Position numbers and translations under genes: made by a program
NCBI RefSeq assembly: GCF_014204945.1
Contig: NZ_JACHMN010000001.1
Span: 434,001-498,000, forward strand
Origin: Allocatelliglobosispora scoriae
GTDB lineage: Bacteria; Actinomycetota; Actinomycetes; Mycobacteriales; Micromonosporaceae
Direction of reading: 5' to 3'
Length of the DNA stretch: 64,000 nt
The notes under the pieces: model-generated
What the model saw: only the letters and a program-made list of their open reading frames with translations
The model's database searches: none
What the model was told of the DNA's origin: nothing
Shown: in pieces, positions 1 to 64,000 of the stretch
How the letters are laid out: every line of letters begins with the position of its first letter
Position numbering within the stretch: position 1 is the stretch's first letter

Positions 1-1
1 G

Positions 2-703
2 GACAACTACGAGAGCGGCCTGCACCTGCAGGGCGCGTCGGGCAACAACCAGATCCTCAACCTCGACAGCTACGGCAACCGCGACCCTCGCAAGAACGGC
101 GAGAGCGCCGACGGGCTCGCCATCAAGGAGGGCTCCGGCACCGGCAACGTCGTGCGCGGTGCCCGCCTGTGGAACAACTCCGACGACGGCTTCGACGCGT
201 GGGAGTTCCTGTCGCCGGTCGTCATCGAGTCGAGCGTCGCCTACGGCAACGGCTACAACCGGTGGAACATCCCCGACTACACCGGCGACGGCAACGGCTT
301 CAAGCTCGGCGGCGGCGATGTCGACCTGCCCGCAGCGCACGTCGTACGCAACAGCATGGCGTGGAGCAACTCGGCCGGCGGGTTCATCGACAACGCCAAC
401 CCCGGTGCGATGGTGATCGAGCGCAGCACGTCGTGGCGCAACGGCGGCAACGGGTTCGACTTCGCCGACGCGGACGCCACCCTGACCAGGAACGTGTCGG
501 CGGGCAACGGGACGGCGGTGTCGCTGGGGTCGAACTCCTCGGGCAGCGGCAACTCGTGGGACCTCGGCGGCACCTGGAACGACGCGTCGTTCACCAGCAC
601 CAACGCCGCGACGATCACCGGTGCCCGGACGGCGAGCGGGTCGATTCCCGGCTCGAACTTCCTGTGGCCGGCCAACGGTGCCGACGCGGGCGCCCGCCTC
701 TGA
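2..703 (+). CDS. Secreted right-handed beta-helix protein, pectate lyase (PL9)-like, 3' part
   Basis: The reading frame is open from the left edge and ends at TGA 701-703, so only the C-terminal ~233 residues are present. The protein is a chain of short Asn/Gly-rich strand-turn units (motifs such as SADGLAIKEG, NSDDGFDAWEF, GNGFKLGGG, NGGNGFDFAD), the signature of parallel beta-helix polysaccharide lyases of the PL9 type, in which Asp residues at the turns bind calcium. The expected role is extracellular cleavage of pectin-like polysaccharide; signal peptide and any binding module lie outside the window. A decayed copy of its 3' end occurs at 6170-6279. PL9 assignment is from motif style only. 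Confidence 0.75.
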   Translation, partial: DNYESGLHLQGASGNNQILNLDSYGNRDPRKNGESADGLAIKEGSGTGNVVRGARLWNNSDDGFDAWEFLSPVVIESSVAYGNGYNRWNIPDYTGDGNGFKLGGGDVDLPAAHVVRNSMAWSNSAGGFIDNANPGAMVIERSTSWRNGGNGFDFADADATLTRNVSAGNGTAVSLGSNSSGSGNSWDLGGTWNDASFTSTNAATITGARTASGSIPGSNFLWPANGADAGARL

Positions 704-726
704 ACACCGCGTCCCGGAACGCGGAC

Positions 727-756
727 GCTGGGGTAGCGGTAAACCGCTACCCCAGC
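727..756 (+). terminator. Hairpin terminator after the pectate lyase-like gene
   Basis: A perfect 14-bp stem (GCTGGGGTAGCGGT and its complement) with an AA loop lies 24 bases after the stop codon. It has no U-tract, as is common for actinobacterial terminators. Confidence 0.7.
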
Positions 757-849
757 GGTGGATGTGGTGCGTACGGTGTGGCCGTGGGCCGGTGATCGCG
801 CGCAGCGGCCGCTCACGGAGACAGCCGCGCGGACACGAAGGAGCGACCA

Positions 850-1209
850 GTGCCAGGCGCCAAACTCCGAGGGGTGACCCTGGACTGTGCCGACCCGCAG
901 TCACTGGCGGGCTTCTACGGTGCGCTGACCGGGATGAGCGAGCTGTTCAGTTCGGATGAATTCGTCGCCCTGACGGACGGCTCCGGCTGTGACCTGGGGT
1001 TCCAGCGGGTTGCCGGATACCGGCCCCCGCAGTGGCCGGGTCAGGACGTGCCGCAGCAGCTCCATCTGGATTTCCGCGCCGACGACCTCGATGCGATGGA
1101 AGCGCTGGCGCTGGAACTCGGCGCGGCCAGACCGGACCGTCAGCCCGGCGACGGACGCTGGCGGGTGCTCCTGGACCCGGCCGGCCACCCCTTCTGCCTG
1201 ACACCCTGA
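850..1209 (+). CDS. VOC (glyoxalase/bleomycin resistance) family protein
   Basis: A 119-residue single-module protein of the vicinal oxygen chelate fold, starting at GTG with a GGAG ribosome site (around 839-842). Family hallmarks are the opening strand LRGVTLDCADPQSLAGFYGAL and the end motif LLDPAGHPFCLTP. Such proteins bind a divalent metal or a small ligand; many of this DUF/VOC subgroup have no known substrate. It is monocistronic between a terminator and a convergent hydrolase gene. Confidence 0.8.
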   Translation: MPGAKLRGVTLDCADPQSLAGFYGALTGMSELFSSDEFVALTDGSGCDLGFQRVAGYRPPQWPGQDVPQQLHLDFRADDLDAMEALALELGAARPDRQPGDGRWRVLLDPAGHPFCLTP

Positions 1210-1225
1210 CATCGGGCCTCCTCCG

Positions 1226-2011
1226 TCAGAGCGAGACCTCGGCTGCGACCTCGCGGACGGTCCGGGCGACGGCGGGGGAGTCGTGGCGCAGGATCTTGCT
1301 GTGGTTGCTCGCGACCCTGGCGCTCACCGTCAGGTTCGGGTTGCGGGCGAGCACCGGCTCGAGAGTGGCCCGCCCCTGGTCCATCTCCCCGCCCTTGGAC
1401 CCGAGGCTGTCGCCGGTGGCCAGGACGAACCGCACCGGGCAGGTCAGCCGCTCCAGGACCGGCACGCTGGCGGCGGCGATCTCGTTGAGCTCGATGTTGA
1501 CGTCGGCGTGCTGGGCGGCGGTCATCCGCGCGGCCAGGCCCAGGCGGGCGGCGACCGGGAAGAAGAACCGCATCCGGCGGAACAGCTTGCGGATCTGCTC
1601 CTGGCCCGCCGCGCCGGTCACCCCGACCGGGAAGGCGTCCACGATCACCGCCGCTTGGACCCGGTCCGGGTGCCGGTCGGCCCAGTGCCAGGCCAGGATG
1701 CCGCCGTAGGACCAGCCCACCAGCAGCGGCCGGTCCACGCCCCTGGCCCGCAGCACCGCGTCCAGGCCGCGGATGCTGCCCTCGAACGAGTAGTCCGCCG
1801 ACCGTTTCGACCGGCCGCGGGCGCGCTCGTCGTAGGCGATGTGCCGGAAGCCGCTGCCCAGATCGGCGATGACGCGCTTCCAGTGCGACTGGTCGGCGTA
1901 GGCGCCGTTGAGGTAGACCACGGGCCGCCCGGGGCCACCGGTGTCGGTCACGTAGAGCGCGGTGTCGTCGACCGGCACCATGCCGGCCCAGGCGGACCGA
2001 TCGGTGCTCAT
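1226..2011 (-). CDS. Alpha/beta hydrolase
   Basis: A 261-residue alpha/beta-hydrolase fold enzyme. The nucleophile elbow GWSYGG puts the catalytic serine at about residue 101, the oxyanion region is YLNGAYAD, an Asp lies in ATGDSLGS and a His in SNHSKILRHD. The substrate is unknown. Its start codon overlaps the stop of the upstream SHOCT-like gene (ATGA), so it is the last gene of a leftward operon beginning at 3080. Coupling to DUF2089/SHOCT genes suggests a regulated stress or envelope function, but this is inference. Confidence 0.8.
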   Translation of the reverse strand: MSTDRSAWAGMVPVDDTALYVTDTGGPGRPVVYLNGAYADQSHWKRVIADLGSGFRHIAYDERARGRSKRSADYSFEGSIRGLDAVLRARGVDRPLLVGWSYGGILAWHWADRHPDRVQAAVIVDAFPVGVTGAAGQEQIRKLFRRMRFFFPVAARLGLAARMTAAQHADVNIELNEIAAASVPVLERLTCPVRFVLATGDSLGSKGGEMDQGRATLEPVLARNPNLTVSARVASNHSKILRHDSPAVARTVREVAAEVSL

Positions 2012-2439
2012 TCGCAGAACACCTGCACCTTGGTGCCGGGGTCGTCGACGTCGACGGTGAGCTCGTCGAGGTGCTCGATGAGCTCCTCGATGTGCTGCGG
2101 CTTGAGCTGGGTGATGTCGATCGGGACCCCGGACCTGGTCAGCTGGGCGTTGATCTGGGTGAGCGCCTGCGGTGGGACGAGGCTGGTGAGCCGCACCCCG
2201 GCGCGCAGCAGTTGGAGCGGGACCCGGATGTTGACCCGGACCGGTCCGTCGCCGCCGGGGTTGTCCTCCGAGTTCACCACCACCCGCAGGTACTTGGGCC
2301 GGGGCTTCGGGCGCGACGCCGCTCCCGCCGGCGACACGGGCTGTTCCCGTTCGAGGGCGCTGATCAGCCGCTCCGCCTCAGCTGCGGTGATTTTGCCCGC
2401 CGCCAGCATCTCCAGGACCTGGCGCCGCTGCTCGCTCAT
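2008..2439 (-). CDS. SHOCT-like domain protein
   Basis: A 143-residue protein. Its N-terminus (RRQVLEMLAAGKITAAEAERLISAL) is the short amphipathic SHOCT-like oligomerisation helix seen next to DUF2089 regulators. The middle (VRVNIRVPLQLLRAGVRLTSL...) and the end (HIEELIEHLDELTVDVDDPGTKVQVFCE) match the conserved partner family found with DUF2089. It has no membrane segment. It sits in the same operon as the DUF2089 gene and is translationally coupled to the hydrolase downstream. Confidence 0.7.
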   Translation of the reverse strand: MSEQRRQVLEMLAAGKITAAEAERLISALEREQPVSPAGAASRPKPRPKYLRVVVNSEDNPGGDGPVRVNIRVPLQLLRAGVRLTSLVPPQALTQINAQLTRSGVPIDITQLKPQHIEELIEHLDELTVDVDDPGTKVQVFCE

Positions 2440-2461
2440 GGTCGTTGCACTCCCTCTCTGC

Positions 2462-2721
2462 TCATCTGACGCTCACCAGCACGGCCGTCTGGCCGTCGTC
2501 GATCTCGAACCGGGCGCCGGGCAGCGCGCACAGCAGCGCCCCGCGCCCCGCAGCGCGCCCACCGGACTGATCCGGAAGACGAGGCAGGCGACCAGCCCGG
2601 CCAGCACGACGATCAGCAGCAGCGGGGACAGCAGCAGCACGACCGGAATCACCGGGACGTGCAGCCGCAGCCAGCGGCCGTCGCGGCGGCGCTGGCGGTA
2701 GGTCACCAGCTGCGGCATCAT
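2462..2721 (-). pseudogene. Small membrane protein with an apparent one-base frameshift
   Basis: Translation starts at ATG 2721, overlapping the DUF2089 stop (ATGA). It gives a sensible N-terminus with one strong membrane helix (VPVIPVVLLLSPLLLIVVL, about residues 23-41). As sequenced the frame then runs into arginine/cysteine-rich nonsense and stops at 2473. Shifting one base in the G-rich run near 2540-2550 continues as ALLCALPGARFEIDDGQTAV and ends at TGA 2462, matching the conserved C-terminus of proteins in DUF2089 operons. Either a real frameshift or a sequencing slip in the homopolymer explains it. Confidence 0.6.
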
Positions 2722-3080
2722 CGCGACCGCTCCAACTCGGCCAGCGCCTCCTCGACGCTGATCTCCCCCCGCCGCAGGCGCTCGACGACATCGCCGCCGG
2801 TGGGCGCCGGGTCGGTCTCGACGAAGTCCAGCTGCTCGCCGATCCGGTTGAGCCGGGCCTTGATCGTCGGGTAGCTCACCCCGAAGATCCGCTCCATCTC
2901 CTTGATCGAACCGTGCGACCGGACGAACGCGGCGACGAAGACCTGGTCGTCGCCGCTGAGCTGGGCCAGCTGCGGCGGCTCGAACTGCCCCTCGACCGCG
3001 ACACCGCTGCCGGTGAGGCGGACCCGCTCGACGACGAACGGCCGCCCCCGCGTCAGATCCGTCAGCTCCTGCCAGTCCAC
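2718..3080 (-). CDS. DUF2089 family predicted regulator
   Basis: A 120-residue protein starting at GTG with AAGGAG upstream. The middle contains an HTH-like segment (VAAFVRSHGSIKEMERIFGVSYPTIKARLNRI, about residues 50-82), which is the conserved core of DUF2089. The C-terminus EISVEEALAELERSR is a SHOCT-like helix. Family members are probable DNA-binding regulators of the short downstream membrane and SHOCT genes. It is the first gene of the operon and has a candidate promoter 39-67 bases upstream. Confidence 0.8.
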   Translation of the reverse strand: MDWQELTDLTRGRPFVVERVRLTGSGVAVEGQFEPPQLAQLSGDDQVFVAAFVRSHGSIKEMERIFGVSYPTIKARLNRIGEQLDFVETDPAPTGGDVVERLRRGEISVEEALAELERSR

Positions 3081-3118
3081 TCTCGGCTCCTTGCCTGCAT
3101 CGCGGTGCTCATAGTTAA

Positions 3119-3147
3119 TTTGTAGCTTGAGTTTCTCAATATTGCAA
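3119..3147 (-). promoter_or_regulatory. Candidate sigma-70-type promoter for the DUF2089 operon
   Basis: On the minus strand TTGCAA (3142-3147) and TACAAA (3119-3124) are separated by exactly 17 bases in a markedly AT-rich patch. They point at the GTG start at 3080. Confidence 0.5.
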
Positions 3148-3257
3148 CGCCAAAAAATTGATTTTCCTCATGACGGCGGCTGGTGTGGTCGCCGACAGGG
3201 TGCCCCAAGCACGGAAATGGTGTCGTCGAACGGCGCCCGGGATGGCAGTCTGCCGGT

Positions 3258-3953
3258 GTGTTCGAGATGCCGCCGGAGAGCTACCTGTGGACCTACGACC
3301 TCATCTCGCCCGACGAGGCCGTACGCCGCCGTGCGCTCGCCCGGCACCAGGCGCTGCTCGCCGCGGCGGCGGAGGCGCTGCATTGGTCGAACCGGGTCTG
3401 GGCGCAAGCCGGCACCCCGGCACCCGCCGAGCCGCACCTCGCCGCCGAGATGGACCAGGCCCGGGCCGATCGCCGCTGGCACGAGGGCCAGACGATCTTC
3501 GGCGCGCACGACGCGTTCTTCGACCGCTGGACCGGCCCCGCATACCCGCTGCCGTACGCCCCCTATGTCGCGCTCTACCTGCGGTGGGAGATGGAGCACC
3601 CGGACGAGTGGGGAGCGCGCGAATCGAACAGGTGGTCGTGATGGGGAGCGAAGGAGGGGATTCTCGGGCGGCTCGCCGACGACGGTGTGCCTGAGGAGAT
3701 CCGGCCGCAGATCGTCGACCTGATCATCGCAGCGCTCCAGCGGACCTACCGCTGCAAGGACTGGCTCTTCGCCCGCCTGGTCCGACACGTCGCGGACGAA
3801 CAGTTCACCGACCGGATCGAGGCCCTGTCGGATGCCGACGATCCGGTGGTGCGGTTACGCGCGCAGTTCATCCTCCACGTCGCCCGGCACCCGGAGCAGC
3901 GCGTCAGGTACGTGAGCTGGCGGCGTTGGCTCGCCTCCGCCGCAGGGACCTGA
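3258..3953 (+). pseudogene. Hypothetical gene interrupted by a 33-bp in-frame insertion carrying a stop codon
   Basis: From GTG 3258 the frame encodes an alpha-helical protein (FEMPPESYLWTYDLISPDEA...) and stops at TGA 3639-3641. The same frame is open again immediately and continues as a helical, HEAT-like C-terminus (LADDGVPEEIRPQIVDLI ... DADDPVVRLRAQFILHVARH) to 3953. The 9-mer TGGGGAGCG occurs at 3609-3617 and 3642-3650. Removing one copy with the 24 bases between restores an uninterrupted ~220-residue reading frame. If not a pseudogene, two separate proteins (3258-3641 and 3687-3953, GTG start) would be made. No family was recognised. Confidence 0.6.
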
Positions 3954-3956
3954 GCT

Positions 3957-4706
3957 TCAGGCTTCCGGTGGGCGGTTGTAGCTGTTCAGGGTGGCCTTGC
4001 TGGTGGAGGCGTCGTAGAAGACGAGCTCCCAGGGCCCTGTGTTGACATCCATCTCCTTGCCGAAGCCGACCCACCTACCGGCGATACGCCGACCGGTCGG
4101 CTCGGCGAGCATCTGGATCGCGCCGTGATAGCGAGCGCCGCGGTAGTAGCCCTCGGCCGCTGTCTGCTCCACCCATGTTCCGGTGACGACACTGCCGTCC
4201 ACGGTCAGGTCCATGGTCAGTGGCGAGTTCGGATTCGAGGAGCCGTTCGGCAGGGATCGGACGGTGAGCCGGTCGCCGTGCTGGAGGATCACCACATGGT
4301 GCAGGCCGGTGAAGATTCCTCCGCGTCCGCTGGACTGGTACTCGTAGCGGGACAGCCACACGCCGGAGTAGTTGCGGTGCGTGCCGGTCGAACCAGCGGT
4401 GAGAGCCGCGCCGTTGGCGACCGGCGCAACGGTCGCGTCGCCGTCGGTCAGATCCGAGCCGGGAACCGGGACGGTGAATCCCAGCGATGCGAGCGGAAGC
4501 CCGGTGACGGCCTCGAGTGCGCGAGCGTACGTCGGGCGCGGGCTGACGATCAGTCCGGCTTCCCAGCGTTGGACGAGGCGCTTGTTGGCATCGTTGGGCT
4601 GGCCGGCACTGTCGCCGACAGCCCGGATGGCTTTGGCGAAGTCGTCCTGACTCATCAGCATGCCCATACGGACAGCTCTCAGCGTCGAGTTCGGCGTCAC
4701 TGTCAT
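3957..4706 (-). CDS. XRE-type helix-turn-helix regulator with C-terminal ligand-like domain
   Basis: A ~249-residue regulator starting at ATG 4706 (MTVTPNSTLRAVRMGM; ATG 4718 is possible). Residues ~8-55 form the XRE HTH (LRAVRMGMLMSQDDFAKAIR ... NKRLVQRWEAGLIVSPRP). The C-terminal half (YSGVWLSRYEYQSSGRGG, LTVDGSVVTGTWVEQ, YHGAIQMLAEPTGRR) is a beta-rich domain typical of a widespread actinobacterial XRE family. The gene diverges from the peptide/methyltransferase pair at 4931-6151. Five phased direct repeats lie immediately upstream of its start, so autoregulation and control of the divergent pair are likely but inferred. Confidence 0.85.
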   Translation of the reverse strand: MTVTPNSTLRAVRMGMLMSQDDFAKAIRAVGDSAGQPNDANKRLVQRWEAGLIVSPRPTYARALEAVTGLPLASLGFTVPVPGSDLTDGDATVAPVANGAALTAGSTGTHRNYSGVWLSRYEYQSSGRGGIFTGLHHVVILQHGDRLTVRSLPNGSSNPNSPLTMDLTVDGSVVTGTWVEQTAAEGYYRGARYHGAIQMLAEPTGRRIAGRWVGFGKEMDVNTGPWELVFYDASTSKATLNSYNRPPEA

Positions 4707-4725
4707 GGCAATCACCATACGCTCG

Positions 4726-4779
4726 ATGTCGCCTAAATGACGCCCCTGATGACGCCGGAATGTCGCCCACAAAGACGCC
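4726..4779. promoter_or_regulatory. Array of five helically phased ATGWCGCC-type direct repeats
   Basis: ATGTCGCC (4726), ATGACGCC (4737), ATGACGCC (4749), ATGTCGCC (4760) and AAGACGCC (4772) start 11, 12, 11 and 12 bases apart, so every copy faces the same side of the helix. The array begins 20 bases upstream of the XRE start and occupies the divergent intergenic region. This is the expected position of a multi-site operator for that regulator. Confidence 0.65.
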
Positions 4780-4930
4780 GCGCCGCGGAACATCGCCGCA
4801 TAGCTTTATGTCAATGCAATGCTGGTGTCGGTCAAGGCACCCGCTGGCAAATCCTGAAGCAGGCAGCGGCACGAAGCCAGATCCGACCTGGCACATCCTC
4901 CGGTCCTACAGTGAAGGGAAACGGCGAGCG

Positions 4931-5062
4931 ATGGCCAAGCACGAAAAACCGAATGACCAGAACAATCCCAACCAGCAGGTTGACGGCGGGAAGAGCAAGG
5001 ACCAGGTCGACCCGAACAAGTGGGTGGACCCGGACGCGGGCAAGGGAAAGCGGGGTAAGTAG
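4931..5062 (+). CDS. 43-residue charged peptide, candidate RiPP precursor for the adjacent PCMT
   Basis: ATG 4931 follows AAGGG (4916-4920) and encodes a 43-residue, highly hydrophilic, Lys/Asp/Asn/Gly-rich peptide without Cys. Key parts are NDQNNPNQQVDGG (residues 8-20) and VDPNKWVDPDAGKGKRGK (26-43). Its stop codon TAG directly abuts the GTG of the methyltransferase with no gap, so the two are translationally coupled. A net-basic tail and several Asp in Asp-Gly, Asp-Pro and Asp-Ala contexts fit a substrate for isoaspartate-type methylation and aspartimide formation, as in imiditides. Precursor status is inference. The codon pattern is GC3-rich and the peptide looks real rather than leader noise. 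Confidence 0.6.
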   Translation: MAKHEKPNDQNNPNQQVDGGKSKDQVDPNKWVDPDAGKGKRGK

Positions 5063-6151
5063 GTGAGCACGCGACAGGAGCTGGCGGCCGTGCTCGGCGA
5101 CCAGCTCCCTCCAGAGTGGCGAGCGGCGTTCGATGAGGTCCCCCGGGAGTTATTCGTCCCCGACGTCGGCTGGGTGGTCGAAGACAACGGCGCGGATTCG
5201 ATCCCGGTCAACCGCGCTGTCGCCGAATCCGATTGGCTGGCCGGTGTCTACTCCGACGCGGCGTTCGTCACCCAGCACGAAGGCGGTCGAGCCACCTCGT
5301 CGAGTTCCAAACCGAGCATGGTGTTCGCCATGCTCGGTCACTGCGATCTCCGGCATGGGCAGTCCTTCCTGGAGATCGGCACCGGTACCGGCTGGAACGC
5401 CGGCCTGGTCGCCCGACGCATCGGCGACGGCAACACGACCAGCATCGAGATCGACGCCCCGGTAGCCGCGCGGGCGCGGGAGAATCTGCGCCGGGCCGGG
5501 CGCTCGCCCCTGGTGGTCACCGGTGACGGCGAGCAGGGCTACAAGCCGAACGCGCCCTATGACCGCGTCGAGGCGACCTGCTCCGTCCGCAGCGTCCCGC
5601 GGGCCTGGGTCGAGCAGACCAGACCCGGCGGATTGATCGTCGCCCCGTGGGAGACCGCCTCGGCCGGGCTGCTGCTCAAGCTCTCCGTCGACGGCAGCCG
5701 TACGGCGGCGGGGAGGTTCGTCGGTACCGCCGGGTTCATGACTCTGCGCAGCCAGGACCGGGTGATCGGTGGCGAGCCCGACGACTTCGACGAGCTCGCC
5801 ACCGTCGGCAGTACCGATCTCGACGCCCCGGAGGTGGTGTCGGGGCACGCCCGTACCGCCGTCGGCCTGCTCATCCCGGACATGCGCATGACCATGGACA
5901 TCAACGACGACACCGGCTACCTCGAGCAGTTGTGGTTCCTGGCTCCGGACGCCTGGGCTGCGGTCGACCCCTACGACGGCACGGTCCGCCAGGCGGGGAC
6001 CCGCCGGCTCTGGGACGAGGTGGTGTCGGCGCACGCGTGGTGGGCCGAGGCAGGCGAACCCGAGTACACCCGGTTCGGCGTGGCCGTCGACACCGTCACC
6101 GGCGGGCAGTGGACCTTCCTCGACGACCCTGCCCGCACCGTCCCCGTGTGA
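5063..6151 (+). CDS. PCMT-family (protein-L-isoaspartate O-methyltransferase-like) SAM methyltransferase
   Basis: A 362-residue enzyme, longer than housekeeping Pcm (~210-220). The N-terminus carries PCMT hallmarks: FDEVPRELFVPD (23-34), GGRATSSSSKPSMVFAML (74-91) corresponding to the substrate-binding loop, and SAM motif I FLEIGTGTGWNAG (102-114). The C-terminal ~140 residues (from about 220) are an extension of the kind found in RiPP-tailoring PCMT homologues. Those enzymes methylate a precursor Asp, which then cyclises to aspartimide. The start GTG directly abuts the stop of the 43-residue peptide. No lanthionine synthetase, ATP-grasp or lasso cyclase is nearby, so a two-gene (precursor plus PCMT) system is the simplest reading. 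A stray protein-repair enzyme remains the alternative. Confidence 0.85.
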   Translation: MSTRQELAAVLGDQLPPEWRAAFDEVPRELFVPDVGWVVEDNGADSIPVNRAVAESDWLAGVYSDAAFVTQHEGGRATSSSSKPSMVFAMLGHCDLRHGQSFLEIGTGTGWNAGLVARRIGDGNTTSIEIDAPVAARARENLRRAGRSPLVVTGDGEQGYKPNAPYDRVEATCSVRSVPRAWVEQTRPGGLIVAPWETASAGLLLKLSVDGSRTAAGRFVGTAGFMTLRSQDRVIGGEPDDFDELATVGSTDLDAPEVVSGHARTAVGLLIPDMRMTMDINDDTGYLEQLWFLAPDAWAAVDPYDGTVRQAGTRRLWDEVVSAHAWWAEAGEPEYTRFGVAVDTVTGGQWTFLDDPARTVPV

Positions 6152-6169
6152 ACGGTGGCGGGGCCGCCG

Positions 6170-6279
6170 GATCGGCCGCAGCACGTCGAGGCGCAATGGC
6201 GGCAACGGGTTCGACTTCGCCGATCCCGGCTCGAATTTCCTGTGGCCGGTCAACGGCCGACGCGGGCGCCCGCCTGTAA
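6170..6279 (+). pseudogene. Decayed 3' remnant of a pectate lyase-like gene
   Basis: The stretch from 6170 aligns with 413 onward of the first gene (CGCAGCACGTCG.GGCGCAA.GG, NGGNGFDFAD), then jumps to the sequence matching 648-700 (CCCGGCTCGAA.TTCCTGTGG). About 175 bases are therefore deleted and two more bases are lost near the end, destroying the frame. Even the CCCGGAAC just after the original stop is retained here. It is a duplicated or relic copy, not a functional gene. Confidence 0.75.
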
Positions 6280-6281
6280 GT

Positions 6282-6303
6282 CCAGGTGTCCCGGAACACC
6301 TGG
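6282..6303 (+). terminator. Small hairpin after the pectate lyase relic
   Basis: An 8-bp stem CCAGGTGT/ACACCTGG with loop CCCGGA. It lies where the intact gene also carries a short CCCGGA-loop hairpin, so it probably descends from the same duplication. Confidence 0.45.
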
Positions 6304-6409
6304 TGTCAGTACTGAACAGTGGGTTAAATCCACCTTATTTACATTGACGCATGCAAATTAAATGGGCGAAGGTGGGCGTATCGATTTCCAATTCACGGGA
6401 GGGAAAATC

Positions 6410-6913
6410 GTGAAGGTAAACGCACGCCGCATCGCAGGTCTCTGTGCCGCGGTCGCCGGACTCGTCCTCGTGTTCGCCGGACCGGCCGCCGCCACCGCGG
6501 ATCGAGCGGCACCGCCGTCGTCGATCCGGGTGGTCGCAACCAAGATCACTGTTGCCGGGGCCAACGGCGAGAGCCGGGTACCCCTCGTCAGCTGCTCCGG
6601 GGTGTCGATCACCCGCGGCGCCTACACCGGCGCCGTCTGCTACGGCACCAACATCCTGGACGTTCTGTGGAGCGACGGCCGCTGGCAGACGTTCGTCGTC
6701 GGGACCACCTCGTCGAACAACATCTACAACATCTGGCAGCGCTGGGCGGGCGACTCGTCCTGGAGCGGCTGGGCACCGGTCGCCGGCAACGGCACCGCCA
6801 TCAACGGCGTGTGGCTCGCGGACGACTCGCCGCTGACCATCAAGGTCGTCGGGACCGACAGCCGCTACTGCAACACCTGGAACCCGAACTGGAGCGGCTG
6901 GTACAACTGCTGA
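6410..6913 (+). CDS. Secreted tryptophan-rich protein of unknown function
   Basis: The start is taken as GTG 6410 (MKVNARRIAGLCAAVAG...) because GGGAGGG lies 7 bases upstream. This gives a 167-residue preprotein with a clear Sec signal peptide ending near PAAATA (~residues 27-32). The mature part has Trp-containing repeats (LWSDGRWQTF, IWQRWAGDSSWSGWAP, WNPNWSGWYNC) and four cysteines likely to form two disulfides. Such Trp/Gly repeats suggest a beta-sheet carbohydrate- or surface-binding protein, but no family was recognised. Confidence 0.65.
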   Translation: MKVNARRIAGLCAAVAGLVLVFAGPAAATADRAAPPSSIRVVATKITVAGANGESRVPLVSCSGVSITRGAYTGAVCYGTNILDVLWSDGRWQTFVVGTTSSNNIYNIWQRWAGDSSWSGWAPVAGNGTAINGVWLADDSPLTIKVVGTDSRYCNTWNPNWSGWYNC

Positions 6914-6942
6914 TCCGTCAGCACTCCAGCCGTCAGTGACAA

Positions 6943-6977
6943 CAGCCGGCGCGACTCGATCCGAGTCGCGCCGGCTG
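6943..6977. terminator. Strong hairpin terminator
   Basis: A perfect 16-bp stem (CAGCCGGCGCGACTCG) with a 3-base loop ATC lies 29 bases after the secreted-protein stop codon. The 230 bases from here to 7208 hold no gene I can support, only a small palindrome around 7012-7027. Confidence 0.75.
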
Positions 6978-7208
6978 CCTGTCGAGTACTACGACCATGC
7001 CGCCGCCGAGCACCGTGATCACGGTGTCGTCGATCGCGTGGAACCCCGACGCCACGCACGGCTGGGCCCAGTGCGCCGACCGCAGGTGCACCGACACCCT
7101 GCACCGCCGTCTGGGGACCCTCACCGCAGCGCGGGCGATCGCCGTGCACGATGTGCGAGGAGCGCGATTATCGGCACGGCCAGGCGTGACAGGTGATCTG
7201 ATGAGGCG

Positions 7209-8207
7209 ATGAGCTCGCAGTGGCTGGTCGGGTGCGCCGTCTACGTCGACGGGCAGCGGCTGGAGCAGCCGGTGACCTACCTCGACGCGCTGGACGTGGC
7301 GACCGAGCACGACGGGTTCGTGTGGCTCGGCATCCGCGACCCGACCGCCGACGAGTTCTCGCTCGTCGCCGACCGCTACGGGCTGCACGAGCTCGCCGTG
7401 GAGCAGGCGGTGACGACCCGCCACCGGCCCAAGATCGAGCGCTTCGGCGACGTGACCTTCTTCGTGCTGCGCACCACCCGGTATGTCGAGCACGCGCAGC
7501 TGACGGAGACCTCCGAGGTGGTCGAGACCGGCGAGGTGCTGATCTTCCTGGGGGAGCGGTTCGTCATCACGGTCCGCCACGGCGAGCCCGGCGACCTGGC
7601 GACGGTCCGGTCCGATCTGGAGAAGCGCCCCGACCTGCTGGCGTGGGGGCCGTGGTCGGTGGCGCACGCGGTCTGCGACCGGCTCGTCGACTCCTATCTG
7701 GTCGTCGCGCAGGAGTTCGAGACCGACCTCGACGAGCTGGAGGAGCGGGTCTTCGGCAACGCCCCGGCGAGCCGGGCGGCGCAGATCTACCAGCTCAAAC
7801 GCGAGCTGATGGAGTTCAAGCGGGCAGTGGCGCCGCTACAGCGGCCGATGGCCGCGATCATCGAGGACCGGGCGCTGCTGCCCAAGGAGGTCCGCAAATA
7901 CTTCGGCGACGTCAACGACCACCTGCTGCGGACGGTCGAACGCATCACCGCCTACGACGAGCTGCTCAACTCGATCCTGCAGGCCCGGCTGGCGCAGGTC
8001 TCGGTGGACCAGAACAACGACATGCGCAAGATCGCCGCGTGGGCGGCGATCGCGGCCGCCCAGACGGCGATCGCCGGGGTCTACGGCATGAACTTCGACT
8101 TCATGCCCGAACTGCACTGGCGGTACGGGTACGCCGGGGTGATGGCGCTGATGGCCCTGGTCGCGGTCGGGCTCTACCGGGCGTTCCGCCGATCCGGGTG
8201 GCTGTAG
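7209..8207 (+). CDS. CorA-family magnesium/cobalt transport protein
   Basis: A 332-residue CorA homologue. The N-terminal cytoplasmic domain (VWLGIRDPT, LHELAVEQAV, RHRPKIERFGDVTFFVLRTT) is followed by the long coiled helix (QIYQLKRELMEFKRAVAPLQRPM) and two C-terminal membrane helices. The signature GMN motif in VYGMNFDFMPE is intact. It should form a pentameric channel for Mg2+ or Co2+ import at the plasma membrane. It begins at ATG 7209 (SSQWLVGCAVYVDG). A very close paralogue lies at 8800. Confidence 0.9.
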   Translation: MSSQWLVGCAVYVDGQRLEQPVTYLDALDVATEHDGFVWLGIRDPTADEFSLVADRYGLHELAVEQAVTTRHRPKIERFGDVTFFVLRTTRYVEHAQLTETSEVVETGEVLIFLGERFVITVRHGEPGDLATVRSDLEKRPDLLAWGPWSVAHAVCDRLVDSYLVVAQEFETDLDELEERVFGNAPASRAAQIYQLKRELMEFKRAVAPLQRPMAAIIEDRALLPKEVRKYFGDVNDHLLRTVERITAYDELLNSILQARLAQVSVDQNNDMRKIAAWAAIAAAQTAIAGVYGMNFDFMPELHWRYGYAGVMALMALVAVGLYRAFRRSGWL

Positions 8208-8341
8208 AGCCGGGTACCTCTGGGTAACCGTGCCATTACCCGACGCGCGTCCATCATCTACATTGAGGCCCACACATATGACTCCGCAGGCACGCGGCCC
8301 CCTCGAACCGGCCGCTCCTGGCGGGGTGGTGGGAGGAAACA

Positions 8342-8536
8342 GTGCCAACCGTGGTGGGTAACTGGCTCTTGGACGCACCGGCGTCCGACGGCGTCGTCTG
8401 GCTGACGGTGGGGTGCCTCGCGTTGACCGGGGTCGCCGTCGTCGCCCTGGTCCTGCATCGCGAGCACGAGCACGAGCGCGAACTCGCGAACGACACCGAG
8501 CCTGAGGTCCCCGGCCCGCCGGAGGAGCCGAGCTGA
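8342..8536 (+). CDS. Small single-pass membrane protein
   Basis: A 64-residue protein from GTG 8342 with GGGAGGAAA directly upstream. A hydrophobic helix (WLTVGCLALTGVAVVALVL, ~20-38) is followed by a charged HREHEHERE segment. It lies between the two CorA genes, so a role as an accessory subunit is possible but unproven. Family not recognised. Confidence 0.55.
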   Translation: MPTVVGNWLLDAPASDGVVWLTVGCLALTGVAVVALVLHREHEHERELANDTEPEVPGPPEEPS

Positions 8537-8542
8537 TCACCG

Positions 8543-8570
8543 CCGGGTGCGGCGGGAACGCCGCACCCGG
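8543..8570 (+). terminator. Hairpin terminator
   Basis: A 12-bp perfect stem CCGGGTGCGGCG with a GGAA tetraloop lies 6 bases after the small membrane protein gene. Confidence 0.7.
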
Positions 8571-8799
8571 CCGTCCGGTCCTGGCACCGCGACACCCGCG
8601 TTCAGGGAACACCGGTGTCGGTCGCCCCCTAACAGGAGAGATTCTCACACCGCCGGGGCTGGGCTCCCGCCGCCGCACCCGGCAGCGGGACGGGCACCGC
8701 GCCCGCCCGCCGAACCGCACCCGACCAGCGCAGTTGGACGGTGATCGCCGCGATGGAATGATCACGGCAGGTGACGACAACCGCGAGAGGTGGTGGCAG

Positions 8800-9918
8800 A
8801 TGGCCGAGCGAGGCGCATGGCGGATCGCAGGCAGGCCCGTCGGAGCGTGGGCGGAGCCGATGCGCCGCGTCGTCTCCCGCATCCTGCCCGGCGACGACGA
8901 CCCCGCCGCCCCCGACATCCCCGCCGGCGAATGGCTCGTCGACTGCGCCGTCTACGTCGACGGCAGACGGCTGCCCAACGAACCCGACTTCCGCGCCGCG
9001 CTGCGGACCGCCGCCCGCGAGGACGGCTTCGTCTGGCTCGGCGTCCGCGACCCCACCCAAGCCGAGTTCCAGCAGGTCGCCGATGTCTTCGGCCTCCACG
9101 AACTCGCCGTCGAGGAAGCCGTCACCGCCTCCCACCGACCCAAGATCGAACGGTACGGCGACGTCACCCTCTTCGTCATGCGCACCACCCGCTACCTCGA
9201 CCACCCGTTCCTGTCCGAGACCTCCGAAGTGGTCGAGACCGGCGAAGTCCTCGTCTTCATCGGCGACCACTTCGTCATCACCGTCCGCCACGGCGCACCC
9301 GGCGAACTCGCCACCGTCCGCGCCGACCTGGAGAAACGCCCCGACCTGCTGCGTTTCGGACCCTGGTCGGTCGCGCACGCCGTCAGCGACCGCCTCGTCG
9401 ACAGCTACCTCGAGGTCGCCCACGGCTTCGAAGCCGACCTCGACGTTCTCGAGGAACACGTCTTCTCCCAGGTCACCAGCGACCGCATCGCCCACATCTA
9501 CCAGCTCAAACGCGAACTCATGGAGTTCAAGCGCGCCGTCGCCCCGCTGCAGCGCCCCCTCGCCGCCATCGTCGAGGACAAGGACCTGCTCGCCAAGGAG
9601 ATCCGCCGCTACTTCCGCGATGTCAACGACACCCTGCTGCGCGTCGTCGAACGCGTCGCGTCCTACGACGACCTGCTCAACTCGATCCTGCAGGCCCACC
9701 TCGCGCAGGTCACCGTCACCCAGAACAACGACATGCGCAAGATCGCGTCCTGGGCCGCCATCGCCGCCGCGCAGACCGCCATCGCCGGGGTCTACGGCAT
9801 GAACTTCGACTACATGCCCGAACTCCACTGGCGCTACGGCTACCCGGTCGTCTTCCTGCTGATGGTGGTCAGCGCCTACTCCCTGCACCGAGCCTTCCGC
9901 CGCTCCGGCTGGCTGTAG
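8800..9918 (+). CDS. CorA-family magnesium/cobalt transport protein, paralogue
   Basis: A 372-residue CorA homologue if started at ATG 8800, which has GAGAGG 9 bases upstream (starts at 8758 or 8734 are possible). It shares long identical runs with the 7209 protein (QLKRELMEFKRAVAPLQRP, MRKIA.WAAIAAAQTAIAGV, GMNF) but has an extra ~50-residue N-terminal extension. GMN and both C-terminal helices are intact. The pair looks like a local duplication that diverged in the N-terminus. Confidence 0.88.
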   Translation: MAERGAWRIAGRPVGAWAEPMRRVVSRILPGDDDPAAPDIPAGEWLVDCAVYVDGRRLPNEPDFRAALRTAAREDGFVWLGVRDPTQAEFQQVADVFGLHELAVEEAVTASHRPKIERYGDVTLFVMRTTRYLDHPFLSETSEVVETGEVLVFIGDHFVITVRHGAPGELATVRADLEKRPDLLRFGPWSVAHAVSDRLVDSYLEVAHGFEADLDVLEEHVFSQVTSDRIAHIYQLKRELMEFKRAVAPLQRPLAAIVEDKDLLAKEIRRYFRDVNDTLLRVVERVASYDDLLNSILQAHLAQVTVTQNNDMRKIASWAAIAAAQTAIAGVYGMNFDYMPELHWRYGYPVVFLLMVVSAYSLHRAFRRSGWL

Positions 9919-10018
9919 GGGGCCGCTGGCGGCGTTGCTCGTCGCCTTGTGTGCACGCAACGCACACGGCGGCGCCGTGCACCCTGCCAGCGGCCCACTG
10001 ACGGGCCCCCTACGCGCT

Positions 10019-10732
10019 TCATTCCGTCCAGATCAGGCAGAAGGGCTTGCCGGCCGGGTCGGCGTAGACCCGCCAGTTCTCACCCGCACCCGGCAGCCGC
10101 GTCGCGCCGATCGCCAGCGCCGCCCGCTCCGCCGCCTCGATCTCGGCGACCGTGACATCCAGGTGCAGCTGCTGCGGGCGCGCCGGATCCGCCCACGACG
10201 GCGCCGCATAAGCCTCCACCTGCTGGAACAGCACCGGCTGCGCGCCGTCGTCACCGACCATCGCCATCCCGTCACCCGCAAAGGTCACCGGCTTGCCGAG
10301 CAGCTCCGCATAAAACCCCGCCAGCTCCTTCGCATCGGGACAGTCCAGCATCACCCCCATCAGGGTGGTACGCGGATCCTCCGCCCGCAAGCACAGGTCA
10401 AACGGGTGACCGGCCGGATCGGCGAGCGTATGCCACGACTCGTTCTCCCGCAGCAGCGTCGCACCCAACCCCACCGCCAAAGCCGTCCCCGCCGCCAGAT
10501 CCGGCACCCGGAAATCCAGATGCGCCTGCTGCGGAAACGCCGGATCCGGCCAGCGCGGCGCCACCAGGTCCGGCGCCGCCTGCAACCCGACCCGCCAGCC
10601 GTCATCCGTCGTCAACGTCACCCACTCGTCGTCGGCGTAACGCTGCGTCCACCCCGCCAACCCCGTATAGAACGCAGACAGCGCCGCGATATCGGGCGCA
10701 TCGAGCACCACCGTCTTCAGCTCACCGATCAT
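10019..10732 (-). CDS. Two-domain VOC (glyoxalase-like) family protein
   Basis: A 237-residue protein made of two VOC modules: residues ~1-118 (IGELKTVVLDAPDIAALSAFYTGLAGW ... DPAGHPFDLCL) and ~125-237 (VMLDCPDAKELAGFYAELLG ... DPAGKPFCLIW). The tandem repeat forms a complete beta-alpha-beta cleft within one chain. It resembles DUF/VOC proteins of unknown substrate rather than true glyoxalase I. The preceding 100 bases after the CorA gene hold only a loose inverted repeat (GGGGCCGCTGG...CCAGCGGCCC). Confidence 0.85.
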   Translation of the reverse strand: MIGELKTVVLDAPDIAALSAFYTGLAGWTQRYADDEWVTLTTDDGWRVGLQAAPDLVAPRWPDPAFPQQAHLDFRVPDLAAGTALAVGLGATLLRENESWHTLADPAGHPFDLCLRAEDPRTTLMGVMLDCPDAKELAGFYAELLGKPVTFAGDGMAMVGDDGAQPVLFQQVEAYAAPSWADPARPQQLHLDVTVAEIEAAERAALAIGATRLPGAGENWRVYADPAGKPFCLIWTE

Positions 10733-10888
10733 CGCCCCATCCTTCCCGACGCAGCGGCAACCTGCTCGCCATCACCCGAAACGGGGGCACCCGCGACACC
10801 GCTCGAAATAACCACCCGATGATGTATCTGGACGGCCCCACCGCCCCCCTCACCTGACACACCGCCGACAGTGAAGGAACACCACCCC

Positions 10889-11371
10889 ATGAAGCACCGC
10901 CTACGGCGAGCAGCCCTCGCCCTCAGCACCGTCCTGCTCGCCGTCACCGGGTTCGCAGCACCCGCGTCCGCCAACGGGCCGACCCTCGTCCAGAACCGCT
11001 ACAGCGGCCTGTGCATGGAGGTCCCCTACAGCCGCACCGACAACCTCGCCCCCATCAGCCAGTACACCTGCACCGGCATCGCCACCCAGAAGTGGTACTA
11101 CAGCACCACCACCCACCTGGTCATGAACCAGAACAGCGGCAAATGCCTGGACCTGCTCAACTGGAACACCGCCGACGGCGCACCCGTCGTCCAGTACACC
11201 TGCACCGGCGGCATGAACCAGCACTGGCTGCTCAACCCGTCGACCGGCATGATCTACAACGAGTACAGCGGAAAATGCCTGGAGATCACCGGCGGCCGCA
11301 TCGACAACTTCGCCCCGATCGGGCAGTGGACCTGCTACGGCTGGCAAACCCAGAAGTGGTACTTCAGCTGA
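10889..11371 (+). CDS. Secreted ricin-type beta-trefoil lectin
   Basis: A 160-residue preprotein from ATG 10889 (GAAGGA 11 bases upstream) with a Sec signal peptide ending ~PASA (residue 29). The mature chain is a single ricin B/CBM13 trefoil with three repeats. Each contains the C-[ML]-[ED] strand (GLCMEV, GKCLDL, GKCLEI) and the Q-x-W box (QKWYY, QHWLL, QKWYF). It should bind galactose- or xylan-type glycans outside the cell. There is no attached catalytic domain. Confidence 0.9.
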   Translation: MKHRLRRAALALSTVLLAVTGFAAPASANGPTLVQNRYSGLCMEVPYSRTDNLAPISQYTCTGIATQKWYYSTTTHLVMNQNSGKCLDLLNWNTADGAPVVQYTCTGGMNQHWLLNPSTGMIYNEYSGKCLEITGGRIDNFAPIGQWTCYGWQTQKWYFS

Positions 11372-11378
11372 ACCCCGA

Positions 11379-11414
11379 CGGTCGTGCCCGTCCGGCAACG
11401 GATGGGCACGACCG
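11379..11414. terminator. Bidirectional hairpin terminator
   Basis: A 15-bp stem (CGGTCGTGCCCGTCC with one G-T pair) and a 6-base loop sits between the convergent lectin and GPP34 genes. Confidence 0.65.
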
Positions 11415-11419
11415 AGCCG

Positions 11420-12094
11420 TCACGAACCGGCCGACGTCGCCGCAGACGTAGCGGCCGTGATCGCGATCGTCGCCGCCAACGCCGCCTGCACCTGCTCGAT
11501 CGCCTTCTTCGCCGCCGCCGCACCCCAGTTCCCGGCCGTGATCTCCGCGACGCGCGCCTTCGTCTGCTTCGCCGGGCGGTCCGGGAACACCCTGCGCACC
11601 GCACCCACCGCTTCGACCAGCGCCATCAGCGCCGCCGTCCGCTGCGCCACCGGACCCGCCGTGTCGAGCGCCGCACCCAGCTCGAACCGCACCTGCGTCT
11701 CGGCCGGCGCCTCCGTGCCGACAGCCGCCGGATAACGGGTACGCGGGAACACCCACAGCACCCGATCCGACTCCGCCCGCAGCACACCCGCCTCGACCAG
11801 CCCGGCAAGCACCCGCTCACGCAGCCCCTTGCTGAGCCGGGAGATCCAGTCCTCGGGCTTGCGGGCCTTCGGATCGGCGGCGATCACCGCCAGCGCCGCA
11901 TCGGCGAGCACCTCACCCGTCGGGCGGGAGTCCAGCACCACCACCCGCTTGTCCACCACGTCGACCCGGCCCTCCAGGGTCAGGGCCACCAGGAGCGCAC
12001 CCGCGAGACCGTAGTCCAGACCCGGTTGCCCCACCGAGTTCGCACCCTCGGCGTTATAGGCCAGCAGCAGCAGATCCTCAGCCAGGCTCGTCAT
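11420..12094 (-). CDS. GPP34 family phosphoprotein (Golgi phosphoprotein 3-like)
   Basis: A 224-residue protein started at MTSLAEDLLLLAYN (ATG 12094). The opening LAEDLLLLAYN, the LDYGLAGALLVALTLEGRV strand and VLVVLDSRPTGEVLADAAL-like region (here VVVLDSRPTGEVLADAAL) are typical of bacterial GPP34, a family abundant in actinomycetes. Eukaryotic members bind phosphatidylinositol 4-phosphate; the bacterial role is not established. The Ala-rich C-terminus is low complexity. Confidence 0.85.
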   Translation of the reverse strand: MTSLAEDLLLLAYNAEGANSVGQPGLDYGLAGALLVALTLEGRVDVVDKRVVVLDSRPTGEVLADAALAVIAADPKARKPEDWISRLSKGLRERVLAGLVEAGVLRAESDRVLWVFPRTRYPAAVGTEAPAETQVRFELGAALDTAGPVAQRTAALMALVEAVGAVRRVFPDRPAKQTKARVAEITAGNWGAAAAKKAIEQVQAALAATIAITAATSAATSAGS

Positions 12095-12190
12095 GAACCC
12101 GAGCATAGATCCACTCCGCCGGCGCTGCGACCGCTCAGCCGGGGGCGCACGGACCGCCCCGTGTCGGTCGTACACCCCCGGCCGACCCGC

Positions 12191-12544
12191 TCAGTCCGTC
12201 CAGAACGCCCGCAGCTCCAGAACCCCGCCCCGCGACATCGGATGCTTCGCCGCGATCTGGATCGCCTCGTCCAGATCCGCGCACTCGATCACATCGAACC
12301 CCGCGATCAGGTCCTTCGTCTCCGCGTACGGGCCGTCGGTCAGCAGCACCTCACCGTTCACGACCCGGACCACCGTCGCATCGCTGCCCGGCCGGACCCG
12401 GTCACCCATCAGCCGCGCACCCCGGCCGTCCATCTCCTCCACCCACGAGTCGATGTCGACCTCCACCGGGGCGACCCCCGCCGGCCGGCCCGCCTCGACA
12501 ACGGCGCCCTTGTCCTCGACACACACCAGCATCAGGTACTTCAT
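12191..12544 (-). CDS. YciI family protein
   Basis: A 117-residue YCII-related protein started at MKYLMLVCVED (ATG 12544, GGAGG 5 bases upstream). Its conserved core is LTDGPYAETKDLIAGFDVIECADLDEAIQIAAKHP, characteristic of the family that co-occurs with ECF sigma factors and dehydratase-like folds. Function is unknown. The catalytic-type Asp/His pair of YciI is only partly recognisable. Confidence 0.85.
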   Translation of the reverse strand: MKYLMLVCVEDKGAVVEAGRPAGVAPVEVDIDSWVEEMDGRGARLMGDRVRPGSDATVVRVVNGEVLLTDGPYAETKDLIAGFDVIECADLDEAIQIAAKHPMSRGGVLELRAFWTD

Positions 12545-12699
12545 CTCAACCTCCAGCTCGGAAAACCACACTCCCACGAGTGCATCCACCCCTACGACGA
12601 ACGGGACACCCCGATAACGACACCAACCACGGCCCGAATCGTTCGCAGACTGTCCCGACGCTTGCGGACCGCGCCCCGCAACCCGCCTAACCTGGCCCT

Positions 12700-13230
12700 A
12701 TGGATCTGTCCGAGGCCACCCTCACCCTCTCCAAGACACCCGCGGTCGTCGCAGCCCTGCTCACCGACCTGCCACCCGCATGGGTCCACCGCGACGACGG
12801 CCCCGGCACCTGGAGCGCCTACGACATCGTCGGCCACCTCCTGCACGGCGACGCGACCAACTGGGTACCCCGAGCACACCTCATCCGCACCCACGGCACC
12901 GAACGCGCATTCGAACCGTTCGACCGGGAAGCGATGCTGCGGCACGCACCCGAACCCGTCGCCGACCTCGTCGACCAACTCCACACCGCCCGCCGGACCA
13001 GCCTCACCGAACTCGCCTCATGGCACCTCACACCGGCCGACCTGGACCGCCGCGGCACCCACCCCGAGCTCGGCGACGTCACCCTCGGGCAGCTGCTCGC
13101 GGCATGGGTGGCACACGACCTCACCCACCTCGCACAGATCGCCGAGGTCCTCGCCGGCCGCTACCGCCACGACGTCGGCCCCTGGCGCGCCTACATGCCG
13201 GCACTGGACCGCAGCGCAGCCGCCGAATAG
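12700..13230 (+). CDS. DinB family protein
   Basis: A 176-residue four-helix-bundle protein of the DinB/YfiT-like superfamily. Metal-ligand histidines are visible in DIVGHLLHGD (~residue 46) and AHDLTHLAQI (~140-144). Family members bind Zn or Ni and often act as thiol (mycothiol/bacillithiol) transferases. The start ATG 12700 lacks a strong ribosome site. Confidence 0.85.
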   Translation: MDLSEATLTLSKTPAVVAALLTDLPPAWVHRDDGPGTWSAYDIVGHLLHGDATNWVPRAHLIRTHGTERAFEPFDREAMLRHAPEPVADLVDQLHTARRTSLTELASWHLTPADLDRRGTHPELGDVTLGQLLAAWVAHDLTHLAQIAEVLAGRYRHDVGPWRAYMPALDRSAAAE

Positions 13231-13321
13231 CACGTGATCAAACTGGAATCCGCCGAGCTGGACACTCCGCGGCCGGATCGGTGATGCTGACGCACTCAAC
13301 TGACAACGGGGAGCATTCTCA

Positions 13322-13711
13322 GTGCGTCGAACCATCATCCTGGCCGCATTCACCAGCGCTATCCTCCTCACCGGGACGGCCTGCGGCAGCATCTTCACGC
13401 TGCGGGTCCTCTACTCCGGCTTCGCCAAGGGCACCTACAAGGGCGGCACGACATCGATGTGGAAAGTGCTGGTCGACCTCAAGGCCGACATCAGCTCTTA
13501 CCAGGCGTACCTGAAGAAGATCCTGCCGACCGTGACCACCGCCGAGCTGAAGGCCGCGATCACCTCGGACATCGCCGCCTGGGCGAAGCACACGGCGGCG
13601 CTGAAAGCCGCCGGGACGGACTACAAGGGCAAGGTGCTCGCGACGCTCGACGGCATGCAGACCGCCGTCAGCGACGACGACAGGTTCGGCCACCTCTGCA
13701 GCCCCAGCTGA
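13322..13711 (+). CDS. Small lipoprotein of unknown function
   Basis: A 129-residue protein from GTG 13322 (GGGGAG upstream). The signal sequence ends in the lipobox LTGTAC, with Cys21 as the lipidation site. The rest is helical and Lys/Ala-rich (LVDLKADISSYQAYLKKIL, AELKAAITSDIAAWAKHTAAL). Expected on the outer face of the membrane. No family recognised. Confidence 0.65.
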   Translation: MRRTIILAAFTSAILLTGTACGSIFTLRVLYSGFAKGTYKGGTTSMWKVLVDLKADISSYQAYLKKILPTVTTAELKAAITSDIAAWAKHTAALKAAGTDYKGKVLATLDGMQTAVSDDDRFGHLCSPS

Positions 13712-13723
13712 CCGACCACACCG

Positions 13724-13757
13724 GGACGCGGGTAGCAGTGTGGTGCTACCCGCGTCC
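13724..13757. terminator. Bidirectional hairpin terminator
   Basis: A perfect 14-bp stem GGACGCGGGTAGCA with loop GTGTGG lies between the convergent lipoprotein and recombinase genes. Confidence 0.75.
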
Positions 13758-13760
13758 ATC

Positions 13761-14723
13761 TCAGCCCAGCCCGCGCAGCGCCCGGTTGGTGCGGTTGGAC
13801 AGCACCGCAGCCCGCTGCTGCTCCGCCGTCGAGTCGATGTAGTTCTGGCTCGTCGCCAGGCTCGCATGCCCCAGCAACCGCATGATCTCCACCGCCGACG
13901 CCCCGTCCTCGGCCAGCCGCGTCGCGAACGTGTGCCGCAACGAGTGCAGCTGCGCACCGCGCGGCACCCGGTCGGTGATCTGCGCCCGCCGGAAGCACGA
14001 CTTCACCAGATACTGCATACCGCCGCGCAGCAGCTGCTCGCCGTGGCGGTCCACGAACAGGGGAGAGCTGCGCAGCACCGCCCGCGACCCGAACTTCGAC
14101 CGCCGGGACGCCAGATAGGCCTCCAGCACCGCGTCGAGGTCGTCGCTGATCGGGATCGTCCGCGGCTGACCACCCTTGCCCAGCACGTCGACCCGCCGCT
14201 CGCCGGGCCGACCCGCGATCGAGCCGACCCGCAGCGACAGCAGCTCCGCCGAGCGCAGCCCCGCGCACAGCGCCAGCGCCAGCACCGCCAGGTCCCGCTC
14301 GGGCCACGGGTGCCGGGCGTTCGGGTCGGCCTCCGACACGGCGGTGAGCAGGTGCTCCGGGGTCTGCTCACCGCGCAGCGGTTTCGGCGTGGCGAGGGGG
14401 GAGCGGGGCTTCGCGATGCCCGACATCGGGTTGCCGGGCACCACCCCGTCGGTGACGAGGAACGTGAAGAACGCGTTCCACGTCGACCAGGCCCGGCGGA
14501 TCGAGGCGACGGACCGGGGGAGGGCGAACTCGGCGAACGCCGCCCGCAGCGCCTTGACGGTGCAATCATCGAGGCTGAGCTGGGGGAGTGGCCCGAGGAG
14601 GTCACCGATCGTGGTCAGATCCCGGCGATAGGCGGCGAGGGTGTGCGGCGACGGCTTGCGGGTGCCGCGGTCCGCGAGGAACTCCTCGAAGAGGACGATC
14701 AGCGCTCGGTTCGATTGGTGCAT
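13761..14723 (-). CDS. Tyrosine recombinase (XerC/D-like integrase)
   Basis: A 320-residue site-specific recombinase. The N-terminal SAM-like core-binding domain (~1-105, PSPHTLAAYRRDLTTIGDLL) precedes the catalytic domain with Arg in CAGLRSAELLSL, His-x-x-Arg in LHSLRHTFATRL, His in LLGHASLATSQNYI and the nucleophile Tyr in that last motif. All catalytic residues are present. The chosen ATG 14723 lies within a 28-bp palindromic 11-6-11 site (14715-14742); an upstream GTG/ATG start at 14762 is possible. No phage or plasmid genes surround it, so it may be a Xer-like resolvase with its own site rather than a prophage integrase. Confidence 0.88.
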   Translation of the reverse strand: MHQSNRALIVLFEEFLADRGTRKPSPHTLAAYRRDLTTIGDLLGPLPQLSLDDCTVKALRAAFAEFALPRSVASIRRAWSTWNAFFTFLVTDGVVPGNPMSGIAKPRSPLATPKPLRGEQTPEHLLTAVSEADPNARHPWPERDLAVLALALCAGLRSAELLSLRVGSIAGRPGERRVDVLGKGGQPRTIPISDDLDAVLEAYLASRRSKFGSRAVLRSSPLFVDRHGEQLLRGGMQYLVKSCFRRAQITDRVPRGAQLHSLRHTFATRLAEDGASAVEIMRLLGHASLATSQNYIDSTAEQQRAAVLSNRTNRALRGLG

Positions 14724-14742
14724 AAGGGATATTATGCACCAA
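14715..14742. other. 28-bp palindromic Xer/tyrosine-recombinase core site overlapping the recombinase start
   Basis: Left arm TTGGTGCATAA (14715-14725), spacer GGGATA (14726-14731) and right arm TTATGCACCAA (14732-14742) form a perfect inverted repeat with the 11-6-11 geometry of dif/XerCD sites and the inner CATAA...TTATG of E. coli dif. The recombinase start codon is inside the left arm, so binding would also repress the gene. Assigned by architecture; no second copy was found in the window. Confidence 0.6.
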
Positions 14743-14782
14743 TTTAGCACGCATGTCCACAATGGAAGTTGAATTCGCGCAG

Positions 14783-15400
14783 CTAAACGGCGCCGTACCG
14801 GGCGAGGAACATCTCCGTCAGCGGCTCGACCAGCGACGTGAAACGAGTCCCGTCGGCGGGCTCGTTGCCCAGATGCAGCCCGATCACCCCGGCGAGCAGC
14901 ACCAGCCAGACCCGGCCCGCCTCGACCAGGTCGGCATCGGGGCGCAGGGCACCGCGCTCGGACAGCCCCGCCAGGGTCCGCTGGAGCTGATCCATCACGC
15001 CCGCCGCAGCACCGGCCGCCCGCACCGACGGCTCCCAGCCCGGCACCGGCCGCCAGAATATGAGCTGCGCCTCACTCGAGTGCTCCACCGACCACCGGAC
15101 GAACTCCGCGCCCGCGTCGCGCAGCACCGCGAACGGCTCCGTCCCGGGCGCGACGAAGTCCGTGTAGCGGCCCATCGCGAGCAGCAGCCCGGCCCAGCCG
15201 CGCACGAACAGCTCGTCATAGAGCGCCGCCTTGCTGGGGAAATAGACATACAGCGACGGCGGTTTGATCCCCATCCGGCGGGCCACCTCGCCGAGGCTGA
15301 CGCTGCCCGGGCCGGACTCCGCCATGATCTCCAGCGCCGTCGCGACCACCTCGTCGCGGGTTTCCAGGTGCCGCGTCTGGCGGCGGTCAATCGTACTCAT
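14783..15400 (-). CDS. TetR/AcrR family transcriptional regulator
   Basis: A 205-residue regulator. The N-terminal HTH is visible as VVATALEIMAESGPGSVSLGEVARRMGIKPPSLYVYFPSK (~17-57). The C-terminal domain (AAGVMDQLQRTLAGLSERG...) is of the TetR-C-33/WHG type. It diverges from the SDR gene at 15448, and the 47-base intergenic region holds a palindrome, so it most likely represses that SDR and itself. Confidence 0.9.
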   Translation of the reverse strand: MSTIDRRQTRHLETRDEVVATALEIMAESGPGSVSLGEVARRMGIKPPSLYVYFPSKAALYDELFVRGWAGLLLAMGRYTDFVAPGTEPFAVLRDAGAEFVRWSVEHSSEAQLIFWRPVPGWEPSVRAAGAAAGVMDQLQRTLAGLSERGALRPDADLVEAGRVWLVLLAGVIGLHLGNEPADGTRFTSLVEPLTEMFLARYGAV

Positions 15401-15413
15401 GCCCGAAGGTTAT

Positions 15414-15428
15414 CCTAACGGCATTAGG
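15414..15428. promoter_or_regulatory. Candidate TetR operator
   Basis: CCTAA-CGGCA-TTAGG, an inverted repeat with 5-bp arms, lies midway between the divergent TetR and SDR start codons. Confidence 0.5.
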
Positions 15429-15447
15429 AAATGCTAGCGTGTGCTCC

Positions 15448-16218
15448 ATGACCTACCTGGGGGAGCTCTTCTCACTGGCCGGCCGTACCGCCCTCGTCAC
15501 CGGCGGCAGTTCCGGCATCGGCCTCGGCATGGCCGAGGCACTCGGACGCGCGGGCGCCGCGGTGGTCCTGGTCGCCCGCCGCGAGCGCGAGCTCGCAGCG
15601 GCAGTCGACACCCTCGCCGGGTACGCCGTGACCGCCACCGCCATCAGCGCCGACCTCGGCGAACGCGCCGACGTCAACCGCGTCATCGCTACCGCCGCCG
15701 ACCACTTCGGCGACATCGACATCCTGGTGAACTCCGCAGCCGTCAACATCCGCCCGCCGATGGGTGAGCTGACCGACGCCGACTGGGACCTCAACCACGC
15801 CGTCAACGTCACCGCCCCCTACCTCCTCGGGCAGGCCTTCGGACCCCGGATGGCCGAGCGCGGCTGGGGCCGGATCATCAACATCGGCTCCCAGCAGGCC
15901 GTGCGGGCCTTCGGCAACAGCGGGATCTACGGCGTCGCCAAAGCCGCCATCACCGGCCTCACCCGGTCCCAGGCCGAAGCGTGGTCCCCGCACGGCGTCT
16001 GCGTCAACACCGTCATGCCCGGCTTCGTCATCACCCCGCTCGCCGCTCCGCACCTGGCGGTCCCCGGCCGCGTGGAGGCGCTCGCCGCCCGCACCATGAC
16101 CGGCCGCAACGGCCTACCGCAGGACTTCGCCGGCACCACGGTCTTCCTGGCGAGCGACGCGTCGTCCTATGTCACCGGCCAGACCATCTACGTCGACGGC
16201 GGTTTCTCCGTCCACTAA
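15448..16218 (+). CDS. Short-chain dehydrogenase/reductase (SDR)
   Basis: A 256-residue classical SDR started at ATG 15448 (GTG 15439 possible). Cofactor motif TGGSSGIG (~18-25), NSAAVN in place of NNAG, catalytic Ser in NIGSQQ and YGVAK (YxxxK) are all present, as is the C-terminal SSYVTGQTIYVDGGF. An NAD(P)-dependent oxidoreductase for sugars or alcohols is expected; substrate unknown. Its stop codon is immediately followed by the left 52-bp inverted repeat. Confidence 0.9.
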   Translation: MTYLGELFSLAGRTALVTGGSSGIGLGMAEALGRAGAAVVLVARRERELAAAVDTLAGYAVTATAISADLGERADVNRVIATAADHFGDIDILVNSAAVNIRPPMGELTDADWDLNHAVNVTAPYLLGQAFGPRMAERGWGRIINIGSQQAVRAFGNSGIYGVAKAAITGLTRSQAEAWSPHGVCVNTVMPGFVITPLAAPHLAVPGRVEALAARTMTGRNGLPQDFAGTTVFLASDASSYVTGQTIYVDGGFSVH

Positions 16219-16270
16219 CTGAATTTTAATGCTGGACACGCCGCTGAAACCGCAACAGAAGTCAGGATCA
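16219..16270 (+). repeat. Left 52-bp inverted repeat of a 1.4-kb bounded segment
   Basis: Begins CTGAATTTTAATGCTGGACA and ends AGTCAGGATCA. It recurs inverted at 17568-17619 with only three mismatches. It starts on the base after the SDR stop codon. Confidence 0.8.
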
Positions 16271-16314
16271 ACTCGCGAGCGGCGAGCCCCCCGAGCCGGG
16301 ACTAGGATTCCCCG

Positions 16315-17106
16315 GTGGATCCATCCGCCCCCCGGCGCCTCACCCTCGCCCGCATCGCCGGCATCGGCTGCGCAGCACTTCTCACCCTGGCCGCCGGTCG
16401 TCTGCTCGTCGACGGCATCACCATCCAGAACGAGGCCGGAGCCGAGAGCGCGGGGTCGGCGCTGCGGATCGTCGGTGGGCTGCTGCTCGCCATCACCGGT
16501 CTGACCTGGGCCGGTGGCCTCTGCTACCGAGGCGGCACCGCCGGTCGGCTGCCGCTGGGCCTGGTGCTGTGGATCTGCCTGAGCTTCGGCCTGCTCGGCG
16601 GCTACTGGGCGAACCGGTCACCGGTGATGCTGATCGTGGTCGCGGTGACGCTGCCCTTCGCCGTCCTCTCCGTGGTGATGCACGAGCGGTGGCGGGCCCG
16701 GCAGCTCGGGCGCGAGCAGCGTGACGAGGGACGCGTCGCGGCTCTGACCGCTCGAGGTGTGATCTCCTCGGGGGTGGTCATCGGTGTTCAGCAGACGGGC
16801 CGGACGTCCGGTGAGGATCCCGAGCTGCTGCTGAACGTCCGGTTCACCGTGGACGGCAGCGAGCGGACCGGTACGGCGACCGCGTTCTACCCCGAGCACG
16901 ACCTGCCCCGGAGCGGTGACCAGGTCATCGTCCGCTACCTGCCTGAGGACCCGGCCGTCGTGGACATTCAGGAGAACCGGGTCCCGGTGGTGCCTGCTCC
17001 CGCCGGGGGCCTGTCGCTGGAGTTGGAGCGGCTGGCCCGCCTGCACCGTGACGGCAGCCTGACCGACGGGGAGTTCAGCGCCGCGAAGTCCCGGCTCCTG
17101 GGCTAG
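16315..17106 (+). CDS. Multi-pass membrane protein with C-terminal SHOCT domain
   Basis: A 263-residue protein from GTG 16315. Four hydrophobic segments span ~10-125 (AGIGCAALLTLAAGRLLV, IVGGLLLAITGLTWAGGL, LGLVLWICLSFGLLGGYW, VMLIVVAVTLPFAVLSVV). A DUF3592-like beta domain (~150-225, LLLNVRFTVDGSERTGTATAF ... GDQVIVRYLPEDPAVV) follows, then a SHOCT tail (LERLARLHRDGSLTDGEFSAAK). Function unknown; a membrane stress or signalling role is conjecture. It ends 4 bases inside the convergent GNAT gene. Confidence 0.75.
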   Translation: MDPSAPRRLTLARIAGIGCAALLTLAAGRLLVDGITIQNEAGAESAGSALRIVGGLLLAITGLTWAGGLCYRGGTAGRLPLGLVLWICLSFGLLGGYWANRSPVMLIVVAVTLPFAVLSVVMHERWRARQLGREQRDEGRVAALTARGVISSGVVIGVQQTGRTSGEDPELLLNVRFTVDGSERTGTATAFYPEHDLPRSGDQVIVRYLPEDPAVVDIQENRVPVVPAPAGGLSLELERLARLHRDGSLTDGEFSAAKSRLLG

Positions 17107-17534
17107 GCGTCGGCTTCCGAGACCTGTTTCCACAGCAGGAGCCGGCGGTGGTGGCGGAAGCCTGCGCGTTGGTAGAAGTCGACGGCGCGGCGGCCGGAGT
17201 GGACGGTCACGTGGAGCAGGCCACGGGCGGCGGCCTCGGCCAGGATCGCGGCGATCAGCGCGCTGCCGATGCCGCGGTTGCGGTGCTCCTCGCGTACCTC
17301 GACGGACTGGACGTCGCCGTAGCGCCGGTCCAGTGAGGCGTTGCCGGGCACCCGTTCGGCGACGTGCAGCCAGGCGGCGCCGACCACGGACCCGTCGACC
17401 TCGGCCACGAACGGCAGGTGTGTCTCCGCGTGGGCGTCGACCCAGCCCGTGTAGGCCGCGAGGTTGTCCGCGTCGATGCCGCGCAGTTCGGCGAGCGCCG
17501 CCGCGTCCGCCGTGCCGGCCTTCCTGATGATCAC
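17103..17534 (-). CDS. GNAT family N-acetyltransferase
   Basis: A 143-residue GNAT domain started at GTG 17534 (MIIRKAGTADAAALAELRG); TACACT just upstream suggests a leaderless transcript. The acetyl-CoA loop is EHRNRGIGSALI (R/QxxGxG/A) and the end VDFYQRAGFRHHRRLLLWKQ is typical. Substrate unknown. Together with the SHOCT protein it is enclosed by the 52-bp inverted repeats. Confidence 0.85.
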   Translation of the reverse strand: MIIRKAGTADAAALAELRGIDADNLAAYTGWVDAHAETHLPFVAEVDGSVVGAAWLHVAERVPGNASLDRRYGDVQSVEVREEHRNRGIGSALIAAILAEAAARGLLHVTVHSGRRAVDFYQRAGFRHHRRLLLWKQVSEADA

Positions 17535-17567
17535 CCGCCGGAGTGTAGGCGAGCCGCGCGTACGGAG

Positions 17568-17619
17568 TGACCCTGACTTTTGTTGCAGTTTCAGCGGCGT
17601 GTCCAGCATTAAAATTCAG
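17568..17619 (-). repeat. Right 52-bp inverted repeat of the bounded segment
   Basis: Reverse complement of 16219-16270 with three substitutions. The stop codon of the antiporter (17616-17618) lies inside it, so the repeat supplies that gene's end. No target-site duplication is obvious outside the pair. Confidence 0.8.
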
Positions 17620-18617
17620 GGGTGGTCGTGGGCCCGGTTGACCGCTGCGTGGGTCAGGTTGGTGGCGACGATCGCGGGGGCGACGATCGCGGCGATGCCG
17701 GTGAAGGTCGACTCCAGGCGCAGGGCGAGGATGATCGCGGTGATGCCGTTCTGCTGGGCCAGGGCCAGGTGCCACCGGTCCTGGCGGGGCAGGCCCTTCG
17801 TGAGCAGCCACCCGACGGCGATCTGGGCGGTGAACGCGGCCAGGCCCAGGGTGGCGCCCTGGACGAGGGCGATCGGTGCGGTCAGGCCGGTCAGCAGGAC
17901 ACCGACCAGGACCGCCGCCGCCAGCAGGGCGCCGGTGGTGAGGCGGGGCAGCCATCGGTCCAGCCATCGGGGGCGGGCGAACAGGCCGACCAGGGCGAGG
18001 CCCAGCATCCAGAGCTGCCACACCGCGACGCCCGCCGCGAGCGCGACCAGCGCGGTGACGGCCCATTCGCGGGTGCGGACCAGCCGCCACACCAGCCATG
18101 CGACGGCGGCGAAGGCGAGGTTGAGGGCGAGGTCGGCGGCGATGGAGAGCGGGTCGTGGCGGGCGGTGGAGTCCAGGGCGATCGCGGCGACGTAGACGGT
18201 GAGGATCACCGTCACCGGGTCGTCGAAGGAGGACCAGGCGGCGAGGATCGTCTTCGCGCGGGGCGTCATCCGGTCGTCGCCCATGAGTGCGGCCACCGAC
18301 AGCGGGTCGATCTGGGCGACGACGACGCCGAGGAGCAGGAAGAGCGGGTCCTGCCAGGCGAGGGCGAGCACGGTGCCGATGAGGGCCGCCTTGGCGACGA
18401 CGCCGACGGTGACGGCGGTGGCGATGAGCCTGCCGTCCTGGCGGGCCGAGGGCAGGTCGATGCCGTATGTCGAGCCGTAGAGTCCGATGGCGAGCAGGGC
18501 CGCCGTACCCACCAGGTAGCCGGCGGTGTCGGGGAGGTCCGCCACGTGCAGGCCGGTGACCCACGCGATGGCCGCGCCGAGGCCGACGGCGGCGATGAGG
18601 GCCGCGAAGCGTCGCAC
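17616..18617 (-). CDS. Cation/proton antiporter (CPA1-like)
   Basis: A 333-residue integral membrane protein with about ten hydrophobic segments. Diagnostic stretches are VVVAQIDPLSVAALMGDDRM (~100-118), AAWSSFDDPVTVILTVYVA and LALAQQNGITAIILALRLES, which match the ion-binding Asp pair and the substrate helices of Na+(K+)/H+ antiporters. It is shorter than usual (380-500) and lacks a C-terminal regulatory domain. It follows the 18624 gene by 6 bases in an operon. Confidence 0.75.
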   Translation of the reverse strand: MRRFAALIAAVGLGAAIAWVTGLHVADLPDTAGYLVGTAALLAIGLYGSTYGIDLPSARQDGRLIATAVTVGVVAKAALIGTVLALAWQDPLFLLLGVVVAQIDPLSVAALMGDDRMTPRAKTILAAWSSFDDPVTVILTVYVAAIALDSTARHDPLSIAADLALNLAFAAVAWLVWRLVRTREWAVTALVALAAGVAVWQLWMLGLALVGLFARPRWLDRWLPRLTTGALLAAAVLVGVLLTGLTAPIALVQGATLGLAAFTAQIAVGWLLTKGLPRQDRWHLALAQQNGITAIILALRLESTFTGIAAIVAPAIVATNLTHAAVNRAHDHP

Positions 18618-18623
18618 GGCGGG

Positions 18624-19574
18624 TCAGACCGTGCGGACGCGGTTGACGGGGAGCAGGCCCCGGATGGCGCGGAGCTGGTCGGTGAGGTGTTCGAGGTCGT
18701 CGTCGGTGCGGTGGATCTGCTCCTGGTCGAGGGTGACGCCGATGACGTGCAGGCGGGGCGAGCTGCTGACGAGGTAGTAGTAGATCGCACCCTGCTCGAC
18801 GTCGAAGACGAGGCGCACCAGGGGGCCGGTCTCCAGGACGGAGAACTTGGTGTTGAGGTCGGCGAGCAGGTCGATGATGGTGGGTCCGTAGTCGTTGTAC
18901 TGCTCGCGGCGGACGGCGTGGGTGGTCTCGATGGGGGCGAACTTGGTGAGCTGGTCGAAGACGTCGACGTTGAAGATGCGGTGGCCGCCCTCGTAGTAGG
19001 CGACGTAGTGCAGCCGGTCGAGGGTGAGGGCTTCGCGGCAGGCGTCGAAGGCCTGCTGGTGCTTGGGGCCGTCGAAGCGGGCGGGGATCTTGGTGAAGGC
19101 GAGGCGTTCGATGGGCAGCGGTCGGCGCTGGGCGGGGATCTCGGCTGACGGGGCTTCGGCGACGGGGGCTTCGACGCGGAAGTAGAACCAGCCGATGGTG
19201 AAGGTGGCGAGGCCGAGGACGAGGGTGGTCATGCCGACGATGTCCTGGACCATGTCGGCGGACAGGACATCGGGGATCGCGGCGAGCAGGAAGCCGTGCA
19301 CGGCGGCGGCAAGGCCGCTGAAGAGCAGGAACGCGGCGCGGGCGCGCTGGAAGAGCTTCCGGCCGGCCTGGGAGGCGTAGAGGATGGCCGCGCTGAAGCC
19401 GAGCAGGAGTGCGGTGAGGGCGGTGCGGAAGAAGTTGAAGGGCTCGTCGTTGAGGACGGCCAGCAGGATCTCGCCGAGCAGCGGCAGGACGAAGGAGCTG
19501 GCGAGGATCGCGGCGAACCGTTCGGCCCAGGCGGTCCGTGGCGGAGGGACGTTGTCGCCCGGGCGGGTTGGCAT
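18624..19574 (-). CDS. Membrane protein of unknown function, antiporter operon
   Basis: A 316-residue protein. Four membrane helices fill residues ~20-130 (FAAILASSFVLPLLGEILLAV, TALTALLLGFSAAILY, AAFLLFSGLAAAVHGFLLA, GMTTLVLGLATFTIGWFYF). A soluble C-terminal domain (~150-316) follows with RIFNVDVFDQLTKFAP and GAIYYYLVSSSPRLHVIG. The operon with an antiporter suggests a partner or sensor for ion homeostasis. No family recognised. Confidence 0.65.
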   Translation of the reverse strand: MPTRPGDNVPPPRTAWAERFAAILASSFVLPLLGEILLAVLNDEPFNFFRTALTALLLGFSAAILYASQAGRKLFQRARAAFLLFSGLAAAVHGFLLAAIPDVLSADMVQDIVGMTTLVLGLATFTIGWFYFRVEAPVAEAPSAEIPAQRRPLPIERLAFTKIPARFDGPKHQQAFDACREALTLDRLHYVAYYEGGHRIFNVDVFDQLTKFAPIETTHAVRREQYNDYGPTIIDLLADLNTKFSVLETGPLVRLVFDVEQGAIYYYLVSSSPRLHVIGVTLDQEQIHRTDDDLEHLTDQLRAIRGLLPVNRVRTV

Positions 19575-19677
19575 CCGTGCATCTTAATGTGGGCAGAGAT
19601 CGATATGGGTACGGGTGGAGAGGGGCACGCCTTACCATCGTGACTGTCGGTCATGCTTGATATACGGGGGGTAAGTC

Positions 19678-20049
19678 GTGAGTGTGCGGACGGATCTGAA
19701 CGGGAAGCGGTTGCGGGCGCCGGGTGACAAGGCTGTTTACCTGGTCTTCGACGGCAAGAAGAGCCACGTGAAGAACCAGGAGATCTACCTGCGGCTGTTC
19801 CCGGACGACTGGGCGGGGATCGAGGACACCCCGGAGGTGGCCGAGATCGACGAGGGCCAGGTGATCGAGGACGCCTACCTGGCGCAGTCCGATGCCGAGG
19901 ACAAGACGTACTTCGTCGCGAACGGCTGGAAGCGCTACATCTCGAATGCTGACGTGTTCTCACGTTATGGCTTCGTGAAGGACAAGGCCCGGCCGACCGC
20001 GCAGGCGGATCTCGATGCGCTGCCCGAGGGCGACCCGCTCACGACGTAG
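19678..20049 (+). CDS. Hypothetical protein, possible secreted-effector/surface wheel-type domain
   Basis: A 123-residue acidic protein from GTG 19678 with GGGGGGTAA upstream. No signal peptide or membrane helix. It has a repeated aromatic pattern (KAVYLVFDGKKSHVKNQEIYLRLFPDDW, DKTYFVANGWKRYISNADVFSRYGF) suggesting two related beta-rich halves around short KxxV.xxxVF motifs. No family recognised, and the suggested domain type is only a guess from pattern. Confidence 0.55.
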   Translation: MSVRTDLNGKRLRAPGDKAVYLVFDGKKSHVKNQEIYLRLFPDDWAGIEDTPEVAEIDEGQVIEDAYLAQSDAEDKTYFVANGWKRYISNADVFSRYGFVKDKARPTAQADLDALPEGDPLTT

Positions 20050-20064
20050 GGCGCGTAGAGCGCA

Positions 20065-20103
20065 GTTGAGGCGGTGGGGAGCGTTCCCCACCGCCTCAAC
20101 TTT
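20065..20103 (+). terminator. Strong hairpin terminator
   Basis: A perfect 16-bp stem GTTGAGGCGGTGGGGA with a 4-base loop, followed by TTT, starts 15 bases after the stop codon. Its 3' end overlaps the dif-like site. Confidence 0.75.
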
Positions 20104-20126
20104 ACATAATGCACATTATCGAACCG
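20099..20126 (-). other. dif-like Xer recombination site
   Basis: On the minus strand the 11-6-11 layout reads CGGTTCGATAA, TGTGCA, TTATGTAAAGT. From memory the actinobacterial dif consensus is TTSRCCGATAA, TVNACA, TTATGTCAAGT; by eye the XerD-type arm matches at 10 of 11 and the whole at 22 of 28 positions. This would mark the replication terminus of a circular chromosome or a Xer-using element. The consensus is recalled, not looked up. Confidence 0.5.
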
Positions 20127-20189
20127 CGCATGCGGTTCGATAATGTGAGTCCGTTACCCAACTCGCTGCGCTCGTTCGGTAACGGACTC
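20112..20189. repeat. Two consecutive inverted repeats after the dif-like site
   Basis: A perfect 16-bp inverted repeat (CACATTATCGAACCGC, loop GCAT, 20112-20147) duplicates one arm of the dif-like site in reverse. It runs into a second hairpin with 12-bp arms GAGTCCGTTACC/GGTAACGGACTC (20147-20189), whose loop holds CTCGCTGCGCTCG. It precedes the convergent Bax inhibitor stop by 12 bases and may also act as terminator. Confidence 0.7.
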
Positions 20190-20201
20190 CTTCGTGTGGT
20201 T

Positions 20202-21014
20202 CTAGTCTCGGCCGCGCAGGTAACTCAGAAGGCGGAGGACCTCCAGGTAGACCCAGACCAGGCCCAGGAGGATGCCGAAGGCGCAGTACCAGGAGGCCCT
20301 GGTGGGCAGGCCCTGGGCGACGCCGCGCTCGACCTCGTCGAAGTCCAGGACGAAGGTCATCGCACCGATGATGATCATCACGATGCTGAAGCCGATCGCG
20401 AGCATGCCGCCGTTGCCGTTGGCGTCGCCGCGCAGGCCGGTGTAGATGCCGAAGAAGCTCAGCACCCAGTTGACGAGCATAACGACGACCGCGCCGATCA
20501 GCGCACCGACGATCATCTTGCGCAGGCGCGGGGTGGCCCGGATCGCACGGCTGGTGTAGAGCAGGGCCATGACGCCGAAGATGGCGAACGTCGCGATCGC
20601 GGCCTGCAGGACGATGCCGCCGAACCGCTCCTCGTAGAACTTGCTGATCAGACCGATCGCCACGCCCTCGAACACGGCGTAGGCGATGATCAGCGGCGGG
20701 CTGGTGACCCGCTTGAAGCCGATGATGAGACCGATGACCAGCGCGATCACCAGGCTGCCGATCATCGCGATGCCGGTGTACTTCTCCGGCAGCAGCGTCC
20801 AGGCGGCGGCACCGGTGATGCCGAGCACGGCGAGCAGCGCGACGGTCTTGATGACCACGTCCTCGACCGTCATCCGGTCGGTGCGGTCGACGACGACGGG
20901 TCCGCTGGTCGTGACGGTGCCCGGCTGGTACCAGCCGGACTGCCCGTAGGAATTGGTCCCGGGCTGAGTTTGAGGTGTCAAATGAGTGAAGACAGGATTC
21001 GAGCTACGGCGCAT
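20202..21014 (-). CDS. Bax inhibitor-1/YccA family membrane protein
   Basis: A ~270-residue protein started at MRRSSNPVFTHLT (ATG 21014; ATG 21023 is an alternative since GGAGG is too close to 21014). A cytosolic N-terminus is followed by seven membrane segments between ~60 and 265. Conserved stretches include YAVFEGVAIGLISKFYEERFGGIVLQAAIATFAIFG and FVLDFDEVE..V. The family forms pH-sensitive Ca2+ leak channels; actinobacterial members are uncharacterised. Confidence 0.88.
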   Translation of the reverse strand: MRRSSNPVFTHLTPQTQPGTNSYGQSGWYQPGTVTTSGPVVVDRTDRMTVEDVVIKTVALLAVLGITGAAAWTLLPEKYTGIAMIGSLVIALVIGLIIGFKRVTSPPLIIAYAVFEGVAIGLISKFYEERFGGIVLQAAIATFAIFGVMALLYTSRAIRATPRLRKMIVGALIGAVVVMLVNWVLSFFGIYTGLRGDANGNGGMLAIGFSIVMIIIGAMTFVLDFDEVERGVAQGLPTRASWYCAFGILLGLVWVYLEVLRLLSYLRGRD

Positions 21015-21170
21015 GCCCTCCATAGTGCCATCCCATGACCAGTCCTGCCTGGCTCCGGGTGGGCCTCTCCCCCGGCGTTGCGGCTGATCAATGCGTGACA
21101 TAACGATCGGCATGGGCGTTCGGCAATCGACCTATCGACCGATGTCATCGGCTGGGCGGGCTGGCATATC

Positions 21171-21440
21171 GTGCGTTGCGTGGCGGATTCGGCGAGTTCG
21201 GGCGCGCTCGTGATCGGTGTGCTCGGCGGCGTGCTGGGCACGATCGTCTGGCTGCGCTGGCGGGGCACGAAAGCCGCCTACGGCGGGTGGAAGACGGCCC
21301 GTGCCGGCATTCCGAAGGCGAAGGCCGGGCGTGGCAAGGCGCGTACGGCGTTCGGGCTGGCGGTGCGGGGCCTGGTCATCGCCCTGGTCATCTTCGTCGT
21401 CTACGTCATCGCCACGTCGACGGCGATGTTCAAGGGCTGA
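21171..21440 (+). CDS. Small two-helix membrane protein
   Basis: An 89-residue protein (GTG 21171, or GTG 21180 giving MADSASSG). Hydrophobic helices at ~12-27 (ALVIGVLGGVLGTIVWL) and ~66-84 (GLVIALVIFVVYVIATS) flank a basic loop rich in Lys/Arg/Gly (GTKAAYGGWKTARAGIPKAKAGRGKART). Function unknown; it diverges from the Bax inhibitor gene. Confidence 0.6.
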   Translation: MRCVADSASSGALVIGVLGGVLGTIVWLRWRGTKAAYGGWKTARAGIPKAKAGRGKARTAFGLAVRGLVIALVIFVVYVIATSTAMFKG

Positions 21441-21531
21441 CCGGCTTTTTCCATCGGCATTCGAGCCACCCGTCCAATGGTCGCCTTCTGAGCGTGTATT
21501 TCACTGTGCCAGTGATGTTGATGTGCCAGCG

Positions 21532-22041
21532 ATGACCGCTCCTGCGGATTCGTTCCGGGAGTATGTGGACGCGCGTCTAGGGGCGCTCGTGCGCACGGCG
21601 TTTCTGTTGACGGGCGACTCCTATTTGGCGGAGGACCTGGTTCAGCAGACGTTGGCCAAGGTCGCCTCCCGCTGGGAACCGATCGTGGCGGACGGCAACC
21701 CGGACGCTTACGTGCGGCGCGTCCTTTACCACCAGCATGTCTCCTGGTGGCGACGGTGGCGACGGGAGCCGCTGCCGGTCGCCGACGTGCCGGAGGTCGC
21801 CGGGGCGGACCCCCACGGGCCGACGACGACGGCGATCGACGTTCGCCACGCACTGGCCAAACTGGCCCCCAAGCAGCGGGCCGTGTTGGTGCTGCGCTAC
21901 TTCGAGGACCTGACCGAGGCACAGACGGCGCAGGTCCTCGGTGTCTCGACGAGCACCGTGAAGAGCCAGACCCGGGACGCGCTGGCCCGTCTGCGTGCCG
22001 TCGCCCCCGAACTGGCCGACCTGCAGGAGGCGTCGAGATGA
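21532..22041 (+). CDS. SigE-family ECF-type RNA polymerase sigma factor
   Basis: A 169-residue sigma factor started at ATG 21532. Region 2 is FREYVDARLGALVRTAFLLTGDSYLAEDLVQQTLAKV (~8-44) and region 4 is ALAKLAPKQRAVLVLRYFEDLTEAQTAQVLGVSTSTVKSQTRDALARLR (~107-155). The SigE-type subfamily in actinomycetes often precedes a membrane protein that may act as anti-sigma factor. That layout is seen here, with ATGA overlap to the next gene. Confidence 0.92.
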   Translation: MTAPADSFREYVDARLGALVRTAFLLTGDSYLAEDLVQQTLAKVASRWEPIVADGNPDAYVRRVLYHQHVSWWRRWRREPLPVADVPEVAGADPHGPTTTAIDVRHALAKLAPKQRAVLVLRYFEDLTEAQTAQVLGVSTSTVKSQTRDALARLRAVAPELADLQEASR

Positions 22042-23375
22042 CTACAGCACTGCGTCGGGCTCTGGTCGATCTCTCGGGCGAGGCTCCCAGCGTGCGCATG
22101 CCGGACCTGTGGCGGCGCGGACGCCGCATCCGCCGGCGGCGCCGAGCCGTGGGGATTCTCACCTGCCTGCTGGTGGGCGCGGCCGCGATGTGGCTGCCGT
22201 CGCCTACCGCGACCGGGTCGCAGTTCGCAGCGACCGACGACCGCACGCTGCCGGCCTGGGTCGCACAGCCCTACCTGTGGCAGCAGACGTTCGGCGCGGA
22301 TCCCCACGGGCCGGCGAAGCTCGTGTTCGAGACGGGGCACAGTCTCGATCTGGAGACGTCGCTGGTGGTCGTGGGCCGGGACGACTCCTTCCGGCTGATC
22401 TACCGCGATCCGGGCGAGTGGACGGGCAGTCTGTCGCCGGACGGCCGCTACCTCCTGGGCGGCAGCCTGGTCGACCTCGTCACCGGGCAGTCCCGCACGC
22501 TCAGCCCCGCCGTCTCGTCGCAGTGGCCGGTCGTGTGGTCGCCCGACAGCCGAAGCGCCGTCGCCGTCGTCGGACAGGACGACGTGGTGCCCACCACCGG
22601 GCCAGACGGCGAGCGGATCAACGATCCGACCCGCTTGGACAACATCGTCATCGTCAGCGTGCCCGACGGCAGTCCGAGGGTCGTCCACGTCGCCGAGGCG
22701 GGCGCCTTCCGGGCCGCGTTCTCGCCTGACGGTTCCCGGCTCGCCATCACCGTCGGCCGGGACGCACAGGACCAGGAGCTGCTCGTCATCGACGTTGCGA
22801 CCGGTGCCGTACAACGCAGGGCGCCACTGAGCGAGCAGCAGCAGATCGCGGGCGCCGCAGCGTGGTCCCTGGACGGCAACCACCTGGTCCTGACATTCGC
22901 CGAGGGATGCCCTGCCCCGACATCCTGCGACGAGTCCGCCCCCGACCGGCCGGCCCCGCACCGGTTCCACCTGCAACATCTAGATGTCGACACCGGAACG
23001 GTCACGGACGAGGCGGACCGCGGCCGGTCCGGTCAGCCGTCGCTCATCGCGTGGCGGCAGGGCGCACCGGTCCTGTCGGTCACCGACACGGATGGCTCCT
23101 GCGCCATCGTGCGTCTTCCGGACGGCCGGAGCCCTGAGACTCTGCCACTGCGGTCGGCCGGGTACGGGTGCCCGAGCTACCCCCGCGACGCACTGGAGCA
23201 GTGGACCCTCGACGGCCCACCATTGGCGCCGTCACCATGGCAGGCCCAGAACTGGGCGTACGTCGTGGTGGGGTTCGCCGCCCTGGCCGGCGCGGCGCTC
23301 GTGGTGAGGCTGCGCCGCCGGTGGGGGCGGCGGTCGGTGGCACGGAGCTCGCTCGGCGGGTCGTCTACGCGGTGA
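22038..23375 (+). CDS. Membrane-anchored beta-propeller protein, putative anti-sigma partner
   Basis: A 445-residue protein. A short cytosolic N-terminus (MTTALRRALVDLSGEAPSVRMPDLWRRGRR) is followed by one membrane helix (~36-55) and an extracytoplasmic TolB/WD40-like propeller with repeated SPDGRYLLGG, SPDSRSAVAV, SPDGSRLAI and SLDGNHLVL blades. A second C-terminal helix (AYVVVGFAALAGAALVVRL) precedes a basic tail. Its start overlaps the sigma factor stop (ATGA), and such partners probably sequester the sigma factor through the N-terminus. It ends 11 bases inside the convergent HD-Pnk gene. Confidence 0.7.
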   Translation: MTTALRRALVDLSGEAPSVRMPDLWRRGRRIRRRRRAVGILTCLLVGAAAMWLPSPTATGSQFAATDDRTLPAWVAQPYLWQQTFGADPHGPAKLVFETGHSLDLETSLVVVGRDDSFRLIYRDPGEWTGSLSPDGRYLLGGSLVDLVTGQSRTLSPAVSSQWPVVWSPDSRSAVAVVGQDDVVPTTGPDGERINDPTRLDNIVIVSVPDGSPRVVHVAEAGAFRAAFSPDGSRLAITVGRDAQDQELLVIDVATGAVQRRAPLSEQQQIAGAAAWSLDGNHLVLTFAEGCPAPTSCDESAPDRPAPHRFHLQHLDVDTGTVTDEADRGRSGQPSLIAWRQGAPVLSVTDTDGSCAIVRLPDGRSPETLPLRSAGYGCPSYPRDALEQWTLDGPPLAPSPWQAQNWAYVVVGFAALAGAALVVRLRRRWGRRSVARSSLGGSSTR

Positions 23376-24486
23376 TCCGGTGCACGGTGTGGGCCTCGGT
23401 GAGGTCGGGGCTCTCCCAGCGGCGGATCAGCCGGTCCAGGGCGGCGTCGGGAACCGCCCGTTCGCGCTGCCGATTGCGGGCGCGGACGACGTCCGGCGGT
23501 GCCTCCAGGGCCACGATCTCGACCCGCCCGTGGTAGCCGGCGATCAGCGAGATGCACCGTTCGCGCTGCTGGCGGCTGATGTTGGTGGCGTTCCAGACGA
23601 AGTCGCGACCGGCCCGCAGCAGCACCCGGGCCTCCTCCCGCGCGGCGGCGGCGACGGGTCCCTGGTCGTCGGTGGGTTTGATCCGCAGCCGCTCCCGGGT
23701 GGCGTCGAGGCTGACGACGGGCAGGCCGGGCCGGTGCGCGGCGATCCAGGTGTCCTTGCCGACGCCGGGCAGGCCCGACAGGACGGTGACGGTGAGGCGG
23801 GTGTCGTCGAAGGCGGCGTACGCGGGGTCGCGGCCGGGGGTCCGGAAATAGTCGAAGCGGGCGTGGTCGGACGCGAACGGCCACGGCCGGTCCAGCACGC
23901 CGAGGTCGGTGCAGTACTCGGCGAACAGGTCGATGTTCTCCAGCACCGTGGCCGCGTCGCCGCAGGTCCGGCCGGTGATGTCGGCCCGGGCGAGCATCGC
24001 CAGGTCGGCGTTGCCCGCCACCAGGCTGACGCGCAGGGCGATGGATTGCAGGTCGGCGCGTTCCAGTGCCCAGAACGGCACCTGGTGGTGGCGAACCAGC
24101 GCGGCGACGTGCTCACGCCAGGCGATCGGGGCGCCGAGCTCCCACAGGATGCGGCGGGCGGCGAGCTCGCCGCCGCGGGAGTGCCCGTGCGCGGTGACGC
24201 GCCCGTCGGGGCCGGTCTGGGTGCAGAAGGGCTTCGCCACGTCGTGCAGGAGCACGGTGGCGAAGAGCAGGGTCCGCCGGTCGGCCGGCAGGGCCCGGAA
24301 CTCCGGCGACGCGGCGAGCGCCTGCGCGGCCATCCAGGTGTGGACGGCGACGTCGCCTTCGGCGTGGTGCACGGGGTCCTGGGCGACGCCCTCCATGGCG
24401 CGGATCCAGTCGAAGCGCTCGCGGATGCGGTCCCAGGGCACGGCCCAGTCGGGTGCGCGCGGGCAGAGGTCGTCAAAGGCCTGCAT
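23365..24486 (-). CDS. HD-Pnk: HD-domain phosphohydrolase fused to 5'-OH polynucleotide kinase
   Basis: A 373-residue bifunctional end-healing enzyme. The N-terminal HD domain has His49, HD at 81-82, HGHSRGG (100-106) and RHH (132-134), and removes 2',3'-cyclic or 3' phosphates in characterised homologues. The C-terminal kinase has a P-loop GLPGVGKDT (238-246), a second acidic motif near DATRERLRIKP, and a lid Arg region (RARNRQRER). It overlaps by 14 bases with an RNA ligase gene upstream, forming a complete RNA-repair cassette (heal, then seal). The nearest precedent I know is Runella slithyformis HD-Pnk. Confidence 0.88.
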   Translation of the reverse strand: MQAFDDLCPRAPDWAVPWDRIRERFDWIRAMEGVAQDPVHHAEGDVAVHTWMAAQALAASPEFRALPADRRTLLFATVLLHDVAKPFCTQTGPDGRVTAHGHSRGGELAARRILWELGAPIAWREHVAALVRHHQVPFWALERADLQSIALRVSLVAGNADLAMLARADITGRTCGDAATVLENIDLFAEYCTDLGVLDRPWPFASDHARFDYFRTPGRDPAYAAFDDTRLTVTVLSGLPGVGKDTWIAAHRPGLPVVSLDATRERLRIKPTDDQGPVAAAAREEARVLLRAGRDFVWNATNISRQQRERCISLIAGYHGRVEIVALEAPPDVVRARNRQRERAVPDAALDRLIRRWESPDLTEAHTVHRITA

Positions 24487-25258
24487 AGAGGGCCTCCGGG
24501 TCGGCGAGCCGGTTGGCGATGATCGGTCGGTCGGCCCAGTGGCTGCCGGAGTCGGCGATGGCGGTGGCGAAGCTGGGGCGTACCCATTTGAGCCGCCCGA
24601 CCACCTCTCCCCCGTCCTCGATCTTGAGGTAGAGGCCTTCCATGTGGTCGTCGCGGTCGGTCTCGGCGGCGGCGCGCTGCGGGTCGACCCCGGCGTCGGT
24701 CGCGGCCCGCGCGAGGCTGTCCCGCCATCGGGGGGTACGGCACAGCGACGGCCCGACGAGGGCGGTGAGCTCGCCGAGCGTGGCGAACGTCCCGGCTCGC
24801 AGGACCGGGACGCTGGTGACGGGCACCTCGTCGAGGAGGGCGGCGCGCTGCGGGGTGCCGAGGAAGGCCCCGGTGGTGCGGTCGAGGATGTCGAACTCGC
24901 AGAAGTAGTGCGGCAGCGCGTCGTAGTAGACGGTGTGCTTGGCGTAGAGCCACTCGCCGAACAGCACGTAGCGGTCGGTCAGGCGCGGCCACAGCCGGGG
25001 GGCGATGGTGCCGGCCCAGGACTTGAGGGCGCCGAACTGGCGTTCGCGGGGGCCGCCGGTGAGGAAGTGGCCGCGCGACTGCAGGCGCAGCTCGCCGCCG
25101 GCGGTGAAGCTGATGCCGGCGTTGGCGCCGTCGAGCTTCTCCTCGACGACGATGTGGCGTCCCCGGAGGTCGGCGAAGGGCACCTGGTCGAGATCCTCGT
25201 CACCGGGTTGCAGCCGGGACCCCGACAGGTGCGGGGTCCGCGGATACTTGACCAGCAC
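24473..25258 (-). CDS. ATP-dependent RNA ligase
   Basis: A 261-residue covalent nucleotidyltransferase. Motif I is EEKLDGAN with the adenylated Lys41; motif Ia SRG (61-63); motif III VLFGEWLYAKHTV (~98-110); motif IV EGLYLKIED (207-215); motif V RLKWVRPSF with Lys224. It resembles the Rnl2-like RNA ligases encoded beside HD-Pnk and has no extra C-terminal domain. It should seal 3'-OH/5'-phosphate RNA ends produced by the partner enzyme. It is the first gene of a two-gene leftward operon. Confidence 0.88.
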   Translation of the reverse strand: MLVKYPRTPHLSGSRLQPGDEDLDQVPFADLRGRHIVVEEKLDGANAGISFTAGGELRLQSRGHFLTGGPRERQFGALKSWAGTIAPRLWPRLTDRYVLFGEWLYAKHTVYYDALPHYFCEFDILDRTTGAFLGTPQRAALLDEVPVTSVPVLRAGTFATLGELTALVGPSLCRTPRWRDSLARAATDAGVDPQRAAAETDRDDHMEGLYLKIEDGGEVVGRLKWVRPSFATAIADSGSHWADRPIIANRLADPEALYAGL

Positions 25259-25313
25259 GGGAGTATGTCTACCGCCTGACCGGTGCCCGACGCGAGCGGT
25301 TTAGGCTGATCGC

Positions 25314-26528
25314 ATGATCGAGCAAGCGAAGATCCGGGTCCTCCTCGTGGAGAACATCCATCCTGACGCCGTGTCCCGGCTGGAGTCGGAGGGCTATCTC
25401 GTCGAGTCCCTCGACGCAGCCCTGGACGAGGACGAGCTGCTCGCGCGGATCGGTGGGGTCCACCTGCTGGGCATACGGTCGAAGACCCAGGTCACGGCGC
25501 GGGTGATCGCCGCCGCGACGGACCTGGTGGGCATCGGTGCGTTCTGCATCGGCACCGACCAGATCGATCTGGCGGCGGCGTCGAAGGCGGGGATCGCGGT
25601 GTTCAACGCCCCGTTCTCCAACACCCGCAGCGTCGTCGAGCTGGCGCTGGCCGAGATCATCATGCTGACCCGGCGGCTGTCGGAGAAGAACGCCGCGATG
25701 CACGAGGGTGTGTGGGACAAGGCCGCCGACGGCAGCCACGAGGTGCGCGGGCGGACGCTGGGCATCGTCGGCTACGGCAACATCGGCACGCAGATGTCGG
25801 TGCTGGCGGAGAACCTCGGGATGCGGGTCTACTTCTACGACACCGCCGACAAGCTCGCGCTGGGCAACGCCAAGCGCTGCGGCACCCTCGACGAGCTGCT
25901 GGAGGTCGCCGACACCGTCACGCTGCACGTGGACGGGCGGGCCGGCAACAGCGGCTTCTTCGGCGAGGAGCAGTTCGCGCGGATGCGTCCGCGCAGCATC
26001 TTCCTGAACCTGTCGCGCGGGTTCGTCATCGACCACGCTGCGCTGCGGCGGCACCTGGTCAGCGGGCACCTCGCGGGTGCGGCGATCGACGTGTTCCCGA
26101 AGGAGCCCAAGGGCCGCGGCGAGGAGTTCCAGTCGGAGCTGCGGGGTCTGCCCAACGTCATCCTCACCCCGCACATCGGCGGGTCGACCGAGGAGGCGCA
26201 GGCCGACATCGGCGGGTTCGTCGCCAACAAGATGACCCGGTTCGTCACCGAGGGCGCCACCACGCTCAGCATCAACATGCCGCACGTGGCGCTGCCGGAG
26301 CAGGAGCGCACGCACCGGATCGTGCACGTGCACCACAACATGCCCGGTGTGCTGGCGCAGGTCAACAGCATCCTGGCGCACCACTCGGTCAACATCGAGG
26401 GCCAGCTGCTGGCGACCCGCGGCGAGTACGGGTACCTGATCACCGACATCGGCGCCGACTACCCCGACGAGGTCGTGACCCGGCTGCGCGCCATGGACCA
26501 GACGGTCCGGCTGCGGGTGCTGTCGTGA
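25314..26528 (+). CDS. serA: D-3-phosphoglycerate dehydrogenase
   Basis: A 404-residue enzyme of the E. coli SerA (ACT-only) type: substrate-binding domain, NAD-binding domain with GIVGYGNIGTQ (~152-162), catalytic Arg in LNLSRGFVID, Glu in FPKEPKGRG and His in LTPHIGGSTEEAQ. A C-terminal ACT domain (~328-404, RIVHVHHNMPGVLAQVNSIL) binds serine for feedback. It converts 3-phosphoglycerate to phosphohydroxypyruvate in the cytosol. Its stop overlaps the start of the next gene (GTGA), an FAD dehydrogenase that probably recycles the 2-hydroxyglutarate made by SerA's side reaction. Confidence 0.93.
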   Translation: MIEQAKIRVLLVENIHPDAVSRLESEGYLVESLDAALDEDELLARIGGVHLLGIRSKTQVTARVIAAATDLVGIGAFCIGTDQIDLAAASKAGIAVFNAPFSNTRSVVELALAEIIMLTRRLSEKNAAMHEGVWDKAADGSHEVRGRTLGIVGYGNIGTQMSVLAENLGMRVYFYDTADKLALGNAKRCGTLDELLEVADTVTLHVDGRAGNSGFFGEEQFARMRPRSIFLNLSRGFVIDHAALRRHLVSGHLAGAAIDVFPKEPKGRGEEFQSELRGLPNVILTPHIGGSTEEAQADIGGFVANKMTRFVTEGATTLSINMPHVALPEQERTHRIVHVHHNMPGVLAQVNSILAHHSVNIEGQLLATRGEYGYLITDIGADYPDEVVTRLRAMDQTVRLRVLS

Positions 26529-27886
26529 GCGACATCGAAGAGGTGCTGCGGGGCATCGTCGGGCCGGGGCACGTGCTCGTCGACCCGGATCTGCGGGCGG
26601 CGTACGAGACGGATTGGACCCGGCGTTTCACCGGCACCGCGCGCTGCGTGGTGCGGCCGCGCGACACCGCGGAGGTCGCGGCGGTCGTGCGGGCCTGCGC
26701 TGCGGCGGGGGTGCCGATCACCGTGCAGGGCGGCAACACCGGCCTGGTCGGCGGCGGCGTCCCGGACCGCGGCGAGGTGCTGCTCAGCCTGACCCGGCTC
26801 AGCGACCTGGAGCCGGTCGACGAGCTCGAATCGCAGGTCACCGCCGGTGCCGGGGTCACCCTGGAGAAGCTGCAGGCCCACGCCCGGGCGGCCGGCCTCG
26901 ACGTCGGCGTCGACCTCGCGGCCCGGTCGGCGGCCACGGTCGGCGGCATGGTCGCCACCAACGCGGGCGGGATCCGGGTGCTGCGCTACGGCAGCATGCG
27001 CGACCAGCTGACGGGCCTGGAGGCGGTCCTCGCCGACGGGACCGTGCTGACCCGGCTCGCCGGGCTGGCCAAGGACAACACCGGCTATGACCTGACGCAG
27101 CTCCTCGCCGGCAGCGAGGGCACCCTGGCGGTCATCACCCGGGTCCGGTTGCGCCTGGTCCCGCTGCTGCCGGCCCGGGCGGTGGCGCTCGTCGCGGTCG
27201 ACGGCACCGAGGGGGCGCTGGCGCTGCTGGCGGCGGCCCGCAGCCGGCTCGCCACGCTCAGCGCCGCCGAGCTCTGCTACGCCGACGGCATCGACCTGGT
27301 CCGGGCGCACGGGCGGCTGTCGGCGCCGTTCGCCGAGGACTACCCGGCCTACGTGCTGCTCGAGTGCGCCGCCCACAGCGACCCGACCGACGAGATCCTG
27401 GAGCTGCTCGCCGACTGCGACGCGGTGCAGGACGCGACGGTCGCCGGCGACCAGGTCGGCCGGGCGCGGCTGTGGGCCTACCGGGAGACGCACACCGAGG
27501 CGATCAGCGCCGCCGGGGTCCCCGTCAAGCTGGACGTGTGCGTCCCGCTGCGGGAGCTGGCCGGGCTCGTCGCCGAACTGCCCGGCGCCGTCGCCGCGGT
27601 CGCGCCCGGGGCCCGGGGCATCGTCTTCGGGCACGTCAACGAGGGCAACCTGCACGTCAACGTGCTCGGTGCCGGGGAGCACGCCGAAGAGGTCACCGAC
27701 GCGGTGCTGCGCCTGGTCGCGCAGCGGCACGGCAGCATCAGCTCCGAGCACGGGGTCGGCCGGGCGAAGGTGCCGTGGCTGGAGCTGTCCCGGTCGGAGG
27801 CGGAGCTCGCCGCGCTGCGCCGGATCAAGACCGCCTTCGACCCGGACGGGATCCTCAATCCGGGAGTGCTGCTGCCCGTGCGGTGA
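26525..27886 (+). CDS. FAD-linked D-2-hydroxyacid dehydrogenase, probably D-2-hydroxyglutarate dehydrogenase
   Basis: A 453-residue VAO-type flavoprotein from GTG 26525. The FAD-binding PP-loop is ITVQGGNTGLVGGGVP (~65-80) with SAATVGGMVATNAGG (~138-152) and GSEGTLAVITRVRLRL (~195-210). The C-terminal FAD-oxidase domain carries HVNEGNLHVN (metal/substrate His), SSEHGVGRAK and DPDGILNPGVLLP. The family includes D-lactate, glycolate (GlcD) and D-2-hydroxyglutarate dehydrogenases. Coupling to serA by overlap favours the last, as in pseudomonads where it drives SerA by removing D-2-hydroxyglutarate. Confidence 0.88.
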   Translation: MSDIEEVLRGIVGPGHVLVDPDLRAAYETDWTRRFTGTARCVVRPRDTAEVAAVVRACAAAGVPITVQGGNTGLVGGGVPDRGEVLLSLTRLSDLEPVDELESQVTAGAGVTLEKLQAHARAAGLDVGVDLAARSAATVGGMVATNAGGIRVLRYGSMRDQLTGLEAVLADGTVLTRLAGLAKDNTGYDLTQLLAGSEGTLAVITRVRLRLVPLLPARAVALVAVDGTEGALALLAAARSRLATLSAAELCYADGIDLVRAHGRLSAPFAEDYPAYVLLECAAHSDPTDEILELLADCDAVQDATVAGDQVGRARLWAYRETHTEAISAAGVPVKLDVCVPLRELAGLVAELPGAVAAVAPGARGIVFGHVNEGNLHVNVLGAGEHAEEVTDAVLRLVAQRHGSISSEHGVGRAKVPWLELSRSEAELAALRRIKTAFDPDGILNPGVLLPVR

Positions 27887-27902
27887 GACCCGGCCGGGGC
27901 CC

Positions 27903-28354
27903 TCACGCGTGGAAGTCGACCTCGGCGGTGGCGACCGTGCCCGCGGTGCGGCCCGGGGCCGTCTGGTGGGTCCAGTAGAGGTTGGTGTGCGCGATGACCT
28001 CCCCCGGCCCCGGCACGCCGAACTGCGAGCGGTCCCTGGTCGTGTGGGCGTCGCGGACCAGGGCCGTGTCGTAGCCGCGGGTGAGGGCGCCGTGCAGGGT
28101 CGAGCGGATGCACGCGTCGGTCTGCGCGCCGGTGACGAAGATCCGGCCGACGCCGAGGTCCGCGAGGACCGCCTCCAGGCTGGTCTCCTCGAAGGCGTCG
28201 AGGTAGTGCTTGTCGACGTGCGGCTCGGCGGCGTCCGGGGTGAGTTCGGGGACGATCCGCCACTGGTCGCTGCCGTGTTCGAGGTGAGCGTCGGAGTGCT
28301 GGATCCATCGATGACGAGCAGTGCGGTCCGGGGCCGGTTCGGCAGTGTGGTCAT
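27903..28354 (-). pseudogene. Isochorismatase-family cysteine hydrolase, internally deleted and frameshifted
   Basis: From ATG 28354 the frame reads MTTLPNRPRTALLVID (strand 1 with the catalytic Asp) and then breaks near 28300-28308. The other frame continues as WIQHSDAHLEHGSDQW ... DKHYLDAFEETSLEAVL (catalytic Lys), IFVTGAQTDACIRSTLHGAL (catalytic Cys), TNLYWTHQTAPGRTAGTV. Normal relatives have roughly 35 residues between VID and the QHSD segment, so both a deletion and a frame change occurred. A single ancestral ~180-residue hydrolase is recognisable but not expressible. Confidence 0.75.
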
Positions 28355-28455
28355 GCCGCCCGCCGTAGCGCCACCCATCGACACCGGTCGACGGCGATGG
28401 CGGGTCACCGGCATCGTGCAGGCGGTGAGCGGACCGGCGCAGTAAAGTCGCGCGG

Positions 28456-29004
28456 ATGAGCGAGTTCGGCGTACCGGATGAGATTTTGACCTGTGACGGG
28501 GTGACCCTGCGGCGCTGGCGCCACGGCGACGCGGCGTTGACGTTCGCGCTCGTCAACGACACGATCGAGCACCTGGCGCCGTGGATGGAGTTCGCCGCCA
28601 ACGGCTACACCGAGGCCGACGCGGTCGCCTACCTCGCGCTCTGCGACGAGCACTGGGACTCCCGGCGCAACTTCAACTACGCGATCGTCGCCCCGGACGG
28701 GCGGGTCGTGGGCAGCACCGGCATCATGACCGAGCGGCCCGAGGGCGGCGTGGAGATCGGCTACTGGCTGCACCGCGACTACACCGGGCAGGGCATCGCC
28801 ACGAAGGCGTCGCGGGCGCAGATCGAGGCGGCGTGGCTGATGGGCGCCACGCACGTGATCATCGTGCACGACTCGAACAACCACCGCAGCGGTGCCGTGC
28901 CCGCCCGGCTCGGCTTCACCGAGGTCGAGCGGCGGGTCGGTGTGGAGCCGCCGACGGCGGTGAAGACCGGGACGAAGGTCGTCTGGCGGCTCGACCGAAA
29001 ATAA
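28456..29004 (+). CDS. GNAT family N-acetyltransferase (RimJ/RimL-like)
   Basis: A 182-residue acetyltransferase. The family pattern is LTCDGVTLRRWRHGDAALTF at the start, VGSTGIMTERPEGGVEIGYWLHRDYTGQGIATKA (acetyl-CoA loop TGQGIAT, ~105-118) and the C-terminal NNHRSGAVPARLGFTEVERR. Such enzymes acetylate protein N-termini, drugs or small amines; substrate not predictable. Confidence 0.88.
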   Translation: MSEFGVPDEILTCDGVTLRRWRHGDAALTFALVNDTIEHLAPWMEFAANGYTEADAVAYLALCDEHWDSRRNFNYAIVAPDGRVVGSTGIMTERPEGGVEIGYWLHRDYTGQGIATKASRAQIEAAWLMGATHVIIVHDSNNHRSGAVPARLGFTEVERRVGVEPPTAVKTGTKVVWRLDRK

Positions 29005-29097
29005 TCCGCGCGGCTTGTCGATTCCGGGGCTGCCCGCCCGACGCACGGGTAGAGGCTGGGAACAGGACCGGCCACCGTGAAGCGAGGAACGACAGAC

Positions 29098-29886
29098 ATG
29101 CTGCTCCAGAACAAGAACGCCGTCATCTACGGTGCCGCCGGATCCGTCGGCTCCGGCATGGCCCGCACCTTCGCCGCCGAGGGGGCGCGGGTCTTCCTGA
29201 CCGGGCGGACCCGGGCGACCCTGGAGGCGCTCGCCGAGGAGATCACCGCCGCGGGCGGGCAGGCCGAGGCCGATGTCGTCGACGCGCTCGACGAGGCCGC
29301 GGTCGACGCCCACGCCCGGTCCATGGTCGAACGCGCCGGCAGCCTCGACATCTCGATCAGCCTCGTGACCAGGGGCGACGTCCAGGGGATCCCGTTGGCG
29401 CAGATGACGACCGAGGACCTGCTGCGGCCGGTCATGACCGGCCTCACCGCGACCTTCGTCACCGCCCGCGCCGCCGCGCGGCACATGACCGGGCAGGGCT
29501 CCGGGGTCATCCTCGCCTTCAACAGCGGGTCCGCGCACGGCAGCCCGATGATGGGGGGTACGGGCCTCGCCGACGCCGCGATCGACACCTTCATCCGCAA
29601 CCTCGCCGGGGAGATCGGGCCGAGCGGCGTCCGGGTGCTGGGCATGTGGGCAGCGGGTGTGCCGGAGTCGTTCACGCCGGAGAAGCTCGCCGCGGTCAAC
29701 AGCGACATGGTCTTCGACGACGCGGCGATGCAGGGGCTGCTGGCGCAGCTCGCGTCGATGCGGATGCTGCGGCGTTCGCCGAGCCTGGCCGAGATCGCGT
29801 CGACGGCGGCGTTCCTCGCCTCGGACCGCGCGGGCGGCATCACCGCGACCTTCGTCAACGTCACCGGCGGCATCTTCGCCAGCTGA
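29098..29886 (+). CDS. SDR-fold protein lacking the usual Tyr/Lys catalytic pair
   Basis: A 262-residue SDR-like protein started at ATG 29098 (GAGGAA upstream). The Rossmann motif YGAAGSVGSGMA (~9-20) and the dinucleotide fold are present, but the usual Tyr-x-x-x-Lys position reads MMGGTGLADAAIDTF with no Tyr or Lys. A Ser remains in LAFNSGSA. The C-terminus GITATFVNVTGGIFAS is normal. It may be a degenerate or differently catalysing member, like the divergent FabI-type or non-enzymatic SDRs. Confidence 0.8.
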   Translation: MLLQNKNAVIYGAAGSVGSGMARTFAAEGARVFLTGRTRATLEALAEEITAAGGQAEADVVDALDEAAVDAHARSMVERAGSLDISISLVTRGDVQGIPLAQMTTEDLLRPVMTGLTATFVTARAAARHMTGQGSGVILAFNSGSAHGSPMMGGTGLADAAIDTFIRNLAGEIGPSGVRVLGMWAAGVPESFTPEKLAAVNSDMVFDDAAMQGLLAQLASMRMLRRSPSLAEIASTAAFLASDRAGGITATFVNVTGGIFAS

Positions 29887-29914
29887 GGCGGTGCGTTCGC
29901 TCGCAGGGCAAGCC

Positions 29915-29965
29915 GCGCCCCGGTGTAGGACCAACTCTTCAAGAGTTGGTCCTACACCGGGGCGC
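29915..29965. terminator. Bidirectional terminator with the AACTCTTSAAGAGTT core
   Basis: A perfect palindrome of 25-bp arms around one central base, between the convergent SDR and TetR genes. The centre CAACTCTTCAAGAGTTG is the same as in the terminators at 32333, 38285 and 43415. Confidence 0.8.
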
Positions 29966-29978
29966 CCGCGAGAGTTCC

Positions 29979-30668
29979 TCAGGGGCGCAGGCGGGCCAGG
30001 TCGGCGGCGGCGCGCAGTGCCGCGTGGTGGAAGTTGGCGGCGGCCTGGTCGCCCAGCCACGGCAGGTGGCCGAGGAGTTCCAGCAGCACCAGGCCGTGCA
30101 CCCGGCCCCACAGGTCCAGGCCCCAGCCGAACGCGGCGGGCGGCATCCCCGGCAGGACCAGGGCGGCCGCGGCGGTGAGCGCGTCGTCGAGCGCCGGATC
30201 GACAGCGGGAGGCCGGATCGCGGCGAGGTCGGCCGGGCTCCAGCCGTGGAAGACCGCGCCGGTGAACGCGACCCCGAGCCGGCGGGCGGCGTCGGTGGTC
30301 GGCCCGCCGGGCGGGGCGGCGTAGCCGGGGACCGGGGTGCCGAAGATGAGCAGGAACCGGGCCCGGTGCTCGACGGCCCACCCCCGGTACGCCGAGGCGA
30401 CCCCCACCAGGTCCGGATGCGCCTGCCCGGCCGCCTCGATGGCGTCGGCGAGCGCGTTGTGCGCGTCGGCGATGAGCGCGGTGATCAGGTCGTCGCGGCT
30501 CGGGAAGTAGTGGTAGAGCGACTGGACGGTCATCCCGACCTCGCGGGCCACCCCGCGCAGCGTCATCTGCCCCGCATCGGCGGAGAGCTGGCTGATCGCG
30601 ACCGTCTTGATCTCGTCGATCGTCGCCGCGCGTTTGCGGTCGCGCAGCGACACCCGTACCTCCGTCAT
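29979..30668 (-). CDS. TetR/AcrR family transcriptional regulator (WHG-domain type)
   Basis: A 229-residue regulator. HTH: IDEIKTVAISQLSADAGQMTLRGVAREVGMTVQSLYHYFPSRDDL (~17-61). The C-terminal domain has the WHG signature (VFHGWSPADLAAI, WGRVHGLVLLELLGHLP). It diverges from the membrane protein/epimerase operon at 30755 with an operator-like palindrome between, so it probably represses that operon. Confidence 0.9.
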   Translation of the reverse strand: MTEVRVSLRDRKRAATIDEIKTVAISQLSADAGQMTLRGVAREVGMTVQSLYHYFPSRDDLITALIADAHNALADAIEAAGQAHPDLVGVASAYRGWAVEHRARFLLIFGTPVPGYAAPPGGPTTDAARRLGVAFTGAVFHGWSPADLAAIRPPAVDPALDDALTAAAALVLPGMPPAAFGWGLDLWGRVHGLVLLELLGHLPWLGDQAAANFHHAALRAAADLARLRP

Positions 30669-30692
30669 GCCGGTAGCCTAACGCATTCTGGT

Positions 30693-30722
30693 TTGACTAA
30701 CACTGTCAGTTAAATCTACTGT
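30693..30722 (+). promoter_or_regulatory. Promoter with overlapping TetR-type operator
   Basis: TTGACT (30693-30698) and TACTGT (30717-30722) are 18 bases apart. Between them ACTAACA-C-TGTCAGT (30696-30710) is an inverted repeat matching in 6 of 7 arm positions. AGGAGG at 30743-30748 serves the downstream gene. Confidence 0.55.
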
Positions 30723-30754
30723 TGTTCGACAGTGAACCCACCAGGAGGACCACC

Positions 30755-31453
30755 ATGAGCACCACCCCCCTCAGCCCGCCACGACGCTGGCCCGCAGCCC
30801 TGTTCATCGCCGAAGGGCTGCTGATCGCCGTCCCGCTCGTCGTCCTCGGCCAGGCCGTGAACTGGCCCGCCGGACTCGGCGACCCCGCATCGGTCACCCT
30901 CCCGCTCGTCGCCGCCCACGAGACCGGGCTGCGCGCCGGATACCTGGCCTACCTCGCCTACTCGCTGCTCTTCCTGCCGGTGATCGCGGTCGCCGTCGGC
31001 ACCTTCGCCGGACCGGCCGAGCGGCGGCACCCGGCCGCCCGGATCGCGGTGCTGCTCGCCGGCCTCTCGGCGCTCGCCCGGGCCGTCGGGATCCTGCGCT
31101 GGCTCACCGCGATGCCGGTCCTCGCCGCGAGCTGGGCCGGGGCCGACCCGGCAATGCGGGCGGTCATCGCCGTGCAGTTCGGCGTCCTCAACGACTTCGG
31201 CGGTGGCATCGGCGAACTCCTCGGCGTCGCCGCGTTCGGCTCCGCCGCCGTCGCCTGCGCCACGATCGCCATCCGCGCCGCCGTCCCGGCCTGGCTCACC
31301 TGGCTCGGCGCGGCCACCGCGGTCCTGGCCGCTGTCCCGCTCGTCGAGCTCGCCGGGGTCGACGCGGGCGCGCTGACCTCCGTCGGGGTCACCGCCGTGC
31401 AGATCTGGCTGCTCGCGCTCGCGGCCGTCGTCTGGCGCGGGGCCCGCCGATGA
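30755..31453 (+). CDS. DUF4386-like multi-pass membrane protein
   Basis: A 232-residue protein from ATG 30755 with a near-perfect AGGAGG. About six membrane segments are visible, with internal SVTLPLVAAHETGLRAGYLAYLAY and ALARAVGILRWLTAMPVLAASW typical of the DUF4386 group. Role unknown. It overlaps the epimerase start by ATGA and is preceded by a TetR-controlled promoter. Confidence 0.75.
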   Translation: MSTTPLSPPRRWPAALFIAEGLLIAVPLVVLGQAVNWPAGLGDPASVTLPLVAAHETGLRAGYLAYLAYSLLFLPVIAVAVGTFAGPAERRHPAARIAVLLAGLSALARAVGILRWLTAMPVLAASWAGADPAMRAVIAVQFGVLNDFGGGIGELLGVAAFGSAAVACATIAIRAAVPAWLTWLGAATAVLAAVPLVELAGVDAGALTSVGVTAVQIWLLALAAVVWRGARR

Positions 31454-32331
31454 CCCACGTCGTCCTCGGTGCCGGCCAGACCGGCCGCCCACTCGCCGCC
31501 GCGCTCGCGGCCGCAGGCCTGGGGGTACGCGTGGTCAGCCGCACCCGCCCCGCCGGGCTGCCCGCCGGCGCCGAGCACCGCGGCGCGGACCTCACCGACG
31601 TGGACGCCACGATCGCCGCGTGCGCGGGGGCGTCGGTCGTCTACCACACCGCCGGGGCTCCCGTTCCGCAGTGGGACCGGGCCTTCCCGGCGGTCATGGC
31701 GTCGGTGCTCGCCGGGGCGGCCGCCGCCTCGGCCCGGCTGGTCTACCTGGACAACCTCTACGCGTTCGGGCCGCCCGAGGGTGCGATCACCGAGGCGTCG
31801 CCGCCGAACCCGGTCGAGGCGAAGGGGCGGCTGCGGCTGCACCTGGCGGAGCTGGTGCTCGGGGCCGCCGGTCGGGGCGACCTGCCGGGGGCCACCGTGG
31901 CGCACGCGGCGGACTTCTTCGGACCGGGGGTACGCAACTCGGTGCCGGGGGCGCTGGTGCTCCGGGCGGTCGAGGCCGGGAAGGTGCCGCGGTGGCCGGT
32001 GGCGCTCGACGAGGCGCACAGCCTGGCGTACACCCCGGATGTGGCGGCGGCGCTCGCGGCGATCGGCGCTTCGGCGGGCTGGAGCGGCGCGCGGCGGCGG
32101 ATCATCGCGGCGCAGGCGCCGACGGGCCGGGAGTTCCTCGCGGCGGCGGGCGGGCGGCCCGGGGCGGTGCTGTCGCTGGCGGCGCTGCGGGTCGCCGGGA
32201 TCTTCAGCCGGGGCGCGCGGGACCTGGCCGGGCTCGCCTGGCAGTACGACCGGCCCTACGTCGCCGACGGCACCCTGCTGCGGCAGGAGACCGGCCTGGT
32301 GCCGACCCCGCTGGCGGTCGCCCTGGCCTAG
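31450..32331 (+). CDS. NAD-dependent epimerase/dehydratase-like protein
   Basis: A 293-residue extended-SDR protein with Rossmann motif VVLGAGQTGRPLA (~4-16), LVYLDNLYAFGP in the region of the catalytic Ser/Tyr, and a C-terminal substrate domain. Catalytic Tyr appears in NLYAFG but the classic YxxxK is not evident (VEAKGRLRLHLAELV), as in atypical NAD(P)-binding family 13 members. Translationally coupled to the membrane protein upstream. Confidence 0.78.
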   Translation: MTHVVLGAGQTGRPLAAALAAAGLGVRVVSRTRPAGLPAGAEHRGADLTDVDATIAACAGASVVYHTAGAPVPQWDRAFPAVMASVLAGAAAASARLVYLDNLYAFGPPEGAITEASPPNPVEAKGRLRLHLAELVLGAAGRGDLPGATVAHAADFFGPGVRNSVPGALVLRAVEAGKVPRWPVALDEAHSLAYTPDVAAALAAIGASAGWSGARRRIIAAQAPTGREFLAAAGGRPGAVLSLAALRVAGIFSRGARDLAGLAWQYDRPYVADGTLLRQETGLVPTPLAVALA

Positions 32332-32332
32332 A

Positions 32333-32379
32333 GCGCCGTTTTAGGACCAACTCTTGAAGAGTTGGTCCTAAAACGGCGC
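32333..32379. terminator. Bidirectional terminator with the AACTCTTSAAGAGTT core
   Basis: A perfect 23-1-23 palindrome beginning GCGCCGTTTTAGGACCAACT, starting 2 bases after the epimerase stop and ending 5 bases before the convergent GNAT gene. Confidence 0.8.
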
Positions 32380-32383
32380 CGCG

Positions 32384-32944
32384 TCAGCCGTGGCGGACAT
32401 GCTGGTTGTCGCCGGTGAGGCGGCCGGTGCGGATCAGCGCGCGCTTCGTGCCGGGCGGCAGGGCCTTCGCGGTCTCCTCGGCCGAGAGCTCCGGCTCGGC
32501 CGGATTGGTGCGCACGAACAGCGCCACCGTCGTCGCCGGGACGAACCCGTTGCGCGACATCAGCGTGGCCGAGGCGACGTTGCTGGACTCGACGTCGGTG
32601 ACGACCCGGCGCGCACCGGCGGCGAACAGCGCCTCGCAGCAGACCTCGACCAGGCGCCGGGCGATGCCCCGGCCCTGCATGTCCGGGGCGACGGCGATCC
32701 ACTCCAGGTAGGCCCAGTCCTCACGGAACTCGAACTCCATCGAACCGAGGACGAAGCCCACGACCCGGTCCGAGTCGAGCGCGACCCAGCACGCCCCGTC
32801 GTCGGTGTCGAGGTGCTCGGCGACGGCGGTGAGGGACCAGGAGGTGTACGGCTTGACGCTGACGTCGAAGACCTCATGGCCGAGGTCGAGGACCTGGCGG
32901 AGGTGTCCCAGGCCCATGGGGACGATCGGGATCGTGTCGTTCAT
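32384..32944 (-). CDS. GNAT family N-acetyltransferase
   Basis: A 186-residue protein started at MNDTIPIVPMGLGHLRQVL (ATG 32944). Core motifs: AYLEWIAVAPDMQGRGIARRLVE (acetyl-CoA loop QGRGIA) and DVESSNVASATLMSRNGF. It has an extra Pro/Glu-rich C-terminal tail (NPAEPELSAEETAKALPPG). Substrate unknown. Confidence 0.85.
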   Translation of the reverse strand: MNDTIPIVPMGLGHLRQVLDLGHEVFDVSVKPYTSWSLTAVAEHLDTDDGACWVALDSDRVVGFVLGSMEFEFREDWAYLEWIAVAPDMQGRGIARRLVEVCCEALFAAGARRVVTDVESSNVASATLMSRNGFVPATTVALFVRTNPAEPELSAEETAKALPPGTKRALIRTGRLTGDNQHVRHG

Positions 32945-33052
32945 GAGCCCAGTCTGCCTCGAACGGCCGCTCGACGGTTCCCCGGGGACGTAGAATTGAG
33001 TCCGAAATGCCCGACTTATCCAGGACGGGCTTATCGAGGGGAAAAGGGCATC

Positions 33053-33322
33053 ATGGGGATCATGGACAAGGCCAAGGAAATGCTCGGCATGGACGACGCC
33101 ACCGACGCGGCGAAGGACGCCACGGGCAAGGTGGGCGACAAGGCCGCCGACGCATCCAACGCTGCCAAGGACCAGGCCGGAAGCATGTCCGACAAGGCGA
33201 AGAACATGGTCGACAAGGGCGGCGACAAGATCGACAACATGACCGGCGGCAAGGCTTCCGGCCACATCGACAAGGGCCAGGACGCCGCCAAGGACGCGAT
33301 CGACAAGATTCCTGGAATGTAG
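33053..33322 (+). CDS. Small coiled, Lys/Asp-rich MT0933-like antitoxin-family protein
   Basis: An 89-residue very hydrophilic protein from ATG 33053 composed of repeated DAAKDATGKVGDKAADAS and DKAKNMVDKGGDKIDNM units, all predicted helix. Composition and the MDKAKEMLGM start match the short MT0933/Rv0909-type antitoxin family, although a CsbD- or LEA-like stress protein is equally possible. No toxin gene is adjacent, which weakens the antitoxin reading. Confidence 0.6.
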   Translation: MGIMDKAKEMLGMDDATDAAKDATGKVGDKAADASNAAKDQAGSMSDKAKNMVDKGGDKIDNMTGGKASGHIDKGQDAAKDAIDKIPGM

Positions 33323-33359
33323 CCCGCGCGTCCGACACGGACGCAGCGGCTCAGATGGT

Positions 33360-33406
33360 GCAACGGCCCGCTCCGGCGCTGAAGTAGCGCGGAGGAGGGC
33401 CGTTGC
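33360..33406 (+). terminator. Branched hairpin terminator
   Basis: Outer stem GCAACGGCCC/GGGCCGTTGC with an inner CTCC..GGAG and GCGC..GCGC stem, 38 bases after the small hydrophilic protein gene. Confidence 0.55.
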
Positions 33407-33510
33407 GCTGTCCGTGGCGGGACAGCCGGCCGCGCTGAGGCCTTGCGGGCGCGCTCCGGGTCGTCAAGGGTGAGATCGTCGGCGACGATCCGAACCCCGC
33501 AGGAGCCCCC

Positions 33511-34920
33511 GTGATACCCGCACTGGACCCGTCGCCCGTCGCCACGTTTCACGGCGGGCGGAGCGTCACCGCCCGGTTGACCTGGGGGCAGCAGGGCATC
33601 TGGAACATCATCACCGCGATGGCGCCCCACGACGCGTTCCTCAACCAGCGCCGGATCGTCGCCGTCCCCGCGGGCGCGGTCGCGACCCTGGCGGCGGTGG
33701 CGGCGGCCGTCGGCACATTGATCTCCCGGCACGAGTCCCTGCGGACCAGGATCCGCACCGTCGGCCAGGTGCCGTGGCAGGACGTCGCCGCCGCGGGCGA
33801 ATGCCCGATCGAGGTGCTGGAGACCGCACCCGACCAGGCCCGGCGGGCCGCCAAGCAGGCCCGGGAGCGGCTGCGGCTGATCCCGTTCGACTACGCCGAG
33901 GACCTGCCGATCCGGGTCACCGCGGTCCTGGCCGACGGCACGGTGCGCTACCTGGTCCTGGTCCTCGCCCACATCGCCGTCGACTGGTACGCCCTGGCCC
34001 GCCTGGAACGCGAACTGACGGCGCTGCTCGTCGACGGCGCGGTCGCCGCGGCACCGGGTCGCCAGCCGGCCGACATGGCCGAACGCGAGCACAGCGCGGC
34101 CGGGCGGCAGCGGACCCGGCGCGTCCAGGACTACTGGCGCGGCCGCTACACCCGGTTCCCGGCGCAGGCGTTCCCCCCGGCGGCGCCGTCCGCCGACCCC
34201 TATTACGGGCAGGCCGACCTCGTCTCACCCGCGCTCGGCACCACCTGCCAGATGGCGGCCAGCCGCTACGGCACCAGCTCCTCGGCGGTCCTGCTCGCGG
34301 CGACCTGCGCCGTCCTCGCCGCCTGGACCAGGCAGGACCGGCTGGGGATGCTCACCCTGGTCAACAACCGGTTCCACGACGGCCACCGCGACGTGATCGC
34401 GCCCGTCAACCAGCTCGGCATCCTCGCGTTCGACCTGAGCGGGACCGCCACCTTCGGCGACCTCGTCACCAGTGCCTGGCGCGAATCGCTGAGCTGCTTC
34501 CGGCACGCCTACTACGACCAGGACGCCCTCGACGGGTTCCTCGAGGACACCGGGCGGCTGCACGACGGCCGGATCGCACCCTTCTGCTGCTTCAACGACA
34601 TGCGCGCCGCCAACGGCCACCTGCGCGGCCGCCGCACCGGGACCGCCCGGCTGCACGCGGCCAGGAGGCGGTCCCGGATCACCTGGCGCGAACCGCTCAG
34701 GGACTTCAGCTGGCACTTCATGCTGTCGGTCAGCGACCTGCCGGGCAGCCTGTGCGTGTCGCTCGCCGCCGACGCCCGTTACCTGCCGCCGCGCCGACAG
34801 GTAGCGGTCCTGCTCGCGTTCGAGGAGCTGGTGGTCACCGCGGCCACCCGCGAGGTGCGGCTGGCGGAGCTTTACCGCGGTGTCGAACGCGCCAGGAAAC
34901 AGCGCTGGCCCGAGGAGTGA
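33511..34920 (+). CDS. Stand-alone condensation-domain-like protein with altered HHxxxDG motif
   Basis: A 469-residue protein from GTG 33511 (AGGAG upstream) with the two-lobed fold of NRPS condensation domains. TWGQQGIWNIITAM resembles core C1, SRHESLRTRI resembles C2, and LVLAHIAVDWYAL occupies the catalytic C3 site, where AHIAVDW replaces HHxxxDG (second His and Asp kept, first His and Gly lost). No carrier or adenylation domain is attached. It shares the TWGQ..IW start with the 50120 protein. The last codons and stop lie within a repeat element (34902-34952). Function unknown; a trans-acting or inactive acyltransferase is possible. Confidence 0.7.
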   Translation: MIPALDPSPVATFHGGRSVTARLTWGQQGIWNIITAMAPHDAFLNQRRIVAVPAGAVATLAAVAAAVGTLISRHESLRTRIRTVGQVPWQDVAAAGECPIEVLETAPDQARRAAKQARERLRLIPFDYAEDLPIRVTAVLADGTVRYLVLVLAHIAVDWYALARLERELTALLVDGAVAAAPGRQPADMAEREHSAAGRQRTRRVQDYWRGRYTRFPAQAFPPAAPSADPYYGQADLVSPALGTTCQMAASRYGTSSSAVLLAATCAVLAAWTRQDRLGMLTLVNNRFHDGHRDVIAPVNQLGILAFDLSGTATFGDLVTSAWRESLSCFRHAYYDQDALDGFLEDTGRLHDGRIAPFCCFNDMRAANGHLRGRRTGTARLHAARRRSRITWREPLRDFSWHFMLSVSDLPGSLCVSLAADARYLPPRRQVAVLLAFEELVVTAATREVRLAELYRGVERARKQRWPEE

Positions 34921-35010
34921 CGAGCGTAGCGAGGAGCCCCGCCGGGCGCGCCGGGAGCCCCGCTGGCCCGAGGAGTGACGAGCGTAGCGAGGAGCCCCGC
35001 CGGGCGCGCC
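34902..35010 (+). repeat. Two tandem copies of the dispersed GC-rich ~50-bp element
   Basis: Copies at 34902-34952 and 34961-35010, about 58 bases apart, each running GCTGGCCCGAGGAGTGACGA ... CCGCCGGGCGCGCC. The first supplies the stop codon of the condensation-like gene; the second ends 4 bases before the EPSP synthase stop. Related copies occur at 42738-42910 and, inverted, at 55368-55420. Confidence 0.8.
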
Positions 35011-35014
35011 GGTG

Positions 35015-36250
35015 TTACAGGTCCCAGCCCTGGCGCAGTTCGGCGAAGACCCGGTGGAAGGTCGGGAAGGTCTTCTTCACGCAGTCCGGGTCGTCGAGCG
35101 TGATGCCGTCGGTGAGCAGCCCGGTCACGCTGAAGCTCATCGCGATCCGGTGGTCGGCGTGGCAGGCGATCCGCGCCCCCGCCGGAACACCCGGGTGGAT
35201 CTCCAGCCAGTCGCGGCCGGTCTCGACCCGGATCCCCAGCGCGCGCAGGTTGCTCGCGCACGCCTCCAGCCGGTCGCTCTCCTTGACCCGGATGTTGTAG
35301 ACATCCTCGATCCGCACCGGGCCGTCCGCGAACGGCGCGATCGCGGCGAGCGTCGGCACGGTGTCGGAGATGTCGCGCATGTTGACCGTGACCCCGTTGA
35401 GCTTCGGCGGGCCGGTCACCGTGATCGAGTCGTCGGCGATGTCGACCGTCGCGCCCATCCGCTCCAGCACGTGCACGAACCGCACATCGCCCTGCAGGCT
35501 CGACGACGACAGCCCCGGCACGGTGACCGTACGCCCGGCCACCGCGGCTGCGGCGAAGAAGTAGCTCGCGCTGGACGCGTCGGGCTCCACGACGTAGTCC
35601 TGCGGGGAGTAGGCGGCGGCCGGCACCACGAAGACGCTGCCGTCGCGTTCGACCGCCACCCCGAAGCGGGCCATCATCGCCAGGGTCATCTCGACATAGG
35701 GCACCGAGACCATGTCGGTCACGTGGATCCGCAGGCCCTGGCCGGTCAGCGGGCCCATCAGCAGCAGCGCGGTGAGGAACTGCGACGACAGCCCCGCGTC
35801 CAGGCGCAGGTCGCCGCCGGTGATCCCGGCCGCGTCGATCGTCACCGGCAGGTGCCCCTCGGCCTCGTCGTGGTGCAGGGTCACCCCGAGCGAGCGCAGC
35901 GCCTCGGACAGCGGGCCGACCGGGCGGCGGCGCATCTGCGCGGACGCGTCGAACCGGAAGTGCCCGTGCCCGGCGGCGGCGAGCGCCGGCAGGAACCGGG
36001 CCGCGGTGCCCGCGTCGCGGCAGTAGACGTCGGCGCTGCCCGCGGGCGGCCCGGCCGGGTTGCCGGTGACGGTCCAGGCCTCGTCGTCCAGGGTCACCGG
36101 GTAGCCGAGGGCCTGCAGGGCGAGCGCGAAGCCCTCCGTGTCGTCGGAGCGCAGGGGGTGGCGTAAGACGGTGGTGCCGTCCGCCGCCGCGGCCAGGAAG
36201 AGCGCCCTGGCCATCACCGATTTGGACCCGGGAATGCGCACGATCGTCAC
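35015..36250 (-). CDS. aroA: 3-phosphoshikimate 1-carboxyvinyltransferase (EPSP synthase)
   Basis: A 411-residue EPSP synthase joining phosphoenolpyruvate to shikimate-3-phosphate. Conserved residues are all visible: PGSKSVMAR (Lys/Ser/Arg of the shikimate site), RDAGTAARF (PEP loop), MRRRPVGPL, SSQFLTALLL, RDISDTVPTLAAI (catalytic Asp), RVKESDRL (Glu/Arg), ADHRIAMSF and CVKKTFPTF. The VMARALFLAAAADG start differs from the usual SxTNRALLLAALA. No other shikimate gene is adjacent. It may be the housekeeping copy or a specialised paralogue. Confidence 0.92.
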   Translation of the reverse strand: MTIVRIPGSKSVMARALFLAAAADGTTVLRHPLRSDDTEGFALALQALGYPVTLDDEAWTVTGNPAGPPAGSADVYCRDAGTAARFLPALAAAGHGHFRFDASAQMRRRPVGPLSEALRSLGVTLHHDEAEGHLPVTIDAAGITGGDLRLDAGLSSQFLTALLLMGPLTGQGLRIHVTDMVSVPYVEMTLAMMARFGVAVERDGSVFVVPAAAYSPQDYVVEPDASSASYFFAAAAVAGRTVTVPGLSSSSLQGDVRFVHVLERMGATVDIADDSITVTGPPKLNGVTVNMRDISDTVPTLAAIAPFADGPVRIEDVYNIRVKESDRLEACASNLRALGIRVETGRDWLEIHPGVPAGARIACHADHRIAMSFSVTGLLTDGITLDDPDCVKKTFPTFHRVFAELRQGWDL

Positions 36251-36315
36251 GCGGTGATCGTAACCAGCCGCGAATATCCGGTTGCCCCCGCCGCCCGCCG
36301 TGCCAGGATTCAGGC

Positions 36316-37014
36316 ATGACCAAGCCGTGGATGATCGATGAGCTCGGCTACGCCGGGCCGGAGCACCTGGACCCGGACTTCGTCGACGGCTACGACCGCA
36401 AGCAGGGGTTTCCCGACCCGGACGGCGACGTGGCGATCCTGCGCGAGCACGGTCTGACCGCCACGTCGACGCTGGTGGACCTCGGGACCGGCACGGGCCG
36501 GGTGGCGCTGGCGGCCGCTCCCCACGCCGGGCGGGTCGTCGCGGTCGACGTGTCGCCGGCGATGCTCGCCCAGGTGTCCGCTCGCGCGCAGGCGGCGGGG
36601 CTGGCGAATGTGGAGGTCGTGCGGGCCGGGTTCCTCACCTATGAGCACACCGGAGCCCTCGCCGACGCCGTGCACACCCGCAACGCGCTGCACCAGCTGC
36701 CGGACTTCTTCAAGGTGCAGGCGCTGCTGCGGATCGCGGCGATCCTGCGCCCGGGCGGGGTGCTGCGGCTGCGGGACCTCGTCTACGACTTCCCGCCGGA
36801 GCGGACCGAGGAGTTCTTCGACGGCTGGTTCGCCGGTGCGGCGGCCGACCCGGCGGCCGGTTACACCGCCGCCGATTACGCCGAGCACATCCGGACCGAG
36901 TTCAGCACCTTCGGCTGGCTGCTGGAACCGATGCTCGACCGGGCCGGGTTCGACGTGGTCACGGCCGAGTCGGAGCGCTCGCTCTACGCCGCTTACACCT
37001 GCGTCAAACGCTGA
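36316..37014 (+). CDS. Class I SAM-dependent methyltransferase
   Basis: A 232-residue methyltransferase with motif I LVDLGTGTGRVALAAA (~53-68), acidic motif II VVAVDVSPAMLAQV, and motif IV region AVHTRNALHQLPD. Motif post I and the LRPGGVLRLRDLVYD strand are typical of UbiE/Methyltransf_25 types. It starts 66 bases from the divergent aroA and overlaps the convergent GlxA gene by 22 bases. Substrate unknown. Confidence 0.85.
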   Translation: MTKPWMIDELGYAGPEHLDPDFVDGYDRKQGFPDPDGDVAILREHGLTATSTLVDLGTGTGRVALAAAPHAGRVVAVDVSPAMLAQVSARAQAAGLANVEVVRAGFLTYEHTGALADAVHTRNALHQLPDFFKVQALLRIAAILRPGGVLRLRDLVYDFPPERTEEFFDGWFAGAAADPAAGYTAADYAEHIRTEFSTFGWLLEPMLDRAGFDVVTAESERSLYAAYTCVKR

Positions 37015-37979
37015 GGCTGGTCGCGGGTCGGGCTGCGGAACGTCTGCCGGTACGCCTGCGGGGTGGCCCCGAGCCGCCGGGCGAAGTGGTGGCGCAGGTT
37101 GACCGCGTCGCCGAACCCGGCGTGCACCGCGATCGACTCGACCCCGAGGTCGGTGCCCTCCAGCAGCTGCCGGGCGAGCAGCACCCGCTGGCCGGTGATC
37201 CAGTCGTGCGGGGTGGAGCCGGTCTCGGCCTTGAAGCGGCGGGCGAAGGTGCGCGGTGCCATGTGGACGCGCTCGGCGAGCTCCTCCACGGTGACCTGCC
37301 GGTCGAGGTGCTCGACGAGCCAGACCAGCAGCGGTTCGAGGGTCGGTGCCTTCTCCGTCTGCGGGACGGGCGCCTCGATGTACTGCGACTGGCCGCCCTC
37401 GCGGTGCGGCGGCACGACCATGCGGCGGGCGAGCTTGGTGGCGATCTCCGAGCCGTGGACCAGGCGCACGACGTGCAGCATCAGGTCGATGCCGGACGCG
37501 GTGCCGGCACTGGTGAAGATGGTGCCGTCCTCGATGTAGAGCACCGACGGGTTGACGTGCGCGGCGGGGAAGCGGCGGGCCAGCTCGTCGGTGTATTTCC
37601 AGTGGGTGGTGCAGCGGCGGCCGTCGAGGAGACCGGCCTCGCCGAGCACGAACGCGCCGGAGCACTCGCTCATCAGCAGGGCGCCGCGGGCGTATGCGGC
37701 GCGCAGGGCGGCGATGGCGCGGGGGTCCACATCGCAGTCGAGCGGGTGCGCGGGGATGACGACGAGGTCCGCGTCGGCGATGGGGCCGAGGTCGGCGTGC
37801 GGGGTGATGTGGAACCCGGACCGGGTCTGCACCGGCAGTCCGTCCACTGTGCAGAGCGAGAAGTCGTAGGCCGGGAACCCGTCGGCGGTGCGGTCGGTGC
37901 CGAAGACCTCGCAGGCGACGCCGAGCTCGAACGCCGCGATCTGGTCGAGGGCGAGCACGGCGACCTTCTTCACCATCAT
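36993..37979 (-). CDS. GlxA family transcriptional regulator (DJ-1/PfpI plus AraC HTH)
   Basis: A 328-residue regulator. Residues ~1-180 form a DJ-1/PfpI-like domain (VAVLALDQIAAFELGVACEVFG, LMSECSGAFVLGEAGLLDGRRCTTHW with the nucleophile-elbow Cys). Residues ~215-325 are an AraC/XylS two-HTH domain (VEELAERVHMAPRTFARRFKAETGSTPHDWITGQRV, LLEGTDLGVESIAVHAGFGDAVNLRHHFARRLG). Such proteins usually activate nearby catabolic or arginine/glycine-betaine genes. Start at ATG 37979 or 37976. Confidence 0.9.
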   Translation of the reverse strand: MMVKKVAVLALDQIAAFELGVACEVFGTDRTADGFPAYDFSLCTVDGLPVQTRSGFHITPHADLGPIADADLVVIPAHPLDCDVDPRAIAALRAAYARGALLMSECSGAFVLGEAGLLDGRRCTTHWKYTDELARRFPAAHVNPSVLYIEDGTIFTSAGTASGIDLMLHVVRLVHGSEIATKLARRMVVPPHREGGQSQYIEAPVPQTEKAPTLEPLLVWLVEHLDRQVTVEELAERVHMAPRTFARRFKAETGSTPHDWITGQRVLLARQLLEGTDLGVESIAVHAGFGDAVNLRHHFARRLGATPQAYRQTFRSPTRDQPQRLTQV

Positions 37980-38134
37980 GCGGCCAGCCTAACGCCAACT
38001 TGGCAGGATTTCTAGGTGGTGTGGCATTCCTGCCACTGGGGCGGGAGGGGTGGCTGCGCCATGCTTATCCGTGAGAGAGAACCGGTGCGCACCGGCGACG
38101 TATTCCCAGACCGACTCGAAAGGTCGTCGCCGTC

Positions 38135-38272
38135 ATGGAACTCCTTGTCGTGCTCGCATTCCTCCTGCTCCTCAACGTGCTCAGCGCCGCCGGGCTCACC
38201 GTCGACAGCCGCATCAGCAAGCGCTGCGACGACTACGCGGCCGACGACCCGCACATAAGGCCGCTCGCGTAG
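38135..38272 (+). CDS. Small single-pass membrane protein (45 residues)
   Basis: ATG 38135 with GAAAGG 11 bases upstream gives MELLVVLAFLLLLNVLSAAG followed by a charged DSRISKRCDDYAADDP tail. The first 20 residues form one membrane helix. It ends 13 bases before a 35-bp-stem terminator, which supports a real transcription unit. Family not recognised. Confidence 0.6.
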   Translation: MELLVVLAFLLLLNVLSAAGLTVDSRISKRCDDYAADDPHIRPLA

Positions 38273-38284
38273 CGCAACGGGGGG

Positions 38285-38360
38285 CAAGATCGCCGCAACT
38301 CTTCAAGAGTTGGTCCTAAAACCCGTTAGGACCAACTCTTGAAGAGTTGCGGCGATCTTG
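38285..38360. terminator. 35-bp-stem bidirectional terminator with the AACTCTTSAAGAGTT core
   Basis: Perfect arms of 35 bases flank the loop AACCCG. Each arm itself contains CAACTCTTCAAGAGTTG, so the core palindrome is present twice. Lies between the convergent 38135 and 38378 genes. Confidence 0.85.
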
Positions 38361-38377
38361 TGCTTGTGGGGGCGGAA

Positions 38378-38608
38378 CTACTGCAGGTAGCCCTCGACCT
38401 CGGCGGCGGGGCGGACGGTGTCGACGCTGTCGGCCGCGGCGCGTCTGCGGCGCAGCAGGTCCCAGCACTGGTCCAGCTCCACCTCGACGGCGGCGAGCCT
38501 CGCGTGCTCGTCCTCGGCGGAGATCGTGCCGGCCTGGACACCACTGCGCAGCCGGTGCTCCTCGGCGACAAGCTCCGAGACCCGGTGCAGGATCGTCTGC
38601 TCCTCCAT
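38378..38608 (-). CDS. DUF2630 family protein
   Basis: A 76-residue all-helical protein: HRVSELVAEEHRLRSGVQAG and LAAVEVELDQCWDLLRRRRA match the conserved DUF2630 pattern (two coiled helices). Function unknown; widespread in actinomycetes. Confidence 0.88.
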   Translation of the reverse strand: MEEQTILHRVSELVAEEHRLRSGVQAGTISAEDEHARLAAVEVELDQCWDLLRRRRAAADSVDTVRPAAEVEGYLQ

Positions 38609-38659
38609 ACCTGGACGCTACCGCCGCAGCGCCCCGAGCGCACGGGATACCCTCACAGA

Positions 38660-39283
38660 GTGAGCTGGCTCGACGCGATCGGCTGGGCGGGGTCGGCACT
38701 GCTGATCTGGTCACTGCTCCAGACCCGGATCCTGCGGCTGCGGGTTCTCAACCTCATCGGCTGCCTCGTGCTGCTCGGATTCAACTGGGCGCTCGGCGTC
38801 TGGCCGATGGTCGGGCTCAACGTGGTGCTCGCCGGGATCAACGCCTACTTCCTGCGCAGGCTGTGGTCGACCCGGCACGACGAGGAGTCCTACGCCGCGG
38901 TGGAGGTGGGTGCCGGCAACGAATTCCTGGCGCACGTCCTGCGTACCCACAGCAGGGAGATCAAGCGCTTCAACCCGGGCTTCGACGCGGCCGCGACCAC
39001 CGGCCGGCTGGGGTTCATCGTCGTGCGCGGCGACGAGACCGTCGGCGTCGTGCTGCTGCACGACCGCGGCGATGGCGTCGCGCAGATCGACCTCGACTAC
39101 GTCGCGCCCCGGTTCCGCGACTTCACCCCGGGCGAGTTCGTCTTCCGGCGCAGCGGCGTCTTCGCCCGGCACGGGTTCACCGCGCTCGTCACACCGCCGG
39201 GGATGGTCGCCCCCTACTACGAGCGGGTCGGATTCCGCCGCGACGGCGACCGCTACCGGCTCGACCTGCCGGTGGCGATGTGA
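38660..39283 (+). CDS. YgjV-like membrane domain with C-terminal GNAT-like domain
   Basis: A 207-residue protein started at GTG 38660; TACCCT at about -10 and no ribosome site suggest a leaderless transcript. Three membrane segments (IGWAGSALLIWSLLQT, LRVLNLIGCLVLLGFNWALGVWP, VGLNVVLAGINAYFL) are followed by a soluble domain with YYERVGFRRDGDRYRLDL at the end, typical of GNAT. No clear acetyl-CoA loop is seen, so catalysis is doubtful. Confidence 0.7.
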   Translation: MSWLDAIGWAGSALLIWSLLQTRILRLRVLNLIGCLVLLGFNWALGVWPMVGLNVVLAGINAYFLRRLWSTRHDEESYAAVEVGAGNEFLAHVLRTHSREIKRFNPGFDAAATTGRLGFIVVRGDETVGVVLLHDRGDGVAQIDLDYVAPRFRDFTPGEFVFRRSGVFARHGFTALVTPPGMVAPYYERVGFRRDGDRYRLDLPVAM

Positions 39284-39359
39284 GCAGACGGCCCGGCTGG
39301 ATAGATGGGAGCGCGGCCGATATCCTTCGGCGATCCCGATGTCACCCATCCGGAGGACA

Positions 39360-39398
39360 ATGGCCGATGGCCCCATCGATGAACGTCCGACTGCGTAA
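39360..39398 (+). CDS. Possible 12-residue leader peptide upstream of the GGDEF gene
   Basis: ATG 39360 is preceded by CGGAGGA at ideal spacing, the best ribosome site in the area, and encodes MADGPIDERPTA before TAA. The GGDEF gene start follows 11 bases later and has no comparable site. Translation of the leader could feed or control the main gene. The size precludes homology evidence. Confidence 0.35.
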   Translation: MADGPIDERPTA

Positions 39399-39409
39399 CG
39401 TGGTGTCGT

Positions 39410-40909
39410 GTGGCACGGGATAGCCAGGACCCGGTCGCCGCTGAGTGGGTGGTCTTCCGCGACCTCACCGCCGCCGGACGCTCAGCCGAGGCCATCGAGC
39501 TGGCCGAGCGCATCGTGGCGGAGTCGCACGACCCCCGGCGGGTGGCGCAGGCCCTGATCGAGAAGCTCGTCGGCCTCATCAACATGGGCGAGGCGAGGCG
39601 CTTCGGCCCGCTGCTCGACCAGATCCACGGCATGCTCCGCGACGCACCCGACCCGAGGCTCATCGGCGAGTTCCACGCCATGGTCGCCCACATCGCGTTC
39701 GAGCACGGCTCCTTCGGCAAGGCGATGATGTACGCGGTCCACGCCGAGCGGTCACTGCGCCGGATGAACGACGTCAACCTCGCCGCCGTCGACTCCTGGC
39801 ACGACCTCGCCAGCGCCTACTCCCTGATGGGATTCCACCCCAAGGCGCTGGAGTGCCAGCGCGAAGCGGCCCGGCTCTGCGCCGCCGCCGGCCTCTCCCC
39901 CGCCATGTCGATCTTCATCGAGGCGCAGGTACGCGCGGCCCTCTCCCTCGACCAGCGCGGCGACACCGACGGATGCGTCCGGCACCTGAAGTCCCTCATC
40001 GCCGCCAGCCAGACCCTGCTGCCCGACCTCGTCGTGGTCGAACGCGTACCGCTGCGCTACGCCGCCCAGCGCCTCGCCGCCCTCGGCCACCCCGTGACGC
40101 TGGCCGTGCCGCCGAGCACCCAGGTCGACGACCAGGTCGTCGCCGACATCGTCCGGCTCGGCGACGCCTGCGAGGCGATCGCCGCCGGAGATCCCGGGAA
40201 GGCCGTCGCGGTGCTCGACGACGCGCCCCGGGCCATCGACATCCTCGGCACCGCCGAACCGCTGCGGCTGCGCTCGCTCGCCCTGACCCAGCTCGGCGAC
40301 CTCGCCGGAGCCCTGGAGACCGAGCGGGCGATCCTGCGGCTGCTCACCGCCGAGGACAAGCACACCCGCGACCTGTTCGCCGCGAGCGTCAGCGCCCGCC
40401 TCGACCAGGACCGGCTGCGCCGGGTCGCCGTGCAGTACGCCGACCAGGCCTCCACCGACCCGCTCACCGGTCTGCCCAACCGGCGCCCGGTCGCCGGGTT
40501 CGTCGCGGGGCTGGCCCGGCGCGGCCTGAACGCCATGTTCGGCGTGCTCGACCTCGACGGGTTCAAGGCCGTCAACGACACCCACGGCCACCCCTCCGGC
40601 GACCTGGTGCTGCAGCGGATCGCGGGGATCTTCGCGCGGACCATCCGCCAGGGTGACCTGCTGACCCGCCACGGCGGCGACGAGTTCGTGGTGATCCTGC
40701 CCGGCACCTCCGCCGCGGGCGCCGAGGAGATCGGCGCCCGGATCAAGGCGGCGGTCGACGCCGAGGACTGGGACCTGCTCGTCCCCGGCACCCCGGTCTC
40801 GGTGAGCATCGGCTGGGCCGAGCTGACCGGCGACGCCGACGCCGCCCTGCGCGCCGCCGACGACGCGCTCTACCGCATCAAACGGGCCCGGGCGGCGCTG
40901 CCCACCTGA
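39410..40909 (+). CDS. TPR-like protein with GGDEF (diguanylate cyclase) domain
   Basis: A 499-residue protein from GTG 39410. Residues ~1-320 are an alpha-helical TPR-like sensor without membrane segments. Residues ~335-495 are GGDEF: TDPLTGLPNRRPV, VLDLDGFKAVNDTHGH and the active-site HGGDEFVVIL are intact, so it should make cyclic di-GMP from two GTP in the cytosol. No RxxD inhibitory site immediately before the motif is evident. No EAL domain is attached. Confidence 0.9.
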   Translation: MARDSQDPVAAEWVVFRDLTAAGRSAEAIELAERIVAESHDPRRVAQALIEKLVGLINMGEARRFGPLLDQIHGMLRDAPDPRLIGEFHAMVAHIAFEHGSFGKAMMYAVHAERSLRRMNDVNLAAVDSWHDLASAYSLMGFHPKALECQREAARLCAAAGLSPAMSIFIEAQVRAALSLDQRGDTDGCVRHLKSLIAASQTLLPDLVVVERVPLRYAAQRLAALGHPVTLAVPPSTQVDDQVVADIVRLGDACEAIAAGDPGKAVAVLDDAPRAIDILGTAEPLRLRSLALTQLGDLAGALETERAILRLLTAEDKHTRDLFAASVSARLDQDRLRRVAVQYADQASTDPLTGLPNRRPVAGFVAGLARRGLNAMFGVLDLDGFKAVNDTHGHPSGDLVLQRIAGIFARTIRQGDLLTRHGGDEFVVILPGTSAAGAEEIGARIKAAVDAEDWDLLVPGTPVSVSIGWAELTGDADAALRAADDALYRIKRARAALPT

Positions 40910-41009
40910 TGTTCACGCGGTCGCCACCCTCGCGCTCCACGGGGTTGGCGCTTGAGGTCGATAGTCCGAGTTGATCGGATCTTGACACTGCCCTCAAGGA
41001 GCACACCCG

Positions 41010-42731
41010 ATGGGACTGCACCACCACGGCGGCCACGCCCACGACCATGCGCACGACCACGACCACCTCACCGCACCGGTCGACAGCTCGCACGTCTTCG
41101 ACACGTCCATCCCCGACAGTGAGCTCTCGCCCGGCGAGGTCTCCCGGCGCGGCCTGCTGCGCGGCGTCGGCCTGCTCGGCGCGGGTGCCGTCGCCGCCGG
41201 TGCGCTCGCCGCACCCGACGCCGCGGACGCCCACGACGGGGGCCCGTTCGGCCGGTCCTGGCACCAGGGCCGCCGCAGCGGATACCAGTGGCTCGCCGGC
41301 GACCACCACATCCACACCCAGTACAGCTCCGACGGCATGTACCGGGTGATCGACCACGTGCGGCACGCCAACGCGTACGGGCTGGACTGGATGGTCATCA
41401 CCGACCACGGCAGCCTGGCGCACGCCAAGCTCGGCGTCGATCTCGTCAACCCGCAGATCGTCGCCGCCCGCAGCGACGTCCCCGACACCCTGGTCTTCCA
41501 GGGTCTGGAGTGGAACATCCCGGCCGCCGAGCACGGCACGGTCTTCGTGCACCCCAGCCGCAACGAGGTCGCGGTCCTGAAGGAGTTCGAGAACACCTTC
41601 GACGGTGCCGTGACGAACACGACCGCCTCGACCCCGGCCAACGAGGCCCTCGCGATCGCGGGCGTCAACTTCCTCGCCGGTGCCGTCACCTCGCGCCGCA
41701 TCCCCGACGCGCTCTTCCTCGCCAACCACCCGGCCCGCAAGGGCCTGGACTCGCCGCACGAGATCCGGGGCTGGCGCGACGCGCAGCCGCGGATCGCGAT
41801 CGGCTTCGAGGGCGCCCCCGGCCACCAGGCCGCCGGCATCCCGGCGCCGTTCGGACCGGGTTCGGGCCGCGGGTTCTACGACGGGTCGCCCAGCGCGCAG
41901 TCGTTCGCGCCCTACCCGCTGGAGAGCTACCGCACCTGGGGCGGCTTCGACTGGATGACCGCGACCGTCGGCGGCCTCTGGGACAGCCTCCTCGCCGAGG
42001 GCAAGCCGTGGTGGATCACCGCGAACTCCGACTCGCACACCGTCTACAACGACACCTCCGACCGGGGCCCGGGCAGCGACTTCAACACCAACGGCCGCTA
42101 CAACGACCCCGTCTACGGCGGCGGCAAGACCGCCACGACCAGCGGTGACTTCTGGCCCGGCTTCTACAGCCGCACCCACGTCGGCGCGACCGGCTTCTCC
42201 TACGCGGCGGTCATGGACGGCCTGCGCGCGGGCCGGGTCTGGGTCGACCACGGCGGCCTCGTCGACGGCCTCGATGTCAAGGTCCGGGCCGGGTCGCACT
42301 GGGTGACGCTCGGCGACACCCTCGTCGCCCGGCGCGGCAGCAGGATCCAGCTCTCCGTCACGGTCGACCTCGCGTCGCAGCCCAACTGGGCCCAGTTCAT
42401 CCCCAAGCTGGCCCGCGTCGACCTGATCCGCGGCGCGGTGACCGGAGCGGTCGCCGACCGCGACGTCTTCACCACGGCGCGGACGAGGGTGGAGAAGTCG
42501 TTCGAGGTCACCGCCACCAGCGGCCAGGTCACCTTCACCTACGACCTCGGCACCCTCGACCAGGGGTTCTACGTGCGGCTTCGCGGCACCGACGGCAACC
42601 GCACCGCACCGGGCCATCTCGGTGCGGTGATCGACCCGGTCGGCCCGGCGATGGACGTCGTCGGCGACGCCGACCCGTGGAAGGACCTCTGGTTCTACAC
42701 CAACCCGATCTGGGTCGTCGCAAGCCGATGA
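41010..42731 (+). CDS. Tat-exported PHP-domain phosphoesterase
   Basis: A 573-residue protein with a His/Asp-rich N-terminus (residues 4-20), a Tat signal SRRGLLRGVGLLGAG (45-59, Arg46-Arg47) and the PHP metal motifs HHIHTQYSSDGMYR, WMVITDHGS, PWWITANSDSHTV. A C-terminal beta-sandwich follows (~400-573). PHP proteins are trinuclear-metal phosphoesterases; the unusual His-rich leader probably delivers or buffers metal before export. Its stop overlaps the next start by ATGA. Confidence 0.85.
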   Translation: MGLHHHGGHAHDHAHDHDHLTAPVDSSHVFDTSIPDSELSPGEVSRRGLLRGVGLLGAGAVAAGALAAPDAADAHDGGPFGRSWHQGRRSGYQWLAGDHHIHTQYSSDGMYRVIDHVRHANAYGLDWMVITDHGSLAHAKLGVDLVNPQIVAARSDVPDTLVFQGLEWNIPAAEHGTVFVHPSRNEVAVLKEFENTFDGAVTNTTASTPANEALAIAGVNFLAGAVTSRRIPDALFLANHPARKGLDSPHEIRGWRDAQPRIAIGFEGAPGHQAAGIPAPFGPGSGRGFYDGSPSAQSFAPYPLESYRTWGGFDWMTATVGGLWDSLLAEGKPWWITANSDSHTVYNDTSDRGPGSDFNTNGRYNDPVYGGGKTATTSGDFWPGFYSRTHVGATGFSYAAVMDGLRAGRVWVDHGGLVDGLDVKVRAGSHWVTLGDTLVARRGSRIQLSVTVDLASQPNWAQFIPKLARVDLIRGAVTGAVADRDVFTTARTRVEKSFEVTATSGQVTFTYDLGTLDQGFYVRLRGTDGNRTAPGHLGAVIDPVGPAMDVVGDADPWKDLWFYTNPIWVVASR

Positions 42732-43402
42732 GCAGCCGCGCTGGCACGAGGAGTGAGGGAACGCAGCGAGTGAGCCCCGCAGGGCGCGCCAGTGACAGCG
42801 CTGGCACGAGGAGTGAGGGAGCGCAGCGAGTGAGCCCCGCAGGGCGCGCCGGGAACAGCGCTGGCACGAGGAGTGAGGGAGCGCAGCGAGTGAGCCCCGC
42901 AGGGCGCGCCGGAGACATCATCGGACTCGACCTCGGCCACGCGACGGCGCGTGAGGCCGAGCACTGGCTGGCGGAGCTGCCGCCGGTGGTCGGCCTGACC
43001 GCCTGCACCCATCTCGTGCACGGCGGCGACCGGCCCCGGGTGATCATCACGGTCGACTCGCCCGAGCCGCTGACCCTGCCGCAGGCCGGGTCGCCAGCGG
43101 CGGACGAGGCGGCCATCGCACACGAGCGCCGCCGGTCCGGCCGCGCGGTCCGCTATCCGGGCCATGAGGAGCTGACGGGTACGGTCAGCGTCGCCTACCT
43201 GCTCGGCCGCACCGCGATCGAGGAGGTCCGGGTGCTCGGCGGCGGACCGCAGCCGACCGCCCTGACCCTGCTGGAGACCAGGGCCTTCGTCCGGCCGCAG
43301 TGGCTCGACGGGCACCTGGTGCTGATCACCACCCGGGCCGCGGGCGGGCGGATCGCCCCGTTCGAGGTCCCCAACCCGACCCCGTGCTGCGGCGGCCACT
43401 GA
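42728..43402 (+). CDS. Hypothetical protein with three in-frame repeat insertions at the N-terminus
   Basis: A 224-residue protein from ATG 42728, coupled to the PHP gene. Residues ~4-63 are three 20-residue units (SAGTRSEGAQRVSPAGRAG) encoded by the dispersed repeat element. The native protein appears to resume at DIIGLDLGHATAREAEHWLAEL and runs on through VVGLTACTHLVHGGDRPRV to FEVPNPTPCCGGH. No family recognised; the paired Cys and final GGH may bind metal, in keeping with the metal-dependent neighbour. Confidence 0.7.
   Translation: MSSRAGTRSEGTQRVSPAGRASDSAGTRSEGAQRVSPAGRAGNSAGTRSEGAQRVSPAGRAGDIIGLDLGHATAREAEHWLAELPPVVGLTACTHLVHGGDRPRVIITVDSPEPLTLPQAGSPAADEAAIAHERRRSGRAVRYPGHEELTGTVSVAYLLGRTAIEEVRVLGGGPQPTALTLLETRAFVRPQWLDGHLVLITTRAAGGRIAPFEVPNPTPCCGGH
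42738..42910 (+). repeat. Three tandem copies of the dispersed GC-rich element, 60-bp period, inside a gene
   Basis: Copies at 42738-42790, 42798-42850 and 42858-42910 differ by only one or two bases within the element. The 60-base period keeps the reading frame. Sequence: GCGCTGGCACGAGGAGTGAG ... AGCCCCGCAGGGCGCGCC. Confidence 0.9.
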
Positions 43403-43414
43403 ACGGGCAAGGGT

Positions 43415-43494
43415 AAGGGGGCAACTCTTCAAGAGTTGTTGCTTCAGGCCGCCAGGCCTTAACAACAACTCTTGAAGAGTTGCCCCCTTTTTTT
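43415..43494. terminator. Bidirectional intrinsic terminator with T-run and AACTCTTSAAGAGTT core
   Basis: Perfect 27-bp arms (43415-43441 and 43463-43489) and a 21-base loop with its own GGCC..GGCC pair, followed by seven T. It is the only member of the family here with a canonical U-tract. Confidence 0.85.
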
Positions 43495-43505
43495 ACTGGC
43501 GGAGG

Positions 43506-43928
43506 TCAGGCCACGGGGCCGACGTAGAGCCACTGGCCGTCCTCGCGGACGAAACGGCTGTTCTCCCTCAGGACGCCGTCGCGGACACCGTCGGTGTAGT
43601 GGGCCTCGAACTGCACGGTGCCCTCGCTGTCGAAGAGCGCGCCGCCGGTCTGCTCCAGCACCGTCAGCCCGGTGTAGCGGGGGCCGTCATCCGGGAAGAG
43701 CTTCGCCGGGCGGGTCGTCGGGTGCCAGGTACGCAGCAGGTAGGCGACGTCGTAGCGCACGAACGCGGCGTACCGCGAGCGCATGAGCTGCTCCGCGGTC
43801 GGTGCCGTCTCGTCACCTCGGTGGAACCGGCCGCAGCACTGCTCGTAGGACGGCCCGAGCGCGCAGGGGCACGGGGCGCCGGGCTGGTTGCGTGGATCTT
43901 CTGGGGTCACCAGCCCATTGTCGGTCAT
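43506..43928 (-). CDS. YchJ family protein with SEC-C motif
   Basis: A 140-residue protein. The N-terminal zinc motif CPCALGPSYEQCCGRFH (CxCx8CCxxxH) is the SEC-C knuckle. The rest is the NTF2-like YchJ domain (TAEQLMRSRYAAFVRYDVAYLLRTWHPTTRP ... RFVREDGQWLYVGP). Function is not established; the zinc knuckle suggests binding to protein or ribosome. It ends beside the T-run terminator. Confidence 0.9.
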   Translation of the reverse strand: MTDNGLVTPEDPRNQPGAPCPCALGPSYEQCCGRFHRGDETAPTAEQLMRSRYAAFVRYDVAYLLRTWHPTTRPAKLFPDDGPRYTGLTVLEQTGGALFDSEGTVQFEAHYTDGVRDGVLRENSRFVREDGQWLYVGPVA

Positions 43929-43990
43929 CCGGGCCGCCGTGGTGCAGCGGCCCGGATGACCTCGGTCACTGGGAGCTGTCTGCGGCGCGA

Positions 43991-44758
43991 TCAGCCAGCG
44001 TTGCCGAAGGCCGTGATGGCGTGCGCCTTGCCCAGCGTGCCGTGGATGGTGACGATCCAGTACTCGCCGGTCGCGGTGAACTGGGCGCTGTAGACCCAGT
44101 GCGGCTCGGGCGTCAGGGTCAGCGTGTAACCGGCCGGCGGGGCGTCGACGACGATGCTGTCGACGACCGACTGCGAGGCGAGCGCCACCATCCGCGGTTT
44201 GTTGTGGTTGGCGAACGCGTCCAGGAACTCCCGGGCGTACTTCTCGGCGTTGTCGTGGTAGACCGTCGAGTCCAGCTTGAACTCGGTCACCGGCTTCGGG
44301 CCGGGCTCGTTGCGCAGCTTGATGATCACATCCGAGCCGAGCTTGTTGCGGTAGGTGCAGTACGTCGAACCCATCGCACCATCACACTGCACCAGCGACC
44401 AGTGCATATCGATCTTCGGGGTACCCAGTGCGCTGAGTTGCGAGTACGCCGTGTCCTGCAGCAACGTGTGCAGCTTGGCGCTGTCGCACTTGAGCCAGGA
44501 CTTCATCACGTCCAGGGCGGTGCCGCTGCCGCCGGTGACGGTGCCGGAGATGGCGCAGCCGCCGCCCGCCGATCCGCTCGGGGCCGGGCCCGCCGGTGCG
44601 GTCCCCGTGGGCTCCGCGGTGGGGACCGGCGACTCGGAGGAGGAGAGGTTGGTGTTCGCCGTCGCGTTGGCGTTGGGGCTGGATGACGGCTTGGCGCATC
44701 CGGTGGCCATGACGGCCAGCCCGATGATGATCGCAGTGGTGCTGGCTGCCCTGCGCAT
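43991..44758 (-). CDS. Lipoprotein of unknown function
   Basis: A 255-residue protein with signal peptide and lipobox (VMATGC, Cys21). A Ser/Pro/Ala-rich linker (~25-65) leads to a soluble domain with four cysteines, probably two disulfides (WLKCDSAK, SLVQCDGAMGSTYCTYRNK). An NTF2-like fold is plausible from YAREFLDAFANHNKPRMVALASQ. Anchored on the outer face of the membrane. Confidence 0.72.
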   Translation of the reverse strand: MRRAASTTAIIIGLAVMATGCAKPSSSPNANATANTNLSSSESPVPTAEPTGTAPAGPAPSGSAGGGCAISGTVTGGSGTALDVMKSWLKCDSAKLHTLLQDTAYSQLSALGTPKIDMHWSLVQCDGAMGSTYCTYRNKLGSDVIIKLRNEPGPKPVTEFKLDSTVYHDNAEKYAREFLDAFANHNKPRMVALASQSVVDSIVVDAPPAGYTLTLTPEPHWVYSAQFTATGEYWIVTIHGTLGKAHAITAFGNAG

Positions 44759-44900
44759 GACTGTTCTTCCTCCGGGAGGTACGGGTGTTCGACGCCCTTC
44801 ACGCTAGGGGCGCCCGGGGTGGGGCCACATCAGTCGTTGTACGGAACTTTGCCGGACCGGCGGGTCTCCGTACCGGCCTCCGGAGCCGGCGGCGACGCGG

Positions 44901-46748
44901 TCAGCTGTGACCGAAGGCGTTGAACGCGACGAGGATCGCGACCGGCACGGGCGCGAGGAGCAGCAGCGCCCACGGCGGCGACGCGCTGGGCCGGGCGGGC
45001 GGCGCCACGGTGGGCGTGAACCGGCTCCGCGCGTGGTCCAGGCCCGCCCGCAGCGACTCCGCCGTGCGCCCGCCCCGCTTCGCCTGCGCGGTGACCGAGG
45101 CCGCTCCGTGCCGGTCCGAGATGACGTGGACGATGTCGCCCTCGACCGTGATGTCGGTGACCTCCGGCCACGGGGCGGTGAAGCCGCCGATGATCCCGGT
45201 GATCGCGACACCGCCCGCGTTCCAGGCGACGGCGGCGCGAAGCCAGATCCGGTAGCCGACGAAGCAGCAGACCACGGTGGCCGCGACCGCGGCGATCCAG
45301 GCGCCGGTCCGCGGGAGTAGCCGGATGACCTCCGCCAGGGCGAGCGGCATCGACACGGTGAGCAGCAGCCCCAGGAGCCGCGGCTTGTGGTGGCGGTGGA
45401 CCAGCTCCGGCGGCGCCGCCACCTCGGCGTCCGGGATCAGCGCCAGCCGGTCCGCCGGGACCGGCGCCGACCGGGCCGGTGCCGACCGGGCCGGTGCCGC
45501 GGCGGCGTCCGGCACCGGTGGGGCGCCGTCGGCGAGTGCGGTGAAGGAGGCCGCGGACCGGACCGGGACGACGCGGACCACGGTCACCAGGTGCCGCTGC
45601 TCGTCGGCGACGACGCAGAGCTGCCCGATGACGGGCGCGCCGTAGAGAACGCGGGCCTCCACGGTGTCCAGGTCGCCGACCTCCTGATCGTCGTCGAAGT
45701 CGTCGTCCTCGTCCTCGTCGAGGGGGGTCGGCGCGGTCGGCCGGGTCTCGGTGGCGGCCGACGCCGCTGGGAGGTAATCGAGCACGTCGAGGCTCGCGAT
45801 CGGTGCGTCGCCGGTGCGGGCGTCACCGGCGAAGAGGTCGCCCCGCCAGTTGACGAAGACGCCGCTCGCGGGGTGGAGGCCGGTCAGCGGCGCCCGCAAC
45901 TCCTCGCGCCGCCGACGGCCCCGCCACCACAGGGCGCCCCCGACGAAGACGAGCCCGGCCGCGAGGGCGTGCCAGCCGGTCCCGTCGTAGGGCTCCGTCA
46001 ACGGCTGCCGCAGGCCCTGGCCGTTGACGGCGAGCCGGAGCTCACTGCCGACCGGGTAGCTCGCCACGTCGAGAACGGGGATCGTGAAGGGTTCCCCGCC
46101 GGTGCGCCTGACCCGGAGGGTGAACTCGTCGACGTGGCCGTCGACGACGGTGGTGACCACCTGGGCGGTTCGCTGCTGCGCGTCCATCTCCTGCTGGTGC
46201 GCGGTGGCGTACCAGCCCAGGCCCGCTCCGGCGGCGATGAGCAGCAGGCCGAGGACTCTCCGGACCAGGCCCGGGCGGGTGCGGGGACCCTCGGCGAGGG
46301 TGGGGAGCGTGACGCTGCCGGTCCGCCCGGCCCACAGCTCCACGGCTTCGCTGCGCGGCCGCCGGGTCGCCAGCCAGGCACAGGCAAGGGCGACCACCGC
46401 GTACGCGATGAGCAGCCGTGTGCCGACCGGGGACGCCTCCGCCGGGTGCCGGCTGTCCCACCAGGACTGTCCGGCGGCGCCGAGTGCCGCGGCGGCGGCA
46501 GCGGCCCACGGCAGCAGCCAGCCGAGCAGCAGCGAGGTGAGCACCAGCCCCACGGCGACGGCGCCCAGGACGTCGTGGCCGCAGGGCCTCGCCTCCGTGC
46601 AGGTGAGCACCGGGGCGAGGTTCGCGTTGAGCGCGACGACCAGCAGGCCGGTGGCGAAGATCGTCCAGCCCGCCAGCCGCCGCAGCCCGCGCCGAGGTCC
46701 GGCGGAGACGAGCAGGCGGGCATCGGCGGTGGTGAGGGCGGCGGGCAC
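44901..46748 (-). CDS. Large membrane protein of unknown function
   Basis: A 615-residue protein. Four to five membrane helices lie in ~25-175, another at ~265-285, and a pair near ~465-510 (LLGLLLTVSMPLALAEVI, WIAAVAATVVCCFVGYRIWL). An acidic stretch (DEDEDDDFDDDQEVGDLD) lies at ~345-365. A PH-like segment near the end (VAITGIIGGFTAPWPEVTDITVEGDIVHVIS) resembles the domain of bacterial membrane PH proteins (bPH2). No enzymatic motif seen. Confidence 0.65.
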   Translation of the reverse strand: MPAALTTADARLLVSAGPRRGLRRLAGWTIFATGLLVVALNANLAPVLTCTEARPCGHDVLGAVAVGLVLTSLLLGWLLPWAAAAAAALGAAGQSWWDSRHPAEASPVGTRLLIAYAVVALACAWLATRRPRSEAVELWAGRTGSVTLPTLAEGPRTRPGLVRRVLGLLLIAAGAGLGWYATAHQQEMDAQQRTAQVVTTVVDGHVDEFTLRVRRTGGEPFTIPVLDVASYPVGSELRLAVNGQGLRQPLTEPYDGTGWHALAAGLVFVGGALWWRGRRRREELRAPLTGLHPASGVFVNWRGDLFAGDARTGDAPIASLDVLDYLPAASAATETRPTAPTPLDEDEDDDFDDDQEVGDLDTVEARVLYGAPVIGQLCVVADEQRHLVTVVRVVPVRSAASFTALADGAPPVPDAAAAPARSAPARSAPVPADRLALIPDAEVAAPPELVHRHHKPRLLGLLLTVSMPLALAEVIRLLPRTGAWIAAVAATVVCCFVGYRIWLRAAVAWNAGGVAITGIIGGFTAPWPEVTDITVEGDIVHVISDRHGAASVTAQAKRGGRTAESLRAGLDHARSRFTPTVAPPARPSASPPWALLLLAPVPVAILVAFNAFGHS

Positions 46749-46781
46749 GTGAGGATTATTCCGCCCCGGCCACCACTTCTC

Positions 46782-46808
46782 CTATAGCGAACAAGATTCC
46801 CCTATAGT
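46782..46808 (+). promoter_or_regulatory. Duplicated CTATAG site, probable operator and leaderless promoter
   Basis: CCTATAGCGAAC and CCTATAGTGGAAC place CTATAG at 46782 and 46802, 20 bases apart. TATAGT (46803-46808) sits 6 bases before ATG 46815, the spacing of a -10 box for a leaderless transcript. The divergent membrane gene starts 34 bases on the other side. Confidence 0.5.
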
Positions 46809-46814
46809 GGAACG

Positions 46815-47405
46815 ATGTTGTTCTCCAACGGGCTCTCGATGAGCGGCCTCGGCGCCCGGATCCGGGCCGCCCGCGGTGCGGCCGGGCTGTCGCTCGACGC
46901 ACTCGCCGAGGTCAGCGGCGTCAGCCGCAGCATGGTCTCCGAGGTCGAGCGCGGCACCAAGACCCCCAGCGTCCTCGTGCTGGACCGGCTCGCCACCGCG
47001 CTGGGCACCTCCATCGCCGCCCTCCTCGACGAACCGGTCCGCGACGCCGTCGTGGTGCTGCGCCACGCCCGGCAGCGGGTCGTGCGCGACCCGGCGGGGT
47101 GGGAGCGCCGCATCCTCTCGCCGGTCCTGCCCGGCGTGGAGTTCGAGTTCATGCGGACCACGATCGGCGCGGGTGTCGACGCGGGCGAGTTCGCGCCGCA
47201 CCAGCCCGGATCCCGGGAGTACGTCGCGGTCGAGTCCGGTCGGCTCCGGCTCACCGTCGACGGCGACGAGCAGGTGCTCGACACCGGCGACTCGATCTAC
47301 TTCCCGGGCGACCGGCGCCACGCCTTCGCCAATCCCGGCAGCACCGACTGCGTCTACTACCTGGCGATGGCGCTGGGACAACCGAACGGAGCCGTCCATG
47401 GATGA
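46815..47405 (+). CDS. XRE regulator with C-terminal cupin domain
   Basis: A 196-residue regulator. HTH: LGARIRAARGAAGLSLDALAEVSGVSRSMVSEVERGTKTPS (~12-52). Cupin: VDAGEFAPHQPGSREYVAVESGRLRLTVDGDEQVLDTGDSIYFPGDRRHAFAN (~118-170), lacking one of the classic metal His, so it probably binds an organic ligand. It shares an 8-base overlap with the downstream PLP decarboxylase gene and likely controls it in response to the substrate. Confidence 0.9.
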   Translation: MLFSNGLSMSGLGARIRAARGAAGLSLDALAEVSGVSRSMVSEVERGTKTPSVLVLDRLATALGTSIAALLDEPVRDAVVVLRHARQRVVRDPAGWERRILSPVLPGVEFEFMRTTIGAGVDAGEFAPHQPGSREYVAVESGRLRLTVDGDEQVLDTGDSIYFPGDRRHAFANPGSTDCVYYLAMALGQPNGAVHG

Positions 47406-48801
47406 CCTGCGCCGGGCGGGCCGCACCGCCGCCGACCTCGTCGCGGACCACCTCGGCGGCCTCACCGGTCGGCCGGTCTGGCAGCCCGTGGGCGACGCCG
47501 ACCGGGCCTGGCTCACCGGCCAGCCCCTGCCCGCTGCCGGGCGGCCCCTCGGCGACCTGCTCGACGACGTGCGGGACCGGATCATGCCGCACCCGATGGG
47601 CAACGGCCACCCCCGGTTCTTCGGCTGGGTCAACTCGGCGCCGTCGCCCGCCGCGATCGCCGTCTCATCGCTCGGCGCCGCCCTCAACCCGAGCTGCGCG
47701 GGCGGCGACCACGCCGGGGCGCTGCTGGAACGCTCCGTCGTGCGGTGGCTCGCCGAACTCGTCGGCTTCCCGCACCGACCCGGCGGCGGGCTGCTCACCA
47801 GCGGCGCGTCGATGGCGACGATCATCGCGCTCGCGTCGGCCCGGCAGCGCGCCGCCCGCGCCGACGGCTGGGACGTCCGCACCGACGGGCTCGCCGGACA
47901 CCGGCCCCTGGTCATGTACGCCTCCGCCGAGGGCCACGGCTGCCTGCGCAAGGCCGCCGAGCTGCTCGGCATCGGCAGCCGCCACCTGCGGACGGTCCCC
48001 GTCGACGGCGCGTTCCGGCTCGACGCCGACGCCCTGCGGGCCATGATCGTCGACGATGCCGCCGCCGGGCTGCGGCCGTTCTGCGTCGCCGCGAGCGCGG
48101 GCACCGTCAACACCGGCACGATCGACCCGCTCGACGCGATCGCCGACATCGCCGCCGAGCACGGCCTGTGGTTCCACGTCGACGGCGCCTACGGTGCGCT
48201 GGGGATCCTCGACGAGCGGATCAGGCCCGCCTTCGCGGGGTGGGAGCGGGCCGACTCGGTCGTGCTCGATCCGCACAAGTGGCTCGGCGTACCGGTGGAC
48301 TGCGGGTGCGTCCTGCTCCGCGACCCGGCGGCGGCCCGCGACGCGTTCAGCCTCGTCCCGGCCTACCTGCGCGACGACACCGCCGGGGACCTCGGCTGGT
48401 TCGCCGAGTACGGCCCCGAGCAGACCCGGCCCTTCCGCGCCCTGCGGGTCTGGGCGACGATCTCGCACCTGGGCCGCGACGGCATCGTGGACCTCGTCGA
48501 ACGGACGGCCGCGCTCGCGCACGAACTCGCCGCGATGATCGAGGCGGCCGACGACTTCGAGCTGCTCACGCCGGTCTCCACCTCGATCACCGCGTTCCGC
48601 TACCGGCCGACGGCGCTCGCGGCGGCGGCGCTCGACGACCTCAACCGGGCGGTTCCGGCCGCGGTCCAGCGCCGGGGCCGCGCATTCCTCACCGGTACGC
48701 GGCTCGGCGGCGTCGAAGCGCTGCGGGCCTGCTTCCTCAACCCCGCCACGACACACGACGACCTCGCCGTGCTCCTCGACGAGATCCGAGCCGCCGCCTG
48801 A
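47398..48801 (+). CDS. PLP-dependent decarboxylase (group II, DDC/GAD-like)
   Basis: A 467-residue fold-type I enzyme. The PLP lysine is in SVVLDPHKWLGVPVDCG (~300), the pyridine-ring Asp in WFHVDGAYGALG, and a stacking His in YASAEGHGCLRKAAELLGIG. The GNGHPRFFGWVNSAPSP segment is typical of aromatic-L-amino-acid/tyrosine decarboxylase-like proteins. Substrate could be an aromatic amino acid or another acid. Coupled to the cupin regulator upstream. Confidence 0.88.
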   Translation: MDDLRRAGRTAADLVADHLGGLTGRPVWQPVGDADRAWLTGQPLPAAGRPLGDLLDDVRDRIMPHPMGNGHPRFFGWVNSAPSPAAIAVSSLGAALNPSCAGGDHAGALLERSVVRWLAELVGFPHRPGGGLLTSGASMATIIALASARQRAARADGWDVRTDGLAGHRPLVMYASAEGHGCLRKAAELLGIGSRHLRTVPVDGAFRLDADALRAMIVDDAAAGLRPFCVAASAGTVNTGTIDPLDAIADIAAEHGLWFHVDGAYGALGILDERIRPAFAGWERADSVVLDPHKWLGVPVDCGCVLLRDPAAARDAFSLVPAYLRDDTAGDLGWFAEYGPEQTRPFRALRVWATISHLGRDGIVDLVERTAALAHELAAMIEAADDFELLTPVSTSITAFRYRPTALAAAALDDLNRAVPAAVQRRGRAFLTGTRLGGVEALRACFLNPATTHDDLAVLLDEIRAAA

Positions 48802-48802
48802 T

Positions 48803-48840
48803 GTGTACGATCGTACGCATCGTTGTGTACGATCGTACAC
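48803..48840. promoter_or_regulatory. Duplicated palindromic operator abutting a start codon
   Basis: GTGTACGATCGTACGC (48803-48818) and the perfect palindrome GTGTACGATCGTACAC (48825-48840) are 22 bases apart, two helical turns. The second ends on the base before ATG 48841. The TetR gene in the same operon is the natural ligand-responsive binder. Confidence 0.7.
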
Positions 48841-49428
48841 ATGACAGAACGAAGCATGCGGGAGCGGATGCTCGCCGGTGACCCCTATCAGGCCTCCGAC
48901 CCGGAGCTCGGCGAGCTCGGCCTGCGCGCCATGGACCTGATGGAGGCTTACAACGCCACCTCCGCCCGCGAACCCGAGCGGCGGCGCGCCATCCTCACCG
49001 AACTCCTGGCCGAGGTCGGCGAGGGTGTCGAGATCCGCCCGCCGATCTACGTGGACTACGGCAGCAACATCCGCATCGGCCCGCGTACCTTCGCCAACTT
49101 CGGCCTGCACGCCCTCGACGTCGTCGCGATCACCATCGGCGCCGACGTCCAGATCGGACCCGGCGTGATGCTGATGACCCCCACCCACCCGCTCGAACCG
49201 ATCCCGCGCCGCGACAAGTGGGAGGCGGCGAAGCCCATCACCGTCGGCGACAACGTCTGGATCGGCGGCGGCGCGAAGATCCTGCCCGGCGTCACGATCG
49301 GCGAGAACACCGTCGTCGGCGCCGGTGCCGTCGTCACCAGGGACCTGCCCGCCAACGTCGTCGCCGTCGGCAACCCGGCCCGGGTCATCCGCCGCCTCGA
49401 CCCCGACGCGACGATCGACCCGCAGTGA
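48841..49428 (+). CDS. Maltose/sugar O-acetyltransferase (left-handed beta-helix)
   Basis: A 195-residue hexapeptide-repeat acetyltransferase from ATG 48841 (immediately after the operator). An N-terminal helical Maa-type domain (MRERMLAGDPYQASDPELGELGLRAMDLMEAYN) precedes the beta-helix (IYVDYGSNIRIGPRTFANFG, GADVQIGPGVMLMTPTHPL with catalytic His, NVWIGGGAKILPGVTIGENTVVGAGAVVT). It transfers acetyl to sugars or similar. Stop overlaps the TetR start (GTGA). Confidence 0.92.
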   Translation: MTERSMRERMLAGDPYQASDPELGELGLRAMDLMEAYNATSAREPERRRAILTELLAEVGEGVEIRPPIYVDYGSNIRIGPRTFANFGLHALDVVAITIGADVQIGPGVMLMTPTHPLEPIPRRDKWEAAKPITVGDNVWIGGGAKILPGVTIGENTVVGAGAVVTRDLPANVVAVGNPARVIRRLDPDATIDPQ

Positions 49429-49994
49429 CCGGACCGGCGGCCGGGCCTGCCCGGCGGGCCCGGCGCCACGACCCGGGCCGGCGGGACCGGATCATCGAAG
49501 CCGCGCTGGCCGTCATCGCCGAGCACGGCGTCGCCGCCGCCTCGCACCGGGAGATCGCCCGCGCCGCCGACGTACCGCTCGGCTCGATGACCTACCACTT
49601 CGTCTCGCTCGACGAGGTGCTCGCCGAGGCGTTCACCCGCCACGCCGCCGCGGTCGCCGAGGTGCTGGAGGAGCGGATGTTCGCCGCACCCGGCCGCGAG
49701 GCGGCGATCACCGCGCTCGCCGAGCACATCTCCGCCGACCTGCTGGCACCCGGGACCGGGCTGATCCTCAGCGCCGAGCTCTACGCCGCCGCGGCCCGGC
49801 GTCCGGCCCTGCGCGAGGTCACCCAGGAGTGGATGCGGCGCAGCCGGGCAGCCCTGGAGCAGCACTTCGACCCGGCCACCGCTCGCGCCCTCGACGCCCT
49901 CGTCGAAGGACTGGTGCTGCACAGCGCCCTCGGCACCGACCCGATGACCCCGGCCCAGATCCGCGCCGCTCTGAGGCGCTTCCTGGACCCGTGA
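49425..49994 (+). CDS. TetR/AcrR family transcriptional regulator
   Basis: A 189-residue regulator from GTG 49425. HTH: RIIEAALAVIAEHGVAAASHREIARAADVPLGSMTYHFVSLDEVL (~22-66). The C-terminal TetR domain ends LVLHSALGTDPMTPAQIRAALRRF. It is co-translated with the acetyltransferase and probably represses the operon through the twin palindromes at 48803-48840. Confidence 0.9.
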   Translation: MTGPAAGPARRARRHDPGRRDRIIEAALAVIAEHGVAAASHREIARAADVPLGSMTYHFVSLDEVLAEAFTRHAAAVAEVLEERMFAAPGREAAITALAEHISADLLAPGTGLILSAELYAAAARRPALREVTQEWMRRSRAALEQHFDPATARALDALVEGLVLHSALGTDPMTPAQIRAALRRFLDP

Positions 49995-49997
49995 CCC

Positions 49998-50069
49998 GCC
50001 GTCACGTTTTGCAGCAAAGCGTGGTCATTTCGCGCGCCAAGGCCACGCTTTGCTGCAAAACGTGACGGC
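49998..50069. terminator. 27-bp-stem hairpin between convergent genes
   Basis: Arms 49998-50024 and 50043-50069 pair perfectly (GCCGTCACGTTTTGCAGCAA ... ) around an 18-base loop TCATTTCGCGCGCCAAGG. It should terminate both the TetR operon and the condensation-like gene. Confidence 0.8.
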
Positions 50070-50116
50070 CGCACCGTGACGGCCGCACCGTGACAGTCGC
50101 ACCGTGACGGCTGCAC
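50061..50116. repeat. Four tandem 14-bp repeats
   Basis: CGTGACGGCCGCAC is repeated at 50061, 50075, 50089 (with two changes) and 50103 (one change), starting in the 3' arm of the hairpin and ending 4 bases before the condensation-like gene stop. Confidence 0.85.
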
Positions 50117-50119
50117 GCT

Positions 50120-51472
50120 TCAGGAGTGGGCCAGTGCCTCGCCGACGACCAGGCTCTCGATGCCGAACAGGAAGCGTTCCATGTCCGGGCGGGGCAGCAC
50201 CGCGCTGTCGGCCGTCATCGCCAGCTCGATCGCACCGGAGACGGCGGCGGCGTCCAGGGCGAAGCTGAGGTTGGGGCGCGGTTCGAACTCGACCGGCCAG
50301 GTCAGCACCGTGCGCGACAGCGCCCGCGCGAGCGGCACCGGTTCGGGCCGGACCCAGGTCTCGTCGGGCACCAGGCCGCGGAAGTCGTTGACGACGCAGG
50401 AGTGGTCGCCGATCACGTCGCCCCGGTCCCGGCTCGTCGCGATGTCGCTGTCCAGGGCGAGCTTGTCGTAGTACGCGTGCCAGTGCGTGGAGACGGTCGC
50501 CCCGAACGTGCGCCGGACCAGCAGGGAGAAGTCGCCGTCGGTCTCCGCCACGTGCAGCAGCCCCTCCTGGGCGACCGTGTTCACGACATCGGCGAGCCCC
50601 GGCAGGAACCTGTTGTTGACCACCACCTGGAACACGGCCTCCGAGACGCCGGTCAGCCTGCCCATGGAGGCGGCCGCAGCGGCGAGCAGCACCGACGCCG
50701 GGCTCACCGCGAGGTACCGGGCGACGTGCTCGGTCGCGAGTGCCAGGGCGGGCGAGTGCAGCACCGCGTTGGGGAACGGCTGTGCGGCGGGCCTGCCCGC
50801 GGTGGCGGGGAAGAGGTTGGGCGGGCCGGAGTGCAGCAGGTCCCGCCAGAACCGGCGTGCTGCGGCATCCCGGCGGCGGCCACGGCCGGAGGCCTGGAAA
50901 CCGGCCTCGTCGAGCGGCTGGAGCCGGCCGTTCCCGGCCAGGATCGACGCGACCGACCGGCCGCCGCACAGGTCGGTGAAGTCGGCGATCAGGTTGCGGA
51001 CGCCCCAGCCGTCGGACGCGGTGTGGGACAGGGCGAAGACGACGTGGTGGACCAGCCCGTCGACCTCGACGGCCCCGACGCGTACCGGCCATTCGTGCTC
51101 CACGTCGAAGGGCAGCGCCCGGAGCTCCCCGTAGAGGACGTTGGCGGAGCGGCCCAGCTCCTCGGCCGTGCTCTGCCGGACGACGAGCGGCACCGCGCCG
51201 CGGGAGTACACCACCTGCCGCAGCCCGCCGTCGTCGGCGGACAGCCTGGTGCGCAGCGAATCGTGCAGGCAGGCCAGCTCCCCGAGCACCGCCGTGAGCC
51301 TGCTCCGCGTGATCGGCGGATCCAGGCGGGCGCCACCGGCCACGTTGTAACGGGCGGCGTCGGTGCCCAGGGTGCGCATCGCATCCCAGATCGCGTGCTG
51401 GCCCCAGGTCGCCGGACCGGCACCGGACCGGCCGGCCGAGAAGGCGATGTCGAGCTCCAGATCGAAATGCAC
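50120..51472 (-). CDS. Stand-alone condensation-domain-like protein with intact HxxxDG
   Basis: A 450-residue protein with condensation-domain fold: TWGQHAIWDAM (~28-38), LACLHDSLRTRLSADDGG (C2-like), VFALSHTASDGWGVRNLI (C3 with HxxxDG; the first His of HHxxxDG is Ser), PNLFPATAGRPA, and a second lobe with VVNNRFLPGLADVVN. It carries no attached A or carrier domain. It is a paralogue of the 33511 protein and lies 800 bases upstream of the NRPS regulator. A free-standing acyl-transfer role in that cluster is possible but unproven. Confidence 0.7.
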   Translation of the reverse strand: MHFDLELDIAFSAGRSGAGPATWGQHAIWDAMRTLGTDAARYNVAGGARLDPPITRSRLTAVLGELACLHDSLRTRLSADDGGLRQVVYSRGAVPLVVRQSTAEELGRSANVLYGELRALPFDVEHEWPVRVGAVEVDGLVHHVVFALSHTASDGWGVRNLIADFTDLCGGRSVASILAGNGRLQPLDEAGFQASGRGRRRDAAARRFWRDLLHSGPPNLFPATAGRPAAQPFPNAVLHSPALALATEHVARYLAVSPASVLLAAAAASMGRLTGVSEAVFQVVVNNRFLPGLADVVNTVAQEGLLHVAETDGDFSLLVRRTFGATVSTHWHAYYDKLALDSDIATSRDRGDVIGDHSCVVNDFRGLVPDETWVRPEPVPLARALSRTVLTWPVEFEPRPNLSFALDAAAVSGAIELAMTADSAVLPRPDMERFLFGIESLVVGEALAHS

Positions 51473-51618
51473 TGTGGACCACCCCGTTCGGACATTCGGT
51501 CACGAGTGTCGCGCACGGTTCGTCGGCTGTCGATGCCCGTACGCCGCCCGACCGCATCGCGGGTCCCGCGCGCCGCCGCCGAACGGCCACCGCGCTCGTC
51601 CGATCGGATGTAACGCTC

Positions 51619-51757
51619 TGTCACCTAAGCGACTAAGCGGCCAGTCCGCTACGCGACACCTCTGACCAGGAACGTCTTAGGGCGGCAATGGGTTTCGATC
51701 AAGGACCGGCCGGACCGGCGGAAACGGTTCCAGATTACGCAGTGTCGCCTAGGCGAC
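51619..51757. promoter_or_regulatory. Three copies of a 15-bp palindrome in the 405-bp gap 51473-51878
   Basis: TGTCACCTAAGCGAC (51619-51633), its variant TGTCGCGTAGCGGAC (51644-51658, minus strand) and TGTCGCCTAGGCGAC (51743-51757) share one motif. The last contains the perfect 14-bp palindrome GTCGCCTAGGCGAC. TGTCGCCTA also occurs in the operator array at 4726. The rest of the gap holds no gene I can support. Confidence 0.55.
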
Positions 51758-51878
51758 CCCAGATTGCGTGGGTCACACCGGCAAATCTGGGTGGCTAATA
51801 CGCATGGAACGGATCCGTCCCGACTGGCAATCTTCATCCCGTTGAAGCCACGCACCACCCCAAGACCCGGGAGACACC

Positions 51879-52082
51879 ATGAACGCCAAGAAGATCGCCG
51901 TGACCGCCGCCGCTATCGCCGCCACCGCGGCCGGTGCCTGGCAGCTCGGCACTGCGAACCACGCGCCCCAGGTCGGGCACTGCATATCGGGCAGCGCGGC
52001 GACCTGCGGCTGGCATGCCGACGGCGGCACGGGGAACGGCGCACTGCCGTCCACACCGCCGGATGAGCGGCCGAACGCCTGA
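51879..52082 (+). CDS. Short secreted peptide or protein (67 residues)
   Basis: ATG 51879 with GGGAGA upstream encodes MNAKKIAVTAAAIAATAAGA, a Sec-type signal, followed by a Gly/Ser/Pro-rich mature part with two Cys (VGHCISGSAATCGWHADGG) able to form one disulfide. The three palindromes lie upstream. Function unknown; its position before the NRPS regulator may be coincidental. Confidence 0.5.
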   Translation: MNAKKIAVTAAAIAATAAGAWQLGTANHAPQVGHCISGSAATCGWHADGGTGNGALPSTPPDERPNA

Positions 52083-52102
52083 AGAGAGCGGGCTACCTCA
52101 CA

Positions 52103-52139
52103 GACCCGGCGCCGGGACAACCCGGCGCCGGGTCTTTCG
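52103..52139 (+). terminator. Strong intrinsic-type terminator
   Basis: A perfect 15-bp stem AGACCCGGCGCCGGG with loop ACAA, followed by TT, 21 bases after the short peptide gene. Confidence 0.8.
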
Positions 52140-52272
52140 CATGTATAGAGCACCCGCACCGGGCGGGAGCCAGACGGCTTTGCCCGAATGGCGGACAGCC
52201 ATAAGATCATGAATGGATGAAGCGGTAGCGTGAGCATTCAGTCACGTCGCGCAGGGGGAGGATCCGAGTACC

Positions 52273-55194
52273 GTGCAGCCTGTGCAGGTGATGTCACCGG
52301 TGATGGTGGGCCGTGCCGAGGAGCTGGCCACGTTGCGGGAAGCCCTCACCAGCACGGCAGCCGGTCGCGGCGGCGCGTTCTTCCTCGTCGGCGACGCCGG
52401 GCTCGGCAAGTCCCGGCTCACCCGCGAATGCACCACCCTCGCGAACGCCGCCGGCATGACCGTCCTGCGCGGACGGGCCACCCCGGCGGGCGCCACGGTG
52501 CCCTACCGGCCGCTGACGGAGGCGCTGTTCTCACTGGCGCGAGCGGACGGCGTACCCGATGATCCGGATCTGCTGGCCTATCGGCCCGCGCTCGCGCGGC
52601 TGATCCCGGAGTGGCGCGGAGGCCGCGACTACCCCAACGACGACTCCCCCATCGTGCTCGCCGAAGCCGTGCTGCGGCTGCTCGGCGTCGTCGGCCGCGA
52701 CCGGGGCGTGCTGATCTGCCTCAGCGACCTGCACGACGGCGACGCCGAGACGATGGGGATCGTCGAATACCTCGTCGACAACCTGCCCGACCAGCCGGTG
52801 CTGCTGCTGGCGAGCATGCGGCCGCTGCCGTCGCCCGCGCTGACCCTGGCCCGCTCCAGCGCCCGGCAGCGCGTCGCCCGCGTGCTCGACCTGGACCCGC
52901 TGCCCGACGCCGACGTCACGGCGCTCGCCGCCGCCTGCCTCGGCATCGCCGCACCCGACCTGCCCGCCGAGGTCGCGCCGTGGCTGGCCCGCAGCGCCGA
53001 CGGCAACCCGTTCGTCGTCGAGGAGCTGCTGCGCGGCGCCGTCGAGGCCGGTGCGCTCGTCCGGACCGGCGGCGGCTGGGCGATGACCGGCGATGTGCAC
53101 GTCGACGTGCCGTCCACCGTGGTCGCCAGCGTCACCGACCGGGCCCGGCGCCTCGGCCCGCAGTGGCACCGCGCGCTGGAGGCCGCCGCCGTCGTCGGGC
53201 GCCGCTTCCCGCTCGACGTGCTCCAGCAGATCTCCGGCGTCACCGACGCCGGCCTGCGGGCCCTCGTCCGGGCCGGGGTCGACGCCCAGCTGCTGCTGCC
53301 CTCGCGCACCGTGCCGGGCTGGTACACCTTCCGCAACGCCTGGACCGCCGAAGCCCTCGCCAGCGAGCTGCTCCCCGCCGAACGGGCCGGGATCGCCGCC
53401 GCCGCGGCCGATGCCGTCGAGGCGCTCAGCCCCGACCTGCCCGGTGAGGTGTGCCAGCTCGCCGCATCACTGCGCCTCGCCGCCGGGGACCGGCCCGCCG
53501 CCGGGCTGCTCTACGCCGTCGCCGGGCGCCGGACCCTCGCCGAGGGCGCGGCCACCTCCGCCGTCCGCCTGCTCGACCAGGCGCTCGAACTCGTACCGGC
53601 GGGGCAGCACGCCGCCCAGCGCGCCGACGTGCTCGCCACCCTCCTCAACGCGCTCGCCGAAGCGGGCGATGTGGAGGGCGCGCTGCGCCGGGGCGCCGAC
53701 CTCGCCGGATCGGTGCTGCTCAGCGCCGAGAAACGCGCCGAGCTGCACACCCGCCTCGCCTGGGTCTGCGTCGTCGGCGGCCACTGGGAGAAGGCTGGTG
53801 AACAGGTCGACCTGGCCCGGCAACTGCTCGGCGACTCCGCGTCCCCGGCCGCCCTCGCCCCGGTCGACGTCGTCGAGGCGCACCTGCTCACCCTCGGCGA
53901 CGTCAAGGGCGACGACCGGGCCGTCCGCGCCGAGGAGCTGGCGCTGCGCGCGGTCGGCACGGCCGAGGCGGTCCCGCTGCCCACGACCGCCTGCCAGGCC
54001 CGGCAGGTCCTCGCGCTGCTCGCCCGCCGCCGCGGCTTCGACGACGCCGACGTGCACCTGCGCCACATGCTCGACACCGCAGACCGGCACGCCCTGTCGA
54101 TCTGGCGGCTGCGCGCCCAGATCCGGCTCGCCACCAACGAACTCATGCGCACCGGCCAGCCCGAGCAGCTCCACCAGGCCCGCCAGGCCGCCCTCGACCT
54201 CGGCGCGATCACCGCCGGGTCGCAGGCCGACGCGACCTTCGCCATGCAGCAGGTCCTCTACGCCGAGTTCGCCGAGGCGGAGAAGCTCGCCGACCGGATC
54301 CTGGAGGCGACGACCCGGATGCACCAGGAGGGCGAGAGCCAGTTCGCCCTCGTCATCAAGATCGCATCGGCGGCACACCAGGGACGCCGCGACGCGATGC
54401 GCCAGGCCCTCGCCGACTTCCGCGCCCGGGGCGGCGAGCAGTCCTTCCACGCCCCGATCGTCTTCGGCCACCGGGCCATCTGCGCGCTGCTCAGCGAGGA
54501 CCGGCCGGGTGCCGAGGCCGAGATGGCCCGGGTCCGCGAGTGGGAGCGCAGCCACCCGACGATCTACTACCAGTCCGGCCGCTACGGCCTCGATCCGCTG
54601 CTGGAGATCCTGGCCCGCCGGGCCGGGCACGCCCGCCACGCCGAGATCGCCGGTGCCGCCGCGGCCGGGCTGCGCTGGAACCGGCAGTTCGTCCTCGCCG
54701 CCGAGGCGGTCCTGCTCGGCCGCGACGGCGACGCCGACGGTGCTGCGATCGCGATGGCGCAGTCGCAGCAGGCCTCGGCGCCCTTCCCGATGGCCCGGCA
54801 CCTGCTGCTGCGGCTCGTCGCCGAGGCTGCGCTCGACGACGGGTGGGGCGATCCGGTGACGTGGCTGCGGGAGGCCGAGACCTGGTTCCACACCGCCGAC
54901 GTGGCCGCCGTGGCGGGCGCGTGCCGGTCGCTGCTGCGGCGGGCCGGGGTGCGCGTCATGCAGCGCCGCAGCGGCCTGGAGGCCGTCCCGGCGGACCTGG
55001 CCCAGCGCGGGGTGACGGCCCGGGAGTACGAAGTGCTGATGCTCCTCGGCGAACGCAAGGGGAATCCGGAGATCGCCAAGCTCCTGTTCATCTCACCGCG
55101 GACCGTGGAGAAGCACGTGGCGGCGCTGATGGACAAGCTCGGCAGCACCGATCGGACCGCGCTGTCGGACCTGGTGGTTGCCCGCCTGCCCTAG
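52273..55194 (+). CDS. LuxR family LAL-type regulator (AAA ATPase plus C-terminal HTH)
   Basis: A 973-residue large ATP-binding LuxR regulator from GTG 52273 (GGGGGAGG upstream). The AAA part starts MVGRAEELATLREAL and has Walker A LVGDAGLGKSRL (~38-49) and Walker B-like VLICLSDLHDGD (~150-161). A long TPR-like middle (~380-880) follows. The C-terminal LuxR HTH is LAQRGVTAREYEVLMLLGERKGNPEIAKLLFISPRTVEKHVAALMDKLG (~905-955). LAL regulators usually activate secondary-metabolite operons, here most likely the mutase/NRPS genes just downstream on the same strand. Confidence 0.92.
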   Translation: MQPVQVMSPVMVGRAEELATLREALTSTAAGRGGAFFLVGDAGLGKSRLTRECTTLANAAGMTVLRGRATPAGATVPYRPLTEALFSLARADGVPDDPDLLAYRPALARLIPEWRGGRDYPNDDSPIVLAEAVLRLLGVVGRDRGVLICLSDLHDGDAETMGIVEYLVDNLPDQPVLLLASMRPLPSPALTLARSSARQRVARVLDLDPLPDADVTALAAACLGIAAPDLPAEVAPWLARSADGNPFVVEELLRGAVEAGALVRTGGGWAMTGDVHVDVPSTVVASVTDRARRLGPQWHRALEAAAVVGRRFPLDVLQQISGVTDAGLRALVRAGVDAQLLLPSRTVPGWYTFRNAWTAEALASELLPAERAGIAAAAADAVEALSPDLPGEVCQLAASLRLAAGDRPAAGLLYAVAGRRTLAEGAATSAVRLLDQALELVPAGQHAAQRADVLATLLNALAEAGDVEGALRRGADLAGSVLLSAEKRAELHTRLAWVCVVGGHWEKAGEQVDLARQLLGDSASPAALAPVDVVEAHLLTLGDVKGDDRAVRAEELALRAVGTAEAVPLPTTACQARQVLALLARRRGFDDADVHLRHMLDTADRHALSIWRLRAQIRLATNELMRTGQPEQLHQARQAALDLGAITAGSQADATFAMQQVLYAEFAEAEKLADRILEATTRMHQEGESQFALVIKIASAAHQGRRDAMRQALADFRARGGEQSFHAPIVFGHRAICALLSEDRPGAEAEMARVREWERSHPTIYYQSGRYGLDPLLEILARRAGHARHAEIAGAAAAGLRWNRQFVLAAEAVLLGRDGDADGAAIAMAQSQQASAPFPMARHLLLRLVAEAALDDGWGDPVTWLREAETWFHTADVAAVAGACRSLLRRAGVRVMQRRSGLEAVPADLAQRGVTAREYEVLMLLGERKGNPEIAKLLFISPRTVEKHVAALMDKLGSTDRTALSDLVVARLP

Positions 55195-55310
55195 GCGAAC
55201 CCCCATCGGGGTCGCGACGCCGCAGGTCAGCGCCGGTCCGCGCGGCGAGTGTCGGGTCCGCGACCCTATAACCCGCGCGGGGGTACGCAGAAGATGGGTC
55301 CCGCTCACCC

Positions 55311-55874
55311 ATGTCTGCGAAAGGGTTTCCCGGCAGATTCGTCTGCATGCAACCAGACCTACTCGTAGGCGCGCCCGGCGGGGCTCCCTCGCTTCGCTCG
55401 ATCACTCCTCGGGCCAGCGCGCTGAACCACAGTGAGATCGACACCGTCCGCGACGGCGATCCCGGCGTGATGGTGACCGGGACCGCCTCGGACTCGCACA
55501 CCTGGAACCTCGTCTTCCTGCAGCTGCTCCTGGAGGAGCTGGGCCAGGAGGTCACGAACCTCGGCCCGTGCGTCCCCGACGACCTGCTCGTCGACGAAGC
55601 CCGCCGCCGCCGACCGAAGCTCATCGTCATGAGCAGCGTCAACGGCCACGGCGCCACCGACGGCATGCGCGTGGTGGAGAAGCTGCGCGAGCAGCCCGAG
55701 CTCGCGGGCACCCGGATCGTCATCGGCGGCAAGCTCGGCATCGCCGGAGCGGGCAACACCCGCCACACCGCCGGGCTCGTCGACGCCGGATTCGACGCGG
55801 TCTTCGAGGAGGGCGCGGGCCTGGGCCTGTTCCGCTCCTACGTCGCCGCGCTGCCGGTGGGCGCATCCCGATGA
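55311..55874 (+). CDS. Glutamate (methylaspartate) mutase S subunit, cobalamin-binding
   Basis: A 187-residue B12-binding protein. The cofactor motif is GTASDSHTWNLVFLQLLLEEL, with Asp-x-His kept (lower axial His) though Gly of DxHxxG is Asn here, then LIVMSSVNGHGATDGMRVVEKLRE and IVIGGKLGIAGAGNTRHTAGLVDAGFDAVFEEG. Residues ~18-36 (VGAPGGAPSLRSITPRASAL) derive from an in-frame, inverted copy of the dispersed repeat and are absent from normal subunits. The start ATG 55311 has no good ribosome site; ATG 55347 is an alternative. With the E subunit it would rearrange L-glutamate to (2S,3S)-3-methylaspartate. Confidence 0.85.
   Translation: MSAKGFPGRFVCMQPDLLVGAPGGAPSLRSITPRASALNHSEIDTVRDGDPGVMVTGTASDSHTWNLVFLQLLLEELGQEVTNLGPCVPDDLLVDEARRRRPKLIVMSSVNGHGATDGMRVVEKLREQPELAGTRIVIGGKLGIAGAGNTRHTAGLVDAGFDAVFEEGAGLGLFRSYVAALPVGASR
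55368..55420 (-). repeat. Inverted copy of the dispersed GC-rich element inside the mutase gene
   Basis: Reverse complement of the 34902 element with few changes. In the gene strand it runs GGCGCGCCCGGCGGGGCTCC ... CACTCCTCGGGCCAGCGC and keeps the reading frame open, adding about 18 residues. Confidence 0.8.
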
Positions 55875-57169
55875 CCGCCCTCGTCCCGGAGTTGCCCGCC
55901 GTGTCGTTCGGCGGCTTCGTCCAGCGGGCCCACGCCCGCGGCGAGCTCGTCGTGCAGCCCCGGATGGGGATCGCCGACCCCGCCGCGATGCGGGCCGGGC
56001 TCCTCGCCACCAAGCACGCCGACGCCACGACCGTCGGCACGATCACCCTGGACAGCTACACCCGCATCGCCGACCACGCCGCCGCCCGCCGCGCATTGGA
56101 CTCGGGGGCCGACCTCAACGGGTTCCCGATCGTCGCCCACGGACCGGAGGTCACCTCGGCGATGCTCGACGGTGTCCGCGACGCCGGCTTCCCCGTCCAG
56201 GTACGCCACGGGTCGGCCTGCCCGCAGGACATCATCATGGCCCTGGCACTGTCCGGGCTCGACGCCACCGAGGGCGGCCCGGTGTCGTACTGCCTGCCCT
56301 ACGGGCGGACACCGCTCGCCGACTCGGTGCGCAACTGGACCGAGTGCTGCGAGCTGCTCGCGGCGCTGCGCGGACGCGGGATCGAGCCGCACCTGGAGAC
56401 CTTCGGCGGCTGCATGATGGGCCAGCTGTGCCCGCCGTCGCTGCTGGTCGCGCTGTCGGTGCTGGAGGGCATGTTCTTCGCCCAGCACGGGCTGCGCAGC
56501 GTGTCGCTCAGCTACGCCCAGCAGACCCACCCCGGCCAGGACGCCGACGCGGTCGCCGCCCTGCGCAGCCTCGCCGCGCAGCACCTGCCCACCCTGGACC
56601 GGCACGTCGTCATCTACACCTACATGGGGGTGTTCCCGAGGACCCCGGACGGGGCGCTGGCGCTGCTGGAGCAGTCGGCGCAGCTCGCCGCCCGATCCGG
56701 GGCCGCGCGGCTGATCGTCAAGACGGTCGCCGAAGCGTCCCGGATCCCGACCGTCGCGGAGAACGTGCAGTCGCTGCAGATCGCGTCGGCCGCCGCCGCC
56801 CGGGTCACCCGGGCCGAGGCGTCCGCCGACAACCAGGTCCACGCCGAGGCGAGCGCCCTGATCGACGCGGTCCTCGACCTCGACGGCGACCTCGGGCGGG
56901 CGCTGGTGAAGGCGTTCACCCTCGGCTACCTCGACGTGCCGTTCTGCCTGCACCCCGACAACGCGGGCCGGTCCCGCAGCTACCTCGACGACGCGGGGCG
57001 CCTGCGCTGGGCCGATGTCGGCGCCATGCCGATCGCCCGCCTCGTCGGCGCCGCCGAACGGCGCGTGCTCACCTCCACCGACCTGCTCACCTCGCTCTCC
57101 TATGTGGAGCGCACCTACGACGGACCGGCCCTGACCGGCCGGACGACCACCACCGCACTGAACCGATAG
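55871..57169 (+). CDS. Glutamate (methylaspartate) mutase E subunit
   Basis: A 432-residue catalytic subunit, somewhat shorter than the ~480 of clostridial GlmE. Conserved stretches include VVQPRMGIADPAAMRAGLLA, TITLDSYTRIADH, NGFPIVAHGP, VQVRHGSACPQDI and EGGPVSYCLPYGRTPLADSVRNW, HLETFGGCMMGQLCPPSLLVAL and SLSYAQQTHPGQDADAVAALR. Start overlaps the S subunit stop (ATGA), so the two are made together. In secondary metabolism the enzyme supplies 3-methylaspartate for acidic lipopeptides such as friulimicin and for macrolactam starters. Confidence 0.9.
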   Translation: MTALVPELPAVSFGGFVQRAHARGELVVQPRMGIADPAAMRAGLLATKHADATTVGTITLDSYTRIADHAAARRALDSGADLNGFPIVAHGPEVTSAMLDGVRDAGFPVQVRHGSACPQDIIMALALSGLDATEGGPVSYCLPYGRTPLADSVRNWTECCELLAALRGRGIEPHLETFGGCMMGQLCPPSLLVALSVLEGMFFAQHGLRSVSLSYAQQTHPGQDADAVAALRSLAAQHLPTLDRHVVIYTYMGVFPRTPDGALALLEQSAQLAARSGAARLIVKTVAEASRIPTVAENVQSLQIASAAAARVTRAEASADNQVHAEASALIDAVLDLDGDLGRALVKAFTLGYLDVPFCLHPDNAGRSRSYLDDAGRLRWADVGAMPIARLVGAAERRVLTSTDLLTSLSYVERTYDGPALTGRTTTTALNR

Positions 57170-57179
57170 GGAGACCACC

Positions 57180-58163
57180 ATGTCCGAGCTTCCCCCGTCC
57201 TCGCCCCGCGAGCACCTCTCCAAGGCGTCAACCCGGCACACCCTGCTCATCCAGAACGCGATCATCGACGCGACGAGACAGCACCTGACCGCGCAGGGCT
57301 TCACCGAACTCCTGCCACCGATCATCGGGCCGGTCACCGACCCCGGCGGCCGCGGCTCCAAACAGGTCGACGTCGACTTCTACGGCCACCGCTACAAGCT
57401 CATGACCAGCGCGATCCTCTACAAGCAGGCATCGCTCACGGCGTTCGACAAGATCTTCTACCTGGCGCCGAACGTCCGCCTGGAGCCGCTGGAGACCTGC
57501 AACACCAACCGGCACCTCGCCGAGTTCCACCAGATCGACGTCGAGATCGGCGGCGCCACCCGCGAGGACGCGATGGCCGTCGTCGAGGGCATCATCGTCA
57601 ACGCCGTCCGCCGCGTGCTCACCACCAACGCCGCCGACCTCGCGGCGCTGGGCCGCGACACCACGCCCTTCACCGAGCTGCTGGAGTGGCCCTTCGACAG
57701 GATCACCCACCCGCAGGCCGTCGCCAACCTGCGCGATCTCGGCTACGAGCAGTCCCCCGACGCGGAGATCGACTGGCAGAACGAGCAGCACCTGTCCGCC
57801 AAGGCGAGCCGCCCGTTCTTCATCACCGACTACCCGAAGGGATCCCGGGGCTTCTACGACCGGGAGAACCTCGACGACCTCGGCCGCCTGCGCAACTTCG
57901 ACGTCATCGCCGCCGAAGGCTACGGCGAGCTGTGCAGCGGCAGCGAGCGCGAGTACGACTACAAGCGCATCGTCGCCCGCATCCGCGAATCCGGGGAGAA
58001 CCCGGCGAAGTACGGCTGGTACCTGGAGATGGCCCGCGACGGCATCCCCGCCAGCAGCGGCTTCGGCATCGGCCTGGAGCGGCTGACCCGCTACGTCGCC
58101 GGCCTCACCTCGGTGTGGCAGGCCTCGGCGTACCCGAAGGTCCCCGGGGTGGTGTCGGCATGA
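57180..58163 (+). CDS. Stand-alone AsnRS/AspRS-like class II synthetase (asparagine-synthetase-related)
   Basis: A 327-residue class II aminoacyl-tRNA-synthetase catalytic core without the N-terminal OB-fold that recognises the anticodon. Motif 2 region IFYLAPNVRLEPLETCNTNRHLAEFHQIDVEIGG (92-125) and motif 3 GFGIGLERLTRYV (294-306, Arg301) are intact. Archaeal relatives without the tRNA domain are asparagine synthetases (AS-AR type). In this operon it might amidate 3-methylaspartate or activate another acid for transfer; substrate is inference. It follows the mutase by 10 bases and overlaps the next gene by ATGA. Confidence 0.85.
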   Translation: MSELPPSSPREHLSKASTRHTLLIQNAIIDATRQHLTAQGFTELLPPIIGPVTDPGGRGSKQVDVDFYGHRYKLMTSAILYKQASLTAFDKIFYLAPNVRLEPLETCNTNRHLAEFHQIDVEIGGATREDAMAVVEGIIVNAVRRVLTTNAADLAALGRDTTPFTELLEWPFDRITHPQAVANLRDLGYEQSPDAEIDWQNEQHLSAKASRPFFITDYPKGSRGFYDRENLDDLGRLRNFDVIAAEGYGELCSGSEREYDYKRIVARIRESGENPAKYGWYLEMARDGIPASSGFGIGLERLTRYVAGLTSVWQASAYPKVPGVVSA

Positions 58164-59431
58164 GCGCGCTGCACGCACCGGGCTTCCCCGAGGCCCGCAT
58201 CCGCGACCGGGCCCGCTTCGGCACGGCGTCGGTCTTCCCGGCCGCCGACGGCTACGGCCACACCCTGTTCGGCGCCGACGGCGCGACCGCACCAGCCGAC
58301 GAGATCGACGCGATGCGCCTGGTCCCGCCGGTCTTCATGCCGCTGCGCCTGGAGAAGCTGATCGACCTCGCCCGCGAACCCATGTACGGCGACGTGGACC
58401 TCACCACCGAGATCGGCGGCTTCCGGTCCAGCCTGCCCGTCTACGTCTCGGCGTTCGGGTCGACGCAGGTCGCCAGCACCGACCTCGGGATCGCCGTCAG
58501 CCGCCAGGCGGGCCGCCTCGGCCTGCCGATGGTGATCGGCGAGAACGTCGTCCCCGTCAACGGCTACGGCCGCATCGGCACCGGCACCGAGAAGTCCCTC
58601 GTCGGCCGGGTCCGCGCCTACGCCGAAGCCGCCACCGGCGGGCTCGGCGGGGTCGTCGTGCAGCAGTCCACCGAGGACGCCGACGCCGAGGTGTGGAACC
58701 TCGTCTACAGCGACCCCACCGCGACGGCGCTGCTGGAGACCGGTCGGCTCGCCTTCGAGCTCAAGGTCGGCCAAGGCGCGAAGCCCGGCCTCGGCGGCAT
58801 GACGGTGCTGTCGGAGTCCGCCGCCGACCGGCTCAGCGGGCAGTTCGCCCTCGACCGGGTCCTCGGCGACGGCGACCGGCTGCTGCGCTGCGCCTCCCCT
58901 GGCACCTTCACCGAGGAGATCCTGCGCCAGCAGATCCGCTTCATGCGCAACAACTTCCCCCGCGTACAAGTCTGGGTGAAGCTGCACCCCGGCCGGGACA
59001 TCGCCGACGCGGCCGACGTGGCATGGCGGGCCGGCGCCGACGCGGTCACCGTCGACGGCGCCGAGGGCGGCACCGGCTGGGCGCCGACCGCGTTCCTGGA
59101 CCACGTCGGCCTGCCGCTCGCCGAGTGCCTGCGCCGCCTGCGCCCGGTGCCGAAGCTCGGCAGCCTGCTCACCTCCGGCCGGATGTGGGAGGGCACCCGG
59201 GTCGTCAAGGCCCTGGCCCTCGGCGCGAGCGCGGCCGGGCTCGGCCGGGCGGCGCTGCTCGCCGCCGACACCGACCCCGAGCACGGCCTGACCCGCCTCA
59301 CCGAGGCCCTCGCGCTGGAGTTGCGCCTGCTCATCAGCGCCCTCGGCAAGTACGCCACCAGCGCACTCGACCCCGAGGACGTGTGGTCCCCGACCATGAC
59401 CGTCCCGCAGCGACAGGAGTCCCTGATATGA
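58160..59431 (+). CDS. Glutamate-synthase-like FMN/Fe-S protein (GltB central-domain homologue)
   Basis: A 423-residue protein matching the FMN-binding beta/alpha-barrel of glutamate synthase: [33 protein letters not shown] (near the classic KxGQGAKPGxGG), [37 protein letters not shown] and [33 protein letters not shown]. The amidotransferase and C-terminal glutamine-tunnel domains are absent, so it could use free ammonia or reduce an imino acid. Likely part of the same precursor pathway; overlaps the MFS gene by ATGA. Confidence 0.82.
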
Positions 59432-60717
59432 CCGCCGTGATCGAAGCCCCCGTCGTGCCGGTGACCCCGGCCCGCCGCCCCAGCCTGTGGAAGCACCGCG
59501 ACTTCCGGCTGCTGTGGTTCGGGGAGAGCGTCAGCGTGCTCGGCAACGCCATCTCCGGCATCGCCCTGCCGCTCGTCGCCCTGGAACTGCTGCACGCCGG
59601 ACCCCTCGCCGTCGGCCTGCTCGGCGCCGCGTCGTGGCTGCCGTGGCTGGTCCTGGGCCTGCCCGCCGGTGCCTGGATCGACCGGCTGCCCCGCCGACCC
59701 ACGATGATCATCGCGAACGTCGTGTCGTTCGTGCTGGTGCTCAGCGTCCCGGTCGCCGCCTGGCTCGGCGTGCTCACCCTGGTCCACCTGCTCGCGGTGG
59801 CGCTGCTCGGCGGCGCGACCGGGGTCTTCTTCAGCCCCGCCTACTCCGCCTACCTGCCGACGCTCATCGAATCCGAGGACCTCGGGGAGGGCAACGCCAA
59901 GCTCCAGGGCAGCGCCCAGGTCGCCGTCGTCTCCGGCAGCAGCATCGGCGGCCTGCTCACCCAGGCCATGACCGCCGTCCTCGGGCTCGCCGCCGACGCG
60001 ATCACCTACGTCGTCTCGACCGTCTGCCTGCTCGCGATCCGCACCAAGGAACCCGCGATGCCCAAGGCCGCCGAGCGCACCACCACGCTGCGGCAGGAGA
60101 TCCGCGACGGGTTCCGGTTCCTCATCCGCGACCCGTACCTGCGGATCATGACGATCGGCGCGTCCGTCGACAACCTGCTCCTCACCGCCGGGCACACCCT
60201 GCTCGTCGTCTTCCTCATCCAGACCGTCGGCGCGAGCCCGGGCATGGTCGGCCTGCTCCTGGCGGCCGACTGCGCCGGCGGCGTCCTCGGCGCGGTCATC
60301 GCCAACAAGGTCTCCCGCACGCTCGGATCGGCCCGGGCGCTGCTCGCCTTCTCGCTGCTCACGGCACCGTTCGGCCTGCTCATCCCGCTCACCGGCAGCG
60401 GGCCCGCGCTCGGGTTCTTCGCCGCCGGGCTGCTCATCCCGGCCGCCGGGATCGTCGCGGTCAACGTCATCGGCGGCGCGTTCCGCCAGACCTACTGCCC
60501 GCCGGACATGCTCGGCCGGATCTCGACCAGCGGCAGCTTCATCGCCTTCGGCCTGATCCCGATCGGCGCCCTGCTCGGCGGTGCCCTCGGCACCTTCATC
60601 GGGGTACGCGAAACGCTGTGGATCGTGCTCGCGCTCGGCGCCGTCGGCAAGCTGATCCTCCTGTTCGGACCCATCCGCAAGACCCGCGACCTGCCCACCG
60701 CACCCGCCAACGCCTGA
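59428..60717 (+). CDS. MFS transporter, likely product exporter
   Basis: A 429-residue major facilitator with about twelve membrane segments. It begins with the typical [27 protein letters not shown] and the A-motif-like [21 protein letters not shown] (~85-105). Similar to enterobactin exporter/MFS_3 proteins common in NRPS clusters. It overlaps the upstream gene by ATGA and precedes mbtH by 15 bases. Confidence 0.88.
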
Positions 60718-60732
60718 ATCCGGAGAGACACC

Positions 60733-60924
60733 ATGACCAACCCGTTCGAGAACGACGACCTGCCCTACGTGGTCCTCGTCAACGACCTCCGCCAGCACTC
60801 GCTGTGGCCCGCCCACCTGGCGATCCCGGCCGGCTGGACCAGGAGCCACGGCCCTGCCACCCGCCAGTCGTGCCTGGACCACGTCGAGACGCGCTGGACC
60901 GACCTCACCCCGGAAAGGGTCTGA
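60733..60924 (+). CDS. MbtH-like NRPS accessory protein
   Basis: A 63-residue MbtH protein. [35 protein letters not shown] has the invariant NPF(E/D) start and the SLWP..IPAGW tryptophans that dock on the adenylation domain. It lies directly before the A-PCP gene, which it probably activates. Confidence 0.95.
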
Positions 60925-60929
60925 CCACG

Positions 60930-62999
60930 ATGGCTACCGTTCGCCTGCCCGAGCCGGACCTGGCCCGGCAGCGGTGGGACGCGGTGCTCGCCGGAGTCGC
61001 CGAGCCGGTCTGCGAACCGGCCCGGCACCCCGCCGAGCACCAGGGCACCGTCATCGACTACCCGCCCGCCACCCTCGTCGACCTCGTCACCGACCAGGCC
61101 CGGCGGACCCCCGGCGCGATCGCCGTGGACGCCGCCGACGCCCGCCTCACCTACGCCGACCTCGTCGCCCGCAGCGAGCGCATCGCCGCCGGGCTCCGCA
61201 GTCGCGGCGTCGGGCCGGGCGACCTGATCGGCGTGGAGCTGCCGTCGTCGGCGGAGCTGATCACCGTGCTGCTGGGGATCCTCGCGGCCGGGGCGGCGTA
61301 CCTGCCGCTCGACGCCGCCGACCCGGCCGAGCGCACCGCCTACATCCTCACCGACGCGGCCCCGGTCGCGGTGATCGCGACCGGACCGGTCGCCGGGGCA
61401 ACCGTATGGCGCCTCGACGACCTGCTGCCCGGGAGCTCCGCGGAGCGCGCCCGCGCCGTCTGGACCGAGGAGCCCGGGAGCTCCGCGGAGCGCGCCCGCG
61501 CCGTCTGGACCGAGGAGCCCGGGAGCTTCGCGGAGCGCGCCCGCGCCGCCTGGACTGAGGAGCGCAGCGACGAGGGAAGACGGCGCATAGAGGGCGCGCG
61601 GAGCGAAGCGACCCAGCAACAGAGCGAAGCGACCCGGCAACACCACACCGCCTACGTCATCTACACCTCCGGGTCGACCGGGCGCCCCAAGGGCGTCGTC
61701 GTGCCGCACCGGGCCATCGTCAACCGCATCCGCACCCTGCGCGAGCTCTACCCGCTCGACGCCTCCGACCGGGTGCTGCAGAAGGCCCACATCGGGTTCG
61801 ACGTGTCGCTGGAGGAGATCTTCCGGCCGCTCGCCGAAGGTGCCACCGTCGTCCCGGCCAAGCCCGGCGGGCGCCGGGACCCGGCCTACCTGGCCCGGGT
61901 CATCCGGGACGAGCGGATCACCCTCGCCGACTTCGTCCCGTCCATGCTGGAGGCGTTCCTGCGCGAACCGGGCGCCGCCGAGTGCACCACCCTGCGCCGG
62001 ATCCAGTGCGGCGGCGAGGCGATGCCCGCCGACCTGCCGCAACGCGTCGCCGACGTGCTCGGGGTGCCCCTCTACAACATGTACGGTCCGACCGAGACCG
62101 CCGTCGACGCCACCCAGTGGCTCGTCGGCACCGGCACGCAGCCGCGGATCCCGATCGGGCTGCCGGTGCCGAACATGCGCGCCTACGTCCTCGACACCGA
62201 CCTGCGGCCGGTCGCCGACGGCGGCACCGGGGAGCTCTACCTCGCCGGGGCGCAGCTCGCCGACGGCTACCTGCGGCGGCCCGCGCTCACCGCGCAGCGG
62301 TTCACCGCCGACCCGTTCGGGCCGCCCGGCAGCCGCATGTACCGCACCGGCGACCTCGCGACGTGGCTGCCCGGCGGGGTGCTCGACCTGGTCGGGCGCG
62401 CCGACGACCAGGTGAAGATACGGGGCTTCCGGGTCGAGCTCGGCGAGGTCGAGACGGTCCTGCGCCGCCTGCCCGGTGTCACCGACACCGTGGTGGTGCT
62501 GCGCGAGGACCGCCCCGGCGACCGGCGCCTCGTCGCCTACACCACCGGCACCGCCGACCCGGCCGACACCCGCCGGGCCGCCGCCGCGCACCTGCCCGAA
62601 CACATGGTGCCCGCCGCCGTCGTGGCGATGGGCGCCCTGCCCACCCTGCCCAACGGCAAGACCGACCGGGCCGCGCTGCCCGCACCGGAGCTGCGCGCAG
62701 CCGCCGGACGGCTGCCGACCGGGGACGACGAGCAGACCCTCGCCCGGCTCTTCGCCGAGGTCCTGGGCCTGCCCGACACCGAACCGTTCGGCGCCGAGAC
62801 CAGCTTCTTCGACCTCGGCGGGCACTCGCTGCTCGCCGCCCGCCTGATCAGCCGGGTCCGCTCGGTCTTCAGCGTGGAACTGCCCATCCAGACCGTCTTC
62901 GAGACACCGACCGTCGCCGGCCTCGCCCAGTGGCTCGGCCACGCCGAGAAGGCCCGCCCCACCTTGCGCCGCCGGACGGCGCAGAAGGAGACATCATGA
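60930..62999 (+). CDS. NRPS adenylation-PCP module with an in-frame repeat insertion
   Basis: A 689-residue protein. The adenylation domain (~45-585) has A3 [11 protein letters not shown] (245-255), A5 NMYGPTET (383-390), A7 YRTGDL and A10 NGKTDR (Lys577). The PCP has [14 protein letters not shown] (Ser633). Aligned by eye to the phenylalanine-activating standard, pocket residues read D291 V292 E295 D334 Q359 G361 M384 V392 D393; two acids suggest a basic or amino-rich substrate, but this is a weak prediction. About 70 residues (168-237) between A2 and A3 are a low-complexity insertion not found in normal A domains (see 61431-61642). Stop overlaps the next gene (ATGA). Confidence 0.92.
61431..61642 (+). 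repeat. Tandem repeat expansion inside the adenylation domain
   Basis: Three 45-bp units (61431-61475, 61476-61520, 61521-61565) encode [15 protein letters not shown]-type repeats, followed by an irregular linker and two 21-bp units (61601-61621, 61622-61642) encoding [14 protein letters not shown]. All multiples of three, so the frame is maintained. The GAGCGAAGCGA wording resembles the dispersed GC-rich element. Confidence 0.85.
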
Positions 63000-64000
63000 T
63001 CCCCCTGTCCTTCGCCCAGCAGCGGCTGTGGTTCCTCGACAAGATGGAGGGCCCGTCGTTCACCTACAACGCGCCGCTCGCGCTGCGATTGCGCGGGCCC
63101 CTCGACCGGGGTGCGTTACGGGCGGCCCTGCACGATGTCGTCGGCCGCCACGAGGCCCTGCGCACCCTCTTCGTCGAGGTCGACGAGCGCCCCATGCAGC
63201 GCATCCTCGACCTCGACGAGGTCGACCTGCACTTCACCGTCGTCGAGTGCGACCCCGACGCCCTGACCGGGCTCCTGGAGACCGCCGCCCGGCACCGCTT
63301 CGACCTGGCCCGGGAGCTGCCGGTCCGGCCGACCGTCTACAGCGTCGCCCCCGACGACAACGTGCTCATGCTCGCCCTGCACCACATCGTCAGCGACGGC
63401 TGGTCGCTGGGGCCGCTGCTGCGCGACCTCAACACCGCCTACGCCGCCCGCTGCACCGGTGCCGAACCGCAGTGGGACGAGCTCGCCGTCCAGTACTCCG
63501 ACTACACCCTGTGGCAGCTGGAACTGCTCGGCGACGAGAACGACCCCGACAGCGTCTTCGCCCGGCAGCTCGACTACTGGGCGCGTACCCTCGCCGGGGC
63601 GCCGGAGGAGCTGCCGCTGCCGCTGGACCGGCCGCGGCCGCCGACGGCGAGCTTCCAGGGCGGTTCGGTGCAGTTCGACCTGAGCCCGGCCACCCACGCC
63701 AAGCTCGCCGACCTGGCCCGCAGCCACAACGTCACCACCTTCATGATCATGCAGGCGGCGCTCGCGGCCCTGCTCACCCGCACCGGCTCCGGGACCGACA
63801 TCCCGATCGGGTCGCCGATCGCCGGACGCACCGACGAGGCCCTCGACGACCTGGTCGGGTTCTTCGTCAACACGTTGGTGCTGCGTACCGACACCAGCGG
63901 CGACCCGACCTTCGCCGAGCTGCTGGCCCGGGTGCGGTCCACGGTGCTCGCCGCCTACGCCCACCAGGAGGTGCCGTTCGAGCGGGTGGTCGAGGTCCTC
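62996..64000 (+). CDS. NRPS condensation-domain protein, 5' part
   Basis: Begins at ATG 62996 (overlapping the previous stop) and is open to the right edge, 335 residues. Core C1 [11 protein letters not shown] (4-14), C2 [10 protein letters not shown] (51-60), C3 HHIVSDG (129-135) with intact catalytic His, C4 YSDYTLWQ and C5 [26 protein letters not shown] are present, so it is an active-type condensation domain, probably LCL-like. Further NRPS domains should follow beyond the window. Confidence 0.93.

Follow-up and report, generated by a model that had tools for sequence, protein, structure and literature searches.

A probable two-gene imiditide (type I pamtide) cassette in Allocatelliglobosispora scoriae

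The peptide gene and its methyltransferase

The window, a 64-kb stretch of the A. scoriae genome, contains a short open reading frame (orf) followed directly by the gene of a protein L-aspartyl O-methyltransferase (PAMT), with a helix-turn-helix (HTH) regulator gene transcribed divergently on the other side of an intergenic region. The coordinates of these features are given in Table 1.

Table 1. Features of the locus, in window coordinates.
Feature	Position	Strand	Remarks
Divergent HTH regulator gene (XRE/NsdA-like, weak matches)	3957..4706	-	adjacent gene; does not belong to the conserved cassette
Five phased direct repeats, GGCG[AT]CAT	4725..4779	units on -	spaced 11-12 nt; a single unit is mismatched; precede the HTH gene
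Precursor peptide gene, 43 aa	4931..5062	+	ATG start; TAG adjoins the next gene; relatives have comparable peptides in this position
Asp18 codon (VDGGK)	4982..4984	+	candidate, most likely aspartimide site; sole Asp-Gly of the peptide
PAMT gene, 362 aa	5063..6151	+	GTG start; WAEAGEP near the C-terminus

The first-pass annotation described a Lys/Asp/Asn-rich peptide of 43 residues whose stop codon abuts the GTG of a PCMT-family enzyme of 362 residues, and this description is confirmed: the peptide, MAKHEKPNDQNNPNQQVDGGKSKDQVDPNKWVDPDAGKGKRGK, runs from the ATG at 4931 to the TAG at 5060-5062, the GTG at 5063 follows directly, and the enzyme matches PF01135 (2.7e-27). The peptide contains 8 Lys, 6 Asp, 5 Asn, 5 Gly, 4 Pro and no Cys, its calculated pI is 9.16, and the GC content of its codon positions (0.63/0.33/0.84) is coding-like. 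In size and composition it resembles an imiditide precursor (about 45 aa, linear, Cys-free, rich in Gly, Pro, Asp and Lys), with Gly and Pro under the published averages. Translation could alternatively start at an in-frame ATG at 4760, 4808 or 4814, but 4931 is favoured because the sole ATG or GTG start of the corresponding orf at locus L011 of another genome is placed exactly at the sequence MAKH. A promoter scan of positions 4600-6450 found none.

Among named profile models, the PAMT is matched best by TIGR04188, the ATP-grasp peptide maturase system methyltransferase (4.6e-88), and the PHROG family phrog_13505, annotated as methyltransferase, covers nearly its full length (9.8e-97, residues 4-361). 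Its calculated pI is 4.58, opposite in charge to the peptide, with acidic stretches at approximately residues 236-246 and 278-284, the second of which is near a predicted hairpin turn. The WXXXGXP motif of RiPP-type PAMTs is present as WAEAGEP. The exact motif is found in 48 of 57 aligned PAMT rows, graspetide-type rows among them, and is therefore a mark of RiPP PAMTs in general and not of one class; it is absent from the closest paralogue of the enzyme (L010) and from locus L070. Passages of PMC13001092 likewise record the motif from lasso-peptide, graspetide and imiditide enzymes. The AlphaFold2 model built from a nine-row alignment (pLDDT 77, pTM 0.73; pLDDT 53-67 for the four others) predicts a C-terminal domain beyond the methyltransferase core, and its best PDB match by Foldseek is 1dl5, the PIMT of T. 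maritima (TM 0.56-0.58 over 350-361 columns), a structure said in part of PMC13001092 to share features of the PAMT C-terminal extension. The enzyme thus combines homology to PIMT, a predicted extra C-terminal domain and WXXXGXP, as imiditide enzymes do.

Recurrence of the gene pair and phylogeny of the enzyme

Relatives of the enzyme were sought in genomes of the same family (354), order (397) and class (394), with five candidates scored per genome, and in a set of named genomes, for whose contigs an alignment was used as the query, the single protein having given no match. The nearest PAMT relatives are approximately 39-50% identical (the best 44-50%), with no characterised enzyme among those compared. 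Ahead of many of them there is a small orf, rich in Lys, Gly and Asp, whose end is close to the PAMT start, and at L070, L011, L013, L238, L241 and other loci this peptide begins with M[AG]KH at the same place. The peptide of L011 (genome G015) is MAKHDTTGDGHKKGIDPSRITKPKDDRGKHSGGDQGGKGGKK; that of L013 (genome G303) begins with MGKHGQDSDGNKPGGYDPNKIVDPGKTGGGGKHSGG, and that of L070, from a Pseudonocardiales metagenome-assembled genome (MAG) with a PAMT 47% identical, begins with MGKHESKSAVDGQGELDPAKTKDAQ.

The first-pass annotation proposed counting peptide-PAMT pairs in other genomes, and the count is in its favour. With a peptide signature defined as a start codon followed by [AGS]K[HRK], a length of 30-70 aa and less than 18% hydrophobic residues, the sole match on either strand of the window is the peptide described here, and 19 of 92 PAMT loci have a matching peptide where the PAMT begins. 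Outside that position, the 1.57 Mb of strand sequence from these loci gave two matches, for an expectation of 0.0003 per locus. Because the signature was defined post hoc from peptides already seen, and the 19 contain two pairs of identical peptides (L049/L051 and L056/L059), this is an enrichment over a measured background and not a blind test. Among the remaining 73 loci are ones of graspetide type, identified through an ATP-grasp pattern, and others whose peptides do not fit the signature, such as that of the paralogue in the same genome. The signature missed the MAKH-like peptide of L017, which has a TTG start, and L012, where the peptide frame lacks a start over most of its length, was scored as a miss. 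A short precursor gene directly beside a PAMT gene is thus conserved in kind, as pairs in other genomes. By comparison with the peptides beside the PAMTs of relatives, and with a second cassette in the host genome, the 43-residue orf appears to be a real gene.

That second cassette (L010/L069, C1:51466-52503) consists of a 372-aa PAMT and a Gly/Lys/Asp-rich peptide of 57 aa that overlaps the PAMT start and lacks the MxKH beginning; another HTH gene is found downstream. The host genome has 12 matches to PF01135, of which four were typed: the PAMT of the window, its paralogue, L001 and L004, with no plain Pcm among these four. L004 (C1:91462-92001) and L001 (C2:4592640-4593236) score as FxLD-system methyltransferases, and L004 is followed by what we read as an FxLD-like Cys-containing peptide.

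Given the PF01135 domain and the Foldseek matches to repair PIMTs, the enzyme might be an ordinary protein-repair PIMT beside which the small orf arose by chance. This is improbable: against TIGR00080, the model of the canonical repair PIMT, the enzyme scores 84.2 bits where the cut-off is 159.05, it carries the predicted additional C-terminal domain with WXXXGXP, and peptides abut the PAMTs of its relatives far above the background rate.

A tree was inferred from 112 PAMT loci, all retained. Not in this set were L065, L105-L149 and L239, the viral loci except L241, and, among the 35 loci L070-L104, 15 that are partial or distant. With locus types assigned by pattern rules and not by curated annotation, a branch with 98% SH-aLRT support splits the tree in two: on one side are 40 rows, of which 28 are ATP-grasp-linked and 12 unassigned, and on the other 72 rows, which comprise all 53 type I loci, all four type II loci, 13 unassigned and two ATP-grasp-linked. 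The PAMT of the window belongs to the latter, pamtide side, which excludes 28 of the 30 ATP-grasp-linked (graspetide-type) enzymes. Within it, the enzyme falls in a clade of eight rows (97%), six labelled type I and two unassigned (one of them L017), in which its companions are the paralogue of the host itself (L010), four loci of the same family (L011, L012, L013, L017), the Pseudonocardiales MAG (L070) and a metagenome contig (L241). The pair of a PAMT and an M[AG]KH peptide at L241 is on a contig from a viral collection, but it was not counted as a phage locus because its flanks look chromosomal, with what we take to be an HTH gene accompanied by a DUF397-like small gene, and pilus-secretion-like genes.

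The tree also bears on a second alternative, that the enzyme once tailored a graspetide or lanthipeptide whose primary enzyme was lost or is encoded elsewhere, the peptide being a leftover. Although TIGR04188 is the best named model, the PAMT scores below its cut-off (296 versus 380 bits), as do relatives that stand beside short linear peptides (L010 276, L011 330, phage L321 325); the enzyme is on the pamtide side of the tree, and no ATP-grasp or lanthionine gene was recognised among the neighbours examined, all of which makes a graspetide or lanthipeptide origin highly improbable. More broadly, scanning or reading the genes between 1.2 and 11.4 kb of the window revealed no recognisable primary enzyme of another RiPP class, in keeping with the earlier remark that the locus has no other RiPP enzyme.

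The locus is therefore very probably a two-gene imiditide (type I pamtide) cassette, a reading that rests chiefly on the gene pair and the tree. The two-gene imiditide layout proposed in the first-pass annotation is upheld by the peptide-PAMT pairs in other genomes and by the class features of the enzyme.

The HTH neighbour and mobile copies of the cassette

The HTH gene starts at 4706 (or 4793) and shares an intergenic region of 224 nt (4707-4930) with the cassette. It has matches in 107 of the 354 family genomes, many of them near full length at 57-76% identity. In 23 other genomes with matches to both the HTH protein and the PAMT (E ≤ 1e-30 for the PAMT), no pair was found within 200 kb on one contig, the distances being compared by hand with five PAMT candidates scored per genome and with split assemblies hiding some distances; the nearest pair outside the host, in genome G074, is approximately 225 kb apart. 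Among the 20 best HTH loci, a PAMT gene stands divergently beside the HTH gene in the window and at none of the 19 others, whereas all 20, the window's own included, have at least two repeats like GGCG[AT]CAT just before the HTH gene (one mismatch allowed), mostly in steps of 11-12 nt. The exact paired repeat pattern occurs in the host genome at this site only (three overlapping matches; none with a reversed control), a search in which the exact pattern was scored and weaker sites are possible. The phased repeats are probably the operator of the HTH gene, which is itself probably a conserved, self-regulating gene. Since its orthologues are common, the 19 others inspected have no PAMT beside them and the repeats go with the HTH gene, it appears to stand here by chance, although it may influence the cassette by way of the intergenic region common to both. 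The XRE gene that was originally counted as part of the locus is thus present and divergent but is not a conserved component of the cassette.

With a home-made HTH model, matches within 3 kb were about equally frequent at loci of the type I set, chosen by ourselves (11 of 31), and at other PAMT loci (9 of 28); these counts are low, since HTH genes seen by eye in the window and at L066 and L067 escaped the model. A quorum- or lysogeny-like module of three genes, in which the HTH protein responds to the modified peptide and regulates the cassette, would suit the divergent layout with its shared intergenic region, the frequency of HTH genes near PAMT loci and the HTH gene near the phage cassettes, but is most improbable given the wide distribution of the HTH gene apart from PAMT genes, the adjacency seen in the window alone among the 20 best HTH loci and the association of the repeat operator with the HTH gene.

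On the other side of the cassette, after the PAMT gene, positions 6170-6256 consist of two pieces that are 93% and 94% identical to positions 415-468 and 646-678. Judged by this identity, the segment is a shortened, decayed copy of the 3′ part of the orf at 152-703, and it hints at rearrangement beside the cassette.

Related cassettes are also carried by phages. Eight records of five Streptomyces phages of the genus Austintatiousvirus (Bioscum, Ididsumtinwong, PapayaSalad, Austintatious and Alderaan) hold a PAMT that is 39-42% identical. The peptide before it is MSGKHGGGSGSGSGGSQQDDSSSGRQHGGGGSETSGGNSSDGSGPAK or nearly so, as read from the records of four phages themselves and, for the fifth, from viral contig L244, which matches the Ididsumtinwong record in length and match position. 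In Bioscum, Alderaan, Austintatious and PapayaSalad (L321-L324), the cassette is situated between an HTH regulator and an endolysin and is annotated as a hypothetical protein and an (O-)methyltransferase; the four PAMTs group with Streptomyces type I enzymes in the tree. An integrase is annotated in the Bioscum and PapayaSalad stretches and not in those of Austintatious and Alderaan; in passages of PMC7650747, Alderaan is described as lacking an integrase and as possibly having become lytic. A ninth phage match, in Saccharomonospora phage PIS 136, covers 33% of the query. The scan of the viral collection kept 80 loci, and peptides were examined at 56 of them.

Plasmids carry such cassettes as well. 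Pseudonocardia plasmid pLS2-1 (L238) has an unannotated MAKH-type peptide, MAKHDEKADQDSQKADEKEGTENSGGDPDGPEGRHRK, just before an annotated methyltransferase gene. Of 77 plasmid records with a PAMT match, three were examined: in H8 and H1 the PAMT is preceded by a short peptide, and in H18, whose record is 11.85 Mb long, by an ATP-grasp-like end. The words phage and plasmid are absent from the main texts of PMC10787088 and PMC13001092, and a search of open-access papers found none whose title concerns phage-borne PAMT/aspartimide cassettes, which does not prove that there are none.

What imiditides do is described as an open question in PMC13001092. The phage- and plasmid-borne copies are what suggests a role in mobile-element conflicts. 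It is conceivable, but on balance unlikely, that the cassettes are mobile accessory genes of phages, plasmids and chromosomes, that the aspartimide peptide serves conflict between phage or plasmid and host (by lysogenic conversion, superinfection exclusion or killing of competitors) instead of being a classical secreted antibiotic, and that the window holds a captured copy whose neighbours are an HTH gene unrelated to it and a partial, decayed duplicate of a nearby gene. With the phage-borne copies, the role of the peptide could be probed cheaply by genetics in S. venezuelae and its phages.

Predicted modification and comparison with known systems

In published relatives, an Asp of a linear peptide is methylated by a PAMT, and ring closure of the ester yields an aspartimide (PMC10787088, sections 2.3 and 2.5; parts of PMC13001092), and recognition depends on charge and on C-terminal residues, according to portions of the same two papers. 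By analogy, a basic, Cys-free linear peptide would be made on the ribosome and bound by the acidic PAMT, probably through its basic C-terminal tail, AGKGKRGK; the enzyme would methylate one Asp side chain, most likely that of Asp18 in VDGGK, and the backbone NH of Gly19 would displace methanol to form an aspartimide, which might either persist or hydrolyse to isoAsp/Asp. The pI values of peptide and enzyme (9.2 and 4.6) fit the charge-based recognition reported for imiditides in passages of PMC13001092. Basic charge is not a shared trait of the peptides compared: by K+R-D-E, 14 of 24 are negative, two are zero and eight, including that of the window, are positive.

Asp residues in the contexts VDGG, VDPN and VDPDAG had been put forward as candidate sites. 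Aspartimide formation needs the backbone NH of the next residue, and proline has none. Asp27 (VDPN) and Asp33 (the first Asp of VDPDAG), each followed by Pro, are therefore excluded, while Asp18 (VDGG) and Asp35 of that proposal stay in contention. Asp18 may be regarded as the best candidate, with modest support, and Asp9, Asp24 and Asp35 as possible sites. Asp-Gly occurs within the first 20 residues of 17 of 24 hand-picked peptides, that of the window included, whereas shuffled sets have a mean of 10 of 24 and a maximum of 17 in 2,000 sets; the support is only modest because the shuffled average is already that high. The L241 peptide has no Asp-Gly in its first half. Counterparts of both Asp18-Gly19 and Asp27-Pro28 are present in L070, L011 and L013.

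The locus was initially presented as an undescribed system, but it looks like a member of a class that has already been published (PMC10787088, PMC13001092), with approximately 1,414 type I members reported in the latter. The published datasets comprise 1,183 precursors and 1,539 PAMTs. It provides a testable imiditide in addition to the two type I examples described as expressed in passages of PMC13001092, and the host carries another cassette besides.

Cysimiditides (type II pamtides) likewise pair a precursor with a PAMT, but they are defined by two CXXCXGXG motifs, which the peptide of the window, having no Cys, does not contain, and the type II loci of our set (L079, L224, L231, L235) are outside the clade of its PAMT. 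The graspetide PAMTs (TIGR04188) are homologous enzymes with the same core and motif, but no ATP-grasp gene was recognised beside the enzyme of the window, which scores below the cut-off of their model. The FxLD-system methyltransferases (TIGR04364) have the PCMT core in common with it, with a score of 115.9 bits for the PAMT versus a cut-off of 320. The closest likeness, drawn from descriptions in parts of PMC13001092 and PMC10787088, is to the imiditides, or type I pamtides, represented by NmaA-NmaM of Nonomuraea maritima and SpaA-SpaM of Streptomyces sparsogenes. The peptide of the window departs from the type I average composition given in PMC10787088 (Gly 17.3%, Pro 16.8%) in having more Asn/Gln and less Gly and Pro (5 and 4 of 43 residues), but it shares with imiditides the two-gene unit of precursor and PAMT, the linear Cys-free precursor of about 45 aa, the lack of a cyclase, the pairing of a basic peptide with an acidic enzyme, and a PAMT with an extra C-terminal domain, here predicted, and WXXXGXP.
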